Below, in pieces: positions 1 to 64,000 of a DNA stretch of 64,000 nucleotides. Below the pieces are notes generated by a model. It ran no database searches. It had not been told where the DNA came from and worked only from the letters and a program-made list of their open reading frames with translations. Each line of letters opens with the position of its first letter. Within the stretch, counting starts at the first letter, position 1. Both the position numbers and the translations under genes were made by a program. The stretch spans positions 1 to 64,000 of the forward strand of contig JAQGON010000016.1 in NCBI GenBank assembly GCA_028293565.1, in the 5' to 3' direction. Origin of the DNA: Verrucomicrobiota bacterium (lineage in GTDB: Bacteria > Verrucomicrobiota > Verrucomicrobiia > Opitutales > Opitutaceae).

Positions 1-32
1 TAGCTCAACTGGATAGAGCAGCGGTTTCCTAA
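1..32 (+). repeat. Partial tRNA-Arg copy (attL-like direct repeat), identical to 2345..2376
   Basis: tagctcaactggatagagcagcggtttcctaa occurs at 1..32 and inside the intact tRNA at 2345..2376; the sequences diverge right after the anticodon loop (ttt vs acc). Confidence 0.9.
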
Positions 33-228
33 TTTGAACAGGCACTTTGGCCTGAATCCTCTGCAATCATACAGGGTCGAGTTTCACTCGTAGATTCCCA
101 GTTTTCTGGAACCGCGCCTCACCTGGAGTCCTCCAGAAACGGCCTAAATTTTGGCACCGGGTTACTAAAACGGGTTACATTTCCGTCATTCAAAATGAAC
201 CACGGCGGCGGGTGCCGTTGATTTAAAC

Positions 229-738
229 CTACTGGTTAGCTCTTCCTCTTCTCTCTTCGATCTTCTTTCCGTGAGCAAGGAAACGGTCTTTCAAATACTG
301 AATCACTTCTTCTGTAACTTGCTCAGTTGGCAACGTGAGGACACCTGAACGAGGAAACATTAGTAATGTATCGAATTCCGTGATGGTGAGCCGCCCGAAA
401 GCATCCCAAGTCAACTTCGAGCTTCCGATGACGGAGGATGTCTCCACGGCCTCATTGGTTAATGAGTAAACGACCGGAGCCTCGCCCTGTCGTCGCATCC
501 AATCACCTATCAGCCTCAATTGGTGGATCCAAATAAACCCAAAGAGTGCAGTGCCGAGCCCTGCTATCGAGAACCCAAAAATCGCGTAGGAGCGAAACTC
601 AGGATCGCCGTAACCTAAGAAAGAACCGACGAGAACGGCTATGTATGCGATAGCCAGCTTCCAAGCGTCATAAAAAATGCGACGTGCCAGAGACTTCTTC
701 AAGAAAGCGGCAGACAAATGAACCGAGAATTTCATCAC
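229..738 (-). CDS. YcxB-like membrane protein
   Basis: 169-aa ORF with two hydrophobic segments, then a YcxB-like C-terminal region (YSLTNEAVETSS...LTWDAFGRLTITEFDTLLMF). Confidence 0.65.
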   Translation of the reverse strand: MMKFSVHLSAAFLKKSLARRIFYDAWKLAIAYIAVLVGSFLGYGDPEFRSYAIFGFSIAGLGTALFGFIWIHQLRLIGDWMRRQGEAPVVYSLTNEAVETSSVIGSSKLTWDAFGRLTITEFDTLLMFPRSGVLTLPTEQVTEEVIQYLKDRFLAHGKKIEERRGRANQ

Positions 739-1109
739 ATTTCCGGCTAGTGTTTAATGAAGTAGCAATGCTTGCACGCCAAAATCCGGTTATCGCCGAG
801 ACGTTCGAAATCCTACTTCCGAGAATTACCAGTTACTGACAGTAGTAACAAGGAAAGGGGGCCGGGCCGGGCCACGCTGCGCGCGGCTCCGGCCTGCCCT
901 CCCTGTCTCTTGTCATTATTGGCATACCTCCTCCTAGTGTGCTCTGTAAGCAGGCCTACGCTCGCAAGTGCTGACGTCTCCTTGAGTTCACACATTTCTT
1001 CAAATCGCTTTTGAAAGGCGTGGTTGGGTTTTTAGGCGACGTTGAGTTGAGTCGCCGGAGCTCCACGCGCCGATCCCTACGGCGCTTTGCCACGGCGCTC
1101 CGCGCCTAT

Positions 1110-1130
1110 CTGGGGTTGATCCAACCCCAG
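1110..1130 (-). terminator. Hairpin just downstream of the integrase gene
   Basis: Perfect 9-bp stem CTGGGGTTG-atc-CAACCCCAG; no clear U-tract. Confidence 0.35.
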
Positions 1131-1136
1131 CCCCAT

Positions 1137-2249
1137 TTAAACGGTTGGCGGGGCCTCAGCGTGCGCGGAAAAGGTCATCCGCTTTGCCATCTCGGAGGAA
1201 TGGGTGTCGCGCAGGTGCCCGTAGGTCTTGGCCACCAGGAGACCGCCATCCTTGTGCCCGACCCATGCCGCTATGGTCTTGAAGTCGATACCGGCCTCAA
1301 TGGCGTTGCTGACGAAGTAGTGACGCATGCAGTGATGCGTGAAGCGGGGCAGCGAGGCCCGCTCGCAGGTGTTCTCAATCGCCTTCTTGGCTGTGCCGAT
1401 GGCAATGATCCTGTCCGCAGCCAGAGGGTTTTTCGTGGCCTGCAATTTCCGGAGAAACTGGTTGAGCGAGGGAAACAGCGGGACGACGCGTGCCTCGTGG
1501 TTCTTGGTTCCGAGTTCGCCTCCCGTTACGACGAAGCGTTCGCGGTCAAAATCTACGTCGCCCCACAAGATCGAAGTGGCCTCTGCCAAGCGCATGCCGG
1601 AATAGGCCAGCAGTTCGACGAGGTTGGCGGCTTCGTGATAGCGCTCATCCAATCCACGGAGCTTGGACACGAGCTTCTGAAATTCATCCTTCGAGGGGAT
1701 GACGACGCTGGATCTTCCCAGCTTCCGACGGCGCAACACCAGCGCCGGATTGTCCAACAACAGTCCTTCACGTTTGGCGAAGTTCAGGACGGCAATGATC
1801 GTGTCCCGTTCGTTGTTGTAGGTGGATGCGGCAATGTCTGTGCCGCGTGTGGTGGCCCACTGTTCGCAGTGGGTTGCCGTGATATTGCGGACCGGAGTGG
1901 GGCCCAGGTGTGGGAGCAGTTGGTCAATGCTGGTTGCCCGGCGACGTGCGGACGACTCTTTGAGCTGCGGGGTGATGGATGTGAGCCAGTGCTTAGCGAC
2001 CTCAGTGAACGTCAAGTTGCTGCGGGATTTCGTGTGATCCAAGCGCCCAACTTTCTGGCGAAATTCCGACAGGGTCCGCTCTGCCAATTTGCGGTCCGTG
2101 GTCCTGAGCGAGCGGCGATACTGCTTGCCCGCTCTTTTCACCAAGCCGTAATACTTCCCCGATGACGAATGACGGTAAAGGCATTCTGCCACCTTCTGAA
2201 ACGCGCCCGGTCTCGGCGTTTTGGCGGCTGATTTTGGCTGCTTCGACAT
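1137..2249 (-). CDS. Tyrosine recombinase/integrase
   Basis: 370 aa; SAM-like N-terminal core-binding region and catalytic motifs (ELLAYSGMRLAEA, HHCMRHYFVSNAIEAG, WVGHKDGGLLVAKTYGH); adjacent to a tRNA gene. Confidence 0.95.
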   Translation of the reverse strand: MSKQPKSAAKTPRPGAFQKVAECLYRHSSSGKYYGLVKRAGKQYRRSLRTTDRKLAERTLSEFRQKVGRLDHTKSRSNLTFTEVAKHWLTSITPQLKESSARRRATSIDQLLPHLGPTPVRNITATHCEQWATTRGTDIAASTYNNERDTIIAVLNFAKREGLLLDNPALVLRRRKLGRSSVVIPSKDEFQKLVSKLRGLDERYHEAANLVELLAYSGMRLAEATSILWGDVDFDRERFVVTGGELGTKNHEARVVPLFPSLNQFLRKLQATKNPLAADRIIAIGTAKKAIENTCERASLPRFTHHCMRHYFVSNAIEAGIDFKTIAAWVGHKDGGLLVAKTYGHLRDTHSSEMAKRMTFSAHAEAPPTV

Positions 2250-2337
2250 GCCAAAAGGGTAGGGTGATAAAAACGGGTTACAATTCTAATAATTGGCCCG
2301 ATATATTATCTCAGAAGTCATTTGTAATAAGTATTTA

Positions 2338-2413
2338 GTCCCCGTAGCTCAACTGGATAGAGCAGCGGTTTCCTAAACCGTAGATCCCGGTTCAAGTCCG
2401 GGCAGGGGCACCA
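2338..2413 (+). tRNA. tRNA-Arg (anticodon CCT), CCA encoded
   Basis: Cloverleaf can be drawn by hand: D stem GCTC/GAGC, anticodon stem GCGGT/ACCGT with loop TTCCTAA, T stem CCCGG/CCGGG, 3' ACCA; the acceptor stem has one C-A mismatch and one G-U. Confidence 0.92.
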
Positions 2414-2456
2414 GCTTTCCACTGGGACTCCGGCGATCGTAATGGCCGGCTCGCAT

Positions 2457-2486
2457 CGCCAGCGCATTGAGGGCAATGCGCGCCAC
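2457..2486 (-). repeat. REP-B left half, reverse orientation
   Basis: cgccagcgcattgagggcaatgcgcgccac; reverse complement matches 22452..22481. Confidence 0.8.
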
Positions 2487-2510
2487 CTGCGGAGCTTCAA
2501 ATTGCCGGGC

Positions 2511-4424
2511 TTAGCCCTTGGCGGCGCAATCGCTGGTCAGGATCCGGTGCAGGGTGACGAGCAGGGCCTCGACGGTGAAGGGCTTTTGAATCACGGCGGC
2601 GAACTCCGCGTTCGAGTCGTGCTGCGAACCTTGGGTGCCAAGGCCGCTCATCGCCAGGATTCTCAGGCCCGGATGCGAGCGGTGGAGGACGTGGGCCAGC
2701 CCCGCCCCATCGAGGTGGGGCATGATGATGTCCGAGATCACCACCCGAATCTCCGCGCTGTGCTTCGCAAACAAGCCGATCGCGGCCACGCCGTCGCTGC
2801 ACGTGATCGCGCGATAGCCGTGCTGCGTCAGGATGGCGGCGGCCACGTCGCGGACGTCGGCCTCGTCGTCGACCACCATGATCAGTTCGCCGTGCCCGCC
2901 GGGCGGCGCCGGCGCAGCCGGCGCGGGACCCTTGTCGTCCGCCAGCCGGTCCGCGGGAAGGAAAACGCGAAACGTCGTGCCGTGCCCCACGCGGCTCTCG
3001 ACCGTGACAAATCCGCCGTGCGCCGCCGCGATGCCGCGGACGGTCGAGAGGCCGAGGCCCGTGCCCTTGCCTTCGCTCTTCGTCGTGAAAAACGGCTCCC
3101 AGATCCGCGCGAGCACCTCCGGCGTCATCCCGGTCCCGGTATCGCCCACCTCGAGCATCAGGAACGCGCCGGCACGCGCGCCCTCGATCGCGGCCGCCTC
3201 GCGCTGATCGAGCAGGAGATTCTCCCCGCGCAGGCGCAGCGTGCCGCCCTGGGGCAGCATCGCGTCCCGCGCGTTGACCGCGAGATTGATGAGGATCTGG
3301 TGAATCTGGGTCGGGTTGGCCTGGATCGGCCAGAGGCGGTCCGGCACGTCTTCGTCGACGACGATCGACTTCAGGAAGCTCGCCTGAATGACGTCGATGA
3401 CGTCGCGGAGCAGGTGCTTCACCTGCGTGGTGCGCAATCCGCCGCCGGCCCCGTGCGCGAAGCTGAGGATCTGCCGCACCAGCGCGGAGCCGCGCCCCGC
3501 GCTCTTCTCGAGGATGTCGAGCACGTGCACGTCTTCCGACGCGATCGCGCAGTGGCGCAGCAGCGTCGCGGACATGAGCACCGGGGCGAGAATGTTGTTG
3601 AGATCGTGGGCGATGCCGGCCGCGAGCAGCCCGAGGCTTTCCAGCCGCTGCGCGCGGAGGAACTGCTCCTCCAGCTGTTTCTTTTCGGTGATGTCGGTGG
3701 CGATGCTCAGGCGCGCGCTGGGCTGGCCGGCGTCGTCGCGGACCAGGGTCATGCGGAAATCGATGACGATGTTCCGGCCGTCCCGCGTGGTGATGCTGAG
3801 CTCCCGCTTCCATTCGCCCGTCTCCAGCGTGGCCTCGCGGGCGACGCGGGCGTGCTCGAGCTCGTTGCGTAACAATATTTCCCCGGAAGGACGCCCCAGG
3901 GCGTCGGCGGCGCTGACCCCGTACAGGCGCGCGGCGCCGTTGTTCCAGAGGGTGATGTTGCCGGCCATGTCGCTGACGACGATGGCCTCGGTGGCGCGCT
4001 CGATGATGCCGCCGAGCTCGACGAGCCGGCGCTCGTTTTCCTTGCGGCGGCGGCGCTGCGCGAAGTCGTCGAGCGCGCGGCGGATGACGACCGCCAGGCG
4101 CGCCATGTTGTCCTTCAGGACATAGTCGTAGGCCCCGGCGCGGACGGCGGCGATGGCGCGCTCCTCGCCGATCGAGCCGGACAGGAAGATGAAGGGGATG
4201 CCGCCCGCGCGCGACCGGACGAGTTCAAGCGCTTCGAGTCCGCCGAAGGTGGGAAGCGAAAAATCCGAGATGATCAGGTCGGGCGCAGGGACGGCCGCGA
4301 GCCCGGCGAGGAACGGTTTGAGGGAGTCGACGAGCGTGATCGAACAATCGGGGAACTCCTCCGCGAGGACATGGCGGACGAGCTCGGCGTCGGCGGGATT
4401 GTCTTCGAGGTGGAGGATTTTCAT
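2511..4424 (-). CDS. REC-PAS-HisKA/HATPase-REC hybrid sensor kinase
   Basis: N-terminal MKILHLEDNPADAELV receiver, PAS, GIAHDLNNILAPV H-box, HATPase (GKGTGLGLSTV), C-terminal receiver (MVVDDEADVRDV). Confidence 0.9.
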   Translation of the reverse strand: MKILHLEDNPADAELVRHVLAEEFPDCSITLVDSLKPFLAGLAAVPAPDLIISDFSLPTFGGLEALELVRSRAGGIPFIFLSGSIGEERAIAAVRAGAYDYVLKDNMARLAVVIRRALDDFAQRRRRKENERRLVELGGIIERATEAIVVSDMAGNITLWNNGAARLYGVSAADALGRPSGEILLRNELEHARVAREATLETGEWKRELSITTRDGRNIVIDFRMTLVRDDAGQPSARLSIATDITEKKQLEEQFLRAQRLESLGLLAAGIAHDLNNILAPVLMSATLLRHCAIASEDVHVLDILEKSAGRGSALVRQILSFAHGAGGGLRTTQVKHLLRDVIDVIQASFLKSIVVDEDVPDRLWPIQANPTQIHQILINLAVNARDAMLPQGGTLRLRGENLLLDQREAAAIEGARAGAFLMLEVGDTGTGMTPEVLARIWEPFFTTKSEGKGTGLGLSTVRGIAAAHGGFVTVESRVGHGTTFRVFLPADRLADDKGPAPAAPAPPGGHGELIMVVDDEADVRDVAAAILTQHGYRAITCSDGVAAIGLFAKHSAEIRVVISDIIMPHLDGAGLAHVLHRSHPGLRILAMSGLGTQGSQHDSNAEFAAVIQKPFTVEALLVTLHRILTSDCAAKG

Positions 4425-4658
4425 TAGAGTCCTGCCGAAGCGTCGTCGATCGACGTTCCCCGTGCGGGCAATCCACACCCAGCGGCCATGCGGCAGCCCG
4501 AAGAGAGCTGCTGCTGATGGCGTAGAACTTCGCCGCGGAGTGTCGCTTAACCCGGCCCGGGGATTGGGCAGAGCATTGACTCCGGCCATTCTACACGAGG
4601 CGCGAAGGCGTGGGAATCAGAGGGGCGCCAATTCGGACCTCGGAGTTTGTCCTAGGTC

Positions 4659-5306
4659 CTACCCGCCATCGAGCCCGTGATCCTGCGCGTAGCGCATGAG
4701 CTGGGCGTTGTTCTTCATCCCGAGTTTCCGCAGGATGATGCCCCGGTAGGTGCTCACGGTCTTGACGCTCAGGCTGAGCAGCACCGCCACCTCGCCGACG
4801 GCGCGGCCTTCGGCCATCAGCCGCAGGACCTGGTCCTCGCGGTCGGAGAGCGCGGCATGCAGCGGCTGGCCCATCGGCTGCTTCACGGCGCTGACGAGCT
4901 GCTCCGCCACCTTCGGGCTGATGTACTGCCCTCCGGTCAGCACCTGCTGGATCGCCTCCACCAGGATCTTCGCGGCCAGGTTCTTGTTGAGGTAGCCGTT
5001 GGCGCCGGCGCGGATCACGCGCAGGGCAAACTGCTCCTCGGGATACATGCTCAGGACCAGCACCGGCAGACGGGGGAACTCCGCCTTGATCTCCTTCAGC
5101 ACCTCCATCCCGCTCCGCCCGCCGAGCTTCAGGTCGAGAATCACGATGTCCCACGGTTCCCGCCGCACCGCGGCGATGGCTTCCTCCGCGTTGGAGACCT
5201 CGCCGACGCGGTGCGCGTTTCCCGGATCGAGCAGGATGCGCTTGAGGCCCTCACGAATCAATTCGTGATCGTCGCAGATCAGGACCTTGAGGCTCCGCGT
5301 GTTCAT
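4659..5306 (-). CDS. NarL/FixJ-type LuxR response regulator
   Basis: Receiver KVLICDDHELIREGL plus LuxR HTH (LSLSVKTVSTYRGIILRKLGMKNNAQLMRYA). Confidence 0.93.
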   Translation of the reverse strand: MNTRSLKVLICDDHELIREGLKRILLDPGNAHRVGEVSNAEEAIAAVRREPWDIVILDLKLGGRSGMEVLKEIKAEFPRLPVLVLSMYPEEQFALRVIRAGANGYLNKNLAAKILVEAIQQVLTGGQYISPKVAEQLVSAVKQPMGQPLHAALSDREDQVLRLMAEGRAVGEVAVLLSLSVKTVSTYRGIILRKLGMKNNAQLMRYAQDHGLDGG

Positions 5307-7618
5307 GCGGGCGCTCCATGCAGGCTCCGGCGCGGAATTCTGACGAGCACTTGGGTGCCTTCGCCGGTCTCGCCCGTGATCGTCACGTCGCCGCCGACGA
5401 GCTGCGCGCGCTCGCGCATGCCCAGCAGGCCGATGGCTCCGTGGTCGTTCAACTCCGCCGCCGTGATGCCGCGGCCGTTGTCGTGGACCTTCAGCGCCAC
5501 GCGATCCGCACCTGCCTGGAGGCTGACCTCCACTTGGGTGGCGCTGGCGTGGCGCACGACATTGGTCAGGGCTTCCTGGAGGATGCGAAAGACCGCCGTG
5601 CCCTGGGCGTCGGACAAATCCGTGATCTCATCGAGGCGCGTGACGTTGCAGCAAATGCCGGAGCGCCGGGCGAATTCCTTCAGCTGCCAGTCGATCGCCG
5701 CGGTCAGCCCGAGCACATCGAGCTGGCCGAGACGAAGTTCGCCCGCGAGTTCCTGCACGACTCCGACGGTGTGGTCCACGACGGAGTGCATCCGTTTGAT
5801 CTGCTCGCGCTGATCCGGCGTGACGCCGGCCAGGTTCGCCTCGAAATGGGCGAGTTCCATGTTGAGGGCGGTCAGCCTCTGCCCGAGCTCGTCGTGCAGC
5901 TCCCGCGCGATTCGTTTCGCCTCATCCTCCCGGGCGGTATGCAGCCGCCCCACGAGTGAGTGCAGTTGCTGCTCACTGCGCCGCAGGGCCTCGTTAGCTT
6001 GCTTTCGATCCTCGATATCGAAGCTCGATCCAAACCATTTGACGATGTTCCCGGCCTCGTCGCGCAGCGGTGCGGTGCGGACCAGGAACCAGCGGTAGCT
6101 GCCGTCAGCTCCGCGGAGGCGCATTTCGTCCTCGCCCAGTTTGCCGCGCGACATGTCGGCGGTCCATTTTTCGAGGGCCCCGGGCAGGTCTTCCGGATGG
6201 ACCACGCCCGTGGGATTTTCGATTTCCTGCTCCAGGGAAAGGCCCGTGTAGTCCAGCCATCGCTGGTTGACGAAATCGACGGCGCCGTCCGGCCGGACGC
6301 TCCAGGCCATCGTGGGAATGGTGTCGATGATCACGCGAACGTGGTCCTCGGCCTTTTTCACGGCTTCGGCGGCCAGCTTCCGCTCGGTGATGTCCTCGGC
6401 GATTCCCGCAGTGCGATAGGCGTGCGCCGCTTCGTTCTTGATCGGGAATCCGCGATCGCGGATCCAGCGAATGGAGCCGTCCGGTCTCACCACCCGGTAC
6501 TCCAGCTCGAAGCCGACCGCGCGATCGTGCTCGAGCGCCCCGATGACCCGAGGGCGGTCTTCAGGGTGAATGGCCGCGATGAAGGATCGCGAATCCCGGT
6601 ACACGCTCTCGCGGGAGCGTCCCCAGACCTCCTCGTACGCGGGGCTGACATACAGGACCTTGTCCAAATCGACCGTGGTCAGCCAAAAGACCTCACGGAT
6701 ATTTTCGGCGATTTGCCGGAAGCGCTGTTCGCTCTCCGCCAGCGCCGCCGTCCGCAGCAGCACCTTTTTCCGGAGGGTGCGATTCCACCCGGCCAGAACC
6801 GAGATGAGCAGCAATCCCGCCGCGGCCGCATAGCTGACATACGAGAGATAACGCCGGGTCCGGTCGATGGCGCGGCCAAACCATTTTTCATCGATTCGCT
6901 TCAGCTCGGCGGGATCGATGGCCGCGAATCCCCCGGTCACGGTGCGCAGCAGCGCGGCATCGCCCCGGCGCACGGCGCGCTTGAGTTCGTCCTGGAAAAC
7001 CGGCGCGGACCGCCGGAATTCGGGTTCGATGCCCTCCTTGTTCAACAGGTAGATGGCCGACGGGGCATCTGCGATGAAGACGCCGATGTGATGCTGCTTC
7101 GCCGCGGCGACGATGGCGTCGTTGTTTTGAAACGGGATGATGCTCATCACCCCGTTCGCCGTGAGCTGTTCGATATGTTGATCCCCCGTCTTGACGCCGA
7201 CCGAAAAGCCTTTGAGCGACGCGAGGTCGACGATGCCGGAAATATCGTTCCGGAAGAAGATGGGCGTTTTGATCGTGGCGTAGGACGGCGTGAAATCGAA
7301 ATAGCTCCGGCGCTCGGCGGTCTCGACGATGTTGTCGATGACATCGAACTCGCCTTCGCGCATCCGGCGCAACGCATCGCCCCAGGCCATCGCGTGGAGC
7401 TCAACGCCGACGCCCGTCTTTTTTTCCCACGCCCGCCATTGATCGACCAGGACGCCCTGCAACTCGCCGGTCGCGGATCGAAACGAATAGGGGGCGTAGG
7501 CGTCGTCCAGCACCACCCGGATGATCCGCGGCGTCTCCGTCGAGCCCGTCGACGTGGCGCCCGGCGAGGCCGATGCCAGCATCAGCGAGGCAAGAAGGAC
7601 GCGCGCGCGCGCGTTCAT
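5303..7618 (-). CDS. Periplasmic substrate-binding/PAS sensor histidine kinase (HisKA_3, NarX-like)
   Basis: Signal peptide, SBP_bac_3-like domain (YAPYSFRSATGELQGVLVDQW), TM, PAS repeats, RELHDELGQRLTAL H-box, HATPase; 4-bp overlap with the response regulator. Confidence 0.92.
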   Translation of the reverse strand: MNARARVLLASLMLASASPGATSTGSTETPRIIRVVLDDAYAPYSFRSATGELQGVLVDQWRAWEKKTGVGVELHAMAWGDALRRMREGEFDVIDNIVETAERRSYFDFTPSYATIKTPIFFRNDISGIVDLASLKGFSVGVKTGDQHIEQLTANGVMSIIPFQNNDAIVAAAKQHHIGVFIADAPSAIYLLNKEGIEPEFRRSAPVFQDELKRAVRRGDAALLRTVTGGFAAIDPAELKRIDEKWFGRAIDRTRRYLSYVSYAAAAGLLLISVLAGWNRTLRKKVLLRTAALAESEQRFRQIAENIREVFWLTTVDLDKVLYVSPAYEEVWGRSRESVYRDSRSFIAAIHPEDRPRVIGALEHDRAVGFELEYRVVRPDGSIRWIRDRGFPIKNEAAHAYRTAGIAEDITERKLAAEAVKKAEDHVRVIIDTIPTMAWSVRPDGAVDFVNQRWLDYTGLSLEQEIENPTGVVHPEDLPGALEKWTADMSRGKLGEDEMRLRGADGSYRWFLVRTAPLRDEAGNIVKWFGSSFDIEDRKQANEALRRSEQQLHSLVGRLHTAREDEAKRIARELHDELGQRLTALNMELAHFEANLAGVTPDQREQIKRMHSVVDHTVGVVQELAGELRLGQLDVLGLTAAIDWQLKEFARRSGICCNVTRLDEITDLSDAQGTAVFRILQEALTNVVRHASATQVEVSLQAGADRVALKVHDNGRGITAAELNDHGAIGLLGMRERAQLVGGDVTITGETGEGTQVLVRIPRRSLHGAPA

Positions 7619-7693
7619 GCGATTTCGGCTCTCATCGATTCGATTCTGCAAAGCGATGCGCTGAAATCGACACTAAGATTTGAAATCGTGTAG

Positions 7694-7789
7694 CACGGGT
7701 CTCCGACCCGTGTGGGCGGACTCTGCCAACGGAGAACGTCGAGCACACCCGTTTAGCTCGAGTCCACCTTCACGGGTCGGAGACCCGTG
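7694..7789. repeat. Inverted pair of palindromes CACGGGTC-tcc-GACCCGTG
   Basis: 7694..7712 cacgggtctccgacccgtg and 7771..7789 cacgggtcggagacccgtg are exact reverse complements. Confidence 0.85.
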
Positions 7790-8595
7790 CCACCGGCGGG
7801 AGGCTCGAGGAGGCGCCTGAGCGCGAGCGCGGCCTTCGGGGCGAAATCGTGCGCGTGGTTGTTGACGCTGACGTGAACGTCCTCGGCCCGCGCGGCGAGC
7901 TTCCGGACGCGCGCGGCGATTTCCTGCAGGTCCTCCGGCTGGTACTCGTAGTCGTGCCGCTCCGCTGCGGTCTTGGCTTCCAGATAATGCGGGTTGCGTC
8001 CGTGCAATCGCACGTAGGCCAGCTTCGGGTGGGTCACTTCATCGATCGGAGGCAGCAGCGATGCCGCCTTCACGCGGGGCATGTCGAGCGCCACCCACGC
8101 GAGGCCGCGGCTGCGAAAATAGGCCAGCGTCGCGGCCAGCGCCCCGTCATCGACCCACGCCCGATGGCGCAGCTCGACCGCCAGCGCGTGCGGCCGGAGC
8201 TTTTCCACCGCGCCGTCCAGTTCCTCGAGCGCGTGCCGCTCCGGATCGAAAAACGGCGCGAGCGTCAGGAGGAACGCGCCGAGTTTTTTCGCCTCGATCA
8301 GCGGCTGCATCGAATCGAGCAGCCGGTCCGCGAGATCGCCCTGGGCGGTTTTTCGCGGGCTTTGGGAGAACTCCCGGTGCAGCTTCACGTCGAAGATGAA
8401 TCCGGGCGGCGTCTGCTCGGCCCAGCCCGCGGCGACCTTCCGCGCCGGCGTGGCGTAATAGGTCGAGTTGACCTCGACGCGTTCGAACTGCTCCGCGTAA
8501 CAGCGCAGCCGCTGGTTCGCCGGCAGGCCTTTCGGATACAGCACTCCGACATATTCCGGATCCGCCCAGCTCCCGCATCCAATACGAATCGACAT
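7753..8595 (-). CDS. DUF72 domain-containing protein
   Basis: MSIRIGCGSWADPEYVGVLYPKGLP...VEVNSTYYATP... and YVRLHGRN...HVSVNNHAHDFAPKAA are typical of DUF72. Confidence 0.9.
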   Translation of the reverse strand: MSIRIGCGSWADPEYVGVLYPKGLPANQRLRCYAEQFERVEVNSTYYATPARKVAAGWAEQTPPGFIFDVKLHREFSQSPRKTAQGDLADRLLDSMQPLIEAKKLGAFLLTLAPFFDPERHALEELDGAVEKLRPHALAVELRHRAWVDDGALAATLAYFRSRGLAWVALDMPRVKAASLLPPIDEVTHPKLAYVRLHGRNPHYLEAKTAAERHDYEYQPEDLQEIAARVRKLAARAEDVHVSVNNHAHDFAPKAALALRRLLEPPAGGTGLRPVKVDSS

Positions 8596-8663
8596 TTTGT
8601 GCGACGGACTCTGGCCAACAAGGGTCCGGCGGCAAGCGCAAGGTCCCGTCACCCAAACCCGCG

Positions 8664-9551
8664 TCAGCGTTTCCGCTTCACCTGCTGGTTCACGATCTCG
8701 CGGAACCGCGCCACGACCGTGGAATGATTGTCCTTCCGCCACACCATGTAGGCGGAGACGGAGGGCGAGCCCTCGATCGGCTGGTAAACGACGTTGTCGC
8801 GGTGAAGTCCCTGGAGCGACGACGGCACCACCGAGATCCCGAATCCGATGTGGACCAGCCAGATTGCCGCCTGCATCTGGTTCGCCTCGATTCTGCGGCG
8901 GGGGGTGAAACCGGCATTGAGGCACATTGTCCGGATGACTTCGTTCAATCCCATCGAGCCGTGATCCGGCACCATAATGAATGTTTCGTCGGCGAGATAT
9001 TTCGGCGCGAGCCCGGGCCGCCCCGCGAGCCAGTGGTTTTTCGGCAGGGCGACCATCAGCTTTTCCTGCCAGATGCGCTGCGAGAGGAGCTGCTCGTCGC
9101 GAAAGGGCGCGCGGATGAAGCCCACGTCGATGACCCGGTCGCGCAGCGCCGCCAGGATCGCCTCCGGCACGAGATCGAAGAGCGCCAGGTCAACCTCCGG
9201 GCACTCCTCGCGGAACGCGGTCATCGCGCGGGAGAAACGCTCGTCGGTCATCGACGTCAGGTAGCCGACCTTGAGCATTCCGGCGTGTCCCTCCGCCGCG
9301 CTCCGGGCCCGCTCGACCGCCTCGCGCGAGCGGGCCAGCACGGCGCGGGCCTCGACCAGGAAGATCTGGCCGGCATGGGTCAGCGCCACGTGCCGGTTCG
9401 ACCGGTCGAAGAGCCGGACGCCGACCTCCTCCTCCAGCTTCCGGATCTGCTGGCTCAGCGGCGACTGGGCGATGTTCAGCTTTTCGGCGGCGCGCCGGAA
9501 ATTGAGCTCGTCCGCCAGGGTGAGGAAGTACCGCAGGCGTCTCAACTCCAT
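8664..9551 (-). CDS. LysR-family transcriptional regulator
   Basis: MELRRLRYFLTLADELNFRRAAEKLNIAQSPLSQQIRKLEEEVGVRLFDR wHTH; divergent from hutH. Confidence 0.94.
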   Translation of the reverse strand: MELRRLRYFLTLADELNFRRAAEKLNIAQSPLSQQIRKLEEEVGVRLFDRSNRHVALTHAGQIFLVEARAVLARSREAVERARSAAEGHAGMLKVGYLTSMTDERFSRAMTAFREECPEVDLALFDLVPEAILAALRDRVIDVGFIRAPFRDEQLLSQRIWQEKLMVALPKNHWLAGRPGLAPKYLADETFIMVPDHGSMGLNEVIRTMCLNAGFTPRRRIEANQMQAAIWLVHIGFGISVVPSSLQGLHRDNVVYQPIEGSPSVSAYMVWRKDNHSTVVARFREIVNQQVKRKR

Positions 9552-9658
9552 GGCCGGAAGCGTAAGACACAAAACATCTCATTGATCCACGGAAAAACGC
9601 ATGGAGAAAAAACGGCGCGGCGCTAAACTCCAGCCGAGCCGCGCGCGGCCTTCCCGGA

Positions 9659-11197
9659 ATGAACGAACCCTATTTTCTGACCGGCCGGTCACTCACCCTC
9701 GACACCCTCCGGGAACTCGCGCGCTCGGGGCGGCCGGTCGAGATTCCCCTGGAGACGCTCGAGCGCGTGGCGCGCTCGCGGGGCGTGGTGGACCGCCTGC
9801 TGGCCGGCGGCGGGACTTATTATGGAATCAACACGGGTTTCGGCGTGCTCGCGAACCAGCGCATTCCCGAGCACGACATCGACCAGCTCCAGCACAACCT
9901 GATCGTCAGCCACGCGGTCGGCGTCGGGGACGAGGTGCCCGGGGAGATCGTCCGCTGGATGCTGCTCCTCAAGGCGAACGCCCTCGCGCTGGGATTGTCC
10001 GGCGTGCGCGTCGAGCTGATGACGGCGCTGGTCCGGCTCTACAACGAGCGCGTCGTCCCGGTGGTTTTCACGCAGGGCTCGCTCGGCGCGTCGGGGGACC
10101 TAGCGCCGCTGGCGCATTTGACGCTGACGCTGCTCGGATTGGGCGACGCCACCTGGAAGGGGCGGCGGCTTCCCGCCGGGCAGGTGCTGCGCGAAGCCGG
10201 GCTGCAGCCGATCCGGCTCAAATCCAAGGAAGGCCTGGCGCTGATCAACGGCACGCAGTTCATGTCCGCGTATGCGGTGCACGCGCTCCTGCGCATCGAG
10301 CCGCTCCTGAAGGTCGCCGACCTCGCGGCGACGATGACGCTCGAGTCGATCCGCGGCAGCGCGGCGCCCTTCGACCGGCGGATCCACGAGGCCCGTCCGC
10401 ATCCCGGCCAGATCCGGACGGCGGAAAACCTGCGGCGGCTGCTGACGGGCTCGCAGATCCTGCCGTCGCACCGCGATTGTCCCAAGGTGCAGGACCCATA
10501 TTCCGTGCGCTGCGTCCCGCAGGTGCACGGGGCCGTGCGCGATGCCGTGACGGAGGCGCGCCGCGTGGTGGAGATCGAGATCAATTCCGCGACGGACAAC
10601 CCGCTGGTCTTTCCCGAGGGCCACATTGTCAGCGGCGGAAATTTCCACGGCGAGCCGCTTGCCTTCGCGATGGATTTCCTGGCGGTCGCGGTGGCGGAGA
10701 TCGCCTCGATCTCGGAGCGGCGGATTTATCTCCTGCTCGGCGGCGACACGGTGGGCGACAAAAAGCTCCCGCGCCTGCTGATGCAGGACACCGGGCTGAA
10801 TTCGGGGTTCATGCTCCCGCAATACACTGCGGCCGCGCTGGTCTCGGAGAACAAGATTCTCGCCCACCCGGCGTCGGTCGACTCGATCCCGAGTTCCCTC
10901 GGGCAGGAGGATCATGTCTCGATGGGCGCGACGAGCGCCACGAAGCTGCTGCAGGTCCTCAGAAACACCGAGACCGTTCTCGCGATCGAGATCATGTGCG
11001 CGGCCCAGGCGCTGGATTTCATCCACCCCCTGAAGAGCGGCCCGGGAATCGAGGGCGCGCATCGCGAGGTGCGAAAGGTGATCACCTTCGCCGACTCCGA
11101 CCGCCTGTTTCACCACGACATCCAGGCGTCTCTCGCCCTGGTCCGCTCGGGCAGCCTGATCGCCGCCGCCGAGAGGGAAGTGGGGGCGTTGTCCTGA
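9659..11197 (+). CDS. hutH: Histidine ammonia-lyase
   Basis: [17 protein letters not shown] motif; full-length 512 aa; followed by hutU and hutI. Confidence 0.97.
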
Positions 11198-11210
11198 ACG
11201 AAACGATCCC

Positions 11211-12875
11211 ATGCCGATCGATCCTCCTCTCGTCCGGGCGCCGCGCGGCCCCCAGCTGAACTGCCAGGGCTGGCAGCAGGAGGCCGCGCTGCGCTGCCTG
11301 ATGAACAACCTCGACCCCGCCGTCGCCGAGCAGCCGGGCGAGCTGATCGTCTACGGCGGACGCGGAAAGGCGGCGCGGAACTGGCCCGCGTTCCACGCCA
11401 TCGTTCGCGAGCTGAAGGTGCTGAAGAACGACGAAACGCTGCTGATCCAGTCCGGGAAGCCGGTCGCGGTCTTCCGCACGCACGAGCACGCGCCGCGGGT
11501 GCTGCTGGCGAATTCGAACCTGGTGGGGGCGTGGTCGAATTGGGAGCAGTTCGAGAAACACGAGCGGGCCGGCCTGACGATGTACGGGCAGATGACCGCC
11601 GGCAGCTGGATCTACATCGGCTCGCAGGGGATCGTCCAGGGCACGTTCGAAACCTTCGCCGCAGTCGCCGACAAGCATTTCGGCGGAACGCTCGCGGGAC
11701 GCCTGCTCGTGACCGGCGGACTCGGGGGCATGGGCGGGGCGCAGCCGCTGGCGGCGACGCTGAACGGGGCGGTGTGCCTCGCGGTGGAAGCGGACGCGCT
11801 CCGGATCCGGCGACGCGTCGACACCGGCTACTGCGACCGGCTCACGCCCGATCTGGATGAGGCCTTGGCGTGGTGCGAGGCAGCCCGCGTTCAGCGGTCG
11901 CCGCTCTCCGTCGGGTTGGTGGGAAATTGTGCGGACGTCCTTCCCGAGATCGCGCGCCGCCGGGTCAGGGTCGATGTCATCACCGATCAGACCAGCGCGC
12001 ACGATCCGCTCTTCGGCTACCTCCCGCAGGGCTTCACGCTCGCGGAGGCGAGCGAACTCCGGCGCACGAATCCCGACCAGTACATCGTGCGGTCCACCCG
12101 CTCGATGGCGGTGCACATGGAGACGATCCTCGCGTTGCAAAAAAGCGGGGCGGTGGCCTTCGATTACGGCAACAATCTCCGCAAGTTCGCGCTCGATGCC
12201 GGCTGCCGGGACGCCTTTGACGTGCCGGGTTTCGTGCCCGAGTACATCCGCCCGCTGTTCTGCGAGGGCAAAGGGCCGTTCCGGTGGGTCGCGCTGTCGG
12301 GGGACCCGGACGACATCCGCAAGACCGACGATCTCGCGCTGCGGCTGTTTCCCGCCGACGCGACGCTGCGCCGCTGGCTGCGCGTGGCCCGGGCCAAAGT
12401 GCAGTTCCAGGGGCTGCCGGCGCGCATCTGCTGGCTGGGATATGGCGACCGCGCAAAGATGGGCCTCGCCATCAACGACCTCGTCCGTCGCGGAGAACTC
12501 GCCGCGCCGGTCGCGATCGGGCGGGATCATCTGGACGCGGGTTCGGTGGCGTCGCCCTTCCGGGAAACGGAGGCGATGAAGGACGGGTCCGACGCGATCG
12601 CCGACTGGCCGATCCTGAACGCGCTGCTGAACACCGCGAGCGGAGCCACGTGGGTCTCGGTGCACAACGGCGGCGGGGTGGGCATCGGCTATTCGCTGCA
12701 CGCGGGCCAGGTCACGGTGGCGGACGGGACGGCCGCGGCGGATCGCCAGCTCGAACGCGTCCTCACCAACGACCCGGGCCTCGGCGTGGCGCGGCACGTG
12801 GACGCGGGATATGAACTCGCCACGACCACGGCGCGGAATAAAGGAATCCACATTCCGCTGCCGACCTCGTCGTGA
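11211..12875 (+). CDS. hutU: Urocanate hydratase
   Basis: 554 aa, [54 protein letters not shown]. Confidence 0.97.
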
Positions 12876-14140
12876 ACTCACCTCCTCCAGCTCGCCTCGC
12901 CGTCGTGGGATGCGGCCAGCTCGTCACCCTCCGGGGTCCGGGCCGCGGCCGTGTCGGCCCGGAAATGAGCGAGCTGGCCATCATCCGGGACGGCGCGCTG
13001 CTGGCGGAGAACGGGCGCGTCACCCACGTCGGCACGGAGAAGGAGCTGAGAAACCGGATCGGGCCGGATTGGGAAGTGGTCGACGCGGGCGGGCGGGCGG
13101 TGCTGCCGGGATTTGTGGACGCGCACACGCATCTCGTTTTTGCGGGCAGCCGCGTCGACGAATTCGAACGCCGCTCCCGCGGGGAAACGTATCAGCAGAT
13201 CGCCGCGGGCGGCGGGGGTATTCTCTCGACCGTGGCCAGCACCCGTGCGGCCAGCGAGGCGGAACTCCTGGAGCAGGGCCGGCGCCACCTCGACTGGATG
13301 ATGCGATGCGGCACGACGGCGGCCGAAGCCAAGTCCGGTTACGGCCTCTCGCTCGAGAGCGAACTCAGGATCCTGCGCACGATCCGCGCGCTCCACGCCG
13401 CGGGACCGGTCCGCCTGGCCGCGACGTTTCTCGGGGCGCACGGCACGCCGCCCGAATTCGCGGGACGCACGGAGGATTACGCGGCCCATCTGGTGGAGGC
13501 GATGCTGCCGGCGGTGGTTGCGGAAAAGCTCGCGGTCTACGCGGACGTTTTCTGCGAGCCGCGGTATTTCACGGTTTCGCAGAGCCGAAAAATCATGCTC
13601 GCGGCCCGGCGCCTGGGGCTCGGGCTGCGGCTGCACGCGGACCAGCTGTCGTCCTCGGGCGGCGCGCAGCTGGCGGCGGAACTCGGAGCGGTCACGGCGG
13701 ATCATCTCGAGCTAGTCGACGCCGGCGGGATCGCGGCGCTGGCCGGCGCGGGCGTGCAGCCGGTGTTGCTGCCGGGGTCCGTCTATGCGCTGGGGCTGGC
13801 GCATTATCCTCCCGCCCGCGCGATGATCGATGCGGGGCTGGCAGTCGTGCTCGCGACGGATTTCAATCCCGGATCGTCGCCGACGCCCTCGATTCCGATG
13901 GTGATGTCGCTGGCCGCGACCCACCTGAAAATGAGCCCGGCCGAAGCGATCACCGCGACGACGGTCAATGCGGCCCAAAGCCTCGGCTGGCTCGGTGAAC
14001 TCGGGACGTTCGAGCCGGGCAAGCGGGCGGACTTCGTCATCCACGACTGCGCCGACCATCGCGAGCTGGCGTATTACTTCGGCCTCGAATCGGCGGCGGA
14101 GGTGTTCATCGGAGGGCGCCGCTGCTTTCGGCGGACCTGA
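12872..14140 (+). CDS. hutI: Imidazolonepropionase
   Basis: 422 aa amidohydrolase, [43 protein letters not shown]. Confidence 0.96.
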
Positions 14141-14141
14141 C

Positions 14142-15557
14142 ATGCCGCCGGAGGAAAAAAGCTGGCGGCCGGATCTCCTCTTTATCGGGGAGAGATTCGA
14201 GCGGGACCTGGCGATGGTGGCGGACGCGGCGGGACGGATCGTGCGGTTTTCCCGGGAGCCCCGCGATCTCGCGAAGGCGGAGCGCCTGCACGGGCGCGCG
14301 ATCCTCCCGGGGTTCGTCAACGCGCACTCGCACGCGTTCCAGCGCGTGATCCGCGGACGCACCGAACATCGCAGCAACCTCTCGCGCGACACCTTCTGGA
14401 CGTGGCGGGAAAAGATGTACCACGCCGCCCGGTCGCTCGACGCCGAGGGGATCCATGCGGCGGCGCGGATGGTTTTCCTGGAGATGGCGCTCGCCGGAAT
14501 CACCACCGTCGGCGAATTCCATTACCTGCACCACCAGCCGGACGGCCGGCGGCATGACGATCCGAACCTGCTCGCCAAAACCGTCGTGTGCGCCGCGCGT
14601 GAAGTCGGGCTGCGCATTGCCCTGCTGCATTGCGGTTATGCGCGCGCGGGCTGGCGCCAGCCGCCGCACGCCGGGCAGGCCCGTTTTCTGTATCGCACGG
14701 TGGAAGAGTTTTGCGGCGACGCCGATGCGCTGGGCCGCGACCTCGGAGAGAGCCATCGTGCGGACGAGGTCTGGACCGGTCTCGCGCCGCACAGCCTGCG
14801 GGCCGTGAGCTTTTCCGATTTTCGCGAGATCGCCGCGCATGGACGGTCGCGCGGGCTGCGGGTGCACATGCACGTTTCGGAACAGCGCGCGGAAAACGAA
14901 GCGTGCCTCGCGGAAAACGGCCGGACACCGGTCGCGCTGCTTGCCGCGTCCGGCTGGCTGGATGAAAATTTCACGGCGATCCACGCCGTGCATCTCACGT
15001 CCGGGGAGGCGCAGGCTCTGGGCGCGGCCAGGTCGACGGTCTGCGCCTGTCCCACGACCGAGCGGAACCTCGGCGACGGCCTGGTCCCGGCGGAGAGGCT
15101 GCTCGAGGCCGGCGCCTTCGTCGCCCTCGGGTCGGACAGCCAGATTCAGATCGGCCCCCTGGAGGACGCGCGGGAGCTCGAGTCCAATCTGCGGCTGAAA
15201 TACGAGGAGAGGATCATCCTTGCCCCCCGCGATGCCGCGGCGACGGAGGACCCCGACGTGCTGGCGCGCCGGCTTTTTTCGTGCGCCACCTCGGCGGGAG
15301 CCCGCTCGCTCGGGGCGCCGGGCGGCAGCCTCGCGATCGGGCGACCGGCGGATTTCTTCACCGTGGACCTGCGGGATCCTTCCATCGCCGGCGCGGGCGC
15401 GTCGCTCGCGGCGATGGTCTTTTCCCTGGAGCGCACCGCGATCCGCGACGTGGTCGTGGGAGGAAAAAAGGTGATCGCCGACGGCCGGCATGCGCTGCAG
15501 GGCGAGATCACCGATCGTTTTGTCGAGCTTCAGCGCCGGCTCTGGGGCGAGGGGTGA
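14142..15557 (+). CDS. hutF: Formimidoylglutamate deiminase
   Basis: Amidohydrolase LPGFVNAHSHAFQRVIRGRTEH, MHVSEQRAENEAC, CPTTERNLGDGLVPA; starts 1 nt after the hutI stop. Confidence 0.93.
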   Translation: MPPEEKSWRPDLLFIGERFERDLAMVADAAGRIVRFSREPRDLAKAERLHGRAILPGFVNAHSHAFQRVIRGRTEHRSNLSRDTFWTWREKMYHAARSLDAEGIHAAARMVFLEMALAGITTVGEFHYLHHQPDGRRHDDPNLLAKTVVCAAREVGLRIALLHCGYARAGWRQPPHAGQARFLYRTVEEFCGDADALGRDLGESHRADEVWTGLAPHSLRAVSFSDFREIAAHGRSRGLRVHMHVSEQRAENEACLAENGRTPVALLAASGWLDENFTAIHAVHLTSGEAQALGAARSTVCACPTTERNLGDGLVPAERLLEAGAFVALGSDSQIQIGPLEDARELESNLRLKYEERIILAPRDAAATEDPDVLARRLFSCATSAGARSLGAPGGSLAIGRPADFFTVDLRDPSIAGAGASLAAMVFSLERTAIRDVVVGGKKVIADGRHALQGEITDRFVELQRRLWGEG

Positions 15558-15598
15558 GGGTGAGGAAAGACTCCATCGGTTGGATTCGGCGTCCTCCC

Positions 15599-15622
15599 GT
15601 AGCAGCCGACGTCAGGCGGCTG
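15599..15622 (+). repeat. REP-A unit GTAGCAGCCGACGTCAGGCGGCTG
   Basis: Near-identical to units at 22359, 22422(inv), 26736, 61827, 61890(inv). Confidence 0.85.
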
Positions 15623-15633
15623 TCGGGGCTGAC

Positions 15634-15666
15634 GGAGCGTCCAACGCGTTGAAAACGCGTTTTACC
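15634..15666. repeat. REP-B half element (ggagcgtccaacgcgttgaaaacgcgttttacc)
   Basis: Matches the right half of the 90-bp elements at 22452 and 46529. Confidence 0.75.
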
Positions 15667-15668
15667 TT

Positions 15669-17432
15669 TCAAGGCGCGCGATAGACGACCTTCCCGTCGA
15701 AAATCGTGCAGACGACCCTGGTCCGGAGGATTTCCTCCGGCTTGCTGGTGAGGATGTCGCGCGACAGCACGACCAGATCGGCCAGTTTTCCGGCCGTGAT
15801 CGAGCCCTTCCGGTTCTCCTCGCGCGAGGCATACGCCGGATTGATCGTGTAGGCCTCGATCGCCTCCTCGATCGTGAGACATTGTTCGGGATGAAAGGCG
15901 GGCCCGTCGGGATGCGCCGGATCCTTGCGCGTGATCGCGGAATAAATGTTCTTGAGCGGGTCAAACGGCGAGATCGCCGTCTTGTTAAAGAGCCCCGGCA
16001 GATCGGAGACCAGGTCGACGCGGACTCCCTGCTCGATCATCGTGCGCCAGGCGAAGGCGCTTTTGGCGCGCTCGGCGCCGAGCTTGGACTCGAGGGCGCC
16101 GACGCCCTGGTCGAGCAGCTGGTGCGGCGTGACATCCGCGATCAGGCGCAGCTTTCCCGCGCGCGCGAGGTCCTCCGGAGATGCGTACCACGCGTGAATC
16201 ATCCGGAAGCGCCGGTCGCGCGGGCCGTTCGCCGCGACGGCGGCCTCGTACCAGTTGAGCAGCAGGTGGAGCGCCTTGTCGCCGAGGACATGGATCCCGA
16301 TGTCGAAACCCGCGCGGTCCGCCGCCGTGATGTTGCGCTGCATCGCGGCTTCGCCCTTGAAGCGAAACGTGAAGCTCCCGGTTTTTCCCTCGACGGGGGC
16401 GAACATCAGCGAGCCGTCGACGAAATCCTTCAGCGCGCCAAAGCTCAGGAAGGCGTCGCCGGAACCCGGTCCGATGCCGACCCCCGCCAGGTCGGCCCAC
16501 GTCTCGAGCGGCGTCAGCGCATGGACGCGCACGGTGAGCTCGCCGGTGCGGATCAGGTCGCGGTAGATGCCGACGTCGGAATAGCTCCGCTCGACAAACA
16601 TGGGAAACAGCTGCCGCTGGGAAATCTCGTCGATGCGCGCAATATCCTGGATCGAGGTCAGGCCGACGCGGTTGAACTCCCGGAGAACGCCGCGGGCGCC
16701 GACCAGTTTTTTCGCGCGCGTGTCGGGCGGCAGGAGTTTCTCCACGAGCTCGCCCGCCGCGCTGCCGAGCATGCCGGTGAGGCGGCCGGTGGCGGGATCG
16801 CGTTCGTAGCCCGCGCCGCTGGCCTCGCCGATGGCCGCGAGGGCCATGCCGGCGGTGTTGATGAAATAACGGCGGTCAAAGCGGCGGAGCAGCACCGGAT
16901 GATGGGGCGTTACGGCGTCGACCGCGGCGAGATCGGGCACCAGGCCCTGCCAGCCCGGGAGATTCTTTTTCTGCGCCGCCTGCCAGGCGAACGTGCTCCA
17001 GTCGCCGCCGGTGATCCACATGCCGGGTGGCACGCGATCGGTGGCCGCGCGCAATTGCCCGAGCAGATCCGCCTGATCGTTCACCGCCATCACCATGACC
17101 TGGAAGAACCACCCGACCGCGTTCTCGAAGTGCGTGTGCGCGTCGTTGAACCCGGGCAGCACGAGGCGGCCGTGGAGATCGATCACCTCGGTGCCGCTGC
17201 CTTTGAGCGCGAGGATTTCCGCGTCGCCGCCCACCTTCAGGATTTTCGACCCGCGAAGCGCCACGGCCTGCGCCACCGGCCGGTTGCGGTCGACGGTCCA
17301 GATCTTTCCGTTGCACAGGATCAAGGACGCGGGACCCGCCTCGTTCCGCACCTCGCCGGCCGGCAACCGAATGGACGCGAGAAGGAAGGCGAAACCGGCG
17401 CAGCAGACACCGGCAATTTCCGAGAGGCGCAT
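15669..17432 (-). CDS. Secreted amidohydrolase family 3 (YtcJ-like)
   Basis: 587 aa with signal peptide; VLPGFNDAHTHFENAVGW, ADLVVLSRDI near the C-terminus. Confidence 0.88.
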   Translation of the reverse strand: MRLSEIAGVCCAGFAFLLASIRLPAGEVRNEAGPASLILCNGKIWTVDRNRPVAQAVALRGSKILKVGGDAEILALKGSGTEVIDLHGRLVLPGFNDAHTHFENAVGWFFQVMVMAVNDQADLLGQLRAATDRVPPGMWITGGDWSTFAWQAAQKKNLPGWQGLVPDLAAVDAVTPHHPVLLRRFDRRYFINTAGMALAAIGEASGAGYERDPATGRLTGMLGSAAGELVEKLLPPDTRAKKLVGARGVLREFNRVGLTSIQDIARIDEISQRQLFPMFVERSYSDVGIYRDLIRTGELTVRVHALTPLETWADLAGVGIGPGSGDAFLSFGALKDFVDGSLMFAPVEGKTGSFTFRFKGEAAMQRNITAADRAGFDIGIHVLGDKALHLLLNWYEAAVAANGPRDRRFRMIHAWYASPEDLARAGKLRLIADVTPHQLLDQGVGALESKLGAERAKSAFAWRTMIEQGVRVDLVSDLPGLFNKTAISPFDPLKNIYSAITRKDPAHPDGPAFHPEQCLTIEEAIEAYTINPAYASREENRKGSITAGKLADLVVLSRDILTSKPEEILRTRVVCTIFDGKVVYRAP

Positions 17433-17628
17433 GAGTGGAAGGAGGTGAGTCCGCGAGGCGACCGATTGATGAGCGATGGCCGGCGTGGGTTCAACGCCCG
17501 TCTTCCTCGGTTAATTGATTCGAATCACTCTGATTTGCCGGCAAAAATTAAAGTTAATAGGCTCGAAAAAATCCCGGGATTGGCGCCTTTTTCCCCCGTC
17601 GGTTCACCCCTTACCCCCCAACCAGACC

Positions 17629-19821
17629 ATGCATACCCCTGCTCGCGTCCTTCGCACCGCCCTGCTCGTTTTCGCGAGCGCCACGTGTTCCGCACTGGCG
17701 CAATCGGATCCGTCCGCCGAGCCCGCCAATTCCGTCACGCCGCCCACCACGAATTCCAGCACGGCGGCGGTGCAGCTCGAACAGTTCAACGTCTCGAGCT
17801 CGCGCGTCCACAGCTACCAGACCGATCGCGTGCAGGTCGGCTCGTTCCGCGACGTGAATCCCGTCGACGTCCCGCTCACGGTGAACGTCATGACCCGCGA
17901 GGTCCTCGACGCCCAGGGCGACCGCACGATCTTCGACGCGGTCAAGAATGCCGCCGGCGTGACGCGCGCGCAGACCGGCGGAGGGTCGATCGCCGACAAC
18001 ATCGCGATCCGCGGCATCACCGTGGAAAACCGCGGCAACTTCCGGCTGAACGGCTCGCTCCCCATCGTCAATCTCGCGGACACCTCGCTCGAGAACAAGG
18101 AGCGCGTCGAGGTACTGAAGGGCGCCACCTCGCTCTACTACGGCTTCGTGCCGCCGAGCGGCGTCGTGAACCTCGTGACCAAGCGTCCGACGCCCGGTCC
18201 GCTGACGGCGCTGAGCGTGATGGTGAACAATTACGGCGCGATCACCGGGCACGTCGACGTGTCGCGGCGTTTTCTGGACAAGAACCAGGCCGGTGTCCGC
18301 ATCAACCTTGTCCAGGGCTCGGAGGACATCGGCATCGACCATTTTTCCGGCAACCGCACGTTCGAATCCCTCGCGGCGGACTGGAAGATCGGGGACCGCG
18401 TCCTGATCCGTTACGACGTCGAAAACCTCAACAAGAAGGCGTCGGAGCAGGAGATCTTCGCGCTGCTCGCGCCGGTGAACGGGGTCATCCCGCTGCCGCC
18501 GATGCCGCCGAACACGCGCAACCTCGCGGGCGAATGGCAGAAATACGAGACGCACTCCCTCGCGAACCTCGCGCGCGTCGACGTGATCCTCTCCCATTCA
18601 TGGACGCTGGTGGCCGAGGCGGGCCACGCGCTGACGTTCCGCACGCGGCTGACGTCGCAGTTCCAGAACTACAACCTCCTCACCGGCGCCGGGATGCTCT
18701 CGATCACCTTCAATCCCGCGATGCGGTACACGAACGACAACTACCGGGTGGAGCTGTTCGGGCGTTTCGACACCTTCAACGTGCATCACAACCTCTCGAT
18801 TGGCGAGACCTCGAACGAGCGCGACCAGGATGTCTACCTCAAGGGCAACGTCGCGGTGCCGCAGAACATGTACAGCCCGTCCGAGATCCCGCAGGTCTCC
18901 GCGCCGACGGCGACGACGACCCGGACGCTCAACCATCTCCGCGACACTGGCTCGTATGTGTACGACCGGCTGGTCGCGTTCAACGATCACATCCAGGTCA
19001 TCGCCGGCGTGCGCCTGACCGATTTTCGCAGCAACACGTATGTGTTCACGACGAACAACACGACGGGGGTGACGACGGTCGCGCCGGCGCTCTATGCGGT
19101 GAAGGACAAGGTCAGCCCGATGGTCTCGCTGACCTACAAGCCGACGCTGAACAGCTCGATCTACGTCAGCTACCTGAAGGCGCTCGAGGCCGGCGCGACC
19201 GCCGCCAACGCGCAAGCGAACGCGGGCTTTGTGCTCCCGCCGCTCGAGTCGCGCCAGTATGAAGTCGGCGCAAAGGTGGATTTCCACGGCGTGCTTTACC
19301 AAGTCGCGTACTTCGACATCGAGCGCCCCAGCACCTTCATCAACGCGGCGAATTTCCTCACGGCCAACGGCAAGGCGGGATACAAGGGCACGGAGTTTTT
19401 CGCCTCCGGCGAAATCGTCGGCAGCCTCTCGGTCATCGCCTCCGGCACGGTGCTGGACGCCAAGCAGCTCAACCCCGCGACGCCCACGACTTACCAGCAG
19501 ACTCCGGAAGGCACCGCGCGGTATGCCGGCTCGCTGTTTCTCGAGTGGCGCGCGCCGTTCAAGAAGGGCCTCTCGCTTTCCGCGGGCGGGTTCTACATCG
19601 GGCGTCGTCCGCTGAACAACGCCGGGCAGGGATTCGTCGGCGGCTACACCACGTACTCGGCCGGCATTGCCTATGCCTTCAAGCTGTCCACTGCGGATGT
19701 GACGCTGCGCATCACGTCCGACAACCTGACGGACAAGGTGGCCTGGGCCGGGGTCGGCGGAAATCTCCTTTCGACCAACATCCCGCGGGTCGTCAGAATG
19801 TCGGTCAAAGCCGCGTTTTAA
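17629..19821 (+). CDS. TonB-dependent siderophore-type receptor
   Basis: Signal peptide, plug domain (VDVPLTVNVMTREVLDAQG...AIRGITVENRGNFRLNG), beta-barrel, terminal F. Confidence 0.92.
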   Translation: MHTPARVLRTALLVFASATCSALAQSDPSAEPANSVTPPTTNSSTAAVQLEQFNVSSSRVHSYQTDRVQVGSFRDVNPVDVPLTVNVMTREVLDAQGDRTIFDAVKNAAGVTRAQTGGGSIADNIAIRGITVENRGNFRLNGSLPIVNLADTSLENKERVEVLKGATSLYYGFVPPSGVVNLVTKRPTPGPLTALSVMVNNYGAITGHVDVSRRFLDKNQAGVRINLVQGSEDIGIDHFSGNRTFESLAADWKIGDRVLIRYDVENLNKKASEQEIFALLAPVNGVIPLPPMPPNTRNLAGEWQKYETHSLANLARVDVILSHSWTLVAEAGHALTFRTRLTSQFQNYNLLTGAGMLSITFNPAMRYTNDNYRVELFGRFDTFNVHHNLSIGETSNERDQDVYLKGNVAVPQNMYSPSEIPQVSAPTATTTRTLNHLRDTGSYVYDRLVAFNDHIQVIAGVRLTDFRSNTYVFTTNNTTGVTTVAPALYAVKDKVSPMVSLTYKPTLNSSIYVSYLKALEAGATAANAQANAGFVLPPLESRQYEVGAKVDFHGVLYQVAYFDIERPSTFINAANFLTANGKAGYKGTEFFASGEIVGSLSVIASGTVLDAKQLNPATPTTYQQTPEGTARYAGSLFLEWRAPFKKGLSLSAGGFYIGRRPLNNAGQGFVGGYTTYSAGIAYAFKLSTADVTLRITSDNLTDKVAWAGVGGNLLSTNIPRVVRMSVKAAF

Positions 19822-19838
19822 CCGTGTCCCCGTCCTCC

Positions 19839-20858
19839 ATGAAAACGTTCGCGTGCGCCGCCGCCGTCCTGTCGTTTGGTCTCGCCCTGTCCGCACGCGC
19901 CGAGGAGCCGGCCGGACCGAAGGAGGGGGCGTTGAACACCTATCTCAACCGCGAGCCGACGGACACGGCCGGGCAGCTCGCGCTGATGCAGCAGGGCCAG
20001 TTCGCACTGCAGTCCGACACGACGGTCGCCCTGTTTTTCCTGCAGTATGGCAGCCGGGTCCGGCTGGAGCGCACGTATTTCCCGGCCACGACGAGCGATC
20101 ACGAGATGGTGCCGTGCTATGTGTTCACGTCGGCGGCGGTCGACAAGTCCGTGCGCCGGCCGGGCCTGGTCGTCGTGCACGGCGGGTTTCACGAGAAACT
20201 CGACTGGCGTTTCTTCCGGCTGATTGTCGAGGCGGTGGAGCACGGCTACGCGGTGATTTTTCCCGAGTATCGCGGAAGCTCCGGCTACGGGGAGACGATC
20301 TACACCAACACGTATGGCGTGACCGATGTCGCGGACGTGCTGGCGGCGGCGGATTATCTGGCGAAGAAGGACTTCGTGGATCCGGCGCGGCTCGGCATCG
20401 TCGGGCACAGCCGCGGCGGCATGGCCACGCTGCTGGCGATCGAAAAGGCGCCGAAGCGTTTCCAGGCGGCGGTCGACCTCGCGGGCCTGGCGGATTTCCT
20501 CGCATACATGGCGTACAAGCCCGAGGCGCGGCGGCAGGAAGTCGCGAAGGAAAAACATTTCGGCGGCCGGATGCCCGGCGAGAACCTGCCGGCCTACATG
20601 GAGATCTCGCCGATCCTCCACACGGACTCGATCGAGACGCCGCTGCTGGTGCTGGCCACAACCGGCGACAAGATCGTGCCGTTCGCGCTGCACTCGGAAC
20701 GGCTGATCGATGCGCTCAAGGCGCGGGGCAAGGTGTTTGATTCCCATATCTACGACAACGCCCCCGGCGGCCACGTGTGGATTTTCGGGGACAGCCCGGA
20801 GACGACGGACGCCTTCAGGCGGACGTTCGAGTGGCTGGGAAAATACCTGCATCCCTGA
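19839..20858 (+). CDS. Alpha/beta hydrolase, S9 prolyl oligopeptidase-like
   Basis: Signal peptide; GHSRGGMATLLAIE nucleophile elbow; VHGGFHEKLDWR. Confidence 0.85.
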   Translation: MKTFACAAAVLSFGLALSARAEEPAGPKEGALNTYLNREPTDTAGQLALMQQGQFALQSDTTVALFFLQYGSRVRLERTYFPATTSDHEMVPCYVFTSAAVDKSVRRPGLVVVHGGFHEKLDWRFFRLIVEAVEHGYAVIFPEYRGSSGYGETIYTNTYGVTDVADVLAAADYLAKKDFVDPARLGIVGHSRGGMATLLAIEKAPKRFQAAVDLAGLADFLAYMAYKPEARRQEVAKEKHFGGRMPGENLPAYMEISPILHTDSIETPLLVLATTGDKIVPFALHSERLIDALKARGKVFDSHIYDNAPGGHVWIFGDSPETTDAFRRTFEWLGKYLHP

Positions 20859-20888
20859 AGCGGCGCCGCATCCCGGACCGCGCCCGGA

Positions 20889-21701
20889 TTATTTTTTCGG
20901 CAGAATCGCGACGTAGGTCGTCGGCTGGTCTTCCTTGCGGATTGTCAGCTTGATCGGGCTGTATTTTCGGTAACCCGCGTCGTCCTTCAGCAGCTTGCGC
21001 ACGTCGTTCTTGAGCGTGTCGCGGAGGGAGATGCCCTTGATGCCGTTGTACTCGAAGACGAGCAGCGAATCCCAGGGCGAATTCGTCGGGTTCTGATCCA
21101 TGTGGATCTGGTAGGATGGCATCAGGCCGGACTTCACCCAGCCCTTGAGCTGCGGGATCACGTAGCTTTCGACGAAGTCGTTGTATTTCGCCACCGGCAC
21201 GAGGGTCTGGTAGGGAATGATCATGAACACGGATTGGGAGAGATCGGCGTTCGGCGTGCCGCCGCGCCAGGGCAGGTCGGTGTAGACACACGACTTCGGC
21301 GTCGCGAGAGCGAGGCCGTCGGCGCCGAGGCCGGCAGGAAATTTTTCCTCGATCTTCCACCAGCCCGCGATGTCGGCGAATTTTTCGAAGTCGAGGATCA
21401 CCCACATGTCGTTCAGCGACTCGTTCGAGACGGTGCTGAAGAGGATGAGGTAGTTTTTCACCGTGCCCCGGCTCTTCCATTCCTCGAAGCGGGCGACGCC
21501 CTTCGTGTCCATGTGCTCGCGGAACGCCGCGCGGTCCTTCGGCGCGCACTTGTACGCGAGGACCAGGTGGCCTTCGCCCTCGCCGCCGCGGTTTTCGGCG
21601 CGTTCGCCGACCGTCTCGGCGACGCTCTGGGCGCGGGCGGGACTGGCCAGGAGCGTGGCGCCGAGCGCCAGGGTGGAGAACAGGGACAGGCGGAGGATCA
21701 T
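20889..21701 (-). CDS. Secreted protein of unknown function
   Basis: 270 aa from an internal Met with a clear signal peptide MILRLSLFSTLALGATLLASPARAQ. Confidence 0.7.
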   Translation of the reverse strand: MILRLSLFSTLALGATLLASPARAQSVAETVGERAENRGGEGEGHLVLAYKCAPKDRAAFREHMDTKGVARFEEWKSRGTVKNYLILFSTVSNESLNDMWVILDFEKFADIAGWWKIEEKFPAGLGADGLALATPKSCVYTDLPWRGGTPNADLSQSVFMIIPYQTLVPVAKYNDFVESYVIPQLKGWVKSGLMPSYQIHMDQNPTNSPWDSLLVFEYNGIKGISLRDTLKNDVRKLLKDDAGYRKYSPIKLTIRKEDQPTTYVAILPKK

Positions 21702-21849
21702 GGGGGGGAGGAGGCCAGGGGTTGAGGAGCCGGCCGGCGTGCCGGCGGGAAATGAAGCTGCGTACGCCTCCCGGGGAAGCGGCTCAATGAAAATTATCGA
21801 GTTTGGGCTCGCGCGGATTTCGGCCCCGTTTCTTTTGGATCCCATCCTC

Positions 21850-22311
21850 ATGAAAACAAAGATCATCGTCTTCGCCTTTTTCGCCGCGGCGCTGTCGCTC
21901 GCCCCGGCCCAGGAGTCCCGAAACTCCGCCGCGGCCGACCCCCAGGTCATCCAGGAACTCAAGGAACTGGAGCAGCATCGCGCGGAGGCGTTCGCGCGCC
22001 GCGACATCGAGTTCATCGATCGCACGACGGCGGACGACTGCAGTTTCGTGCATGCGGCCGGGGACATCCAGACGAAGGCGCACGAACTCGCCGCGCTCAA
22101 GTCGAGCGAGCTTACCTACAACACCAACCATCTCGACGAAGTCAGCGTCAGGCTCTACGGCGACACGGCGGTGCTGACGGGACTGGGAACGAAAACGGGT
22201 GTGCGCAACGGGGTGAAGTTCAACAACCAGACGCGCTTCACCCGCGTGTATGTCAAAATGAACGGGCAGTGGAGGATGGTCGCATCGCAGACGGCGGTCG
22301 TGGGGAAATGA
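21850..22311 (+). CDS. Secreted nuclear transport factor 2-like (SnoaL/DUF4440) protein
   Basis: Signal peptide; LEQHRAEAFARRDIEFIDRTTADDCSFVHAAGD...RFTRVYVKMNGQWRMVASQ. Confidence 0.85.
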   Translation: MKTKIIVFAFFAAALSLAPAQESRNSAAADPQVIQELKELEQHRAEAFARRDIEFIDRTTADDCSFVHAAGDIQTKAHELAALKSSELTYNTNHLDEVSVRLYGDTAVLTGLGTKTGVRNGVKFNNQTRFTRVYVKMNGQWRMVASQTAVVGK

Positions 22312-22358
22312 GCCGGTCCGTCGACTGGCGAGCCACCTTAGAAGCGGGCAAGCGTCTC

Positions 22359-22445
22359 GTAGCCGCCGACGTCAGGAGGCGGTGGCCTGCGTTCGACCGA
22401 TTGGGCGGGATGAGTCCAGTCCAGCCGCCTGACGTCGGCTGCTAC
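22359..22445. repeat. 87-bp REPIN-like element, family A (24-bp arms, 39-bp spacer)
   Basis: gtagccgccgacgtcaggaggcgg ... cagccgcctgacgtcggctgctac in inverted orientation. Confidence 0.88.
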
Positions 22446-22451
22446 GAGAAG

Positions 22452-22541
22452 GTGGAGCGCGTTGCCCTCAACGCGCTGGCGGCGCGAGCGGACTTTTTAT
22501 CGTCGACGGAGCGTCCAACGCATTGGGGCAATGCGTTTCAC
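22452..22541. repeat. 90-bp REPIN-like element, family B
   Basis: gtggagcgcgttgccctcaacgcgctggcg...ggagcgtccaacgcattggggcaatgcgtttcac; second full copy at 46529..46618. Confidence 0.88.
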
Positions 22542-22557
22542 TTTCGGATATCGGATG

Positions 22558-23982
22558 CTATGGCTCGGCGGTTTCGGCGGAGAGGGCCCGGCTCGTGGCC
22601 GGACCCGGCTCGACCCGTGGTTCGTCGCGCGGAATTTCAAACACCACGCGAAGCCCGCGGCCGCGCGCGCCTTCCTCGGCGCGGATCCTCCCCTGGTGCA
22701 GCATCACGATGCTGCGGGAGATCGCGAGGCCGAGGCCGCTGCCCTTGTCGTGCTGGGTGCCGCCGGCGAGGCGGACAAACCGCTCGAAAATCCGCTCGCG
22801 CTGCTCCGCCGGCACGCCCGGGCCCTCGTCCTCCAGCGCGACCCGCCACAGGCCCGGGCTGATTTCCGAAGTCAGCGTGACCGTCGAGCCCGCGGCCGTA
22901 TAGTTGAGGGCGTTCGCCAGCAGGTTGAGCAGGACCTGCCGCAGCCACCGCGCATCGAATTCCGTCGGCCCATCGCCCTCGATTCGCTCCGCCAGCCGGA
23001 CGCCGTGGCTGTCGGCGAGCACGCGCGCGTCCTGGATGAAGGTCTCGAGAAAGGCGCGCGGCGACTGGGACCGCCGCGTGAGCGTGACGGCGTCCGCCTC
23101 GGCGCGGGAGAGGAAAAGCAGCTCCTCGATGATCTTGTTGAGGCGGTTGATCTCCTCGAGGACGACCTGGAGCCCCTCCTCCTGCGCCGGCGTGAGGCCG
23201 CCGTCGACGAGCAGCTTTTCCGTCTGGAGCCGGACGAGGGAAAGCGGGGTCTTGAGCTCGTGCGAGGCCTCGGCGGTGAACTGCCGGATCTGGCGGAACG
23301 AGGATTCGAGCCGGTCGAACATCTGGTTCAGCAGCCGCGCGAGGTCGGAGATCTCGTCCTCGACGGGCCCGACCGGAATGCGCTCGCTGAGGTTGTCGGA
23401 GCTGATGTGGTTCGCGGTTTCCTGGATCAGGCGCACCGGGCGGAGGGCGATCTTGCTGAGGCCGAAGCCGATGAGGCTGCTCGCGACGACCATCACGACG
23501 AGGAGCCCGGCAAAGACCCGCTCGTAGCCGATCATGACCTGGCGGACCTGCCGCTTGGAGGTGGCGATGATGACCTCGAGCGGACCGAGGAAAAATTCCG
23601 ACGCGCGCAATTCGCCCAGCTCGTCCATCTGGACGTTGAAATGCCGCGCGCCCGACGCATGGCCGTCCGGAATCATCCGCCGGTTCAGGTTGCGCGAGCG
23701 GAACAGCGTGTGTCCGCCCTGCTGGTGAATCTCCACGTAGAAGAGCACGCTGGAAAACTCGCTGATCTCGCGGAGCCGGTCCTCGATCTGCGCGCGCGTC
23801 AGCTTGCTGTAATCGTCTCCCAGCCGGTGGCTGATCTGCTCGAACTCCGCCTCGTTCAGCAGCTCGAGGCCGCGGATGACGTGGCGCTCGAGGAGGAACC
23901 GGCCGGCCCAGAAGAGACAGGCCAGCGTCAGCACCGACGCGAGCGCGTACCAGAAAGCCAAGCGCGCTCCGACGGATTTCAT
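22558..23982 (-). CDS. HAMP sensor histidine kinase
   Basis: Two TMs, HAMP, FTAEASHELKTPLSLVR H-box, HATPase GSGLGLAISRSI. Confidence 0.93.
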   Translation of the reverse strand: MKSVGARLAFWYALASVLTLACLFWAGRFLLERHVIRGLELLNEAEFEQISHRLGDDYSKLTRAQIEDRLREISEFSSVLFYVEIHQQGGHTLFRSRNLNRRMIPDGHASGARHFNVQMDELGELRASEFFLGPLEVIIATSKRQVRQVMIGYERVFAGLLVVMVVASSLIGFGLSKIALRPVRLIQETANHISSDNLSERIPVGPVEDEISDLARLLNQMFDRLESSFRQIRQFTAEASHELKTPLSLVRLQTEKLLVDGGLTPAQEEGLQVVLEEINRLNKIIEELLFLSRAEADAVTLTRRSQSPRAFLETFIQDARVLADSHGVRLAERIEGDGPTEFDARWLRQVLLNLLANALNYTAAGSTVTLTSEISPGLWRVALEDEGPGVPAEQRERIFERFVRLAGGTQHDKGSGLGLAISRSIVMLHQGRIRAEEGARGRGLRVVFEIPRDEPRVEPGPATSRALSAETAEP

Positions 23983-24644
23983 AGGAGCTGGTAGCCGACG
24001 CCGCGCAGGGTCTTGAAGAGCGGTTTGGCCGCGTCGGTCTCGAGCTTCATCCGCAGCCTGCTCATGTAGACGTCGAGCAGGTTGGTATCCACGTCGTAGT
24101 GCGACTCCCAGATCTTCTCGCAGATCAGCGTGCGTGGCAGCACGCGGCCCGCGTTCTGGAGGAAAACCTCGAGCAGCGCGAATTCCCGGCTGGTCATGTC
24201 GACCCCCTCGCCGTTGCGCGTGACGGTCCGGGCCAGCAGGTCAAGGCGGATGCCGCGGTGCTCGAGGACCGTCTCCTTGGTCGACACCTGCCGCCGGAGC
24301 AGCGAGCGGATGCGCGCCAGGAGTTCCTCGAGGCTGAAGGGCTTGGACAGATAATCGTCGGCGCCCAGGTCCAGCCCGCGCACGCGGTCCTGCACGGCGT
24401 CGCGCGCGCTGAGGATCAGCACCGGCTCATTGAACCCGCTTTTCCGCCACTCGCGCAGCAGGTCGAGCCCGTCGCCGTCCGGCAGCCCGAGGTCGAGGAT
24501 GATGCCGTCGTAGCCCGTCTCGCAGAGCGCATCGCGGGCCTCGGCGCAGGTCTGGACCCAAGTGACGGTGTACGCATGCTCGGAAAGGCCCTTCTTCAGG
24601 AACTGGCCCAGCCGCCGCTGGTCTTCGATGACGAGGATTTTCAT
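23979..24644 (-). CDS. OmpR-family response regulator
   Basis: MKILVIEDQRRLGQFLKKGL receiver plus winged helix; 4-bp overlap with the kinase. Confidence 0.94.
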   Translation of the reverse strand: MKILVIEDQRRLGQFLKKGLSEHAYTVTWVQTCAEARDALCETGYDGIILDLGLPDGDGLDLLREWRKSGFNEPVLILSARDAVQDRVRGLDLGADDYLSKPFSLEELLARIRSLLRRQVSTKETVLEHRGIRLDLLARTVTRNGEGVDMTSREFALLEVFLQNAGRVLPRTLICEKIWESHYDVDTNLLDVYMSRLRMKLETDAAKPLFKTLRGVGYQLL

Positions 24645-24799
24645 CGGGGGTCCGCCACTGTGCCGGCCGGCGGCGTCCCGGGCGAGGGAATTTGGCTGAA
24701 AAATATTTCAGGCGGGCGTCATCGGACCTTCATGTGGCGATGATACGCTTCGCGGATGAAGTGCCGTGCCTTCGACTCCGATCCCGGGCCGCCGGGCGG

Positions 24800-24827
24800 T
24801 TGCTGACACGACGACAGATTGTATATT
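24800..24827 (+). promoter_or_regulatory. Candidate sigma70-like promoter upstream of pckG
   Basis: TTGCTG - 16 nt - TATATT, 31 nt before the pckG ATG, in an otherwise GC-rich region. Confidence 0.4.
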
Positions 24828-24857
24828 GAACCCGGATATTTTCCACTCCGCCTCATC

Positions 24858-26678
24858 ATGAAGACTTCCGCCCGACCGCTGAGCCGCAATGTGCACCTTC
24901 TCCGGTGGGTGAAAAAGATGGCGGCGCTGTGCCAGCCGGACGCGATCCACTGGGTCGACGGCTCGCAGGCCGAGTACGAGGCGATCTGCGCGATGATGGT
25001 CCGCGAGGGCACGTTCATCAAATTGAACCAGAAGAAATGGCCGGGCTGTTTCCTGGCGCGCTCCGACCCGGGCGATGTCGCCCGCGTCGAGGACCGCACC
25101 TTCATCTGCTCGCTCTCGAAGGAGGCGGCCGGCCCGACGAACAACTGGGTCAATCCCTATGAGATGCGGCGCACGCTCAAGGACCTCTTCAAGGGATGCA
25201 TGAAGGGGCGGACGATGTACGTGCTGGCGTACAGCATGGGCCCGATCGGGTCGCCGATGGCGCAGATCGGGGTGCAGCTCACGGATTCGCCATACGCGGT
25301 GGTGAACATGCGGATCATGTCGCGCATCGGCAAAAAGGTCTTCGCCCTGATCGACGAGGATTCCAAGCGGGTCGTGCCGTGCGTCCATTCCGTCGGGGCG
25401 CCCCTGCGCAAGGGCCAGGCCGACGTCCCGTGGCCCTGCAACAAGGAGAAGTACATCGTCCATTTTCCGGAGACCCGCGAGATCTGGTCGTACGGGTCCG
25501 GCTACGGCGGGAACGCCCTGCTCGGCAAGAAATGCTTCGCGCTCCGCATCGCCTCGGCGATGGCGCGCGACGAGGGCTGGATGGCCGAGCACATGCTCAT
25601 CCTCGGCGTCGAGGATCCGCACGGCAAGAAGACGTACGTCGCGGCCGCGTTCCCGAGCGCGTGCGGCAAGACCAATTTCGCGATGATGATCCCGCCGCCG
25701 CATTTCCGGAAGCAGGGCTGGAAGGTGTGGACCGTGGGCGACGACATCGCGTGGATCCGCCCGGACGCGAACGGCCGCCTGCGCGCGATCAATCCCGAGT
25801 CGGGCTTCTTCGGCGTCGCGCCCGGCACCGGCAACCGGACCAATCCGAATGCGATGCGCGCGCTGGCGAAGAACACGATCTTCACGAATGTGGCGCTGAC
25901 CGACGACGGCGGCGTCTGGTGGGAGGGCATGACCGACGAGCCCCCGGCGCACGCGGTCGACTGGCAGGGCCGCGACTGGACGCCGGCGCTTGGGAAGGAA
26001 TCGGGGGCGAAGGCGGCGCATCCGAACGCGCGGTTCACCGCGCCGGCGCGGCAGTGCCCGACAATGGACGCGGACTGGGAGTCGCCGGACGGCGTTCCGA
26101 TCCACGCGATCGTTTTCGGCGGCCGCCGGGCGACGACGATGCCGCTGGTCTACCAGGCCTTCAACTGGTCGAGCGGCGTGTACACCGGCGCGACGATGGG
26201 CTCGGAGATGACCGCCGCCGCCGCCGGCACGGTCGGAAAGGTCCGGCGCGACCCGATGGCGATGCTGCCCTTCTGCGGTTACAACATGGGCGATTATTTC
26301 CGCCACTGGATCAGCATGCAGCGCAAGCTGACGGAAACGCCGCGGGTTTTCCACGTGAACTGGTTTCGCAAGGACAAGGAGGGAAAATTCATCTGGCCCG
26401 GCTTCGGGGAGAACATGCGCGTGCTGAAATGGATCGTCGACCGCGTGCGCGCCGGCGGAAGGGCGAAGGAGACCCCGATCGGCTGGGTGCCGCGTTATCG
26501 CGACATCGACTGGACCGGACTGGATTTTTCGGAGGAGAAATTCGAGGAGCTGCAGGCCTTCGACCGCGCCGCCTGGCGCGCCGAGGTCCTCGGGCACGAG
26601 GAACTTTTCCTCGACCTGCACGCCAGCCTCCCGAAGGAACTCATGTTCGAGCGCGAACTGCTGATCTGCCGGATGTGA
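24858..26678 (+). CDS. pckG: Phosphoenolpyruvate carboxykinase (GTP)
   Basis: 606 aa; [49 protein letters not shown]. Confidence 0.97.
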
Positions 26679-26735
26679 CGAGAGGGGCGGTGGCGCGGGC
26701 CAGCCTCATGACCTTGGCTGCTACATGGATCCCGC

Positions 26736-26759
26736 GTAGCAGCCGACGTCAGGCGGCTG
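26736..26759 (+). repeat. REP-A unit
   Basis: gtagcagccgacgtcaggcggctg; truncated inverse ggctgctac at 26715..26723. Confidence 0.8.
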
Positions 26760-26801
26760 ATTCGACCTCGCCAGCCGATGCGGGCGGGCAGGATTCCGGC
26801 G

Positions 26802-28724
26802 CTACCTCAAAACCTGGGCGAGCGCGGACAGCACGGTCTCGGCGGTCATGGGTTTCTGCAGCGAATCCAGGGCGCCGGGCTTCGACGGGAAGCTGCCCGG
26901 GGCATTGAGGACTCCGCTCATCGTGACGATGCGCACGGCCGGATCGATCGCGCGGAGCCGGGCGATCACTTCCAGGCCCTGCATCTCGGGCATCATCAGA
27001 TCGAGCAGCACCGCCTTCACCTCGGCATGGTGTTCGCGGTACAACGCGAGGCCGCTGGCGCCGTCGTGGGCGATCAGCGCCCGATAACCGGCATCGAGCA
27101 GCACCAGGCGGAGCATCTCGCCGATCGCCTTTTCGTCATCGATCACGAGGATCGTTTCGCCGCTTCCGCGCGGCGCCGCGGCGGCGGGAGGGTCGGAAAC
27201 GGGGGCGGCGGCGGCCGCGGAGATGGCGGGAAAGAAGAGGCTGAATTTTGTCCCGCGCCGGACTTCGCTCTGCACCTCGAGGAACCCGCCGTGGCCCTTG
27301 ACGATCCCGAGCACGCTCGCAAGGCCCAGCCCCGTGCCTTTGCCGGGGCCCTTGGTGGTGAAGAACGGATCGAAGATCCGGTCGATCATCCCGGGTGGAA
27401 TTCCCACGCCGGTGTCTTCGACGGAAACGAGGACGTGCGGGCCCGGCTTGGCGCCGGGATGGGCCTGCGCCTGGGCTGGCCCGACCGCGACGTTCGCGGC
27501 CTGGACGCGAAGCCGGCCGCCGGCGGGCATGGCGTCGCGCGCGTTCACGCAAAGATTCATGATCACCTGGCTTAGCTGCGTCGCATCGGCGGACACCGGG
27601 CTCAAGTCGGGCGGCAGGTCCGTTTCCAGCATGACGGACTTGGGCAGGGTTTCCGTGAGGAGGGATGTGGTTTCGCGGATCAGGATTTCCGGCTGGATTT
27701 CGGCGCGCTCGCCGTCGACGCCCTTGGCAAAGGCGAGGATCTGGCGGACGAGGCTCGCGCCGCGCAGGGCGCTCATCTCGAGAATCTTCATCAGGCGAAG
27801 GATTTCGGGGTCCTTGGTCATGTGCCCGACGAGGCCCACGGCCATGAGGACCGGCGCCAGGACATTATTGATGTCGTGCGCGATGCCACCGGCGAGGATG
27901 CCGATGCTTTCCATCCGCTGGGCCCGGAGGAATTGCTTTTCGAGTTTCCGCTGCTCGGTGATGTCGCTGCTGATGATCAGGTGGGATTTGGGTTCGCCCG
28001 CCGGGCCGTGGATGAGGGTGACGCGGCTCTCGAGGATCAGGGGTGTCCCCGCCTTGTTCACGAGCGAGACCTCCCCGCGCCAGGCTTCGCCGGTTATCGT
28101 CCGGCGCACGCGGTCGATTTCCGAAAATGCCGACGCTCCGAAAAGCTCCTCCTCGGTGCGGGCGAGCGCCTCCGCCGAGGTCCAGCCGAGCATCTCCTCC
28201 GCGCCTTGGTTCCAATAGATGATCCGCCGTTTCAAATCCGAGACGATGATGGCGTCCCGCGCCTTGTTGAGGAACTCCGCCTGTTCGTGCACGCGCGCCT
28301 CGGCGTTTCGCCGCCGCCGGTGTTCGCGGGCTTCGCCGAGCGCCCGGCGAATGGCGGGAATCAGGCGCCCGGGGCGGTCCTTCAGGATGTAATCGGTGGC
28401 GCCGCGCTGGAGGGCGTGGGCCGCGTTGTCCTCGCCGATGGTGCCGGAAAGAAAGATGAACGGAATCGCCAGCGGCTGCGCGATCTCCAGGGCGGAGAGG
28501 CCGTCGAAGTTCGGCATCGAAAAATCCGAAAGGATCAGGTCGAACTTTCGATCCCGCAGCGCGGCGACGAATCCCTCGCGCGTTTCCACGCGCAGAATCT
28601 GGCAGCCCGGCCATTCCCGGTTCAGCAGGAGGGAAACCAGCTCGGCATCGCCGGGCTCGTCCTCCAGATGGAGGACCGAAAGCGCTGAGGGTATCGCGGC
28701 AAAGGGGTCGCGAGTGGTGTTCAT
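26802..28724 (-). CDS. REC-PAS-HisKA/HATPase-REC hybrid sensor kinase
   Basis: LSVLHLEDEPGDAELVSLLL receiver, PAS, GIAHDINNVLAPV, GKGTGLGLASV, C-terminal receiver ILVIDDEKAIGEM. Confidence 0.9.
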   Translation of the reverse strand: MNTTRDPFAAIPSALSVLHLEDEPGDAELVSLLLNREWPGCQILRVETREGFVAALRDRKFDLILSDFSMPNFDGLSALEIAQPLAIPFIFLSGTIGEDNAAHALQRGATDYILKDRPGRLIPAIRRALGEAREHRRRRNAEARVHEQAEFLNKARDAIIVSDLKRRIIYWNQGAEEMLGWTSAEALARTEEELFGASAFSEIDRVRRTITGEAWRGEVSLVNKAGTPLILESRVTLIHGPAGEPKSHLIISSDITEQRKLEKQFLRAQRMESIGILAGGIAHDINNVLAPVLMAVGLVGHMTKDPEILRLMKILEMSALRGASLVRQILAFAKGVDGERAEIQPEILIRETTSLLTETLPKSVMLETDLPPDLSPVSADATQLSQVIMNLCVNARDAMPAGGRLRVQAANVAVGPAQAQAHPGAKPGPHVLVSVEDTGVGIPPGMIDRIFDPFFTTKGPGKGTGLGLASVLGIVKGHGGFLEVQSEVRRGTKFSLFFPAISAAAAAPVSDPPAAAAPRGSGETILVIDDEKAIGEMLRLVLLDAGYRALIAHDGASGLALYREHHAEVKAVLLDLMMPEMQGLEVIARLRAIDPAVRIVTMSGVLNAPGSFPSKPGALDSLQKPMTAETVLSALAQVLR

Positions 28725-28792
28725 GAAGGTCGTCCATTCTCCCCGTGGCCCAATCTGCGGCGATGTTCCCGGACGCATCGCATTAGTAGAGG

Positions 28793-28816
28793 GCCCGCAA
28801 CCGTGGGGTTGCGGGC
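28793..28816. other. Strong hairpin upstream of the kinase at 26802
   Basis: gcccgcaacc-gtgg-ggttgcgggc, perfect 10-bp stem. Confidence 0.5.
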
Positions 28817-29128
28817 GTTGCCGGGGTTGCGGTCCAGATGCGCCGCGGGAGTCGGATCAGAGTAGCCGCGCCTTTTCGTCCTGGCGAACGAAACGTCTAC
28901 CGGGATTCCGGTACGCGGCGCCGTCGCGTTTTCCGCCAGCCGGCGCTTTTCTGGGCGCAGAACGGCAGCATCTCGGGAGCCCTCCGCGTCGGCGATCGTC
29001 CCCGTCCTGTTTGCGGAAAGGCGGCGCGTGTGTCATAATCCAGCCACTTACCCCAAAGGAATGAAAGAGGGAGGGAGTCCCCGCGAGGGACCCCGGTTTT
29101 TGTGGCGAGTCGAGAACTCACCTGCGCC

Positions 29129-31123
29129 ATGAATCCGAATCCCAAGCCGTTGGTTGGCGAAAGGGCGAAACAGATCCTTCGCGTCCTGCACCTCGAGGAC
29201 AATCTGCACGACCGGGAGCTCGTCGGGCGGGTGCTCATGGACACGGGCATCGAGTGCGAATTGGTTTATGCCGCGAACAAGGACGAGTTCCAGGTCGCGC
29301 TGAACTGCGAGCGGTTCGACCTGATCCTTTCGGATTTCACGATGCCCGGCTACGACGGTGCCTCCGCGCTCGCCCTTGCGCAGGCGCAGCATCCGGAAGT
29401 GCCGTATCTTATCGTGTCGGGAACGATCGGCGAGGAGCGCGCGATCGACAGCCTGAAGAACGGGGCGACGGACTACGTCCTGAAAAACCGGCTCGAGCGG
29501 CTGTGGCCGGCGGTCCAGCGCGCGCTGCGCGAGGCCGGGGAGCGCGCGAAGCGGCGGAGTGCGGAGGAGGCGCTGCGCCGGAGCGAGGAACGGTTTCGCG
29601 AGATGGCCGAAACGATCCGGGATATTTTCTGGATCACGTCGCCCGATGGGCGGCAGCTGGTCTACGTCAGCCCGGCGTACGAGGAAATCTTCGGCCGGCC
29701 GATCGCCGGGCTCCACGCGCGGCCGGAGCAATGGATCGACGCGATCGTGCCCGAGGATCGCGCCCCGGTTGCGGAGGTGCGGGCGGCCCTGTCTCGCGGA
29801 GCCGAGTACCGCATCGAGTACCAGATCAAGCGGCCCGACGGGACGACGCGCTGGCTGGAGGACCGCGGTTACCCGGTCGCCGTGCCCGCGGGAAACGGGG
29901 CGCACGTCGTCGGCATCGTCAGCGACATCACCGACCGCAAGCAGCTGCAGGCGCAGCTGCTGCAGGCGCAGAAGATGGAGGCGATTGGGCAGCTGGCCGG
30001 GGGCATCGCCCATGACTTCAACAATATCCTCACGGTCATCAACGGCAGCGCGAGCATGATGCTCGACGCCGGCCATCTCGCGCCGGCCGACGTGAAGGCC
30101 GTGAAGCAGATTTATACGGCGGGCGAACGCGCGGCCCGGCTCACGCGCCAGCTGCTGGTGTTCAGCCGGAAGCAGGAGATCCACCGCGAGCCGCTGGACC
30201 TCAACCGGACGATCGAGGAGGTGGCGAAGATGATCGGGCGGCTGATCGGCGAGAACATTTCGCTGTCCCTCGAGCTCGCGCCGCAGCTGCCGGCGATCCG
30301 GGGCGATGCGGTCATGGTCGAGCAGGTGCTGATGAACCTGGCGGTGAACGCGCGCGATGCCATGCCGCGCGGAGGCCAGCTCACGATCGCCACGCAGCGC
30401 GTGCGGTTCGACGAAACCGAGGCAGCCTCCCACGTCGCGCGGCGGGCGGGCGACTTTGTCCGGCTCAGCGTGCGTGATGCGGGCTGCGGGATCGCGCCGG
30501 CGATCCTTCCGCGAATCTTCGAGCCGTTCTTCACGACGAAGGATGTGGGCGTCGGCACCGGCCTCGGCCTGGCGACGGTCTTCGGCATCGTCGAGCACCA
30601 CGAGGGGTGGATCGAGGTCGAGTCCCAGGTCGGGGAGGGCACCTGCTTCAACTTGTTCCTGCCGCCGACCTCGGAGCCGGTGGCGCCGAAGCACCGCAGC
30701 GCGCATCCGTTTCCCCAGCGGCGCGGCAACGAGACCGTCCTCCTGGTCGAGGACGAGGCGGCGGTCCGGGAATTCGCCGTCGCGGTGCTGGAGAATTCCG
30801 GTTATCGGGTGCTGCAGGCGGGTTCCGGCGTGCAGGCCCTCGAGGTCTGGAAATGGCACCAGTCCCGGATCGCCCTGCTGCTCACCGATCTCGTGATGCC
30901 GGACGGCATCACCGGCGTGGATCTCGCGAAGACCCTCAGGAGCGAGAAGCCGGACCTGACGGTCGTCTTCACGAGCGGCTACAGCCGGCTGATGTCGACG
31001 CAGGTCATGGCGGCGGAACACGAAATTCCCTTCATCCAGAAACCGTATGTGCCGGCCACCCTGACGCGCGTGGTGCGAGAGGCCCTTGACCAGGCAGTGG
31101 CCGCCGCGTCGCCGCCTTCGTGA
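29129..31123 (+). CDS. REC-PAS-HisKA/HATPase-REC hybrid sensor kinase
   Basis: LRVLHLEDNLHDRELVGRVL receiver, PAS, GIAHDFNNILTVI, GVGTGLGLATVFGIV, C-terminal receiver. Confidence 0.91.
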   Translation: MNPNPKPLVGERAKQILRVLHLEDNLHDRELVGRVLMDTGIECELVYAANKDEFQVALNCERFDLILSDFTMPGYDGASALALAQAQHPEVPYLIVSGTIGEERAIDSLKNGATDYVLKNRLERLWPAVQRALREAGERAKRRSAEEALRRSEERFREMAETIRDIFWITSPDGRQLVYVSPAYEEIFGRPIAGLHARPEQWIDAIVPEDRAPVAEVRAALSRGAEYRIEYQIKRPDGTTRWLEDRGYPVAVPAGNGAHVVGIVSDITDRKQLQAQLLQAQKMEAIGQLAGGIAHDFNNILTVINGSASMMLDAGHLAPADVKAVKQIYTAGERAARLTRQLLVFSRKQEIHREPLDLNRTIEEVAKMIGRLIGENISLSLELAPQLPAIRGDAVMVEQVLMNLAVNARDAMPRGGQLTIATQRVRFDETEAASHVARRAGDFVRLSVRDAGCGIAPAILPRIFEPFFTTKDVGVGTGLGLATVFGIVEHHEGWIEVESQVGEGTCFNLFLPPTSEPVAPKHRSAHPFPQRRGNETVLLVEDEAAVREFAVAVLENSGYRVLQAGSGVQALEVWKWHQSRIALLLTDLVMPDGITGVDLAKTLRSEKPDLTVVFTSGYSRLMSTQVMAAEHEIPFIQKPYVPATLTRVVREALDQAVAAASPPS

Positions 31124-31162
31124 TTTCCGCAGCCGATGCCTCCAGCCCCAACCCTTTACCCC

Positions 31163-33127
31163 ATGAAAATCCTTTTTTGCAAAGCTGCCGGACTTTTTGG
31201 CGGCATCGCGCTGGCCGTGGCCGGGCTCGTTGCCGCGGAGCCGGCGGAGCCGAATCTTGGCGACCTGAGCATCGAGCAGCTGATGAACGAGTCGGTCACG
31301 TCGGTCGCGAAGAAGGAGCAGCGGCTGTTCGATGCCGCCGCGGCGATCTCGGTCTTGTCGAACGATGAGCTGCGCCGGAGCGGAGCCACGACGATCGCCG
31401 ACGCGCTGCGGCTGATTCCCGGGATGGACGTCGGGCTGATCGATGCGAACCAGTGGGCGATTTCGGCGCGCGGGTTCCAGGGGCTCTACGCCAACAAGCT
31501 CCTCGTGCTCATCGACGGACGGGCGGTCTACAATCCGCTCTTCGGGGGCGTATTCTGGGATGTGCAGCAGGTGTTCTTCGAGGACGTCGACCGGATCGAG
31601 GTGATCCGCGGGCCGGGCGCCACGGTCTGGGGTTCCAACGCGGTCAACGGCGTGATCAACGTCGTCAGCAAAAGCGCGCGCGAAACCCAGGGAGGCTACG
31701 TCTACGGCGCCGCCGGAGACGTTCACCAGGTGCAGTCCGGCCTCCGCTACGGCGGCACCGCCGGAGAGCATGGGTTCTATCGCGTCTATGCCGATTATCA
31801 TTCGATCGACGATTTTCCCACGGCGAGCGGCGGCCAGGGCGGCGACAACTGGTCGGCCTGGCAGAGCGGGGCAAGGGTCGACCATTATCCCGACGATGCC
31901 ACGCACGTCACCGGCCAGGCGGATTTTACCCGCGTGCGCCTGGAAGAAGGGAAATCGAGCGCCTACAACGCCAATGCCCTGGGTCGGTGGACCCACGCGA
32001 TGCCGGGCGGATCAAACCTCGAGGTCACGACGTATTTTGACCGCTCGGTCCTGGACGAGGCAAGCCGGGTGCACGCGGTGGGCGACGTCTTCGACGCGAC
32101 CCTCCAGCACACCCTCGCCGCGGGCGGACGCCAGGAGTTCATCTGGGGCGTGGGTTACCGCAACGAGACGACCACCGTCCGGCCGACCAATGCCTTCATC
32201 GCGCTGATCAACGACCGCGCGCGCGCCCAGATCTTCAGCGCGTTTGTCCAGGACGAGATCAAGCTGATCTCCGACCGGCTCCGGCTCACAGTCGGGAGCA
32301 AGTTCGAGCACAATGATTTCACCGGATGGGAGATCCAGCCCAGCGTGCGCGCCACGTTCAAGCTTTCGCCCTCGCAGGCGGTGTGGGCGGCGGTCTCGCG
32401 GGCCGTCCGCACCCCGAGCGACTTCGAGCACGAGAAGCTCTTTGCCGTCACCGGGGCGCCGATTTTCGTCGGGCCGGTCCCTTATTTCACGACGCTTTAC
32501 GGCAATCCCGCCGCGCGCTCCGAAAACCTGCTCGCGTACGAGGCCGGATATCGGGCCCAAGTGAGCCGGCATGTGAGCGTCGACGCCGCGCTTTTCTACA
32601 ATCAATACCGCGATCTGCTCGCAGCCCAATTGACGGGCCGTCTCTTCCCGGACACCGGCCCGTTTCCCGGCACCGGGCGGGCGGAACAGCTCGTCACCAA
32701 CTCCCAGTCCGCGGAAACCTACGGCGGCGAATTCACGATCACCGTGGCCCCGTCGGATCGCCTCCGGCTGACCGTCAGCTACTCCCGCCTGGCGATCCAG
32801 GCGCACAGCGCGTCCGTGCTCGATGCCGAAACCCTGGAGCGTTCCTCGCCCTCGCAGCAGGCAGCGCTGCGCTGCAACTACGATTTCACGAAACGGACCA
32901 GCGTGGACTTCGACGTTCGCCATGTCGGGAGCGTGCTCCTGGTCCCTGCGTACACCACGGCCGACCTGCGGTTGTCGTTCCGGCTGACGGACCGGATCGA
33001 GGGCGTGCTCGTGGGCCGGAATCTCCTGCAGCCGCACCATCCCGAGCAGCCGCCGGCCCCGGGCCCGGTCCTGCCCATCACCGAGGTTCCCCGGAACTTC
33101 TACGCGAAGCTCAGCTGGCGTTTCTGA
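31163..33127 (+). CDS. TonB-dependent receptor
   Basis: Plug domain RIEVIRGPGATVWGSNAVNGVINVVSK, barrel, C-terminal F. Confidence 0.93.
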   Translation: MKILFCKAAGLFGGIALAVAGLVAAEPAEPNLGDLSIEQLMNESVTSVAKKEQRLFDAAAAISVLSNDELRRSGATTIADALRLIPGMDVGLIDANQWAISARGFQGLYANKLLVLIDGRAVYNPLFGGVFWDVQQVFFEDVDRIEVIRGPGATVWGSNAVNGVINVVSKSARETQGGYVYGAAGDVHQVQSGLRYGGTAGEHGFYRVYADYHSIDDFPTASGGQGGDNWSAWQSGARVDHYPDDATHVTGQADFTRVRLEEGKSSAYNANALGRWTHAMPGGSNLEVTTYFDRSVLDEASRVHAVGDVFDATLQHTLAAGGRQEFIWGVGYRNETTTVRPTNAFIALINDRARAQIFSAFVQDEIKLISDRLRLTVGSKFEHNDFTGWEIQPSVRATFKLSPSQAVWAAVSRAVRTPSDFEHEKLFAVTGAPIFVGPVPYFTTLYGNPAARSENLLAYEAGYRAQVSRHVSVDAALFYNQYRDLLAAQLTGRLFPDTGPFPGTGRAEQLVTNSQSAETYGGEFTITVAPSDRLRLTVSYSRLAIQAHSASVLDAETLERSSPSQQAALRCNYDFTKRTSVDFDVRHVGSVLLVPAYTTADLRLSFRLTDRIEGVLVGRNLLQPHHPEQPPAPGPVLPITEVPRNFYAKLSWRF

Positions 33128-33128
33128 A

Positions 33129-33713
33129 ATGCGCGTTCTTTTCCCCAAACCTCCGCCGATGTCGATCCCTTCCCTCCGCCTTGCCGGCTGTTGGATGCTG
33201 CTGGCGGCGGCGGCGCTCAGCCCCGCGCGCCTGCCTGCGGAGGTCTCCAAGGAATATCAGGTGAAGGCCGCGTTCCTCTACAATTTCACCAAGTTCGTCG
33301 AGTGGCCGACGCAGCATTTCGCCCATGAGGAGCGGCCGATCCTGATTGGGATTCTCGGCCGGAATCCATTTGGCGAGGAGCTCGATAAAATCCTGCGCGG
33401 CCGAAAGGTCGCAGGCCGCGAGCTGGAGGTGAAGGTTCTCGCCTCGCCTGAGGAGGCGAAGACGGTGGATGTGCTGTTTGTCTGCGAAGGCGAGGAGCAA
33501 CGTCTTGCGGGCCTGTGGCAGCCGCTCCTCAAGGCCGGCGTCCTGACCGTCGGCGAGTCCGGGCGTTTCGGCGAGCTCGGCGGCATGGTGGTCTTCCTCC
33601 TTGAAGGGGACAAGGTCCGCTTCTCGATCAACCTCGGCCAGGCGGAGCAGGCCCAGCTGAAGCTGAGCGCGCAGCTCCTCAAACTGGCCACGGCGGTGCG
33701 CCGCAATCCCTGA
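33129..33713 (+). CDS. YfiR family protein
   Basis: EYQVKAAFLYNFTKFVEWP...ILIGILGRNPFGEELD...GMVVFLLEGDKVRFSINL. Confidence 0.9.
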   Translation: MRVLFPKPPPMSIPSLRLAGCWMLLAAAALSPARLPAEVSKEYQVKAAFLYNFTKFVEWPTQHFAHEERPILIGILGRNPFGEELDKILRGRKVAGRELEVKVLASPEEAKTVDVLFVCEGEEQRLAGLWQPLLKAGVLTVGESGRFGELGGMVVFLLEGDKVRFSINLGQAEQAQLKLSAQLLKLATAVRRNP

Positions 33714-33725
33714 CCCCTGTTTCCG

Positions 33726-36149
33726 ATGCTCGACTCCCTCCGCGACCTGCCGATCAAGCGCAAGCTGACCGCCATCACCCTCGTGACCAGCACGGTTTCC
33801 CTGCTGCTGGCCTGCGCCCTGTTCGTGGCCTACGAGCAGGTCAATTACCGCCGGCAGATGGTGCGCGACCTGGACACCACGGCGCACATGATCGGCTTCA
33901 ACAGCGCTTCGGCGCTCGCGTTCGACGACCCCAACTCCGCCGAGGAGACCTTGAAGGGGGTGTCGGCCGAGCCCCACATCATTGCGGCCTGCATTTATCG
34001 CCCGGATGGCCGGGTCTTCGCGACCTATCAGCATCCGGGCGCGGCGACGCCGGTCTGGCCGACGCCGCAGCCCGACAACGAGGCGTTCGACGCGGACGCG
34101 CTGAACCTGTTTCGCTCGATCGAGAGCGGAGGCGAGACGATCGGGACGATCTACCTCCGTTCCGACCTCACCGAGTTCGCGGCGCGCTGGGTGCGCTATG
34201 GCTTCATCACGCTGGCGGTCCTGGTGGCCACAATGCTCGTCGCGTGGCTCCTCGCCTCGCGGTTGCAGCGGGTCGTCTCCGAACCGGTCTCACAGCTGGC
34301 GGCCATCGCCGCGCGGGTCGCCGCGGGCAACGACTACTCCGCGCGCGCCGTGAAACGCAGCAACGACGAGCTCGGGCAGCTGATCGACGGCTTCAACCAC
34401 ATGCTGTCGCAGGTCCAGGCCCGCGACGCCGAGCTCCAGCTCGGCCGCGAGCAGCTGGAGGAGCGCGTCGAGCAGCGGACCGCCGCCCTGCAGGAGGCGC
34501 AGGAGGCGGCGGACCGCGAAAAGGCGCGCTTCAAGCTGATCTTCGAGGCGGTGCCGGTGGGAATCTCGTATTACTCCGGCCGCCGCGAGGGCGAGGCGGT
34601 CACGAGCCTGATCAACGAGGCCCACCTCCGCATCTGCGGGCTGACCCGCGAGCAGGCCGCGGATCCGCGGTGCTTCAAGCAGATCAGCCATCCCGAGGAC
34701 AGCGCGCGCCAGCAGGTGCTCGACGCCCAGCTTGGCCGCGGGGAAATCAGCGGGTACACGATCGAGAAGCGTTATCTGCGCCCGGACGGAAAAACGGTGT
34801 GGGTGGTGTTTACGACCCAGCGCCGGACCTCTCCGGGAGGCGTCTACGAGCGGCTCTCCACGATCGTCGACGTCACGGACCTCAAGCGGGCGCAGGACGA
34901 GACGGCCCACCGCGAGGCGCAGCTGCGCTTCATCATCGAGGCCGTGCCGTTCAGCGTCACCTGGATTTATTACCGTGGCGAGGAGGTCGAGCGGATGATG
35001 AACCGCGCGTTTTTCCGGATCACCGGACTCGAGAGCGGCAGAATTCCTGACGTGAACGATGTCCGCGCCATCTCGCACCCGGAGGACCTGAAAAAACAGG
35101 ATGATTTCCGCGGCCGGCTCAACCGCGGCGAGATCGACGGAATGAGCATGGAAAAGAGATACCTCCGCCCGAATGGCGACGTGGTCTGGGTGGTCCTCAC
35201 GATCACGGTGTTTCGCGGCCCGGACGGAAAGATCCTGCAGGAGGTTTCCACGCTGGTGGACATCACCGAGCGCAAGCAGGCGGAGATCGAGCTCGAGCAG
35301 CTGCACAAGCAGCTCCTGGAGACCTCGCGGCAGGCCGGCATGGCCGAGGTGGCGACCGGCGTGCTCCACAATGTCGGCAACGTGCTCAACAGCGTGAATG
35401 TCTCCTCCACTCTCGTCTCGGACCAGGTGCGTCGCTCGAAGATCCCCAATGTCAGCAAGGTCTCCGCCCTGCTCACCGCGCACGGCGCCGACCTCGGGAA
35501 TTACCTGACGAACGATCCCAAGGGGAAAATGGTTCCGCTCTATCTCGCCACGCTCGCCGAGAATCTCATCGCCGAGCACAAGTCGATCGTAGTCGAGCTG
35601 GAAAACCTCCGGAAGAACATCGAGCACATCAAGGAGATCGTCGCCATGCAGCAAAGTTATGCGAAGACCTCCGGCGTGACGGAAACCGTGTCGGTCCCCG
35701 ACCTCGTCGAGGACGCGATCCGGATGAACGCGGGCTCGCTCGCGCGCCACGACGTCCAGATCGGCCGCGAGTATGAGGCGCGGCCGGTCGTCACTCTCGA
35801 GAAAAACAAGGTTCTCCAGATCATCGTCAACCTCGTCCGCAACGCCAAGTACGCCTGCGACGAAACCGGCCGGAGCGACAAGCTGATCTCCACGCGCATC
35901 ACGGCGGACCACGAGAGCGTGAGCATCGCGATCGTCGACAACGGCGTCGGCATTCCCCCGGAAAACCTCACGCGCATCTTCGCCCACGGCTTCACCACGC
36001 GCAAGCAGGGCCACGGCTTCGGGCTGCACAGCGGGGCCCTGGCGGCGAAGGAGCTCGGCGGCTCGCTCACCGCCTACAGCGAAGGGCCGGGACGCGGCGC
36101 CACCTTCATCCTCAAGCTTCCTTATAAACCCAACCCGACCACCCCATGA
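33726..36149 (+). CDS. CHASE8-HAMP-PAS sensor histidine kinase
   Basis: CHASE8-like periplasmic region ([38 protein letters not shown]), HAMP, two [16 protein letters not shown], HATPase [14 protein letters not shown]. Confidence 0.9.
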
Positions 36150-38335
36150 GCCGCCCCTACCTCGAAAAAAACCTGCGCATCCTCGTCATCGACGACAACC
36201 GTGCGATTCATGAGGATTTCCGGAAAATCCTCACCGGCGTGACTGAACCCAATCCGACCGAGAGCATGGAGGCCGCGCTGTTTGGCGAGGTGAAGGAGAG
36301 CCGGCTCGCGCACACCTTCGAGGTCGATTCTGCCTACCAGGGAAAGGACGGCCTGGAGATGGTCCGCCAGGCGCTGGAGACGGGCAGGCCCTACGCGATG
36401 GCGTTCATGGACGTGAGGATGCCGCCGGGCTGGGACGGCATCGAGACCACCGCGCAGGTCTGGTCGATCGATCCCGACCTGCAGATCGTGATCTGCACGG
36501 CCTACTCGGATTACTCGTGGGACGGCATGATCCAGAAGCTCGGCCAGTCCGACAAGCTTCTGATCCTGAAAAAGCCCTTCGACAACGTGGAGGCCCTGCA
36601 GCTCGCCACTGCCCTGAGCGAAAAATGGCATCTGGGGCAGCAGGCGAAGGTGCAGATGGCCGACCTCGAGGCGCTCGTCGCCGAGCGCACCCGCGCGCTC
36701 CGGACGGCCATGGAAGCGTCCGAGGTCGCGAACAAGGCCAAGAGCGAGTTCCTCGCCAACATGAGCCACGAAATCCGGACGCCGATGAACGGGATCATCG
36801 GCATGACCGGCATCCTGCTCGATTCCGAACTGCAGCCGGCCCAGCAGGAATTCGCCGAGACGATCCGCTCCAGCGCCGAGACCCTGATGACGATCATCAA
36901 CGACATCCTGGATTTTTCCAAGATCGAGGCCGGCAAGCTCAGCTTCGAAAACCTCGACTTCGACCTGGTGGACACGGTCGAGAGCACCCTCGACATGCTC
37001 GCCGAGCGCGCGCAGGCGAAGGGGATCGAGCTCGTGATGGCGATCCCGCCTGACACGCCCCAAATGCTGCGCGGGGATCCGGGGCGGCTCCGGCAGGTTC
37101 TCACCAACCTCCTCGGCAATGCCGTCAAGTTCACGCTCGGCGGCGAGGTGGTGGTCCGGGTGGGAAAGGTGTCGGAGGACGAGACGCACGCGCTCCTGCG
37201 CTTCGACGTCCACGACACCGGCGTGGGCATTTCGCCCGAGGCGCAGGCGCGCCTGTTTCAGGCCTTCACCCAGGCCGACGCATCCACCACCCGGAAATAT
37301 GGCGGCACGGGCTTGGGCCTCGCGATTTCAAAACGGCTCGTCACAATGATGAACGGCGAGATCGGCGTCCAGAGCGAGCCCGGCCGCGGCTCGACCTTCT
37401 GGTTCACCGTCAGGCTCGAGAAATCCGCGCCGGGCGCGCAGCCGGCGCTCCCCGTGGATCACGACGGCTGGTCGAACCTGCGCGTCCTCGTGGTCGACGA
37501 CAACGCCACCGCCCGCCAGGTGCTCCGCCACCAGATCTTCGCCTGGAAACTCCAGAAGGGCAGCGCCGCCAGCGGGCATGAGGCGCTGCAGACCCTGCGC
37601 CAGGCGGCGGCGGAGGGACGGCCCTACGATCTCGCGCTCCTCGACGTGCAGATGCCGGAGATGGACGGGTTGACGCTGGCCCGCGCGATCAAGGCCGACC
37701 CCGCCATCGCCGCCACGCGCCTGATCGCGCTCACGCCGAAGGGCCACGCGCTGACTCCGGAGGAGGCGAAGAGCGCAACGATCGATGCGTCGCTGGCCAA
37801 GCCGGTCAAATATGCGCGGTTGCTCGACTGCCTCGTGACCGTCATCGGACGGAGCGCGGCGGCAAGCCTGACGGCGAAACCGGGCTCCACCGCTTCCCCG
37901 ATGATTTCCTCGGCGCTCCGCGCCCGGCTGCAGAAGACCCGGATCCTGCTGGCCGAGGACAATATCGTTAACCAGAAGGTCGCCTACGCGATGCTCCAGA
38001 AACTCGGCGCCGCGGCCGACACCGTGGCCAACGGCTTCGAGGTCATTGAGGCGCTGCAGCGGTATCCGTATCCCTTGCTCTTCGTGGATGGGCAGATGCC
38101 CGAGATGGATGGCTACGAGGCGACGCGGATCATCCGCAAACAGGAGCGCGATCCGGCGGCGCCCTGTGCCTGGAAGGCGCCGGTGTACATCATCGCCCTC
38201 ACCGCGAACGCCATGCAGGGCGACCGCGAGCTTTGCTTGGCCGCCGGCATGAACGACTACATCAGCAAGCCGGTCCGCATTCCCGACCTGCAGGCCGCGC
38301 TCGAGCGGTGGCATGCGGCGGGTGCGCTGGCTTGA
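36146..38335 (+). CDS. Hybrid sensor histidine kinase/response regulator (REC-HK-REC-REC)
   Basis: N-terminal receiver ([14 protein letters not shown]), [20 protein letters not shown], HATPase, two C-terminal receivers; ATGA overlap with the upstream kinase. Confidence 0.93.
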
Positions 38336-38416
38336 TTTTCCCCTTCAGAAATCCGGCAACCTTTCGCGCCCGAGGGCGTCTCGACATCCGGGCGCGACCC
38401 GCCAAATTACCGCCTC

Positions 38417-38866
38417 ATGACGTCCTCCCACTCCTTGTTCCGGCCGGCCGGTCGCGCGTCGCGCGGTGGTTTCACCCTGCTCGAGATCATGATCGCGCTG
38501 GCCATCCTCAGCCTCCTCGTCGGATTGCTGGTGACGAACCTCGACAAGATTTTCGGCGACGCCCAGGGCTCGACGGCCCAGCTGTTCGTCCGCGAGTCGA
38601 TCAAGCTCCCGCTGACCAGCTACCGCATCCGGATGGGCGACTATCCGTCCACGGCGGAAGGACTGCAGGCGCTGATCAGCGCCCCGGCCGGCAAGGCCGA
38701 GCAGTGGTCGGGGCCGTATTTTTCGGATGCCAGGATCCCGCTCGATCCCTGGGGCGAGCCCTACGTCTACCGGTACCCGGGCACGAAGAACAAGACGGGC
38801 TACGACATCTTCAGCAAGGGCCCCGACAAGACCGAGGGGACCGCCGACGACATCGGCAACTGGTAG
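38417..38866 (+). CDS. gspG: Type II secretion major pseudopilin GspG
   Basis: RGGFTLLEIMIALAILSLL; YPSTAEGLQALI; DPWGEPYVYRYPG. Confidence 0.95.
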   Translation: MTSSHSLFRPAGRASRGGFTLLEIMIALAILSLLVGLLVTNLDKIFGDAQGSTAQLFVRESIKLPLTSYRIRMGDYPSTAEGLQALISAPAGKAEQWSGPYFSDARIPLDPWGEPYVYRYPGTKNKTGYDIFSKGPDKTEGTADDIGNW

Positions 38867-38887
38867 GGAGGCCAATCCACCCCGCGG

Positions 38888-39448
38888 ATGAATCGGTCCC
38901 ACGCGGATAAATTGCCTCCATCCGCGTCCATCCGCGGAAGAGCCCCTTTGAATTTCCGCAGCGGCGGCGGTTTCACCCTGCTGGAAATCCTCCTCTCGCT
39001 CGCGGTGATCGCGCTGCTCGCCGGCGTGCTCGTGAGCGGCTCGGTCCACCTGATGGGCGACAAGCCGTCGACGCCCGAGGATGTTTTCTGGAAGGCCGTG
39101 CAGCAGGCGCGCGCCACGGCGCTCGCGGGCGACCGCGATGTGCGCCTGAGCTTCGATGCGAAGGAAAAAAACTTCGTGGTCGACGATGGCGCGGCGCCGC
39201 AGCTCCTGGCCGTCCCGGCGACGCGTGACCTGACGATCGATTTTTTGCCGGCTCAAACCGCGCGCAGCACGGTCCTCATCGGCGGTGAGCTGGTCGATTC
39301 CCAGGCAATTCCCTACGTCATGTTCTTTGCCGACGGCACGTGCAGCCCGTTCCGCACGCAGTTTCGCAACGGCGGCGCCGCCCGCGCGGTGGAAATCGAT
39401 CCGTGGACGTGCGCGCGCGTCCTGCCGAAAATCGAAGGGAGCCCCTGA
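38888..39448 (+). CDS. gspH: Type II secretion pseudopilin GspH (alternative TTG start at 38948)
   Basis: GGGFTLLEILLSLAVIALLAGVLV prepilin signature between gspG and gspI. Confidence 0.85.
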   Translation: MNRSHADKLPPSASIRGRAPLNFRSGGGFTLLEILLSLAVIALLAGVLVSGSVHLMGDKPSTPEDVFWKAVQQARATALAGDRDVRLSFDAKEKNFVVDDGAAPQLLAVPATRDLTIDFLPAQTARSTVLIGGELVDSQAIPYVMFFADGTCSPFRTQFRNGGAARAVEIDPWTCARVLPKIEGSP

Positions 39449-39449
39449 G

Positions 39450-39896
39450 ATGCGCCGCGGTTTCACCCTCCTGGAAGTGATGGTCTCGCTCGCCATCTTC
39501 GCCATGGGCGCGATCGTGCTCGGCGCGGCGTACGTCAACGTGCTCAACGCCTACGAGACGGCGCAGAAGGGCAACCAGGTGGATCAGGACGTGCGCTTTG
39601 CGCGCTCGCTGCTCCTGGCCGAGCCGGACCGCGACAAGGCCGAGCGCGGCGGGGATTTCGACGCGGGCGACGGCCGCCGCGTGCAGTGGCATGCGACGAT
39701 TGAAACGACGCTGATCGCCGACCTCTTCCAGGTGACCTTTGTGTGCGAGGCCGGCGGCACGGGCGGTGGCGCGCAGCCGGCGGTGACGGAGACGTTCACG
39801 ATCATGCGCCCGACCTGGGCCGATCCGGTGGAGAACGGAAAACTTCGGCAGGCGGCGCTGGACCGGATCAAGGAGCTTCAAGGAGTCAAAAAATGA
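39450..39896 (+). CDS. gspI: Type II secretion pseudopilin GspI
   Basis: MRRGFTLLEVMVSLAIFAMGAIVL; position in the cluster. Confidence 0.85.
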   Translation: MRRGFTLLEVMVSLAIFAMGAIVLGAAYVNVLNAYETAQKGNQVDQDVRFARSLLLAEPDRDKAERGGDFDAGDGRRVQWHATIETTLIADLFQVTFVCEAGGTGGGAQPAVTETFTIMRPTWADPVENGKLRQAALDRIKELQGVKK

Positions 39897-40660
39897 AGCG
39901 CGCACTGCGGATTGCGGATGACGGAACGCCCAGGCGTATCCGAGGCGCGGCGGCGGCTTCCGGCGCTCCTTCATGCCCCGACCTTTCCGACGCTGGAAAA
40001 CGCCCGGTCATCGGCCCGCCGCTATCCGCTCGAGCGTTCACGCTGCTCGAGATCCTGCTCTCCCTGGCCCTGACCGCGTTGGTCCTGGTCTCGCTCAATG
40101 TCTTTGTCTTCTCGATGGGGGAGCTCTGGGGGCGCAACACGGAGTTCCGCCTGTTCGACCGGCATGTGCGGGCCGTCACGCGTTTTCTCGAGCAGGAGCT
40201 CCAGGCGGCGTCGCTGCCGCCGGCGGCGGCTGGCGCGGTCGCGGTGGCGCCGCAGGAAATCAGGTCCCAGGCGGGCGTGACGGAGAATCTGCTCACCTTC
40301 GAGCTCACCTCCGGCAGCCGGATTCTGACCTGGCCCGACCGTCCGCTGCCGGAGGTGATCTGCTCGCTTCAGGTCCGCGACCGGGAGGGACTCCTGATGC
40401 TCTGGCATTCCCGGCTGGAAAAGAAATTCGAGGACGATCCCCCGCGCGAGGCCCTCATCACCCCGCTGGTGACGGCGATCTCGTACGATTACTACGATGC
40501 GGATTTCAAGGCGTGGAAAAACGAGACGACCTTCCGCAAGGACAACAACGGCCAGCTGGAGGCGCCGCAGCGGCTCCGGCTGAAGTTCGCCTACGGAAAA
40601 TTCGCGCGCGAGAGCGTCATCGTCCTGGCGCCGCCGACGGCGGGCCTGCCGAACTTCTGA
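39893..40660 (+). CDS. gspJ: Type II secretion pseudopilin GspJ
   Basis: ARAFTLLEILLSLALTALVL; ATGA overlap with gspI. Confidence 0.82.
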   Translation: MKRALRIADDGTPRRIRGAAAASGAPSCPDLSDAGKRPVIGPPLSARAFTLLEILLSLALTALVLVSLNVFVFSMGELWGRNTEFRLFDRHVRAVTRFLEQELQAASLPPAAAGAVAVAPQEIRSQAGVTENLLTFELTSGSRILTWPDRPLPEVICSLQVRDREGLLMLWHSRLEKKFEDDPPREALITPLVTAISYDYYDADFKAWKNETTFRKDNNGQLEAPQRLRLKFAYGKFARESVIVLAPPTAGLPNF

Positions 40661-40672
40661 GGAGCACCACGA

Positions 40673-41896
40673 ATGAACGCGAAGGAGCACGAATTCGGGA
40701 GCGGGCTGGCTTCGGGACCCGCCCAATTTTGTCCGGCACCCGGCTTCGCGCCCCTTCCTTTCCCCTCGGGGTCAAACCAACGGGGTTCGGGGATTCGCGG
40801 CTCGGTGCTCGTGATCGTCCTGGTGACGCTCCTGTTCACTTCGTTCGCGCTGGTGCTTTTCGTGGAGCAGGCGAGCTCCGACCTGCTGGTCGAGTCGCGG
40901 GACGCGGTCGCGAAGCGGCTTCGCCGCGACGGCTACTCGGCGCTCGAGGCGTCGCTGGCGTCGCTGGAGGATTTCCGCCGGGCGGGCGGGGTGCTGCACA
41001 GTCCGGCCGAGGGCTGGCGGAACCCGCTGGTTTTTTCGCTGTGGCAGCCGCGCGCGGGCTGCACCGTGGAGGCGACGGCGGAGGACGAGAGCGGGAAGAT
41101 TTCGCTCACGAACGTCGACGCCGCGACGCTCGGGAATCTCTTCAAGTTCTGGGAGCTGAAGCCGGCGGATGCCGAGCGCCTGACCGATGCGCTGCTCGGC
41201 TGGATGCGCCGCGATTACGTGCCGGTCTCGTCGCGTTCGCCCGACTACGACCAGGGCGCGCTGCCGTTCGCGGCGCCGGCCCGGCCGCTGCGGTCCTTTT
41301 CGGAACTGGCTTCGATCGACGACGCCCGGGAGGTTTTCTTCGACGCGCAGGGGCGGCCGAACGACCTCTGGCGCCGGTTCACCGCGGTCTTTTCGCTTTT
41401 CAACTTCCGGCAGGCGAACCTGAACGCGGCGACGCCCGACGTGCTCGCGGCGCTCGGGTTTTCGGACGCGTCGCAGTATCAGCGGCTCAATGAATACCTC
41501 GCCGGCAAGGGGCAATATTCGTCGCAGGGGCCGCAGTGGCTGCTCTCGGCCGCGCAGGCGGCGGGACTGCTCGGCACGCCTTCGCTCTCCGCCGGCGCGG
41601 GGACGGAGGTGCGCGCGGTGCGGGTGAACGTGACCGTGCACGAGGGCCGAAATAGCTTCAGATTGAGCGCGGTCGTGGCACCTTCGGGCGGCGCGACGGT
41701 CGTAAAGGCCGCGGCGACGCCCGCCCGGTCGACTTCATCCGCCACGTCTCTCGCCACCACGGGAGGAGTCGCCGCTACGGGTTCCCAACCCGCGCCCGCC
41801 GCCTCCGTCCCGCAGCTCAACTATCCATTTACGCTCTTGGAAATTAAGGAAAATGGTGAGATTCCCACCATTCCGTCCGCGCCTTCCACCGAATGA
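40673..41896 (+). CDS. gspK: Type II secretion minor pseudopilin GspK
   Basis: RGSVLVIVLVTLLFTSFALVLFV; EDESGKISLTNVDAATLGNLF; DDAREVFF; NLNAATPDVLAALG. Confidence 0.88.
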   Translation: MNAKEHEFGSGLASGPAQFCPAPGFAPLPFPSGSNQRGSGIRGSVLVIVLVTLLFTSFALVLFVEQASSDLLVESRDAVAKRLRRDGYSALEASLASLEDFRRAGGVLHSPAEGWRNPLVFSLWQPRAGCTVEATAEDESGKISLTNVDAATLGNLFKFWELKPADAERLTDALLGWMRRDYVPVSSRSPDYDQGALPFAAPARPLRSFSELASIDDAREVFFDAQGRPNDLWRRFTAVFSLFNFRQANLNAATPDVLAALGFSDASQYQRLNEYLAGKGQYSSQGPQWLLSAAQAAGLLGTPSLSAGAGTEVRAVRVNVTVHEGRNSFRLSAVVAPSGGATVVKAAATPARSTSSATSLATTGGVAATGSQPAPAASVPQLNYPFTLLEIKENGEIPTIPSAPSTE

Positions 41897-43032
41897 CCTC
41901 ACCCGCCTCCAACCCGACCGACACCGGGGCCGCGTCGAAGGTGGTCCTGCTGCCGGACGCCTTGTTTTTCGCGCGCGCCGCGGCGATCACGGCCGGCGCC
42001 ACGGCGGCCGAGGCGGCCGCGCAGGTCGAGCTCGCGCTCGAAGCTTCGTCGCCTTTCCCCGCGGCGCAGCTGTTTTATGGCTTTCACTGGCTGCCCGGCG
42101 CGGAACGCGCCCTCGTGTTTGCGGCCTACCGCCGCCGTTTTCCGCGCGAACAGGTCGAGGCATGGAGCGGCGCCGAGCTGGTGCTCCCGGCCTTTGCCGC
42201 GCTGTTCGGCAGCGAGGTCGAGCCGGCCACGACGATGCTCGTGACGTCGGTGGAGGGGCTGACCGCGATCCATTGGGACCAGGGACGAATTCCGGCGGCC
42301 GTGCTGTTTCGTCCGTGGTCCTCCGACGCCACGGAGGCCGGGCGCGCGGTGGTCCGCGACGAGCTGCTGCGGGGCATCGCCGCTAGCCGGCAGGTGATCG
42401 AACTTCCGGCGCCGCCGCTGGCGGAGGCCGCGGCGCGGGGCGGCAGCGAGTTTTCCTTTCGCGCGGGCGAGCGCGTTTCCCGGCTGCCAGCCGCGTCGGC
42501 CGCGACGCTCGATGTGCGCGACAAGGCCGAGCTTGCCGCCTTCCGTCAGGGCCGCGCACGCGACGTGATGCTCTGGCGGGTTTTCATCGGCTGCGCGGCG
42601 GCGATCGTGCTGGTGGGGCTCGGGTGCGCCGGACTTTACGGCGCCGGTTTTTGGGAAAGGACCCGCGAGCGGAAAGTGAAGGCGCAGCAGCCGGTGGTCG
42701 ACCAGGTCATGACGGCGCAGACGCTTTCGACGCGGATCAACGAGCTTTCCTCGAAGCGGCTCCTGCCGCTGGAAATGATCTCGCTGGTAAGCGGGATCAA
42801 GCCGGCCTCGATCCAGTTCCAGCGCACGACGACCGAGGGCCTGTACACGCTGAAGGTCGATGCGCAGACCGCATCGCCGGCTGAGGTGTCGACTTTCCGC
42901 TCGGCGCTCGCCGACCTGCCGGCGGTCGAGCGGGTCGAGGTGCGCGACCAGCGCACGCGCGACAACCTCATGTCGTTCACCCTGGTGGTCAGCTTCAAAC
43001 CCGACGTGCTCAAGCCCGCGACCCCGTCATGA
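41893..43032 (+). CDS. Probable GspL/PilN-like type II secretion component
   Basis: ATGA overlap with gspK; N-terminal soluble domain, single TM (VFIGCAAAIVLVGLGCAGLYGAGF), coiled coil and PilN-like C-terminal domain. Confidence 0.65.
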   Translation: MTSPASNPTDTGAASKVVLLPDALFFARAAAITAGATAAEAAAQVELALEASSPFPAAQLFYGFHWLPGAERALVFAAYRRRFPREQVEAWSGAELVLPAFAALFGSEVEPATTMLVTSVEGLTAIHWDQGRIPAAVLFRPWSSDATEAGRAVVRDELLRGIAASRQVIELPAPPLAEAAARGGSEFSFRAGERVSRLPAASAATLDVRDKAELAAFRQGRARDVMLWRVFIGCAAAIVLVGLGCAGLYGAGFWERTRERKVKAQQPVVDQVMTAQTLSTRINELSSKRLLPLEMISLVSGIKPASIQFQRTTTEGLYTLKVDAQTASPAEVSTFRSALADLPAVERVEVRDQRTRDNLMSFTLVVSFKPDVLKPATPS

Positions 43033-43559
43033 GACCCTTGAAGGCATTTTTCCTTGGCCGGCTGCTGCGCGAGAAGCTGCTGCTGGTGACGATCGCGGCG
43101 CTGGTCGCGGTGACGGTGCTGCTGAGCTTCAGCAGGCGCGCCGGGATTTTCTGGCGGCTGCAGCGCACCACGACGGTCACCCTGGCCGAGCAGCAGCAGT
43201 GGCTGCAGAACCGCCGGTCGATCGAGCAGGGGGCGGAGGCGGCGGCGCGGAACCTGGACCCGGCGCGGACGCTCGACGACACCCGGCTCGTGGGCGAGCT
43301 CAACGCGCTGGCCCGCGGCCAGGGCCTGCGCTTCACCAACGACACGCCGCAGACCGTGCGCAGCGGACAGTTCGCGATGCACACCGTGCAGTTCAATTTG
43401 CTGAAGTGCGACTGGGAGGCCCTGAAGCGCTTCTACCTGGAGCTGACGAAGCGTTCGCCCTACGTCGGCATCGAGCAGTTCAGCCTCCAGGCCGAGCGGG
43501 CCAACCCCGCGCAGCTGAACGCCTCGCTCCGCGTCTCGTCGATCGAGATCGTACGATAG
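43029..43559 (+). CDS. Probable GspM-like type II secretion component
   Basis: ATGA overlap; N-terminal TM (LLVTIAALVAVTVLLSF); periplasmic domain; operon position. Confidence 0.65.
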   Translation: MRPLKAFFLGRLLREKLLLVTIAALVAVTVLLSFSRRAGIFWRLQRTTTVTLAEQQQWLQNRRSIEQGAEAAARNLDPARTLDDTRLVGELNALARGQGLRFTNDTPQTVRSGQFAMHTVQFNLLKCDWEALKRFYLELTKRSPYVGIEQFSLQAERANPAQLNASLRVSSIEIVR

Positions 43560-43564
43560 AAACC

Positions 43565-43711
43565 TCGCAGTTCGCAGTTCGGAGATCGCAGTTCGGAGAT
43601 CCGTCCGGCGCGGGCCGCGGTCAGGGTATCCTATCCACTGGCGAAACTGCCGCGCCTCATCTCGGGGGCGCCGGGGTCGGCGAACTCCGAACTGCGAACT
43701 CCGAACTGCGA
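43565..43711. repeat. Intergenic inverted repeat of TTCGCAGTTCGGA units
   Basis: Left tcgcagttcgcagttcggagatcgcagttcggag, right cgaactccgaactgcgaactccgaactgcga. Confidence 0.8.
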
Positions 43712-43807
43712 TCAGCGCGCGTCGCGCTGATTCTGACTGTTCTGTTACGAACCTGCGCCCGATTCCCACTCGCCATGACCGGCGCTTCGGATGAATTCGG
43801 AGGCGAT

Positions 43808-44962
43808 ATGAGGTCGGTGCAGATTCAAGGACGGGTCGTCGTGGTGGCCGGGTTGCTGGCCTGGCTCTCGCCGCGCCAGGGCCGGGCGGAGGATTCCGTC
43901 GCCTACAAATACGAGGACTACGCCGAATCCGGCGGACGCATCTCCGTGCAGGCCCAATACGGCCGGGTCGAAAAAGACCTCGGCCCCGACCTGCATTTCA
44001 AGCTGCAGGGCGTGATCGACGCCATCGCCGGCGCGACGCCCAACGGCGAGCCCCCCGCGACTCCGGGCGGGCCGGTGCCGCTCACCGAGCTGCACGATCG
44101 GCGGAAGGCCTGGAGCACGGAGCTTTCGCGGCAGTTTCCGCGGGTGAACGTCACGCTTGGCTACGCGAACAGCCGCGAGAGCGATTACGTCTCGGACGCG
44201 TGGTCGGTCAACACGCTGACGGATTTCAACCAGAAGAACACCACGCTGCTGGCCGGCGTGGCCGTGACCAACGACGATGTCCGCGTGCTCTACCTCTTCA
44301 AGGATCAGAAAAAACGCAGCCTCGACCTGATCGCGGGGGTCACGCAGCTGCTGGGTCCGTCGACCTCGGTGACCTGCAACCTCGGTTACGGCCGCAGCAC
44401 GGGATTTCTGGGCGATCCTTACCGGCTGATCCAGAAACGCACGGAGGTTTTTCCCGGGCTGTTCCTGCCGGTGGATTACGGCGAGAGCCGCCCGCACGAG
44501 CGCGACAAGTGGACAGTGCAGGCCTCGGTCAACCACGCGGTCGCCGCCGTGCACGGTGCCGTCGAGGCGGGCTACCGGTATTATCAGGATTCCTTCGGCT
44601 CGCGCGCGCACACGGTCGAGGCGGCGTGGTTCCAGCAGTGCGGCGAGCACCTCGTGCTGAGCCCCTCGGTCCGCTTCTACGAGCAGGACGCCGCCGACTT
44701 CTACCTCATCTCGCTGAACGGCCAGGGCTTCACCCCGGCGTTCAAACCGAATCCGGCGGGCCCGTATTATTCGTCCGACTACCGGCTCTCCGCGCTGCGC
44801 AGTCTCACCCTCGGGTTGAAGGCGGTGTGGACGTTCAACGCCTCCTGGCAGTTTGACGCGGCGATCGAAAAGTACGAGATGCGCGGCACGGACGGCATGA
44901 CCTCGCAAAGCGCCTATCCCCGGGCCACGATGAAAACGGTCGGCCTGAAATTTACCTGGTGA
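43808..44962 (+). CDS. DUF3570 domain-containing outer-membrane protein
   Basis: Signal peptide, VAYKYEDYAESGGRISVQAQYGRVEKDL...LQGVIDAIAGATPNG; beta-barrel ending in FTW; next to ApbE/TlpA/DUF4266. Confidence 0.85.
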   Translation: MRSVQIQGRVVVVAGLLAWLSPRQGRAEDSVAYKYEDYAESGGRISVQAQYGRVEKDLGPDLHFKLQGVIDAIAGATPNGEPPATPGGPVPLTELHDRRKAWSTELSRQFPRVNVTLGYANSRESDYVSDAWSVNTLTDFNQKNTTLLAGVAVTNDDVRVLYLFKDQKKRSLDLIAGVTQLLGPSTSVTCNLGYGRSTGFLGDPYRLIQKRTEVFPGLFLPVDYGESRPHERDKWTVQASVNHAVAAVHGAVEAGYRYYQDSFGSRAHTVEAAWFQQCGEHLVLSPSVRFYEQDAADFYLISLNGQGFTPAFKPNPAGPYYSSDYRLSALRSLTLGLKAVWTFNASWQFDAAIEKYEMRGTDGMTSQSAYPRATMKTVGLKFTW

Positions 44963-44972
44963 ACCTTTTCGC

Positions 44973-45965
44973 ATGGCGATGATCGCACAGTCCAGCCGGC
45001 CCCAGCCGCCGACCCCGGGTTCATCGACGCCGGCGGGTCCGCTGCGGCGCCTGGCATTTCCCGCGATGGGCACGACCTGCGAAGTCCAGTACGCCACGAA
45101 CGACGTGGCGCAGGGGCTGGCCTTCGAGCGCGCGGCGGTCGGATGGGCGACGGCGTTCGAGGCGAAATACTCGCGGTTCCGTCCGGACAGCCTGGTCAGC
45201 CGGATCAATTCCGCCGCGGGCCGGGAGTGGGTCGCGATCGATCCGGAGATGGAGCAGATGCTCAAGCTGTGCGAGACGCTCCATTTCATGACGCACGGCG
45301 TGCTCGATGCGACCGCGCTGCCGCTGATCCGGCTCTGGAACTACAAGGCCGAGCAGCCGGTGGTGCCGACGCCGGCGCAGATCGCCGATGCGCGCCGGCT
45401 GGTGGGGTGGCCGAAGGTGCAGCGGGCGCCGGGGAAAGTTTTTCTGCCCGAGGAGGGAATGGCGCTCGATTTTGGCGGGTTCGGCAAGGAGTACGCGGTC
45501 GACATGGTCGCGCAGCTCGCGCTCGACCACGGGATCGCGAACGCGCTCGTGGATTTCGGCCACGACCTGCGCGCGCTCGGAGCGCCGCCGGGAAAACCCG
45601 CGTGGCACATCGGGCTCGAGGATCCGGCGAAGCCCGGAACGGTGTCGGCGAGCGTCGCGCTGACGGGCGGCAAGGGCATCGCCTCGTCGGGCGATTACAT
45701 CCGTTGCTTCACGGTCGCCGGAAAGCGCTACGGGCACATTATCGATCCCCGCACCGGCTCGCCCGTCGCGAACGGCTGCCTCCAGGCCACCGTGATCGCC
45801 GGCAGCTGCCTCCAGGCCGGCGTGCTTTCGACCACGGCCTTCGTGATGGGCGTGCCGAAGGGCATTGAATTCATCCAGGCCTGTCCGGGGGCCGAAGGCC
45901 TGCTGATCATGTCCAACGCCCGCGCGCAGACCCGCGCGTTTTTCAATTATGTCGCCGCGACTTGA
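44973..45965 (+). CDS. apbE: FAD:protein FMN transferase (ApbE family)
   Basis: FPAMGTTCEVQY, DFGGFGKEYAVDMVAQLALDHGIANALVDFGHDLRALG, HIIDPRTGSPV, AGSCLQAGVLSTTAFVMG. Confidence 0.93.
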   Translation: MAMIAQSSRPQPPTPGSSTPAGPLRRLAFPAMGTTCEVQYATNDVAQGLAFERAAVGWATAFEAKYSRFRPDSLVSRINSAAGREWVAIDPEMEQMLKLCETLHFMTHGVLDATALPLIRLWNYKAEQPVVPTPAQIADARRLVGWPKVQRAPGKVFLPEEGMALDFGGFGKEYAVDMVAQLALDHGIANALVDFGHDLRALGAPPGKPAWHIGLEDPAKPGTVSASVALTGGKGIASSGDYIRCFTVAGKRYGHIIDPRTGSPVANGCLQATVIAGSCLQAGVLSTTAFVMGVPKGIEFIQACPGAEGLLIMSNARAQTRAFFNYVAAT

Positions 45966-46503
45966 ATCATTGTTCGAAGACCGAGGCGGAACGAGAACGC
46001 TCCTCTCCCGTTTCGGAGTCCGATTGCTCGCGGTCGCCGCCGTGCTCGGGATGGCTGTCGCCGCGCGCGGCGAGCTCAAGACCGGCGATCCGTTTCCCTC
46101 CTTCGCTTCCGCCAGCGCGGACGGGGCGCTCCCGGCAACCGCGGGCCATGTCACCATCGTGGATTTCTGGGCATCGTGGTGCGCGCCCTGCAAGGCGTCG
46201 TTTCCGTTTTATGCGCGGTTGCAGGCGGACTATGCGGGCCGCGGCGTGATCGTGATCGCGGTGAGCGTCGACGAAAAGCGCGCCGCCTATGAGGCGTTCG
46301 TGAAGAAACATCAGCCGCCATTCGTCACGCTGCTCGACCGGGACAGGCAGCTGGTCCGGAACGTGGGGCCGCCGGCGATGCCGACCTCGTATGTGCTCGG
46401 CCGCGATGGGAAGGTCCGCTTCATCCATGTCGGATTCCACGGCGCCGAGACCGAGAAGGAAATGCGCGCCCAGCTCGAATCGCTGCTCGGGGAAAAACCA
46501 TGA
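45949..46503 (+). CDS. TlpA-family thioredoxin-like protein
   Basis: TM, then VTIVDFWASWCAPCKASFPFYARLQ; overlaps the apbE 3' end by 17 bp. Confidence 0.92.
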   Translation: MSPRLESLFEDRGGTRTLLSRFGVRLLAVAAVLGMAVAARGELKTGDPFPSFASASADGALPATAGHVTIVDFWASWCAPCKASFPFYARLQADYAGRGVIVIAVSVDEKRAAYEAFVKKHQPPFVTLLDRDRQLVRNVGPPAMPTSYVLGRDGKVRFIHVGFHGAETEKEMRAQLESLLGEKP

Positions 46504-46528
46504 ACACTAGAGCCTTGATCACCCCGAG

Positions 46529-46618
46529 GTGGAGCGCATTGCCCCCAATGCGCTGGCGGTGCGAGCGGACTTTGGTGATCGACGGAGCGTCCAATGCGTT
46601 GAGGGCAACGCGTTCCAC
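46529..46618. repeat. 90-bp REPIN-like element, family B
   Basis: gtggagcgcattgcccccaatgcgctggcg...ggagcgtccaatgcgttgagggcaacgcgttccac; same length as 22452..22541. Confidence 0.88.
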
Positions 46619-46701
46619 CCGCGAAACACGGACCCGAAAAGGCGTTTCGCGATTTCGTCGTTCCGTGGTTCCGCGATAGCCCCACGTCAGACACCTTTCA
46701 C

Positions 46702-46941
46702 ATGAAGACATTGACCTCCCGTTTTGTGCTGACCGCAGCACTCGCGATCCTGCTGGGCGGAAGTTTTGCCGGCTGCACCGCGGTGCACGTCGAGCCGTGG
46801 GAGCGGGCGACCCTGGCGAGCTATTCGCTGCGGCCCGACCGCGATCCGCTGGCCACCGCGATGGCGGAGCACACTTTTTTTTCCCGCGAGGCGGCGAACG
46901 GCGGCCGGGGCGTCGGCGGCAGCGGTTGCGGTTGCAACTAA
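46702..46941 (+). CDS. DUF4266-like small lipoprotein ending in GSGCGCN
   Basis: 79 aa; FAGC lipobox-like site; WERATLASYSLRPDRDPLATAMAEHTFFSREAANGGRGVGGSGCGCN. Confidence 0.85.
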   Translation: MKTLTSRFVLTAALAILLGGSFAGCTAVHVEPWERATLASYSLRPDRDPLATAMAEHTFFSREAANGGRGVGGSGCGCN

Positions 46942-46951
46942 ACCGGAATGA

Positions 46952-47077
46952 GGCAGTTGAGAGGAAAGCTGGAAGTGGAAGATTGAAAGCCGGGCGGCTC
47001 GCAACCGTCGGGTCCGGGACCGAGGCTGCGACCGGCAGTCCGGTCTTTCAACTTTCAGCTGCATCCCTTCAACTGCC
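46952..47077. repeat. Imperfect inverted repeat of AAAGTTGAAAG-type units
   Basis: Left ggcagttgagaggaaagctggaag..gattgaaag; right ctttcaactttcagctgcatcccttcaactgcc. Confidence 0.65.
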
Positions 47078-47092
47078 GGCCGCCTGCCCGCC

Positions 47093-47767
47093 ATGCGCAT
47101 CCTTGTGATCGAAGACGAACCCCAGCTCGCGCGGCACGTCACCAGCGCGCTGACCCGTCACGGACATGTCGCGACCGCTCATTTCGACGGCGCGGACGGA
47201 CTCAAGGCCGCGCTGGCGGACTTCCCCGATCTCGTCGTGCTCGACCTGAATCTCCCGACGCTGGACGGACTGACCGTGCTCTCGCGGCTCCGCTCCGCGG
47301 GCAGCCCGGCGCGGGTCCTGATCCTCACGGCTCGCGGCGATGTCGAACACCGCGTGAAGGGCCTCAACGCCGGCGCCGACGATTACCTGGCGAAGCCTTT
47401 TTCGCTCGATGAGCTGGTGGCCCGCGTCGAGGCGCTCGGCCGGCGCGGGTCGACTCCGACCGCGGCCGATCTCCTGAAGGTCGCGGATCTCCACATGGAC
47501 GTGCAGCATCGGCGGGTGACGCGCGCCGGGAAGCCGGTGGCGCTGTCGCCGCGCGAGTTCGACGTGCTCCAGGTGCTGATGCAGGAGCCCGGCCGGGTAT
47601 TCTCCCGCACCGAGCTTTGCGAGCGGGTCTGGCAGCGCGACCACGAATACGACACGAGGACCGTGGAGATTTTCATCACGCGGCTGCGGAAGAAAATCGA
47701 CTCGGCCTTCGCCCTGCCGCTGATCCACACCCTTCGCTCGGTCGGATACACGATCCGCGCCTCCTGA
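47093..47767 (+). CDS. OmpR-family response regulator
   Basis: MRILVIEDEPQLARHVTSAL receiver; winged helix FSRTELCERVWQRDHEYDTRTVEIFITRLRKKI. Confidence 0.95.
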   Translation: MRILVIEDEPQLARHVTSALTRHGHVATAHFDGADGLKAALADFPDLVVLDLNLPTLDGLTVLSRLRSAGSPARVLILTARGDVEHRVKGLNAGADDYLAKPFSLDELVARVEALGRRGSTPTAADLLKVADLHMDVQHRRVTRAGKPVALSPREFDVLQVLMQEPGRVFSRTELCERVWQRDHEYDTRTVEIFITRLRKKIDSAFALPLIHTLRSVGYTIRAS

Positions 47768-47832
47768 ACCACGGACTCCGCCATGCTCGGCCAAGATCGG
47801 CGAAAACCAGCGGTGAAAAAAATGACCCGGAT

Positions 47833-48477
47833 ATGAAAGCGTTTCGTCCGATCATGATCGCTCTCCTTGGCGGTGCGATGGCCTCGGTGAGTTTCGCACA
47901 GGCGGTGATCGAGGGTCGCGTGGCGCTGCCGAAGTCGCGGAGCGCGCCGGTCGTCAACAAGCGTTATGAAATCGTGACCAAGGGCGGGGTCGTCGCCACG
48001 AATCCGCCGCTGGCGGTGGTCTACCTCGAGGGCGACTTTCCGCGGCCGGCGCCGGCGCCGGTGGTTTCGATGGCGCAGCGGGATCTGGCCTTCGTGCCGC
48101 TGCTGCTCCCGGTGCAGGCCGGCACGAAGGTCGAGTTTCCGAATCTCGACGACACCTACCACGACGTTTTTTCCTATTCGGCGCCGAAGCGATTCGATCT
48201 GGGGCGCTACCTGGCGGATGAAAAACCGGTCCCGAGCCAGACCTTCGATGTTCCCGGCCTGGTCACGCTGCGGTGCGACATCCACGAGCACATGCGCGGG
48301 CTGATCCTGGTGCTGGCGACGCCCCATTTTGTCGTCACCGATCCGGACGGGCATTTCCGCCTCGAGGGCCTTCCCGCCGGCCGGTTCACGCTCAGGGCCT
48401 GGGTCGACAGCAAGACGACGCTCGCGCAGCCGGTCGACCTGCAGGCGGGTTCGACGCTGAAGGTGGATTTCCCGTGA
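47833..48477 (+). CDS. Cupredoxin/methylamine-utilization-like secreted protein
   Basis: Signal peptide; VEFPNLDDTYHDVFSYS and LRCDIHEHMRGLILVL (His...Cys-x2-His-x-His-Met copper-type ligands); C-terminal carboxypeptidase-regulatory-like region. Confidence 0.82.
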   Translation: MKAFRPIMIALLGGAMASVSFAQAVIEGRVALPKSRSAPVVNKRYEIVTKGGVVATNPPLAVVYLEGDFPRPAPAPVVSMAQRDLAFVPLLLPVQAGTKVEFPNLDDTYHDVFSYSAPKRFDLGRYLADEKPVPSQTFDVPGLVTLRCDIHEHMRGLILVLATPHFVVTDPDGHFRLEGLPAGRFTLRAWVDSKTTLAQPVDLQAGSTLKVDFP

Positions 48478-50255
48478 TCGCGCCGGCGATGCCTCCGCGC
48501 CCGTCGCTGGGCAGCTTTCGGACGAAGCTGCTTGTGGCGATGATGCTCGTGGTCTCGGCGGTGACCGGGCTGACGCTGTATTTCGCGCAGCGCAAGCTCG
48601 TCGCCGGCGTCGAGCGCGATCTCGAACGCGGCTTCCAGGCGAAGCTCGACGCGCTGCACAACCTGCAGGAGCTGCGGCACGCGGCGCTGGTGGAGCGTTG
48701 CCGCGACCTCGTGCGCAAGCCGCGGATCCACGCCGCGCTCGAGGATGGCGCGCCGGACCTGCTGTATCCGAGCGCGCGCGACGAACTCCGCGACGTGATG
48801 GAAACCGACGCGAGCCTTTCGCCGGAGCAGGCGGCCTACGCGCTGCACGCGGAGTTCTACCGCTTTCTCGATCATGCGGGGGCGGTGATCAGGCCGGCAA
48901 GCGCCCAGGATGTCGGGCCGCTCGCGCCGGCGGAGGAGGCGCAGCTCGCGCTCCCGGGCCTTCCCGACCGGCAGCAGATCGGCTACCTCGTCCGGAAACC
49001 CGGCGGCCTCGCGGCGATTTCCGAAGTCATCGCGATGCCGATCATTTCGAGCGAGACCGGCGAGGCGATCGCGGCGATTGCCCTGGGATTCAAGCCGGTG
49101 CCGCGCCTCGCCGTTTCCGACTCGGGCATCCGGAGCGGGCTCTGGCTTGGCGGCGCGCTGCACCTTCCCGCGATCGATCCTGCGGAGGAGGCGGCGATTG
49201 CGGACGAGATCAGCCAGCGGAGCGCCGCGCCGGGGGCCGTGGAAACGCGCTTCACGCGCACGGTCGCGGGCGCGCCGCACCTGCTGTTCTACAAGCGCCT
49301 CAATCCCGGCTCGCGGTTTCCGGCGGCGTACGAGGTCTCGCTTTACCCGCTCGCCGAGCTGGAGCGGCAGCAGCGGCAGCTCCGCTGGCAGGTGGTCGCC
49401 GCGGGCGGGCTCCTCCTGCTGATCGGGCTGGGGGCGAGCCACATCCTCGCCCGCCGCCTGGCGGTGCCGGTGGAGAAGCTCGCGGTGGATTCCGCGGAAA
49501 ATTTCGCGCAGCGCGAACGCGCCGAAGCCGCGCTGGAATCGACGAGCGAGGAGCTGCAGCGGGCGGCGCGGTTCTCGGCGGATGCGTCGCACCAGCTGAA
49601 GACCCCGGTCACGGTCCTGCGGGCGGGGCTCGAGGAACTGCTGGCGCGCGAGAATCTCACGCCCGACGAATGCCGGGAAATTTCCGCGCTGGTTCACCAG
49701 ACCTACCGTCTCTCCAGCGTGATCGAGGACCTGCTGCTGCTGTCGCGGATGGACGCAGGCCGGCTGAAGATCGACTTCGTGCCGGTGAACCTGAGCCAGC
49801 TGATCGAGGCTTCGCTCGACGACCTTGGCGCGTTGCCGGACGCGCTGGACCTCCAGGTCGAGACCGATTTTCCCTGCGACCTGCACATCTTCGGGGAGAA
49901 AGGCTACGCCGCGCTGATCCTCCAGAACCTTTTGGAAAACGCCCGGAAGTACAATCACCCCGGTGGGCGGATCCGGATCCAGGCCCGCGTCGACGGCGAC
50001 GCGGTGCGGCTGCTGGTTGCGAACACCGGCACGCCGATCACGGCGGCGATGCAGGAGCATATTTTCGAGCGGTTCCACCGCGGCGCCGTCGGCGAGAACG
50101 TGCCCGGTTACGGGCTGGGCCTGAACCTCGCGCGGCAGCTGGCCTGCCTGCACCAGGGCGACCTGCGGCTTGTGCGCTCCGACGGCGAGTGGACCGAATT
50201 CGAGGTCCGTTTCCGGCTGGCCCCGGCGCCCGCGGAGGCGGGGACGCGCCCATGA
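48474..50255 (+). CDS. Sensor histidine kinase (GTG start overlapping the upstream stop)
   Basis: Two TMs, FSADASHQLKTPVTVLRAGLEELL H-box, HATPase VPGYGLGLNLARQ. Confidence 0.9.
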   Translation: MIAPAMPPRPSLGSFRTKLLVAMMLVVSAVTGLTLYFAQRKLVAGVERDLERGFQAKLDALHNLQELRHAALVERCRDLVRKPRIHAALEDGAPDLLYPSARDELRDVMETDASLSPEQAAYALHAEFYRFLDHAGAVIRPASAQDVGPLAPAEEAQLALPGLPDRQQIGYLVRKPGGLAAISEVIAMPIISSETGEAIAAIALGFKPVPRLAVSDSGIRSGLWLGGALHLPAIDPAEEAAIADEISQRSAAPGAVETRFTRTVAGAPHLLFYKRLNPGSRFPAAYEVSLYPLAELERQQRQLRWQVVAAGGLLLLIGLGASHILARRLAVPVEKLAVDSAENFAQRERAEAALESTSEELQRAARFSADASHQLKTPVTVLRAGLEELLARENLTPDECREISALVHQTYRLSSVIEDLLLLSRMDAGRLKIDFVPVNLSQLIEASLDDLGALPDALDLQVETDFPCDLHIFGEKGYAALILQNLLENARKYNHPGGRIRIQARVDGDAVRLLVANTGTPITAAMQEHIFERFHRGAVGENVPGYGLGLNLARQLACLHQGDLRLVRSDGEWTEFEVRFRLAPAPAEAGTRP

Positions 50256-51502
50256 AACGTGCGGCCGTCCTCCTCCTGTGGCTCGCGGGCGCCCTGGCGC
50301 CGGGGCGCGCGGCGGAGGATTTCATCGACCGGCTGGACGAGGCGCTGACGACCAGCGCCTTCGAGGGACAATTCCGCGCGCGGCTGAGCGGCACGCTCGA
50401 TCTCGAGGGCTATGCCTTCTCGTCGCCGCCGCCGGGACTGATCGTCGCTTCCGGGAATTCCCTCTTCAACCCGCGGCTGACGCTATTCCTCGATGTCCAG
50501 CTCGGGGGGAGTTTTTATTTTTTCCTCCAGTCGCGGGTCGACCGGGGATTCGATCCGACCAATGGCGGACTCGAGGGCCGGCTCGACGAATACGCGCTCC
50601 GATTCACGCCGTGGGCGGACGGCCGGCTCAACATCCAGGTCGGAAAATTCGCGACCATCGTGGGCAACTGGGTTCACCGGCATGGCTCGTGGGACAATCC
50701 CTTCGTCACGGCGCCGCTGCCGTACGAAAACCTCACCGGCATCTGGGACGTCGCGGCGGTGCGCTCGGCGGCGACGCTGCTGCGGTGGGCGCACGTCCGG
50801 CCCAAGTCTTTTCCGGGAGGACAATTTGCGGACAATCATTTTCGCCTGCCGATCGTCTGGGGCCCGGACTATGCGACCGGCGCGGCGGTTTCCGGCGAGC
50901 TCGGGAAATTCAACTACGCGGCGGAGGTGAAGAACGGCTCGCTCTCATCGCGCCCGGATTACTGGGACACCGATGAAGTCCGCTGGACGCATCCGACGTA
51001 CAGCGGGCGTCTCGGCTATCGGCCGGATGAACGGTGGAGCTTCGGGCTCTCGGCGAGCGGGGGATCGTACCTGCTGCCCGAAGCGTCGCCGACGCTGGCG
51101 CCCGGGCGGGATGCCGGCGACTATCGCGAGGTGGTGATCGCGCAGGACGCCGCGTACGCCTGGCATCACTGGCAGGTCTGGGCGGAGGTCTATGAGACGC
51201 GCTTCGAAATTCCCACCGTGGGCGACGTGACCACGACCGCCTGGTATCTGGAGACCAAGTACAAGTTCACCCCGCAGTTTTCCGGCGCGGTCCGCTGGAA
51301 CCAGCAGGTGTTCGGAACGATCGCGGATCCGGTCGGGGTGCAGGGCCCGTGGGGGTACGACACGTGGCGCATCGATGTCGCGCCGAGCTATCGCCTCACG
51401 CCGCACGCGCAGCTCAAGCTCCAGTATAGCCTGCAGCCCGAGCATCTCGGCCTGCGAAGCTACGATCACCTCGTCGCGGCGCAGCTGACGGTCAGGTTTT
51501 AG
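50252..51502 (+). CDS. Putative outer-membrane beta-barrel/porin
   Basis: Signal peptide; alternating beta-strand pattern; RLNIQVGKFATIVGNWVHRHGSWDNPF; C-terminal LTVRF. Confidence 0.72.
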   Translation: MKRAAVLLLWLAGALAPGRAAEDFIDRLDEALTTSAFEGQFRARLSGTLDLEGYAFSSPPPGLIVASGNSLFNPRLTLFLDVQLGGSFYFFLQSRVDRGFDPTNGGLEGRLDEYALRFTPWADGRLNIQVGKFATIVGNWVHRHGSWDNPFVTAPLPYENLTGIWDVAAVRSAATLLRWAHVRPKSFPGGQFADNHFRLPIVWGPDYATGAAVSGELGKFNYAAEVKNGSLSSRPDYWDTDEVRWTHPTYSGRLGYRPDERWSFGLSASGGSYLLPEASPTLAPGRDAGDYREVVIAQDAAYAWHHWQVWAEVYETRFEIPTVGDVTTTAWYLETKYKFTPQFSGAVRWNQQVFGTIADPVGVQGPWGYDTWRIDVAPSYRLTPHAQLKLQYSLQPEHLGLRSYDHLVAAQLTVRF

Positions 51503-51742
51503 CGCTCCGCTCCGGATTTTTTTAACCGCGAAGGTCGCGAAGGCCGCGAAGAAAAGTCACGGCTGCGCTCTTCCGGTCTTTGCGCGCTTTGCGTTCTTCG
51601 CGATGAAATTCCCCGGTCTTCGCCGGCGCGGGAGGGGGGGTAACAACCCTGTTACGATCGTCGTCTTTTACCGACGCAGAGGTTCACGGATGATTTTTGG
51701 GTCGAAGCTCCGCCATTCACGTTGCCCAAAATTTCCGATCCC

Positions 51743-53863
51743 ATGAAACTCCGGTTCACCTCCTCCCTCCAGCGCCGCCTGCAGTGGTTCAATCTCCCGA
51801 CCGCGATGTTGATCGCGCTGCTCCAGCGCACGCCGGTGATCCGCATGGTCGCCGCCATCGAGGAGTGCGTGGTTTCCTCGCCGGTCTCCGCCGTCTTGAA
51901 ATCCATCGCGACCGCCGCCGCGTCGCTCGGCGCGATCAACTCGATGGCGGGCGCGACGCCCCTGGTGCCCTCGAGCGGCACCGAGTCAGGCATCACGGTC
52001 ACGGTGGGCGCCTCGGTTGCGGTCGCCTACACCGCCAACAGTCCTCTCGGGCCGGGCACGTCGTGGGCCATTGCGGGAACCGTTCCTCCCGGGCTCTCCT
52101 TCTCGGGCGAAGGCGGCAGCAGTCTCATGCTGAGCGGAATACCGACGACCGCCGGGTCGTTTCCGATTACGATCAAGGCGTTCGGTCCCAACAATGAGGA
52201 GGTGGGCTATGCCTACACGATAACCGTGCTGGCTGGAGGGCCGCCCACGCTGCCCGCGTTTACCACGCAACCCGCGGGCCAGACCGTTTCGGCCGGCGCG
52301 AATGTCACCTTCACGGTGGCGGCCTCCGGCTCGCCCACGCCGACCCTCCAATGGAAAAAAGGGACGACGGATATTCCGGGAGCCACGAGCACGACCCTGA
52401 CCTTGAATAATGTCCAGACGACCGACAGCGGGAGCTATACGGCGGTCGCCACGAATTCGGCGGGGAGTGTGACGAGCAACGCGGCCACCCTGACGGTGAA
52501 TCCCGGCGCCTCGGCCCCGGCCTTTACCACCCAGCCCGTCGCCCAGTCGGTCGCGACGGGTGGCACCGCCACGTTCACCGTCGCGGTGTCGGGCTCGCCG
52601 ACGCCGACGATCCAGTGGCGGAAGGGCGCGACGGATATTGCCGGCGCCACGGGCCTGACGCTGACGTTGCTGAACGTGCAGGCGTCGGATGGCGCGACTT
52701 ATACCGCGGTGGCCACCAACTCGGCGGGCACGGCCACGAGCACCAGCGTCTTGCTGACGGTCACGATTTCAACGGTTCCATCGATCACTGCGCAACCGCA
52801 GGGTCATAGCCTGGCCACGGGCAGTTCCGTGGTCTTCAACGTCGGAGTTTCCGGCGGAGGCCTTTCCTACCAGTGGAAGAAAAACGGCGCCGCCATCTCG
52901 GGCGCGACCTCGGCGCAGTACCTGATTTCGAACGCCCAGCCGGCGGATGCGGGCAGTTATACTGTGACCGCCACCAACGGGTCGGGGAGCGCGACCAGCA
53001 CAGGCGCGAATCTGACGGTGGCCGGCTCGGGTGATCCCGGCCGCCTGGTGAACGCCTCGGTGCGCATTGTCTCCGGCACGGGCGCAGACGTCCTGATCGT
53101 GGGCTTCGTGACCGGCGGATCGGGAACGAGCGGCAGCAAGCAGCTGTTGATCCGCGGCATCGGCCCGACCCTGACGGGATTTGGCGTCCCCGGTGCAATG
53201 GCGGACCCGCTCCTGGAAATCATTCCCAGTGGCGGCACGGTCGCCGTGGCCAGCAACGACAACTGGGGCGGCGACGCCCTCGTCGTCGCGAAGGCGAACG
53301 CCATCGGCGCATTCCCATTCCCCAGCGCGACGAGCAAGGATGCCGCGCTTCTGACGACCCTCGCGGCGGGCGTCTATTCCGCAAAGATCAGCGGCGTCGG
53401 CAGCACGACGGGCACGGTGCTCGCGGAAATGTACGACGCGAATCCGTCGGTGTTCGACCCCACCTCGCCGCGCATCATCAACCTCTCGGCCCGCGCGACG
53501 ATGGCGAACGACAATCCGTTGATCGCCGGCTTCGTGATCGGGGGATCGACGGCGAAGACCCTCATGATCCGCGCGATCGGCCCGACGTTGACGGCATTCG
53601 GCGTTCCTGGAGCGATGGCGGATCCGTCGCTGGAGATCATTCCCGGCGGAGGAACAGTGGCGATTGTCAGCAACGACAACTGGGGTGGGGCTGCCCTGCT
53701 CACGAGCACGGGCAACACGGTCGGAGCGTTCGCGCTCTCCGACAGCGCGAGCAAGGACGCCGTCATTCTCGTGACGCTGGATCCGGGTGTGTATTCCGCA
53801 AAGGTCGTCGGCGTGAGCAACTCCTCTGGCATCACGCTGATCGAGATGTACGAGATACCGTAA
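51743..53863 (+). CDS. Immunoglobulin-domain secreted protein
   Basis: Three Ig-like repeats (FTTQPAGQTVSAGANVTFTV...QWKKG..I.GAT...DSGSYTAVATNSAGSVTS) plus a two-part C-terminal module. Confidence 0.85.
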   Translation: MKLRFTSSLQRRLQWFNLPTAMLIALLQRTPVIRMVAAIEECVVSSPVSAVLKSIATAAASLGAINSMAGATPLVPSSGTESGITVTVGASVAVAYTANSPLGPGTSWAIAGTVPPGLSFSGEGGSSLMLSGIPTTAGSFPITIKAFGPNNEEVGYAYTITVLAGGPPTLPAFTTQPAGQTVSAGANVTFTVAASGSPTPTLQWKKGTTDIPGATSTTLTLNNVQTTDSGSYTAVATNSAGSVTSNAATLTVNPGASAPAFTTQPVAQSVATGGTATFTVAVSGSPTPTIQWRKGATDIAGATGLTLTLLNVQASDGATYTAVATNSAGTATSTSVLLTVTISTVPSITAQPQGHSLATGSSVVFNVGVSGGGLSYQWKKNGAAISGATSAQYLISNAQPADAGSYTVTATNGSGSATSTGANLTVAGSGDPGRLVNASVRIVSGTGADVLIVGFVTGGSGTSGSKQLLIRGIGPTLTGFGVPGAMADPLLEIIPSGGTVAVASNDNWGGDALVVAKANAIGAFPFPSATSKDAALLTTLAAGVYSAKISGVGSTTGTVLAEMYDANPSVFDPTSPRIINLSARATMANDNPLIAGFVIGGSTAKTLMIRAIGPTLTAFGVPGAMADPSLEIIPGGGTVAIVSNDNWGGAALLTSTGNTVGAFALSDSASKDAVILVTLDPGVYSAKVVGVSNSSGITLIEMYEIP

Positions 53864-54110
53864 TTCGCAGTTCGCAGTTCGGAGTTCGCAGGTCGGAATT
53901 TGGAATTCGTAATTCGTAATCGCCGGATCGGAGATCCGGCCCTGTGATCGGCAATTGTCTCGTCAAGCGGGCCATCGGGGCCTAAGATTGGGTCGGTCCC
54001 GGGGACTGATATGATTCCAACTGCCGATCGAAAAAAACACGCTGTCGGCTCCCCGGACGAACATCGGATCAAATAGATCGCGGGTGCAGCCATTGCACCG
54101 GCATTAAATC

Positions 54111-56282
54111 ATGACGCCCAAATCCAACCACGCCGCCAGGTTCCTCGCGATGGCCCTCTCCGCCGTCGCTTTGTCCGGACTCGCTCACGCCCAGGACCCG
54201 CACATCGTCCGCAAGCTCCATCTCTACACCCAGACCACGGCGGCGGCCTCCGTCGATTTTCCCGGCGCCCCCTACGAGTTCGGCGCCCAGTCCACCGCTT
54301 CCGGCGTGACGCTCCATCTTCCGGGCGGGAGCACGCAGGCGATTCCCTACGACGCGAGCGAGGATGCCTACCAGATCCTGACGCCGTTCGCGACGAAGGC
54401 GGCAATGGACGCGGCCTACCCGAACGGCACCTACACGATGACGGGCACGGGCCTTCCGACCCTGACGATGAACCTCACCACGGATCTTTATCCGGCGTCG
54501 GTTCCACAGATCACGAATGGCACCTGGAACAGCGGCGGCGTGCTGGTCATTGATCCGACCCAGAGCGTCACGCTGAACATCAGCAATTTTTCGAGTTATG
54601 CCTCCGCCGGCGTTGCAGGGCACGAGAGCTTCGATCTCCAGACCAACACGAACAGCTTCAGCAAGGAAATCGCCACGCAGGCCATCTTCGGCCTGACCGC
54701 CTCCGCCACGCCGTTCACCAGCGTGACCATTCCGGCGAACACGCTGACCACGGCGAAGGTCTACCGCGCGCAGATTCAATTCGACACGCTCTCGACCCTC
54801 GACACCACGACCGTGCCGTCGGGCGTGATCGGCCTTTTCGGGGCCCACATGGAATTCTGGGTCGCGGCCCTCGCGCCCGGAACGGCCGCCATGCCGTTGC
54901 CGGTGCTCACCAGCCAGCCCACCGACCGGGCGGCCCCGCTCGGCGGCAGCGCGACGTTCACGGCGAATGTGGTGCTTGGCGGATCCCAGACGGTGGACAT
55001 GAGGTGGTATTTCAACGGCGTTGAGCTGCCATTCAACAGCTCGAAATACCAGCTGGGCCAGAACAACACCGCCTTCAGTCTCACGATCAACAATATCGCC
55101 GCGACCGACGTCGGCAGCTATTATTTCAAGCTCGTCGACACGGGCGGCATCGTCACGAGCAACACGGCCAGCCTGACCCTGGTCGCCTTATCGGTGCCGG
55201 CGATCACTTCGCAGCCCCAGGGCCATGCCCTGGCCACGGGCAGCTCTGTGGTCTTTTCCGTCACCGCGACGGGGGGCGGGCTTTCCTTGCAGTGGAAGAA
55301 AAACGGCGTCGTCATCCCGGGCGCGACCGCGCCGCGGTATCTGATTTCGAACGCCCAGCCGGCGGATGCGGGCAGTTATACTGTGACCGCCACCAACGGG
55401 TCGGGCACTGCGACCAGCACGGGCGCCACGCTCACCGTCGCCGGCTCGGGTGATCCCGGCCGCCTGGTGAACGCCTCGGTGCGCATTGTCTCCGGCACGG
55501 GCGCAGACGTCCTGATCGTGGGCTTCGTGACCGGCGGATCGGGAACGAGCGGCAGCAAGCAGCTGCTGATCCGCGGCATCGGCCCGACGCTGACGGGATT
55601 CGGCGTCCCTGGCGCGATGGTCGATCCGTTCCTGGAAATCATTCCCAGCGGCGGCACGGTCGCCATCGCCAGCAACGACAACTGGGGCGGCGACGCCCTG
55701 GTCGTGGCGAAGGCGAACGCCATCGGCGCATTCGCGTTCCCCAGCACGACGAGCAAGGACTCCGCGCTTTTGACGACCCTCGCCGCGGGGGTCTATTCCG
55801 CGAAGATCAGCGGCGTCGGCAGCACGACGGGCACGGTGCTCGCGGAAATGTACGACGCGAATCCCTCCGTCTACAATCCGACGACTCCCCGCATCATCAA
55901 CCTCTCGGCCCGCGCGACGATGGCGAACGACAATCCGTTGATCGCCGGCTTCGTGATCGGAGGATCGACGGCGAAGACCCTCATGATCCGCGCGATCGGC
56001 CCGACCCTGACCGGGTTCGGCGTTCCCGGCGCGATGGCGGACCCGTCGCTGGAGATCATTCCCGGCGGGGGAACGGTGGCGATCGTCAGCAACGACAACT
56101 GGGGCGGGGCCGCGATCCTGACGAGCACGGGTAACTCCGTCGGAGCGTTCGCGCTCACGGACAGCGCGAGCAAGGACGCTGTCATTCTCGTGACGCTCGA
56201 CCCGGGAGTGTACTCGGCGAAGGTCCTCGGCGTGAACAACGCGTCGGGCATCACGCTGATCGAGGTGTACGAGATACCGTAA
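54111..56282 (+). CDS. Immunoglobulin-domain secreted protein, paralog of the upstream gene in its C-terminal half
   Basis: Signal peptide; Ig-like repeats; C-terminal module colinear with 52776..53863 at a constant 2419-bp offset. Confidence 0.85.
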   Translation: MTPKSNHAARFLAMALSAVALSGLAHAQDPHIVRKLHLYTQTTAAASVDFPGAPYEFGAQSTASGVTLHLPGGSTQAIPYDASEDAYQILTPFATKAAMDAAYPNGTYTMTGTGLPTLTMNLTTDLYPASVPQITNGTWNSGGVLVIDPTQSVTLNISNFSSYASAGVAGHESFDLQTNTNSFSKEIATQAIFGLTASATPFTSVTIPANTLTTAKVYRAQIQFDTLSTLDTTTVPSGVIGLFGAHMEFWVAALAPGTAAMPLPVLTSQPTDRAAPLGGSATFTANVVLGGSQTVDMRWYFNGVELPFNSSKYQLGQNNTAFSLTINNIAATDVGSYYFKLVDTGGIVTSNTASLTLVALSVPAITSQPQGHALATGSSVVFSVTATGGGLSLQWKKNGVVIPGATAPRYLISNAQPADAGSYTVTATNGSGTATSTGATLTVAGSGDPGRLVNASVRIVSGTGADVLIVGFVTGGSGTSGSKQLLIRGIGPTLTGFGVPGAMVDPFLEIIPSGGTVAIASNDNWGGDALVVAKANAIGAFAFPSTTSKDSALLTTLAAGVYSAKISGVGSTTGTVLAEMYDANPSVYNPTTPRIINLSARATMANDNPLIAGFVIGGSTAKTLMIRAIGPTLTGFGVPGAMADPSLEIIPGGGTVAIVSNDNWGGAAILTSTGNSVGAFALTDSASKDAVILVTLDPGVYSAKVLGVNNASGITLIEVYEIP

Positions 56283-56443
56283 GGTCGGAATTCGGGATTC
56301 GAAATTCGGAATTCGGGATCTGAAGTTCGCAGGCCGGAGATCGCGCAACGCGGCGTCTCCGGCCTGCGGGCTCGACTCCGCCTGCGAAAACAGCGTCAAG
56401 GAGCAGACGTGGCGATCTCGCCGTGCGAATTCCGAATTCCCGC
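56282..56443. repeat. GAATTCGGAATTCG-type inverted repeat
   Basis: ggtcggaattcgggattcgaaattcggaattcggg ... gcgaattccgaattcccgc. Confidence 0.65.
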
Positions 56444-56453
56444 ACCGCGGGAA

Positions 56454-57689
56454 TCATCCCATCTTGAAGCTCGAGCTGACCTTGAACACGGCGCTGACGA
56501 TCGCAAAGGCGATGAACCCGACGACGACAAACACCGCGAGCAGCACCACCGTGGCGATCACCTTGACGAACATATTGAGCTGGCTGGAAATGACCCGCCG
56601 GTAATTTCGCGCGATCTCGTGCAGGCTGGGGACGACATTGCCCGTGTTCTCTCCGACGGTGAGACGGTCGAGCACCAGATCCGGGAAGCAGCCGGTGCGC
56701 GTCAGCGAGCTCGAGAGCGATTCGCCCTCGATCACGCGGTCGGTCGCCTCGTGGAACGCCTGGCGGTGGACGCGGTTCGTGACCTGCCGTTCGGTCATCC
56801 GCAGCGCCTCGACGGCGGTGATGCCGTTCGCGAGGAGCACGCCGAGCGTCTGGCTGAAGGCGAGCACGGTCTGCGAGACGATGAAGGGGCCGATCAACGG
56901 CAGGCGGAGCAGCCAGGCGTCGCTGGCCGTGCGCCCGGCCTCGGTCTTGCGCCACCGCCAGAACGAGATGCCGCCGAGGATCGCGGCGACGGCGATGAAC
57001 GCGCCGTAGTGGAGGAGAAAATTGGCGCCGCCCACGAGCAGCCGCGTCGACACCGGCATTTCGCCGTGCAGCGAGTTGAAGAGCATCTGGAGGCGCGGCA
57101 GCAGGAAAAACAGGAAGAACAGCACGAGGCATCCCGCGACGAAGATCAGCAGGAGCGGGTAGGCCAGCGCGGTGAGCAGCTGCGTGCGGAGGTCGCGCTG
57201 CTCGTTCAGGTGCGCAATGAGGCGCGCGAGCGTTTCGCCCAGCGATCCGGTGGCCTCGCCCGCCTGGATCAGGCTGGTTGTCGAGGTGTCGAAGACCTCC
57301 GGATAATCGGCCATCGCCTTCGACAGCGGCGCGCCCTCGCTCAGCCGCTCCCACAGGCCGCCGCTCAAGGTCCGCAGGCCCGGCTCCTTGATGCGCACCG
57401 ACAGCAACCGCACGGCCTCGCCCGCCGACATCCCGCTCGTCAGCAGATCGTGCAGCGCCTCGAGAAACGGCAGGCGGTGCTTCCGGTTGAGCGCGACCGC
57501 AACGGCCCCCCGCGGGGCGGCGCCGGCTTTGGCGGCTCGCGCCGGGCCGCCGCCGGCCTCGTCCACCGACACCACCTGCAGCCCGCGCGCGCCGAGGATC
57601 CGGATCGCGTCCTTCCGGCTGGGCGCCTCGAGCGAGTCCGCCACATTTTTTCCGCCCCGATCGCGGGCGCTATAGGTGAACCGGGCCAT
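56454..57689 (-). CDS. gspF: Type II secretion inner-membrane protein GspF
   Basis: FTYSARDRGGKNVADSLEAPSRKDAI...; LIQAGEATGSLGETLARL; VGENTGNVVPSLHEIA. Confidence 0.95.
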   Translation of the reverse strand: MARFTYSARDRGGKNVADSLEAPSRKDAIRILGARGLQVVSVDEAGGGPARAAKAGAAPRGAVAVALNRKHRLPFLEALHDLLTSGMSAGEAVRLLSVRIKEPGLRTLSGGLWERLSEGAPLSKAMADYPEVFDTSTTSLIQAGEATGSLGETLARLIAHLNEQRDLRTQLLTALAYPLLLIFVAGCLVLFFLFFLLPRLQMLFNSLHGEMPVSTRLLVGGANFLLHYGAFIAVAAILGGISFWRWRKTEAGRTASDAWLLRLPLIGPFIVSQTVLAFSQTLGVLLANGITAVEALRMTERQVTNRVHRQAFHEATDRVIEGESLSSSLTRTGCFPDLVLDRLTVGENTGNVVPSLHEIARNYRRVISSQLNMFVKVIATVVLLAVFVVVGFIAFAIVSAVFKVSSSFKMG

Positions 57690-57693
57690 CCGC

Positions 57694-59424
57694 TCACTTC
57701 TCCGTCACGGTGATCACGCGCAGCACCTCGTCGAGCGTGGTGAAGCCCGCCTTGACCTTTTCCCAGCCGCTCTGGCCGAGCGTGCGCATGCCGTGGCGCC
57801 GCGCCGCGTCGGCCAGCGTGCGCGTGCTCTCGCGCTTCAGCACCAGCTCGTGCATCTCGTCGTTCAGCCGGAAAATTTCGAAGATGCCGATCCGTCCGCG
57901 GTAGCCGGTCCCGCGGCAGCGATCGCATCCGACCGGGGCCTTCAGCTCGGGAATGTGGTCGGCCTCCGCCGTGTCGCAGCCGAGGATCGCGAGGCTCTCG
58001 ATGAGCTTCACCTTCGTCACCGGCGCGGGCCGCGAGCATTGCGGGCAGAGGCGCCGCACGAGCCGCTGCGCGATCACGAGCTCGATGGCCGAGGCCACGA
58101 GGAAGGGCTCGATGCCCATGTCCACCAGCCGCGTGATCGCGCCCGGCGCGTCGTTGGTGTGGAGCGTGGAAAACACCAGGTGACCCGTGAGGGATGCGCG
58201 GATGGCGATCTCGGCCGTGTCGCGGTCGCGGATTTCGCCGACCATGATGACGTCGGGATCCTGCCGGAGCACGTGCCGCAGCGCATCGGCGAAGCTCAGC
58301 CCGATCTCGGGGCGCACCTGCATCTGGTTCACTCCCGGGACCTCATACTCGATCGGATCCTCGATCGTGATGATGCGGAGGTCGGTGGAATTTATCTTCC
58401 GCAGGAAGGCGTTCAGCGACGTGCTCTTGCCGGAACCGGTCGGCCCCGTCACGAGGATGATGCCGTGCGGATAGTCGAGGATCTGCGTGATCTGCGCCTG
58501 CTCGTCCGCGCTCATCCCGAGGCGGTCCATCGTGTACGCCTCCTTTTTCTGATTCAGGAGCCGCAGCGAGATCGACTCGGCGTAGATCGTGGGAATCGTC
58601 GACACGCGGATGTCGAGCGTCGTGCTGCCGGCGCGGAAGTTGATGCGGCCGTCCTGCGGCAGGCGCTTTTCCGAGATGTTGAGCCGGGCCATGATCTTCA
58701 GGCGGGAGATGATCGCGTCCTGGAAGCGGAGCAGATTCTCCGGCACCGGCACGGGCACGAGCAGGCCGTCGACGCGGTAGCGGATCCGGAGCTGGCCCTC
58801 CTGGGGTTCCCAATGGATGTCGGTGGCCTGGTCTTCGACGGCCTGCGAAATGACATCGGTGACGAAGCGCACGACGGCCGCGTCCTCGTCGACGACTTCC
58901 TCGTGGGCGCCGACGGATTCGGGCGCGACGTAGGATTCATCGCCGTCCTCGAGCGAGCCCGAGCCGACGCCGTAATTTTCGATCAGCAGCTGATGCACCC
59001 GCTCGGGCACGGCGAGGTGCCAGACCGGCGGGCGCGGCGTGAACGTGCGCAACCAGTCGGCCATCACGTCATCGGGCAGCCAGGCCGTGGCCAGATGGAG
59101 CGGCTGGTCCGCTCCCGCCGGCATCGGCGCGGCCGAGCCGGCGGCGGGCGGCGGCCCGAAACGAATCGGAATGATCTGGTAGTCGTGCACCAGCCGGGCC
59201 GGCAGCAGGCCGCGGCCTTCGAGATCGGGCTCGAGATTGGCGGCCACATCGAGGCCGGCGCCTGCCGCCAGCTCGGCGAGGGCCTCGGGTTCCGTCAGCT
59301 GCAGCGCGGCGGCGAGGACGCCGACGCGCTTGTCGCGGGCGGCCTCGAGCACGGCCTGGCGCTGCTCATCGGTGAGCCGGGCGGCAAGGGCGGGCGGAAG
59401 GGGCGCGGAGACAGTCGCAATCAT
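57694..59424 (-). CDS. gspE: Type II secretion ATPase GspE
   Basis: Walker A VTGPTGSGKSTSLNAFL, EDPIEYEVPGVNQMQV, MVGEIRDRDTAEIAIRASLTGH, CPQC/CDRC zinc site. Confidence 0.97.
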   Translation of the reverse strand: MIATVSAPLPPALAARLTDEQRQAVLEAARDKRVGVLAAALQLTEPEALAELAAGAGLDVAANLEPDLEGRGLLPARLVHDYQIIPIRFGPPPAAGSAAPMPAGADQPLHLATAWLPDDVMADWLRTFTPRPPVWHLAVPERVHQLLIENYGVGSGSLEDGDESYVAPESVGAHEEVVDEDAAVVRFVTDVISQAVEDQATDIHWEPQEGQLRIRYRVDGLLVPVPVPENLLRFQDAIISRLKIMARLNISEKRLPQDGRINFRAGSTTLDIRVSTIPTIYAESISLRLLNQKKEAYTMDRLGMSADEQAQITQILDYPHGIILVTGPTGSGKSTSLNAFLRKINSTDLRIITIEDPIEYEVPGVNQMQVRPEIGLSFADALRHVLRQDPDVIMVGEIRDRDTAEIAIRASLTGHLVFSTLHTNDAPGAITRLVDMGIEPFLVASAIELVIAQRLVRRLCPQCSRPAPVTKVKLIESLAILGCDTAEADHIPELKAPVGCDRCRGTGYRGRIGIFEIFRLNDEMHELVLKRESTRTLADAARRHGMRTLGQSGWEKVKAGFTTLDEVLRVITVTEK

Positions 59425-59439
59425 GGCGGTGGCGCGCAG

Positions 59440-61644
59440 CTACTTCAGTTTCTCGATGAATTTTTCCTTCGGCTGCTTCGTCGGGTCGGAGAGGTACTGG
59501 AAGACCTGGTCCTTGTTCGAGAGATCGTTGATCTTCTGCGTCGTGTCCCCGGTGCTTTCCTCCGGGCGCAGGACGTGCGGCCGGATGAAGAGCAGGAGCT
59601 CGGTGCGGTCGATGCCGTGGGAGCGTCCGCCGAGCAGCTGGCTGAGGATCGGGATCTCGTAGAAGAAGCCGAGCTTGGTGCGGTCGCGGGTGAGCGCGTT
59701 GCGCTGCAGGCCGCCGAGGACGATCATCTGGCCGTCGTTGACGTTGACGAACGAGTTGGCCTCGCGGTGGCCGATGATGGGCTGCTGGTTTCCGTCGATC
59801 GTGACGTTGCCGATGACGTCGTCCACGACCTGGTCGATTTTCAGCTGGATGCTGCCGTCGTCGCCGATGAGCGGAGTGACCTTCAGGTTGATGCCGATGT
59901 CCTTGTACGTGACCTGGGAGGAGCTGACGGGTGAGGAGGTGCCGGTGGCCACGTTGGTCTGGGTGCCCGTGATGACCGGCTGCTGCTGGCTGACGACGAC
60001 GCTCGCCTCCTTGTTGTGGGTGGTGACGATCGTCGGGGACTGGAGCACGCGGACGTTGTGGCGGGAGCCGGTGTTGCCGAGCGCGGCGTTGAAGGAGAGC
60101 GGATTGACCACCCCGCCGCTGATGTTCCAGCCGGCGATGCCGCTGCCGGCGCTGCCGGCGTCGGCGGAAAAGTTCGTGATCATCGTCCGGTTGTCGGCGC
60201 CGGGGCCGACCGTCAGGTTGAGGGCGCTGATGCCGCTCTTGTCGGAGTCGCTCAGCGTGACCTCGGCGATGATCACCTCGATGCGCACCTGCGCGAGGAC
60301 GATGTCGAGCTTGTCGACCAGGTCGCGGATCAGCCGGATGTCATCCACCGTGCCGGAAACGATGACCGCGTTGCTGCGTTCGTCGGGAAGCACCGTGATG
60401 AGCGTGCTGAACTCGTTCGTCTGGTCGGCCAGGCCGGCGACGGCCGGGGCGGGGGCGGGCGTGGTGACGCCGTTGACCTGGCCCGGTTGCGGGTTGGCGT
60501 TCGGCAGGAGCGGGCGGACGGTGGCGCCGCCGGAGGATTTTTGCGCGGAGCTGTTCTGGCCCGAGACGAGCTGGCTGAGGAGCGTGGCGACGTCCTTGGC
60601 CGCGGCGTGTTTCAGGTAGATCACCTCGTTGCGCGTGTTGGGCTCGGCGACCGTGTCGAGCTTCGCGATCAGGTCGTCGAAAATCGGATACTGGCGCGGG
60701 TCGGCGAGCAGGATGATCTGGTTGGTGCGGTCGTCGGCGCTGTAGGTCGTGGCCGTGCCGAGCTGGGTCTGGAGCGGGCCCTGGAAGAGGCTGCGGAGCT
60801 TGTTGACCATGTCGCTGGCCTTGGAGCCGCCGCGGAGCGTGTAGAATTTCGGCGACAGGCCGTTGGCCATGGGCCGGTCGAGCTGGCGCAGCAGCATTTC
60901 GACGCGCTGGAGATTGCTGACGCTGTCGGTGATCAGCGCGGCGTTGGCCTTGTCGAGGGACACGATGCCGTTCGCGACGCCCGGCGACATCAGCGGCGCG
61001 ATCTGGGGGACGAATTCGTTGACCCGGAGAAACTCGAGCTGGAAGAGCTTCGTCGCGATGCGTCCGCTCGGCGCGAGATTGAGCGTCGAGCCGTCGATGA
61101 TCTCGGGCGCCTCGGTCTTGACCTGGGCGAGCGGGATGACCTTGAGAAACCGCTCGCCGAGCGGCGACAGGCCGACGCCGTTGAGGGCGAGGAGGGTTTC
61201 GAGGGCGGTGATGGCCTCGGACTTCGGGACCGCCTTGTTCAGCTTGAGCGTGTAGGTCGAGGCGGTCGGCAGCGTTTGCGGCCGCAGGATGGTCCGGCCG
61301 GTGTAGATCTCGAGAGCGCCGAGGACCGTGTCGATATCGGCGTCGGCGAGCTTGATGGGTCCGACGAGCTCCTCGGATCCGCCGTTGGGCGAAGGCTTCG
61401 GCAGGACGACGGTGGCGGGAGTGGCAGGCCGCGGCGCCGGCGGGGAGACGAGCTCAGGTCCGCCGGGGACATTCGCTGGTCCCGAGGGGCCAAAATCCGG
61501 GACCGTCCCGGGAGGAGGGGGAGGTCCGGGCTGCGGGCCCTGCGCGGAGCTTGGCGGGTTGGGAGCCGGACTCTGGGCCATCGCTCCGCAGGCGGCAAAG
61601 AGGAAGAGAGCGGCGAGGCGCAGGCGGAAAAGACGCAGGCTCAT
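59440..61644 (-). CDS. gspD: Type II secretion secretin GspD
   Basis: Signal peptide; N domains; VRIEVIIAEVTLSDSDKSG; secretin core NVRVLQSPTIVTTHNKEASVVV...VILGGLQRN-like segment. Confidence 0.96.
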   Translation of the reverse strand: MSLRLFRLRLAALFLFAACGAMAQSPAPNPPSSAQGPQPGPPPPPGTVPDFGPSGPANVPGGPELVSPPAPRPATPATVVLPKPSPNGGSEELVGPIKLADADIDTVLGALEIYTGRTILRPQTLPTASTYTLKLNKAVPKSEAITALETLLALNGVGLSPLGERFLKVIPLAQVKTEAPEIIDGSTLNLAPSGRIATKLFQLEFLRVNEFVPQIAPLMSPGVANGIVSLDKANAALITDSVSNLQRVEMLLRQLDRPMANGLSPKFYTLRGGSKASDMVNKLRSLFQGPLQTQLGTATTYSADDRTNQIILLADPRQYPIFDDLIAKLDTVAEPNTRNEVIYLKHAAAKDVATLLSQLVSGQNSSAQKSSGGATVRPLLPNANPQPGQVNGVTTPAPAPAVAGLADQTNEFSTLITVLPDERSNAVIVSGTVDDIRLIRDLVDKLDIVLAQVRIEVIIAEVTLSDSDKSGISALNLTVGPGADNRTMITNFSADAGSAGSGIAGWNISGGVVNPLSFNAALGNTGSRHNVRVLQSPTIVTTHNKEASVVVSQQQPVITGTQTNVATGTSSPVSSSQVTYKDIGINLKVTPLIGDDGSIQLKIDQVVDDVIGNVTIDGNQQPIIGHREANSFVNVNDGQMIVLGGLQRNALTRDRTKLGFFYEIPILSQLLGGRSHGIDRTELLLFIRPHVLRPEESTGDTTQKINDLSNKDQVFQYLSDPTKQPKEKFIEKLK

Positions 61645-61826
61645 GCAGGATGGATCAAAGGAAGGTTAAGGCCGGGCCCGGGGTGCCGATAAGAGGTGAA
61701 TCCCATCGGGTTGTAAACCGTGATGTGCTTTGACGGCCTTCCGGGGAAAAGGTTGCCGAAAAACCACGCGCGGCGCGAATGCGGGTGAAGGCGGAAAGAC
61801 CCAAACGGACGCTTCCGTTGGATTTC

Positions 61827-61913
61827 GTAGCAGCCGACGTCAGAAGGCTGGAGGGGCGCGGCTGGCTGAACAGTTGCGAATTACGAACTCAGCCTCCTCA
61901 CGTCGGCTGCTAC
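61827..61913. repeat. 87-bp REPIN-like element, family A
   Basis: gtagcagccgacgtcagaaggctg - 39 nt - cagcctcctcacgtcggctgctac. Confidence 0.88.
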
Positions 61914-61975
61914 ATGGGCTGCGCTCGGCTGCCTTTCAGCTTTCAACTTTCAGCTTTCAACTTTCAACTTCCCCG

Positions 61976-63070
61976 ATGCCGAACAGCTTTGGAAAGCTCT
62001 TTACGATCACGACCTGGGGCGAGAGCCACGGGCCGGCTGTCGGCGTCGTGATCGACGGCTGCCCTCCCGGGCTTCCGCTCGCGGCCGGGGAAATCCAGGC
62101 CGAGCTCGATCGCCGGCGTCCGGGGCAAAGCGACATCGTAACGCCGCGGAAAGAGGAGGACCGCGTCGAAATCCTGGCGGGCCTGTTTGAGGGGCGCACG
62201 ACCGGCGCGCCGATTTCGATGATGGTCCGCAACACGGACCAGCGGCCCAGGGCCTACGACGACATGCGGGAAAAATTCCGGCCGTCCCACGCCGACTTCA
62301 CCTATCAGGAAAAATTCGGCGTTCGCGATCACCGGGGCGGCGGCCGCAGCTCGGCGCGCGAGACGATCGGCCGCGTGGCGGGCGGGGCGGTCGCAAAGAA
62401 GATCCTCGCGGCGGCCGCGGTGGAGACACGGGCGTTCGTGACGCAGGTCCACGACATCGTGGCGCCGGCGTCCGCGCTCGGGAATTTCCCGACCCTGGCG
62501 GAGGTCGACGCCACGGCGGTGCGCTGTCCGCACCCGGCGACGGCGGCGGCGATGATCGAGCGCATCAAGGCGGTGCGCAGCGAAGGCGACTCGGTGGGCG
62601 GCGTGATCGAGTGCCGCGTGCGCGGGCTGCCCGCGGGGTTGGGCGAGCCGGTGTTCGACCGCCTCGAGGCGGACCTCGCGAAGGCGATGCTGTCGCTGCC
62701 GGCGACGAAGGGATTCGAGATTGGCAGCGGTTTTTCGGGCGCGCGGTTGAAGGGCTCCGAGCACAACGATGCGTTCGTGTCGCGGGACGGCCGCGTGCGC
62801 ACGGCGACGAATCGCTCGGGCGGGGTGCAGGGCGGGATCAGCAACGGCGAGGAGCTGGTCTTCCGCGTGGCGTTCAAGCCGACGGCCACGATCCTGCAGC
62901 CGCAGAAGACCGTTGATATCCACGGGACCGAGACCGAGCTCGTCGCGCGGGGACGCCATGATCCGTGCGTGCTGCCGCGGGCGGTGCCGATCGTCGAGGC
63001 GATGACGGCCCTGGTGCTGGTCGACCACTGGCTGCGGCATTCCGCGCAGAACCGGACGTTCAAATTCTGA
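61976..63070 (+). CDS. aroC: Chorismate synthase
   Basis: [62 protein letters not shown]. Confidence 0.97.
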
Positions 63071-63190
63071 CGGAAGGTTCGCGCGGGTTTCGCGGTCGGT
63101 AACGGATCATTGGCCGGGAGGCGCGATCATCGCGGCATTCGCGGAGAAAAGTTGCACGGGCGAAGCGTCGGTTCTACGTGAGCAAGACAC

Positions 63191-63940
63191 ATGGCTGAAA
63201 AACCACTCGTTTATCTGATTCTGGGCGCGGCGGGGTCGGGGCGGCGCGAGGTGCTGGCGGACCTCATCGAAGCCGGGCTGGCCGAAGGCGCCCGCGCGGC
63301 GGTGATGCTTTCGGAGGCGGAGGCGCCGGACGCGCGCGATGCGACGCTGCCGGAGGTGGTGCGGTGGACGTGGAGCGACGAGTTCATCGTCGGCACGCTG
63401 CCGAAGGATGCGACGCATGTGTTCTTCGTCGCGGATGGACGCCAGAGCCCGGTGGACCAGATCGAGACGTTCAAGATCTGGCTCGAGGCGCAGGGCGGCG
63501 AGCTGGGGCGGATCATCTCCGTGGTGGACTGCCGGCTCGCCGAGAAGCATCCGCCGCTGCTGGCGTGGTTCGAGGCGTGCGTGCATTTCTCGGACGTGGT
63601 GCTGCTGACGCACCGCGAGGGCGTGGCGAACAAGTGGCTCAGCGAGTTTCGCCTGCATTTCGACAAGCAGTTTTATCCCTGCCTCTTTGAACTCGTGAAG
63701 GAGGGCCGCGTGAAAAACCCGGCGCTGGTGCTTGATCCGCTGGCGCGGCGGATGACGCATGTGTTCGATGCCGATCAGGAGTGGATCTTCACCGACGCGG
63801 AAGGCGAGGAGATCGACGAGCAGGAGGAGACCGAGGGCGAGGAGGAGGTCGAGGCGAAGCTCGAGGAGGATCCGTATTTCATCCGCGACGCGACGCAGCG
63901 CCGCGCGAAGAAGGTCCCGGACATCCGGAAATTCCTCTAG
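63191..63940 (+). CDS. CobW/COG0523-like P-loop protein with degenerate Walker A
   Basis: VYLILGAAGSGRREVLADLIEAGL; IISVVDCRLAEKHPPLL; VVLLTHREGVANKWL; acidic tail. Confidence 0.65.
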   Translation: MAEKPLVYLILGAAGSGRREVLADLIEAGLAEGARAAVMLSEAEAPDARDATLPEVVRWTWSDEFIVGTLPKDATHVFFVADGRQSPVDQIETFKIWLEAQGGELGRIISVVDCRLAEKHPPLLAWFEACVHFSDVVLLTHREGVANKWLSEFRLHFDKQFYPCLFELVKEGRVKNPALVLDPLARRMTHVFDADQEWIFTDAEGEEIDEQEETEGEEEVEAKLEEDPYFIRDATQRRAKKVPDIRKFL

Positions 63941-63970
63941 GTGGAACGCGTTGCCCCTAACGCGTTGGCG
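63941..63970 (+). repeat. REP-B left half, directly abutting the stop codon of the upstream CDS
   Basis: gtggaacgcgttgcccctaacgcgttggcg. Confidence 0.8.
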
Positions 63971-64000
63971 GCTCCGTCCGCGATGGAGGTCGAGCTCGCG

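Follow-up and report, generated by a model that had tools for sequence, protein, structure and literature searches.

Classical tRNA-integrating phages and islands replace the 3' half of a tRNA gene and keep its original promoter. Integration that replaces the 5' half is already documented in bacteria and is uncommon; islands with a 5' tDNA fragment were reportedly first described by Zhao and Williams in 2002. In such islands the tRNA gene is split, the 5' part is supplied by the island and the native 5' fragment is displaced, and the Islander database contains 159 of them, compared with 3760 islands of the 3' kind (PMC4383910). According to a review (PMC8371274), a tRNA rebuilt by an integrated element nearly always retains its original promoter, and bacteria rarely show expression that starts from the integrase side. 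Archaeal integrases of the pTN3-like type do leave the rebuilt tRNA expressed from integrase-side DNA (PMC8371274, citing Cossu et al. 2017), and their gene is split on integration into int(N) and int(C) (PMC8371274). In the tRNA-dependent lysogeny of mycobacteriophages, a tRNA of the phage makes up for the host tRNA, which is destroyed (PMC10865867).

The locus described here shares the split-gene layout of the Islander 5'-fragment islands, but belongs to a single integrase lineage that uses 18 tRNA species across a phylum, with a conserved repeat geometry and elements down to 1.7 kb. Like the classical phages and islands, it combines a phage-type tyrosine integrase with an anticodon-loop core; unlike them, it has the opposite half replaced and the original promoter, in all likelihood, lost. 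As in the pTN3-like case, the rebuilt tRNA would be expressed from integrase-side DNA, but here the integrase gene is intact, divergent and outside the core, and is not split on integration as in the archaeal pTN3-like or SSV type. The dependence of a host tRNA on an integrated element recalls the mycobacteriophages, although here the tRNA is rebuilt in place. We regard it as highly probable that a small integrative element has, by integrase-driven recombination in the anticodon loop of tRNA-Arg(CCT), replaced the 5' half of the gene and the DNA upstream of it.

The window, that is, the whole stretch of 64,000 bp that was analysed, comprises bases 1-64000 of contig C88 (65,263 bp) in a draft assembly of 239 contigs. 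The tRNA-Arg(CCT) gene lies at 2338-2413, and its bases 8-39 (2345-2376) recur at 1..32 on the + strand as an exact 32-bp direct repeat. When the whole assembly is searched with up to 3 mismatches, the repeat is found only at these two places and in a tRNA-Arg(TCT)-like half on contig C196, while a reversed control gives 0 matches. The arrangement is that of a 5'-fragment island: a displaced 5' tDNA fragment stands in direct orientation upstream of an intact tRNA, with an integrase gene in between. We take the copy at 1..32 to be the displaced native 5' half, the bases 1-7 of which lie beyond the contig start. A sequence-only reading of this DNA had described the duplication as running from base 8 to the end of the anticodon loop; the exact repeat stands, but a start at base 8 is not confirmed, since the contig cuts the copy off there and the copies in two genus relatives with elements at this tRNA start at base 1. 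Note that, because contig C88 begins at window base 1, the left edge of the duplication and the native acceptor strand are unreadable; a search for the adjoining contig by means of the gene upstream of the site in the genus relative G003 gave no match, and the flanks are not syntenic. The assembly census gave 33 tRNA hits, 30 of which were typed together with one further tRNA on contig C112, and among these typed tRNAs the complete Arg(CCT) is a single copy.

The element measures 2344 bp and consists of one integrase gene and one possible cargo ORF. The integrase (1137..2249, - strand, 370 aa) is intact, starts 88 bp before the tRNA and is directed away from it. It is identified as a tyrosine recombinase by the PF00589 domain (Pfam, E=3.6e-17) and the catalytic R-K-H-R-H-Y set, whose residues R220, K249, H306, R309, H332 and Y343 are invariant in an alignment of 11 relatives; it also has a SAM-like N domain and falls into PHROG 1. 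The only plausible cargo gene is a 169-aa ORF (229..738, - strand) with a hydrophobic N-terminal part and no family assigned. The earlier picture of a small element of about 2.4 kb with an integrase and a YcxB-like gene thus survives in its first part only, since family comparisons gave no support for YcxB. The low GC content noted at the same time is borne out: the element has 54.3% GC, compared with 66.5% elsewhere in the window. The element does not qualify as a phage satellite or prophage, for besides the integrase it holds one ORF only, which has no phage function, and no capsid or packaging genes; nor was an excisionase identified within it. A search of viral contigs with the left end of the element did not find the same element, the relatives of the integrase in viral contigs are mostly distant (one reaches 42% identity), and its phage relatives are all below 27% identity among the matches listed. 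The element is presumably still mobile at the present day.

Within the genus, nine members have a single, uninterrupted and complete tRNA-Arg(CCT), which provides, at the level of the genus, the empty site that the sequence-only reading had proposed to look for. In two others, G003 and G002, this tRNA is occupied by elements of 2711 and 1699 bp, respectively, whose displaced copies comprise the full bases 1-39; the integrase of G003 is broken and G002 is without one. Altogether, both halves are readable in 19 further elements (G002, G003 and 17 others). The two halves are identical from tRNA base 1 up to and including the anticodon loop, except for a few differing bases in four elements, and among the elements listed there is no similarity before the tRNA half (a flank is shared in G002 only) or after the loop. 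The same layout with full displaced halves, together with the uninterrupted genes of the nine genus members, upholds the proposal of an integrated element that crossed over in the anticodon loop and supplied the 5' half of the tRNA and the DNA before it.

We searched 84,980 named genomes with an alignment of 11 members of the integrase family and obtained 79 loci, 69 of which have a tRNA near the integrase start. In every one of the 69, which span 18 tRNA species, the integrase lies before the 5' end of the tRNA and is divergent from it, usually at a distance of 85-170 bp, and the hosts are nearly all Verrucomicrobiota. The window element has the characters of this lineage: its integrase is divergent and lies in the range of about 85-170 bp from the 5' end of the tRNA, and each end of the element bears a pair of repeats spaced by 13 bp. 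A separate sample of the phylum showed the same orientation in closer relatives of the integrase, whereas more distant members of the family, for example, those at tRNA-Leu(TAG), tRNA-Val and some tRNA-Arg(TCT), lie at the tRNA 3' end; the orientation thus appears to have switched within the family. In a quick integrase tree, which was rooted at the midpoint and has many open forks, the three Leu(TAG) integrases of the 3' side group together within the 5'-type ones, the window integrase belongs to a 98%-supported set with users of Arg(CCT) and Arg(TCT), and at least 33 target changes are counted among 19 target classes. Delimited elements measure 1.7-11.9 kb; the window element is at the minimal end, and another element, L125, contains hardly anything besides its integrase. 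The cargo of larger elements includes an ORF2/G2P-type rolling-circle initiator (PF23343; 7 of 66 cargo proteins) or restriction-modification and other defence-type genes. In L128, an extra partial 5' half at the contig end (9661-10023), about 325 bp past the displaced half, may represent a tandem mini-element without integrase. We found no description of this reversed-integrase lineage of Verrucomicrobiota in the open-access literature, of which our coverage was partial.

At the left end, the elements begin with 150-160 bp of conserved sequence (33..190, + strand, in the window), which is 80-94% identical across four occupied sites (the window, G003, G002 and C196), while the cargo genes behind are entirely different. 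A structured RNA in this region is not supported: RNAalifold draws hairpins, but with an unfavourable covariation term (+1.2), and a double change is seen in only 3 of 39 pairs. Near each end there is a pair of 13-bp-spaced direct repeats on the + strand, GGGTTACTAAAACGGGTTACA at 159..179 on the left and GGGTGATAAAAACGGGTTACA at 2262..2282 on the right, which are putative arm-type integrase sites. The right pair lies about 76 bp before the tRNA (76 bp in the window), and in many elements a matching pair is present about 160 bp inside the other end; in L125 both pairs read GGGTGACAAAAACGGGTTACA. From clade to clade the repeats change in sequence but keep their spacing: a spacing of 13 gives at least 8 of 9 matches in 44 of 70 upstream regions, compared with one case for any other spacing from 8 to 20. 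In G003, the left repeat motif occurs again inside the element, where a second cargo ORF has its 3' end (L035 5998-6041, 6696-6741), in a cassette-like manner.

A different origin can be imagined for the front 5' half, namely, that it is a tRNA pseudogene produced by tandem duplication and that the integrase is there by chance. G002 looks like just such a plain duplication, because about 57 bp of native upstream flank are duplicated together with the 5' half (L036 5500-7334) and no integrase is present. Nevertheless, the conserved left end is found in G002 too, and in general the left end and the repeats accompany the duplicated half, the copies end exactly at the end of the loop, and the integrase keeps a nearly constant distance in 69 loci and 18 tRNA species. 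Tandem duplication is therefore strongly disfavoured, and we consider it extremely improbable. Since the duplication in G002 includes the native flank, its tRNA again has native upstream DNA, and G002 is probably a decayed, promoter-restored relic of an integrated element.

Returning to integration, the steps can be envisaged as follows. The tyrosine integrase would recombine the element into tRNA-Arg(CCT) within its anticodon loop and in an orientation opposite to the usual one, the attP containing a 5' half of the tRNA instead of a 3' half. Integration would leave the native 5' half, with its native upstream flank, at the distal end of the element, and would join the 5' half brought by the element, preceded by about 90 bp of element DNA, to the chromosomal 3' half. 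The strand exchange itself probably takes place inside the anticodon loop (TTCCTAA, at 26..32 on the + strand in the displaced copy at the left junction): the two halves cease to match at the first base past the loop, both in the window element and in the related elements that were compared, as is expected for an exchange in this interval. The present gene would then consist of an element-supplied 5' half (2338..2376, + strand), with the acceptor strand GTCCCCG, the D arm, the 5' strand of the anticodon stem and the anticodon loop, and a chromosomal 3' half (2377..2413, + strand).

This composition bears on the acceptor stem, GTCCCCG/CAGGGGC, which has a U2-G71 wobble and a C6-A67 mismatch, as had been described. 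The sequence-only reading took both as consistent with a hybrid stem and predicted the native 5' strand GCCCCTG; in full, this would mean that the element arrived from a host whose tRNA differed. However, the tRNA starts with GTCCCC in all 11 genus relatives, nine of which have empty sites, and all have U2-G71; because U2 occurs in every relative, whether empty or occupied, the wobble is ancestral and not a sign of a hybrid, and the predicted strand is wrong. The mismatched stem is therefore shared with element-free relatives as regards U2-G71, but not as regards C6-A67, which is unique to this genome. Since the relatives have C6-G67 and the element carries the usual 5' strand of the genus, the odd base is the A at 2404 (position 67) in the chromosomal half, for which a plain point mutation from G67 to A suffices. 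An ordinary point mutation in the 3' half, independent of integration, is in our judgement the probable explanation. In agreement with it, acceptor strands seldom differ within an element: the displaced and rebuilt strands are identical in 18 of the 19 related elements, including G003, where GTCCCCA is found in both the displaced copy and the element's own half, the latter paired with TGGGGGC. The exception, L138, differs by one base and lends some weight to a hybrid, as does L147, an Opitutaceae element at Arg(CCT) that has GTCCCTG; a native U6 (GTCCCTG) would cure the mismatch peculiar to this genome. A hybrid origin would need this native strand, which may lie beyond the contig start here; as a whole, the hybrid explanation seems to us rather unlikely. 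Mismatched acceptor stems are rare among element-bearing tRNAs, being seen in one of the 69 in addition to the window one, and an enrichment was discarded, the 1 of 69 being compared with only 4 other tRNAs.

A further consequence concerns transcription. The displaced half is still preceded by its native flank, which has nothing in common with the DNA upstream of the rebuilt gene, so the rebuilt tRNA would have to use element DNA as its promoter, and the single tRNA-Arg(CCT) would now be transcribed from the element. The AT-rich 88-bp spacer between integrase and tRNA (2250..2337) is the likely location of this promoter; a promoter scan of the spacer found none that is clear, only one weak sigma-70-like match, of which 0.4 are expected by chance. 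If such capture is real, the host could not lose the element by simple deletion, and retention would be built in. As for whether one integrase lineage has diversified within Verrucomicrobiota as a specialist in capturing the promoters of essential tRNA genes, in at least 18 tRNA species, with capture as the retention mechanism even for a 1.7-kb integrase-only element, we find the case evenly balanced. The lineage would form a phylum-wide exception to the original-promoter rule (PMC8371274) and offers an integrase family that switches targets while its site geometry stays fixed. It also provides natural replicates in large number, in the form of tRNA genes, often without another for the same codon, that have been given foreign upstream DNA, and would allow testing of whether the tRNA expression driven by an element is adapted to the host and whether promoter capture protects an element from loss.

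Another element of this integrase family appears to be present in the genome at tRNA-Arg(TCT), on contigs C112 (L010 2468-2544) and C196, where the conserved left end sits behind the Arg(TCT) 5' half (L009 6087-6118). The proposal that the two contigs are the ends of one element was rejected, as a 6% difference between their integrase overlaps makes tandem elements or a strain mixture equally likely. The complete tRNA on C112 has the anticodon TAT instead of TCT and two further C/G to A/T changes in its stems. No intact Arg(TCT) is found among the typed tRNAs, although AGA codons are in use and account for 14 of 14,906 codons in the window ORFs; a decayed tRNA, a strain mixture or an assembly gap are possible explanations. 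Finally, the window contains at 2428-2493 a REP-like intergenic repeat of 30-65 bp, with about 45 dispersed copies in the genome (79-95% identical), some of which form close pairs.
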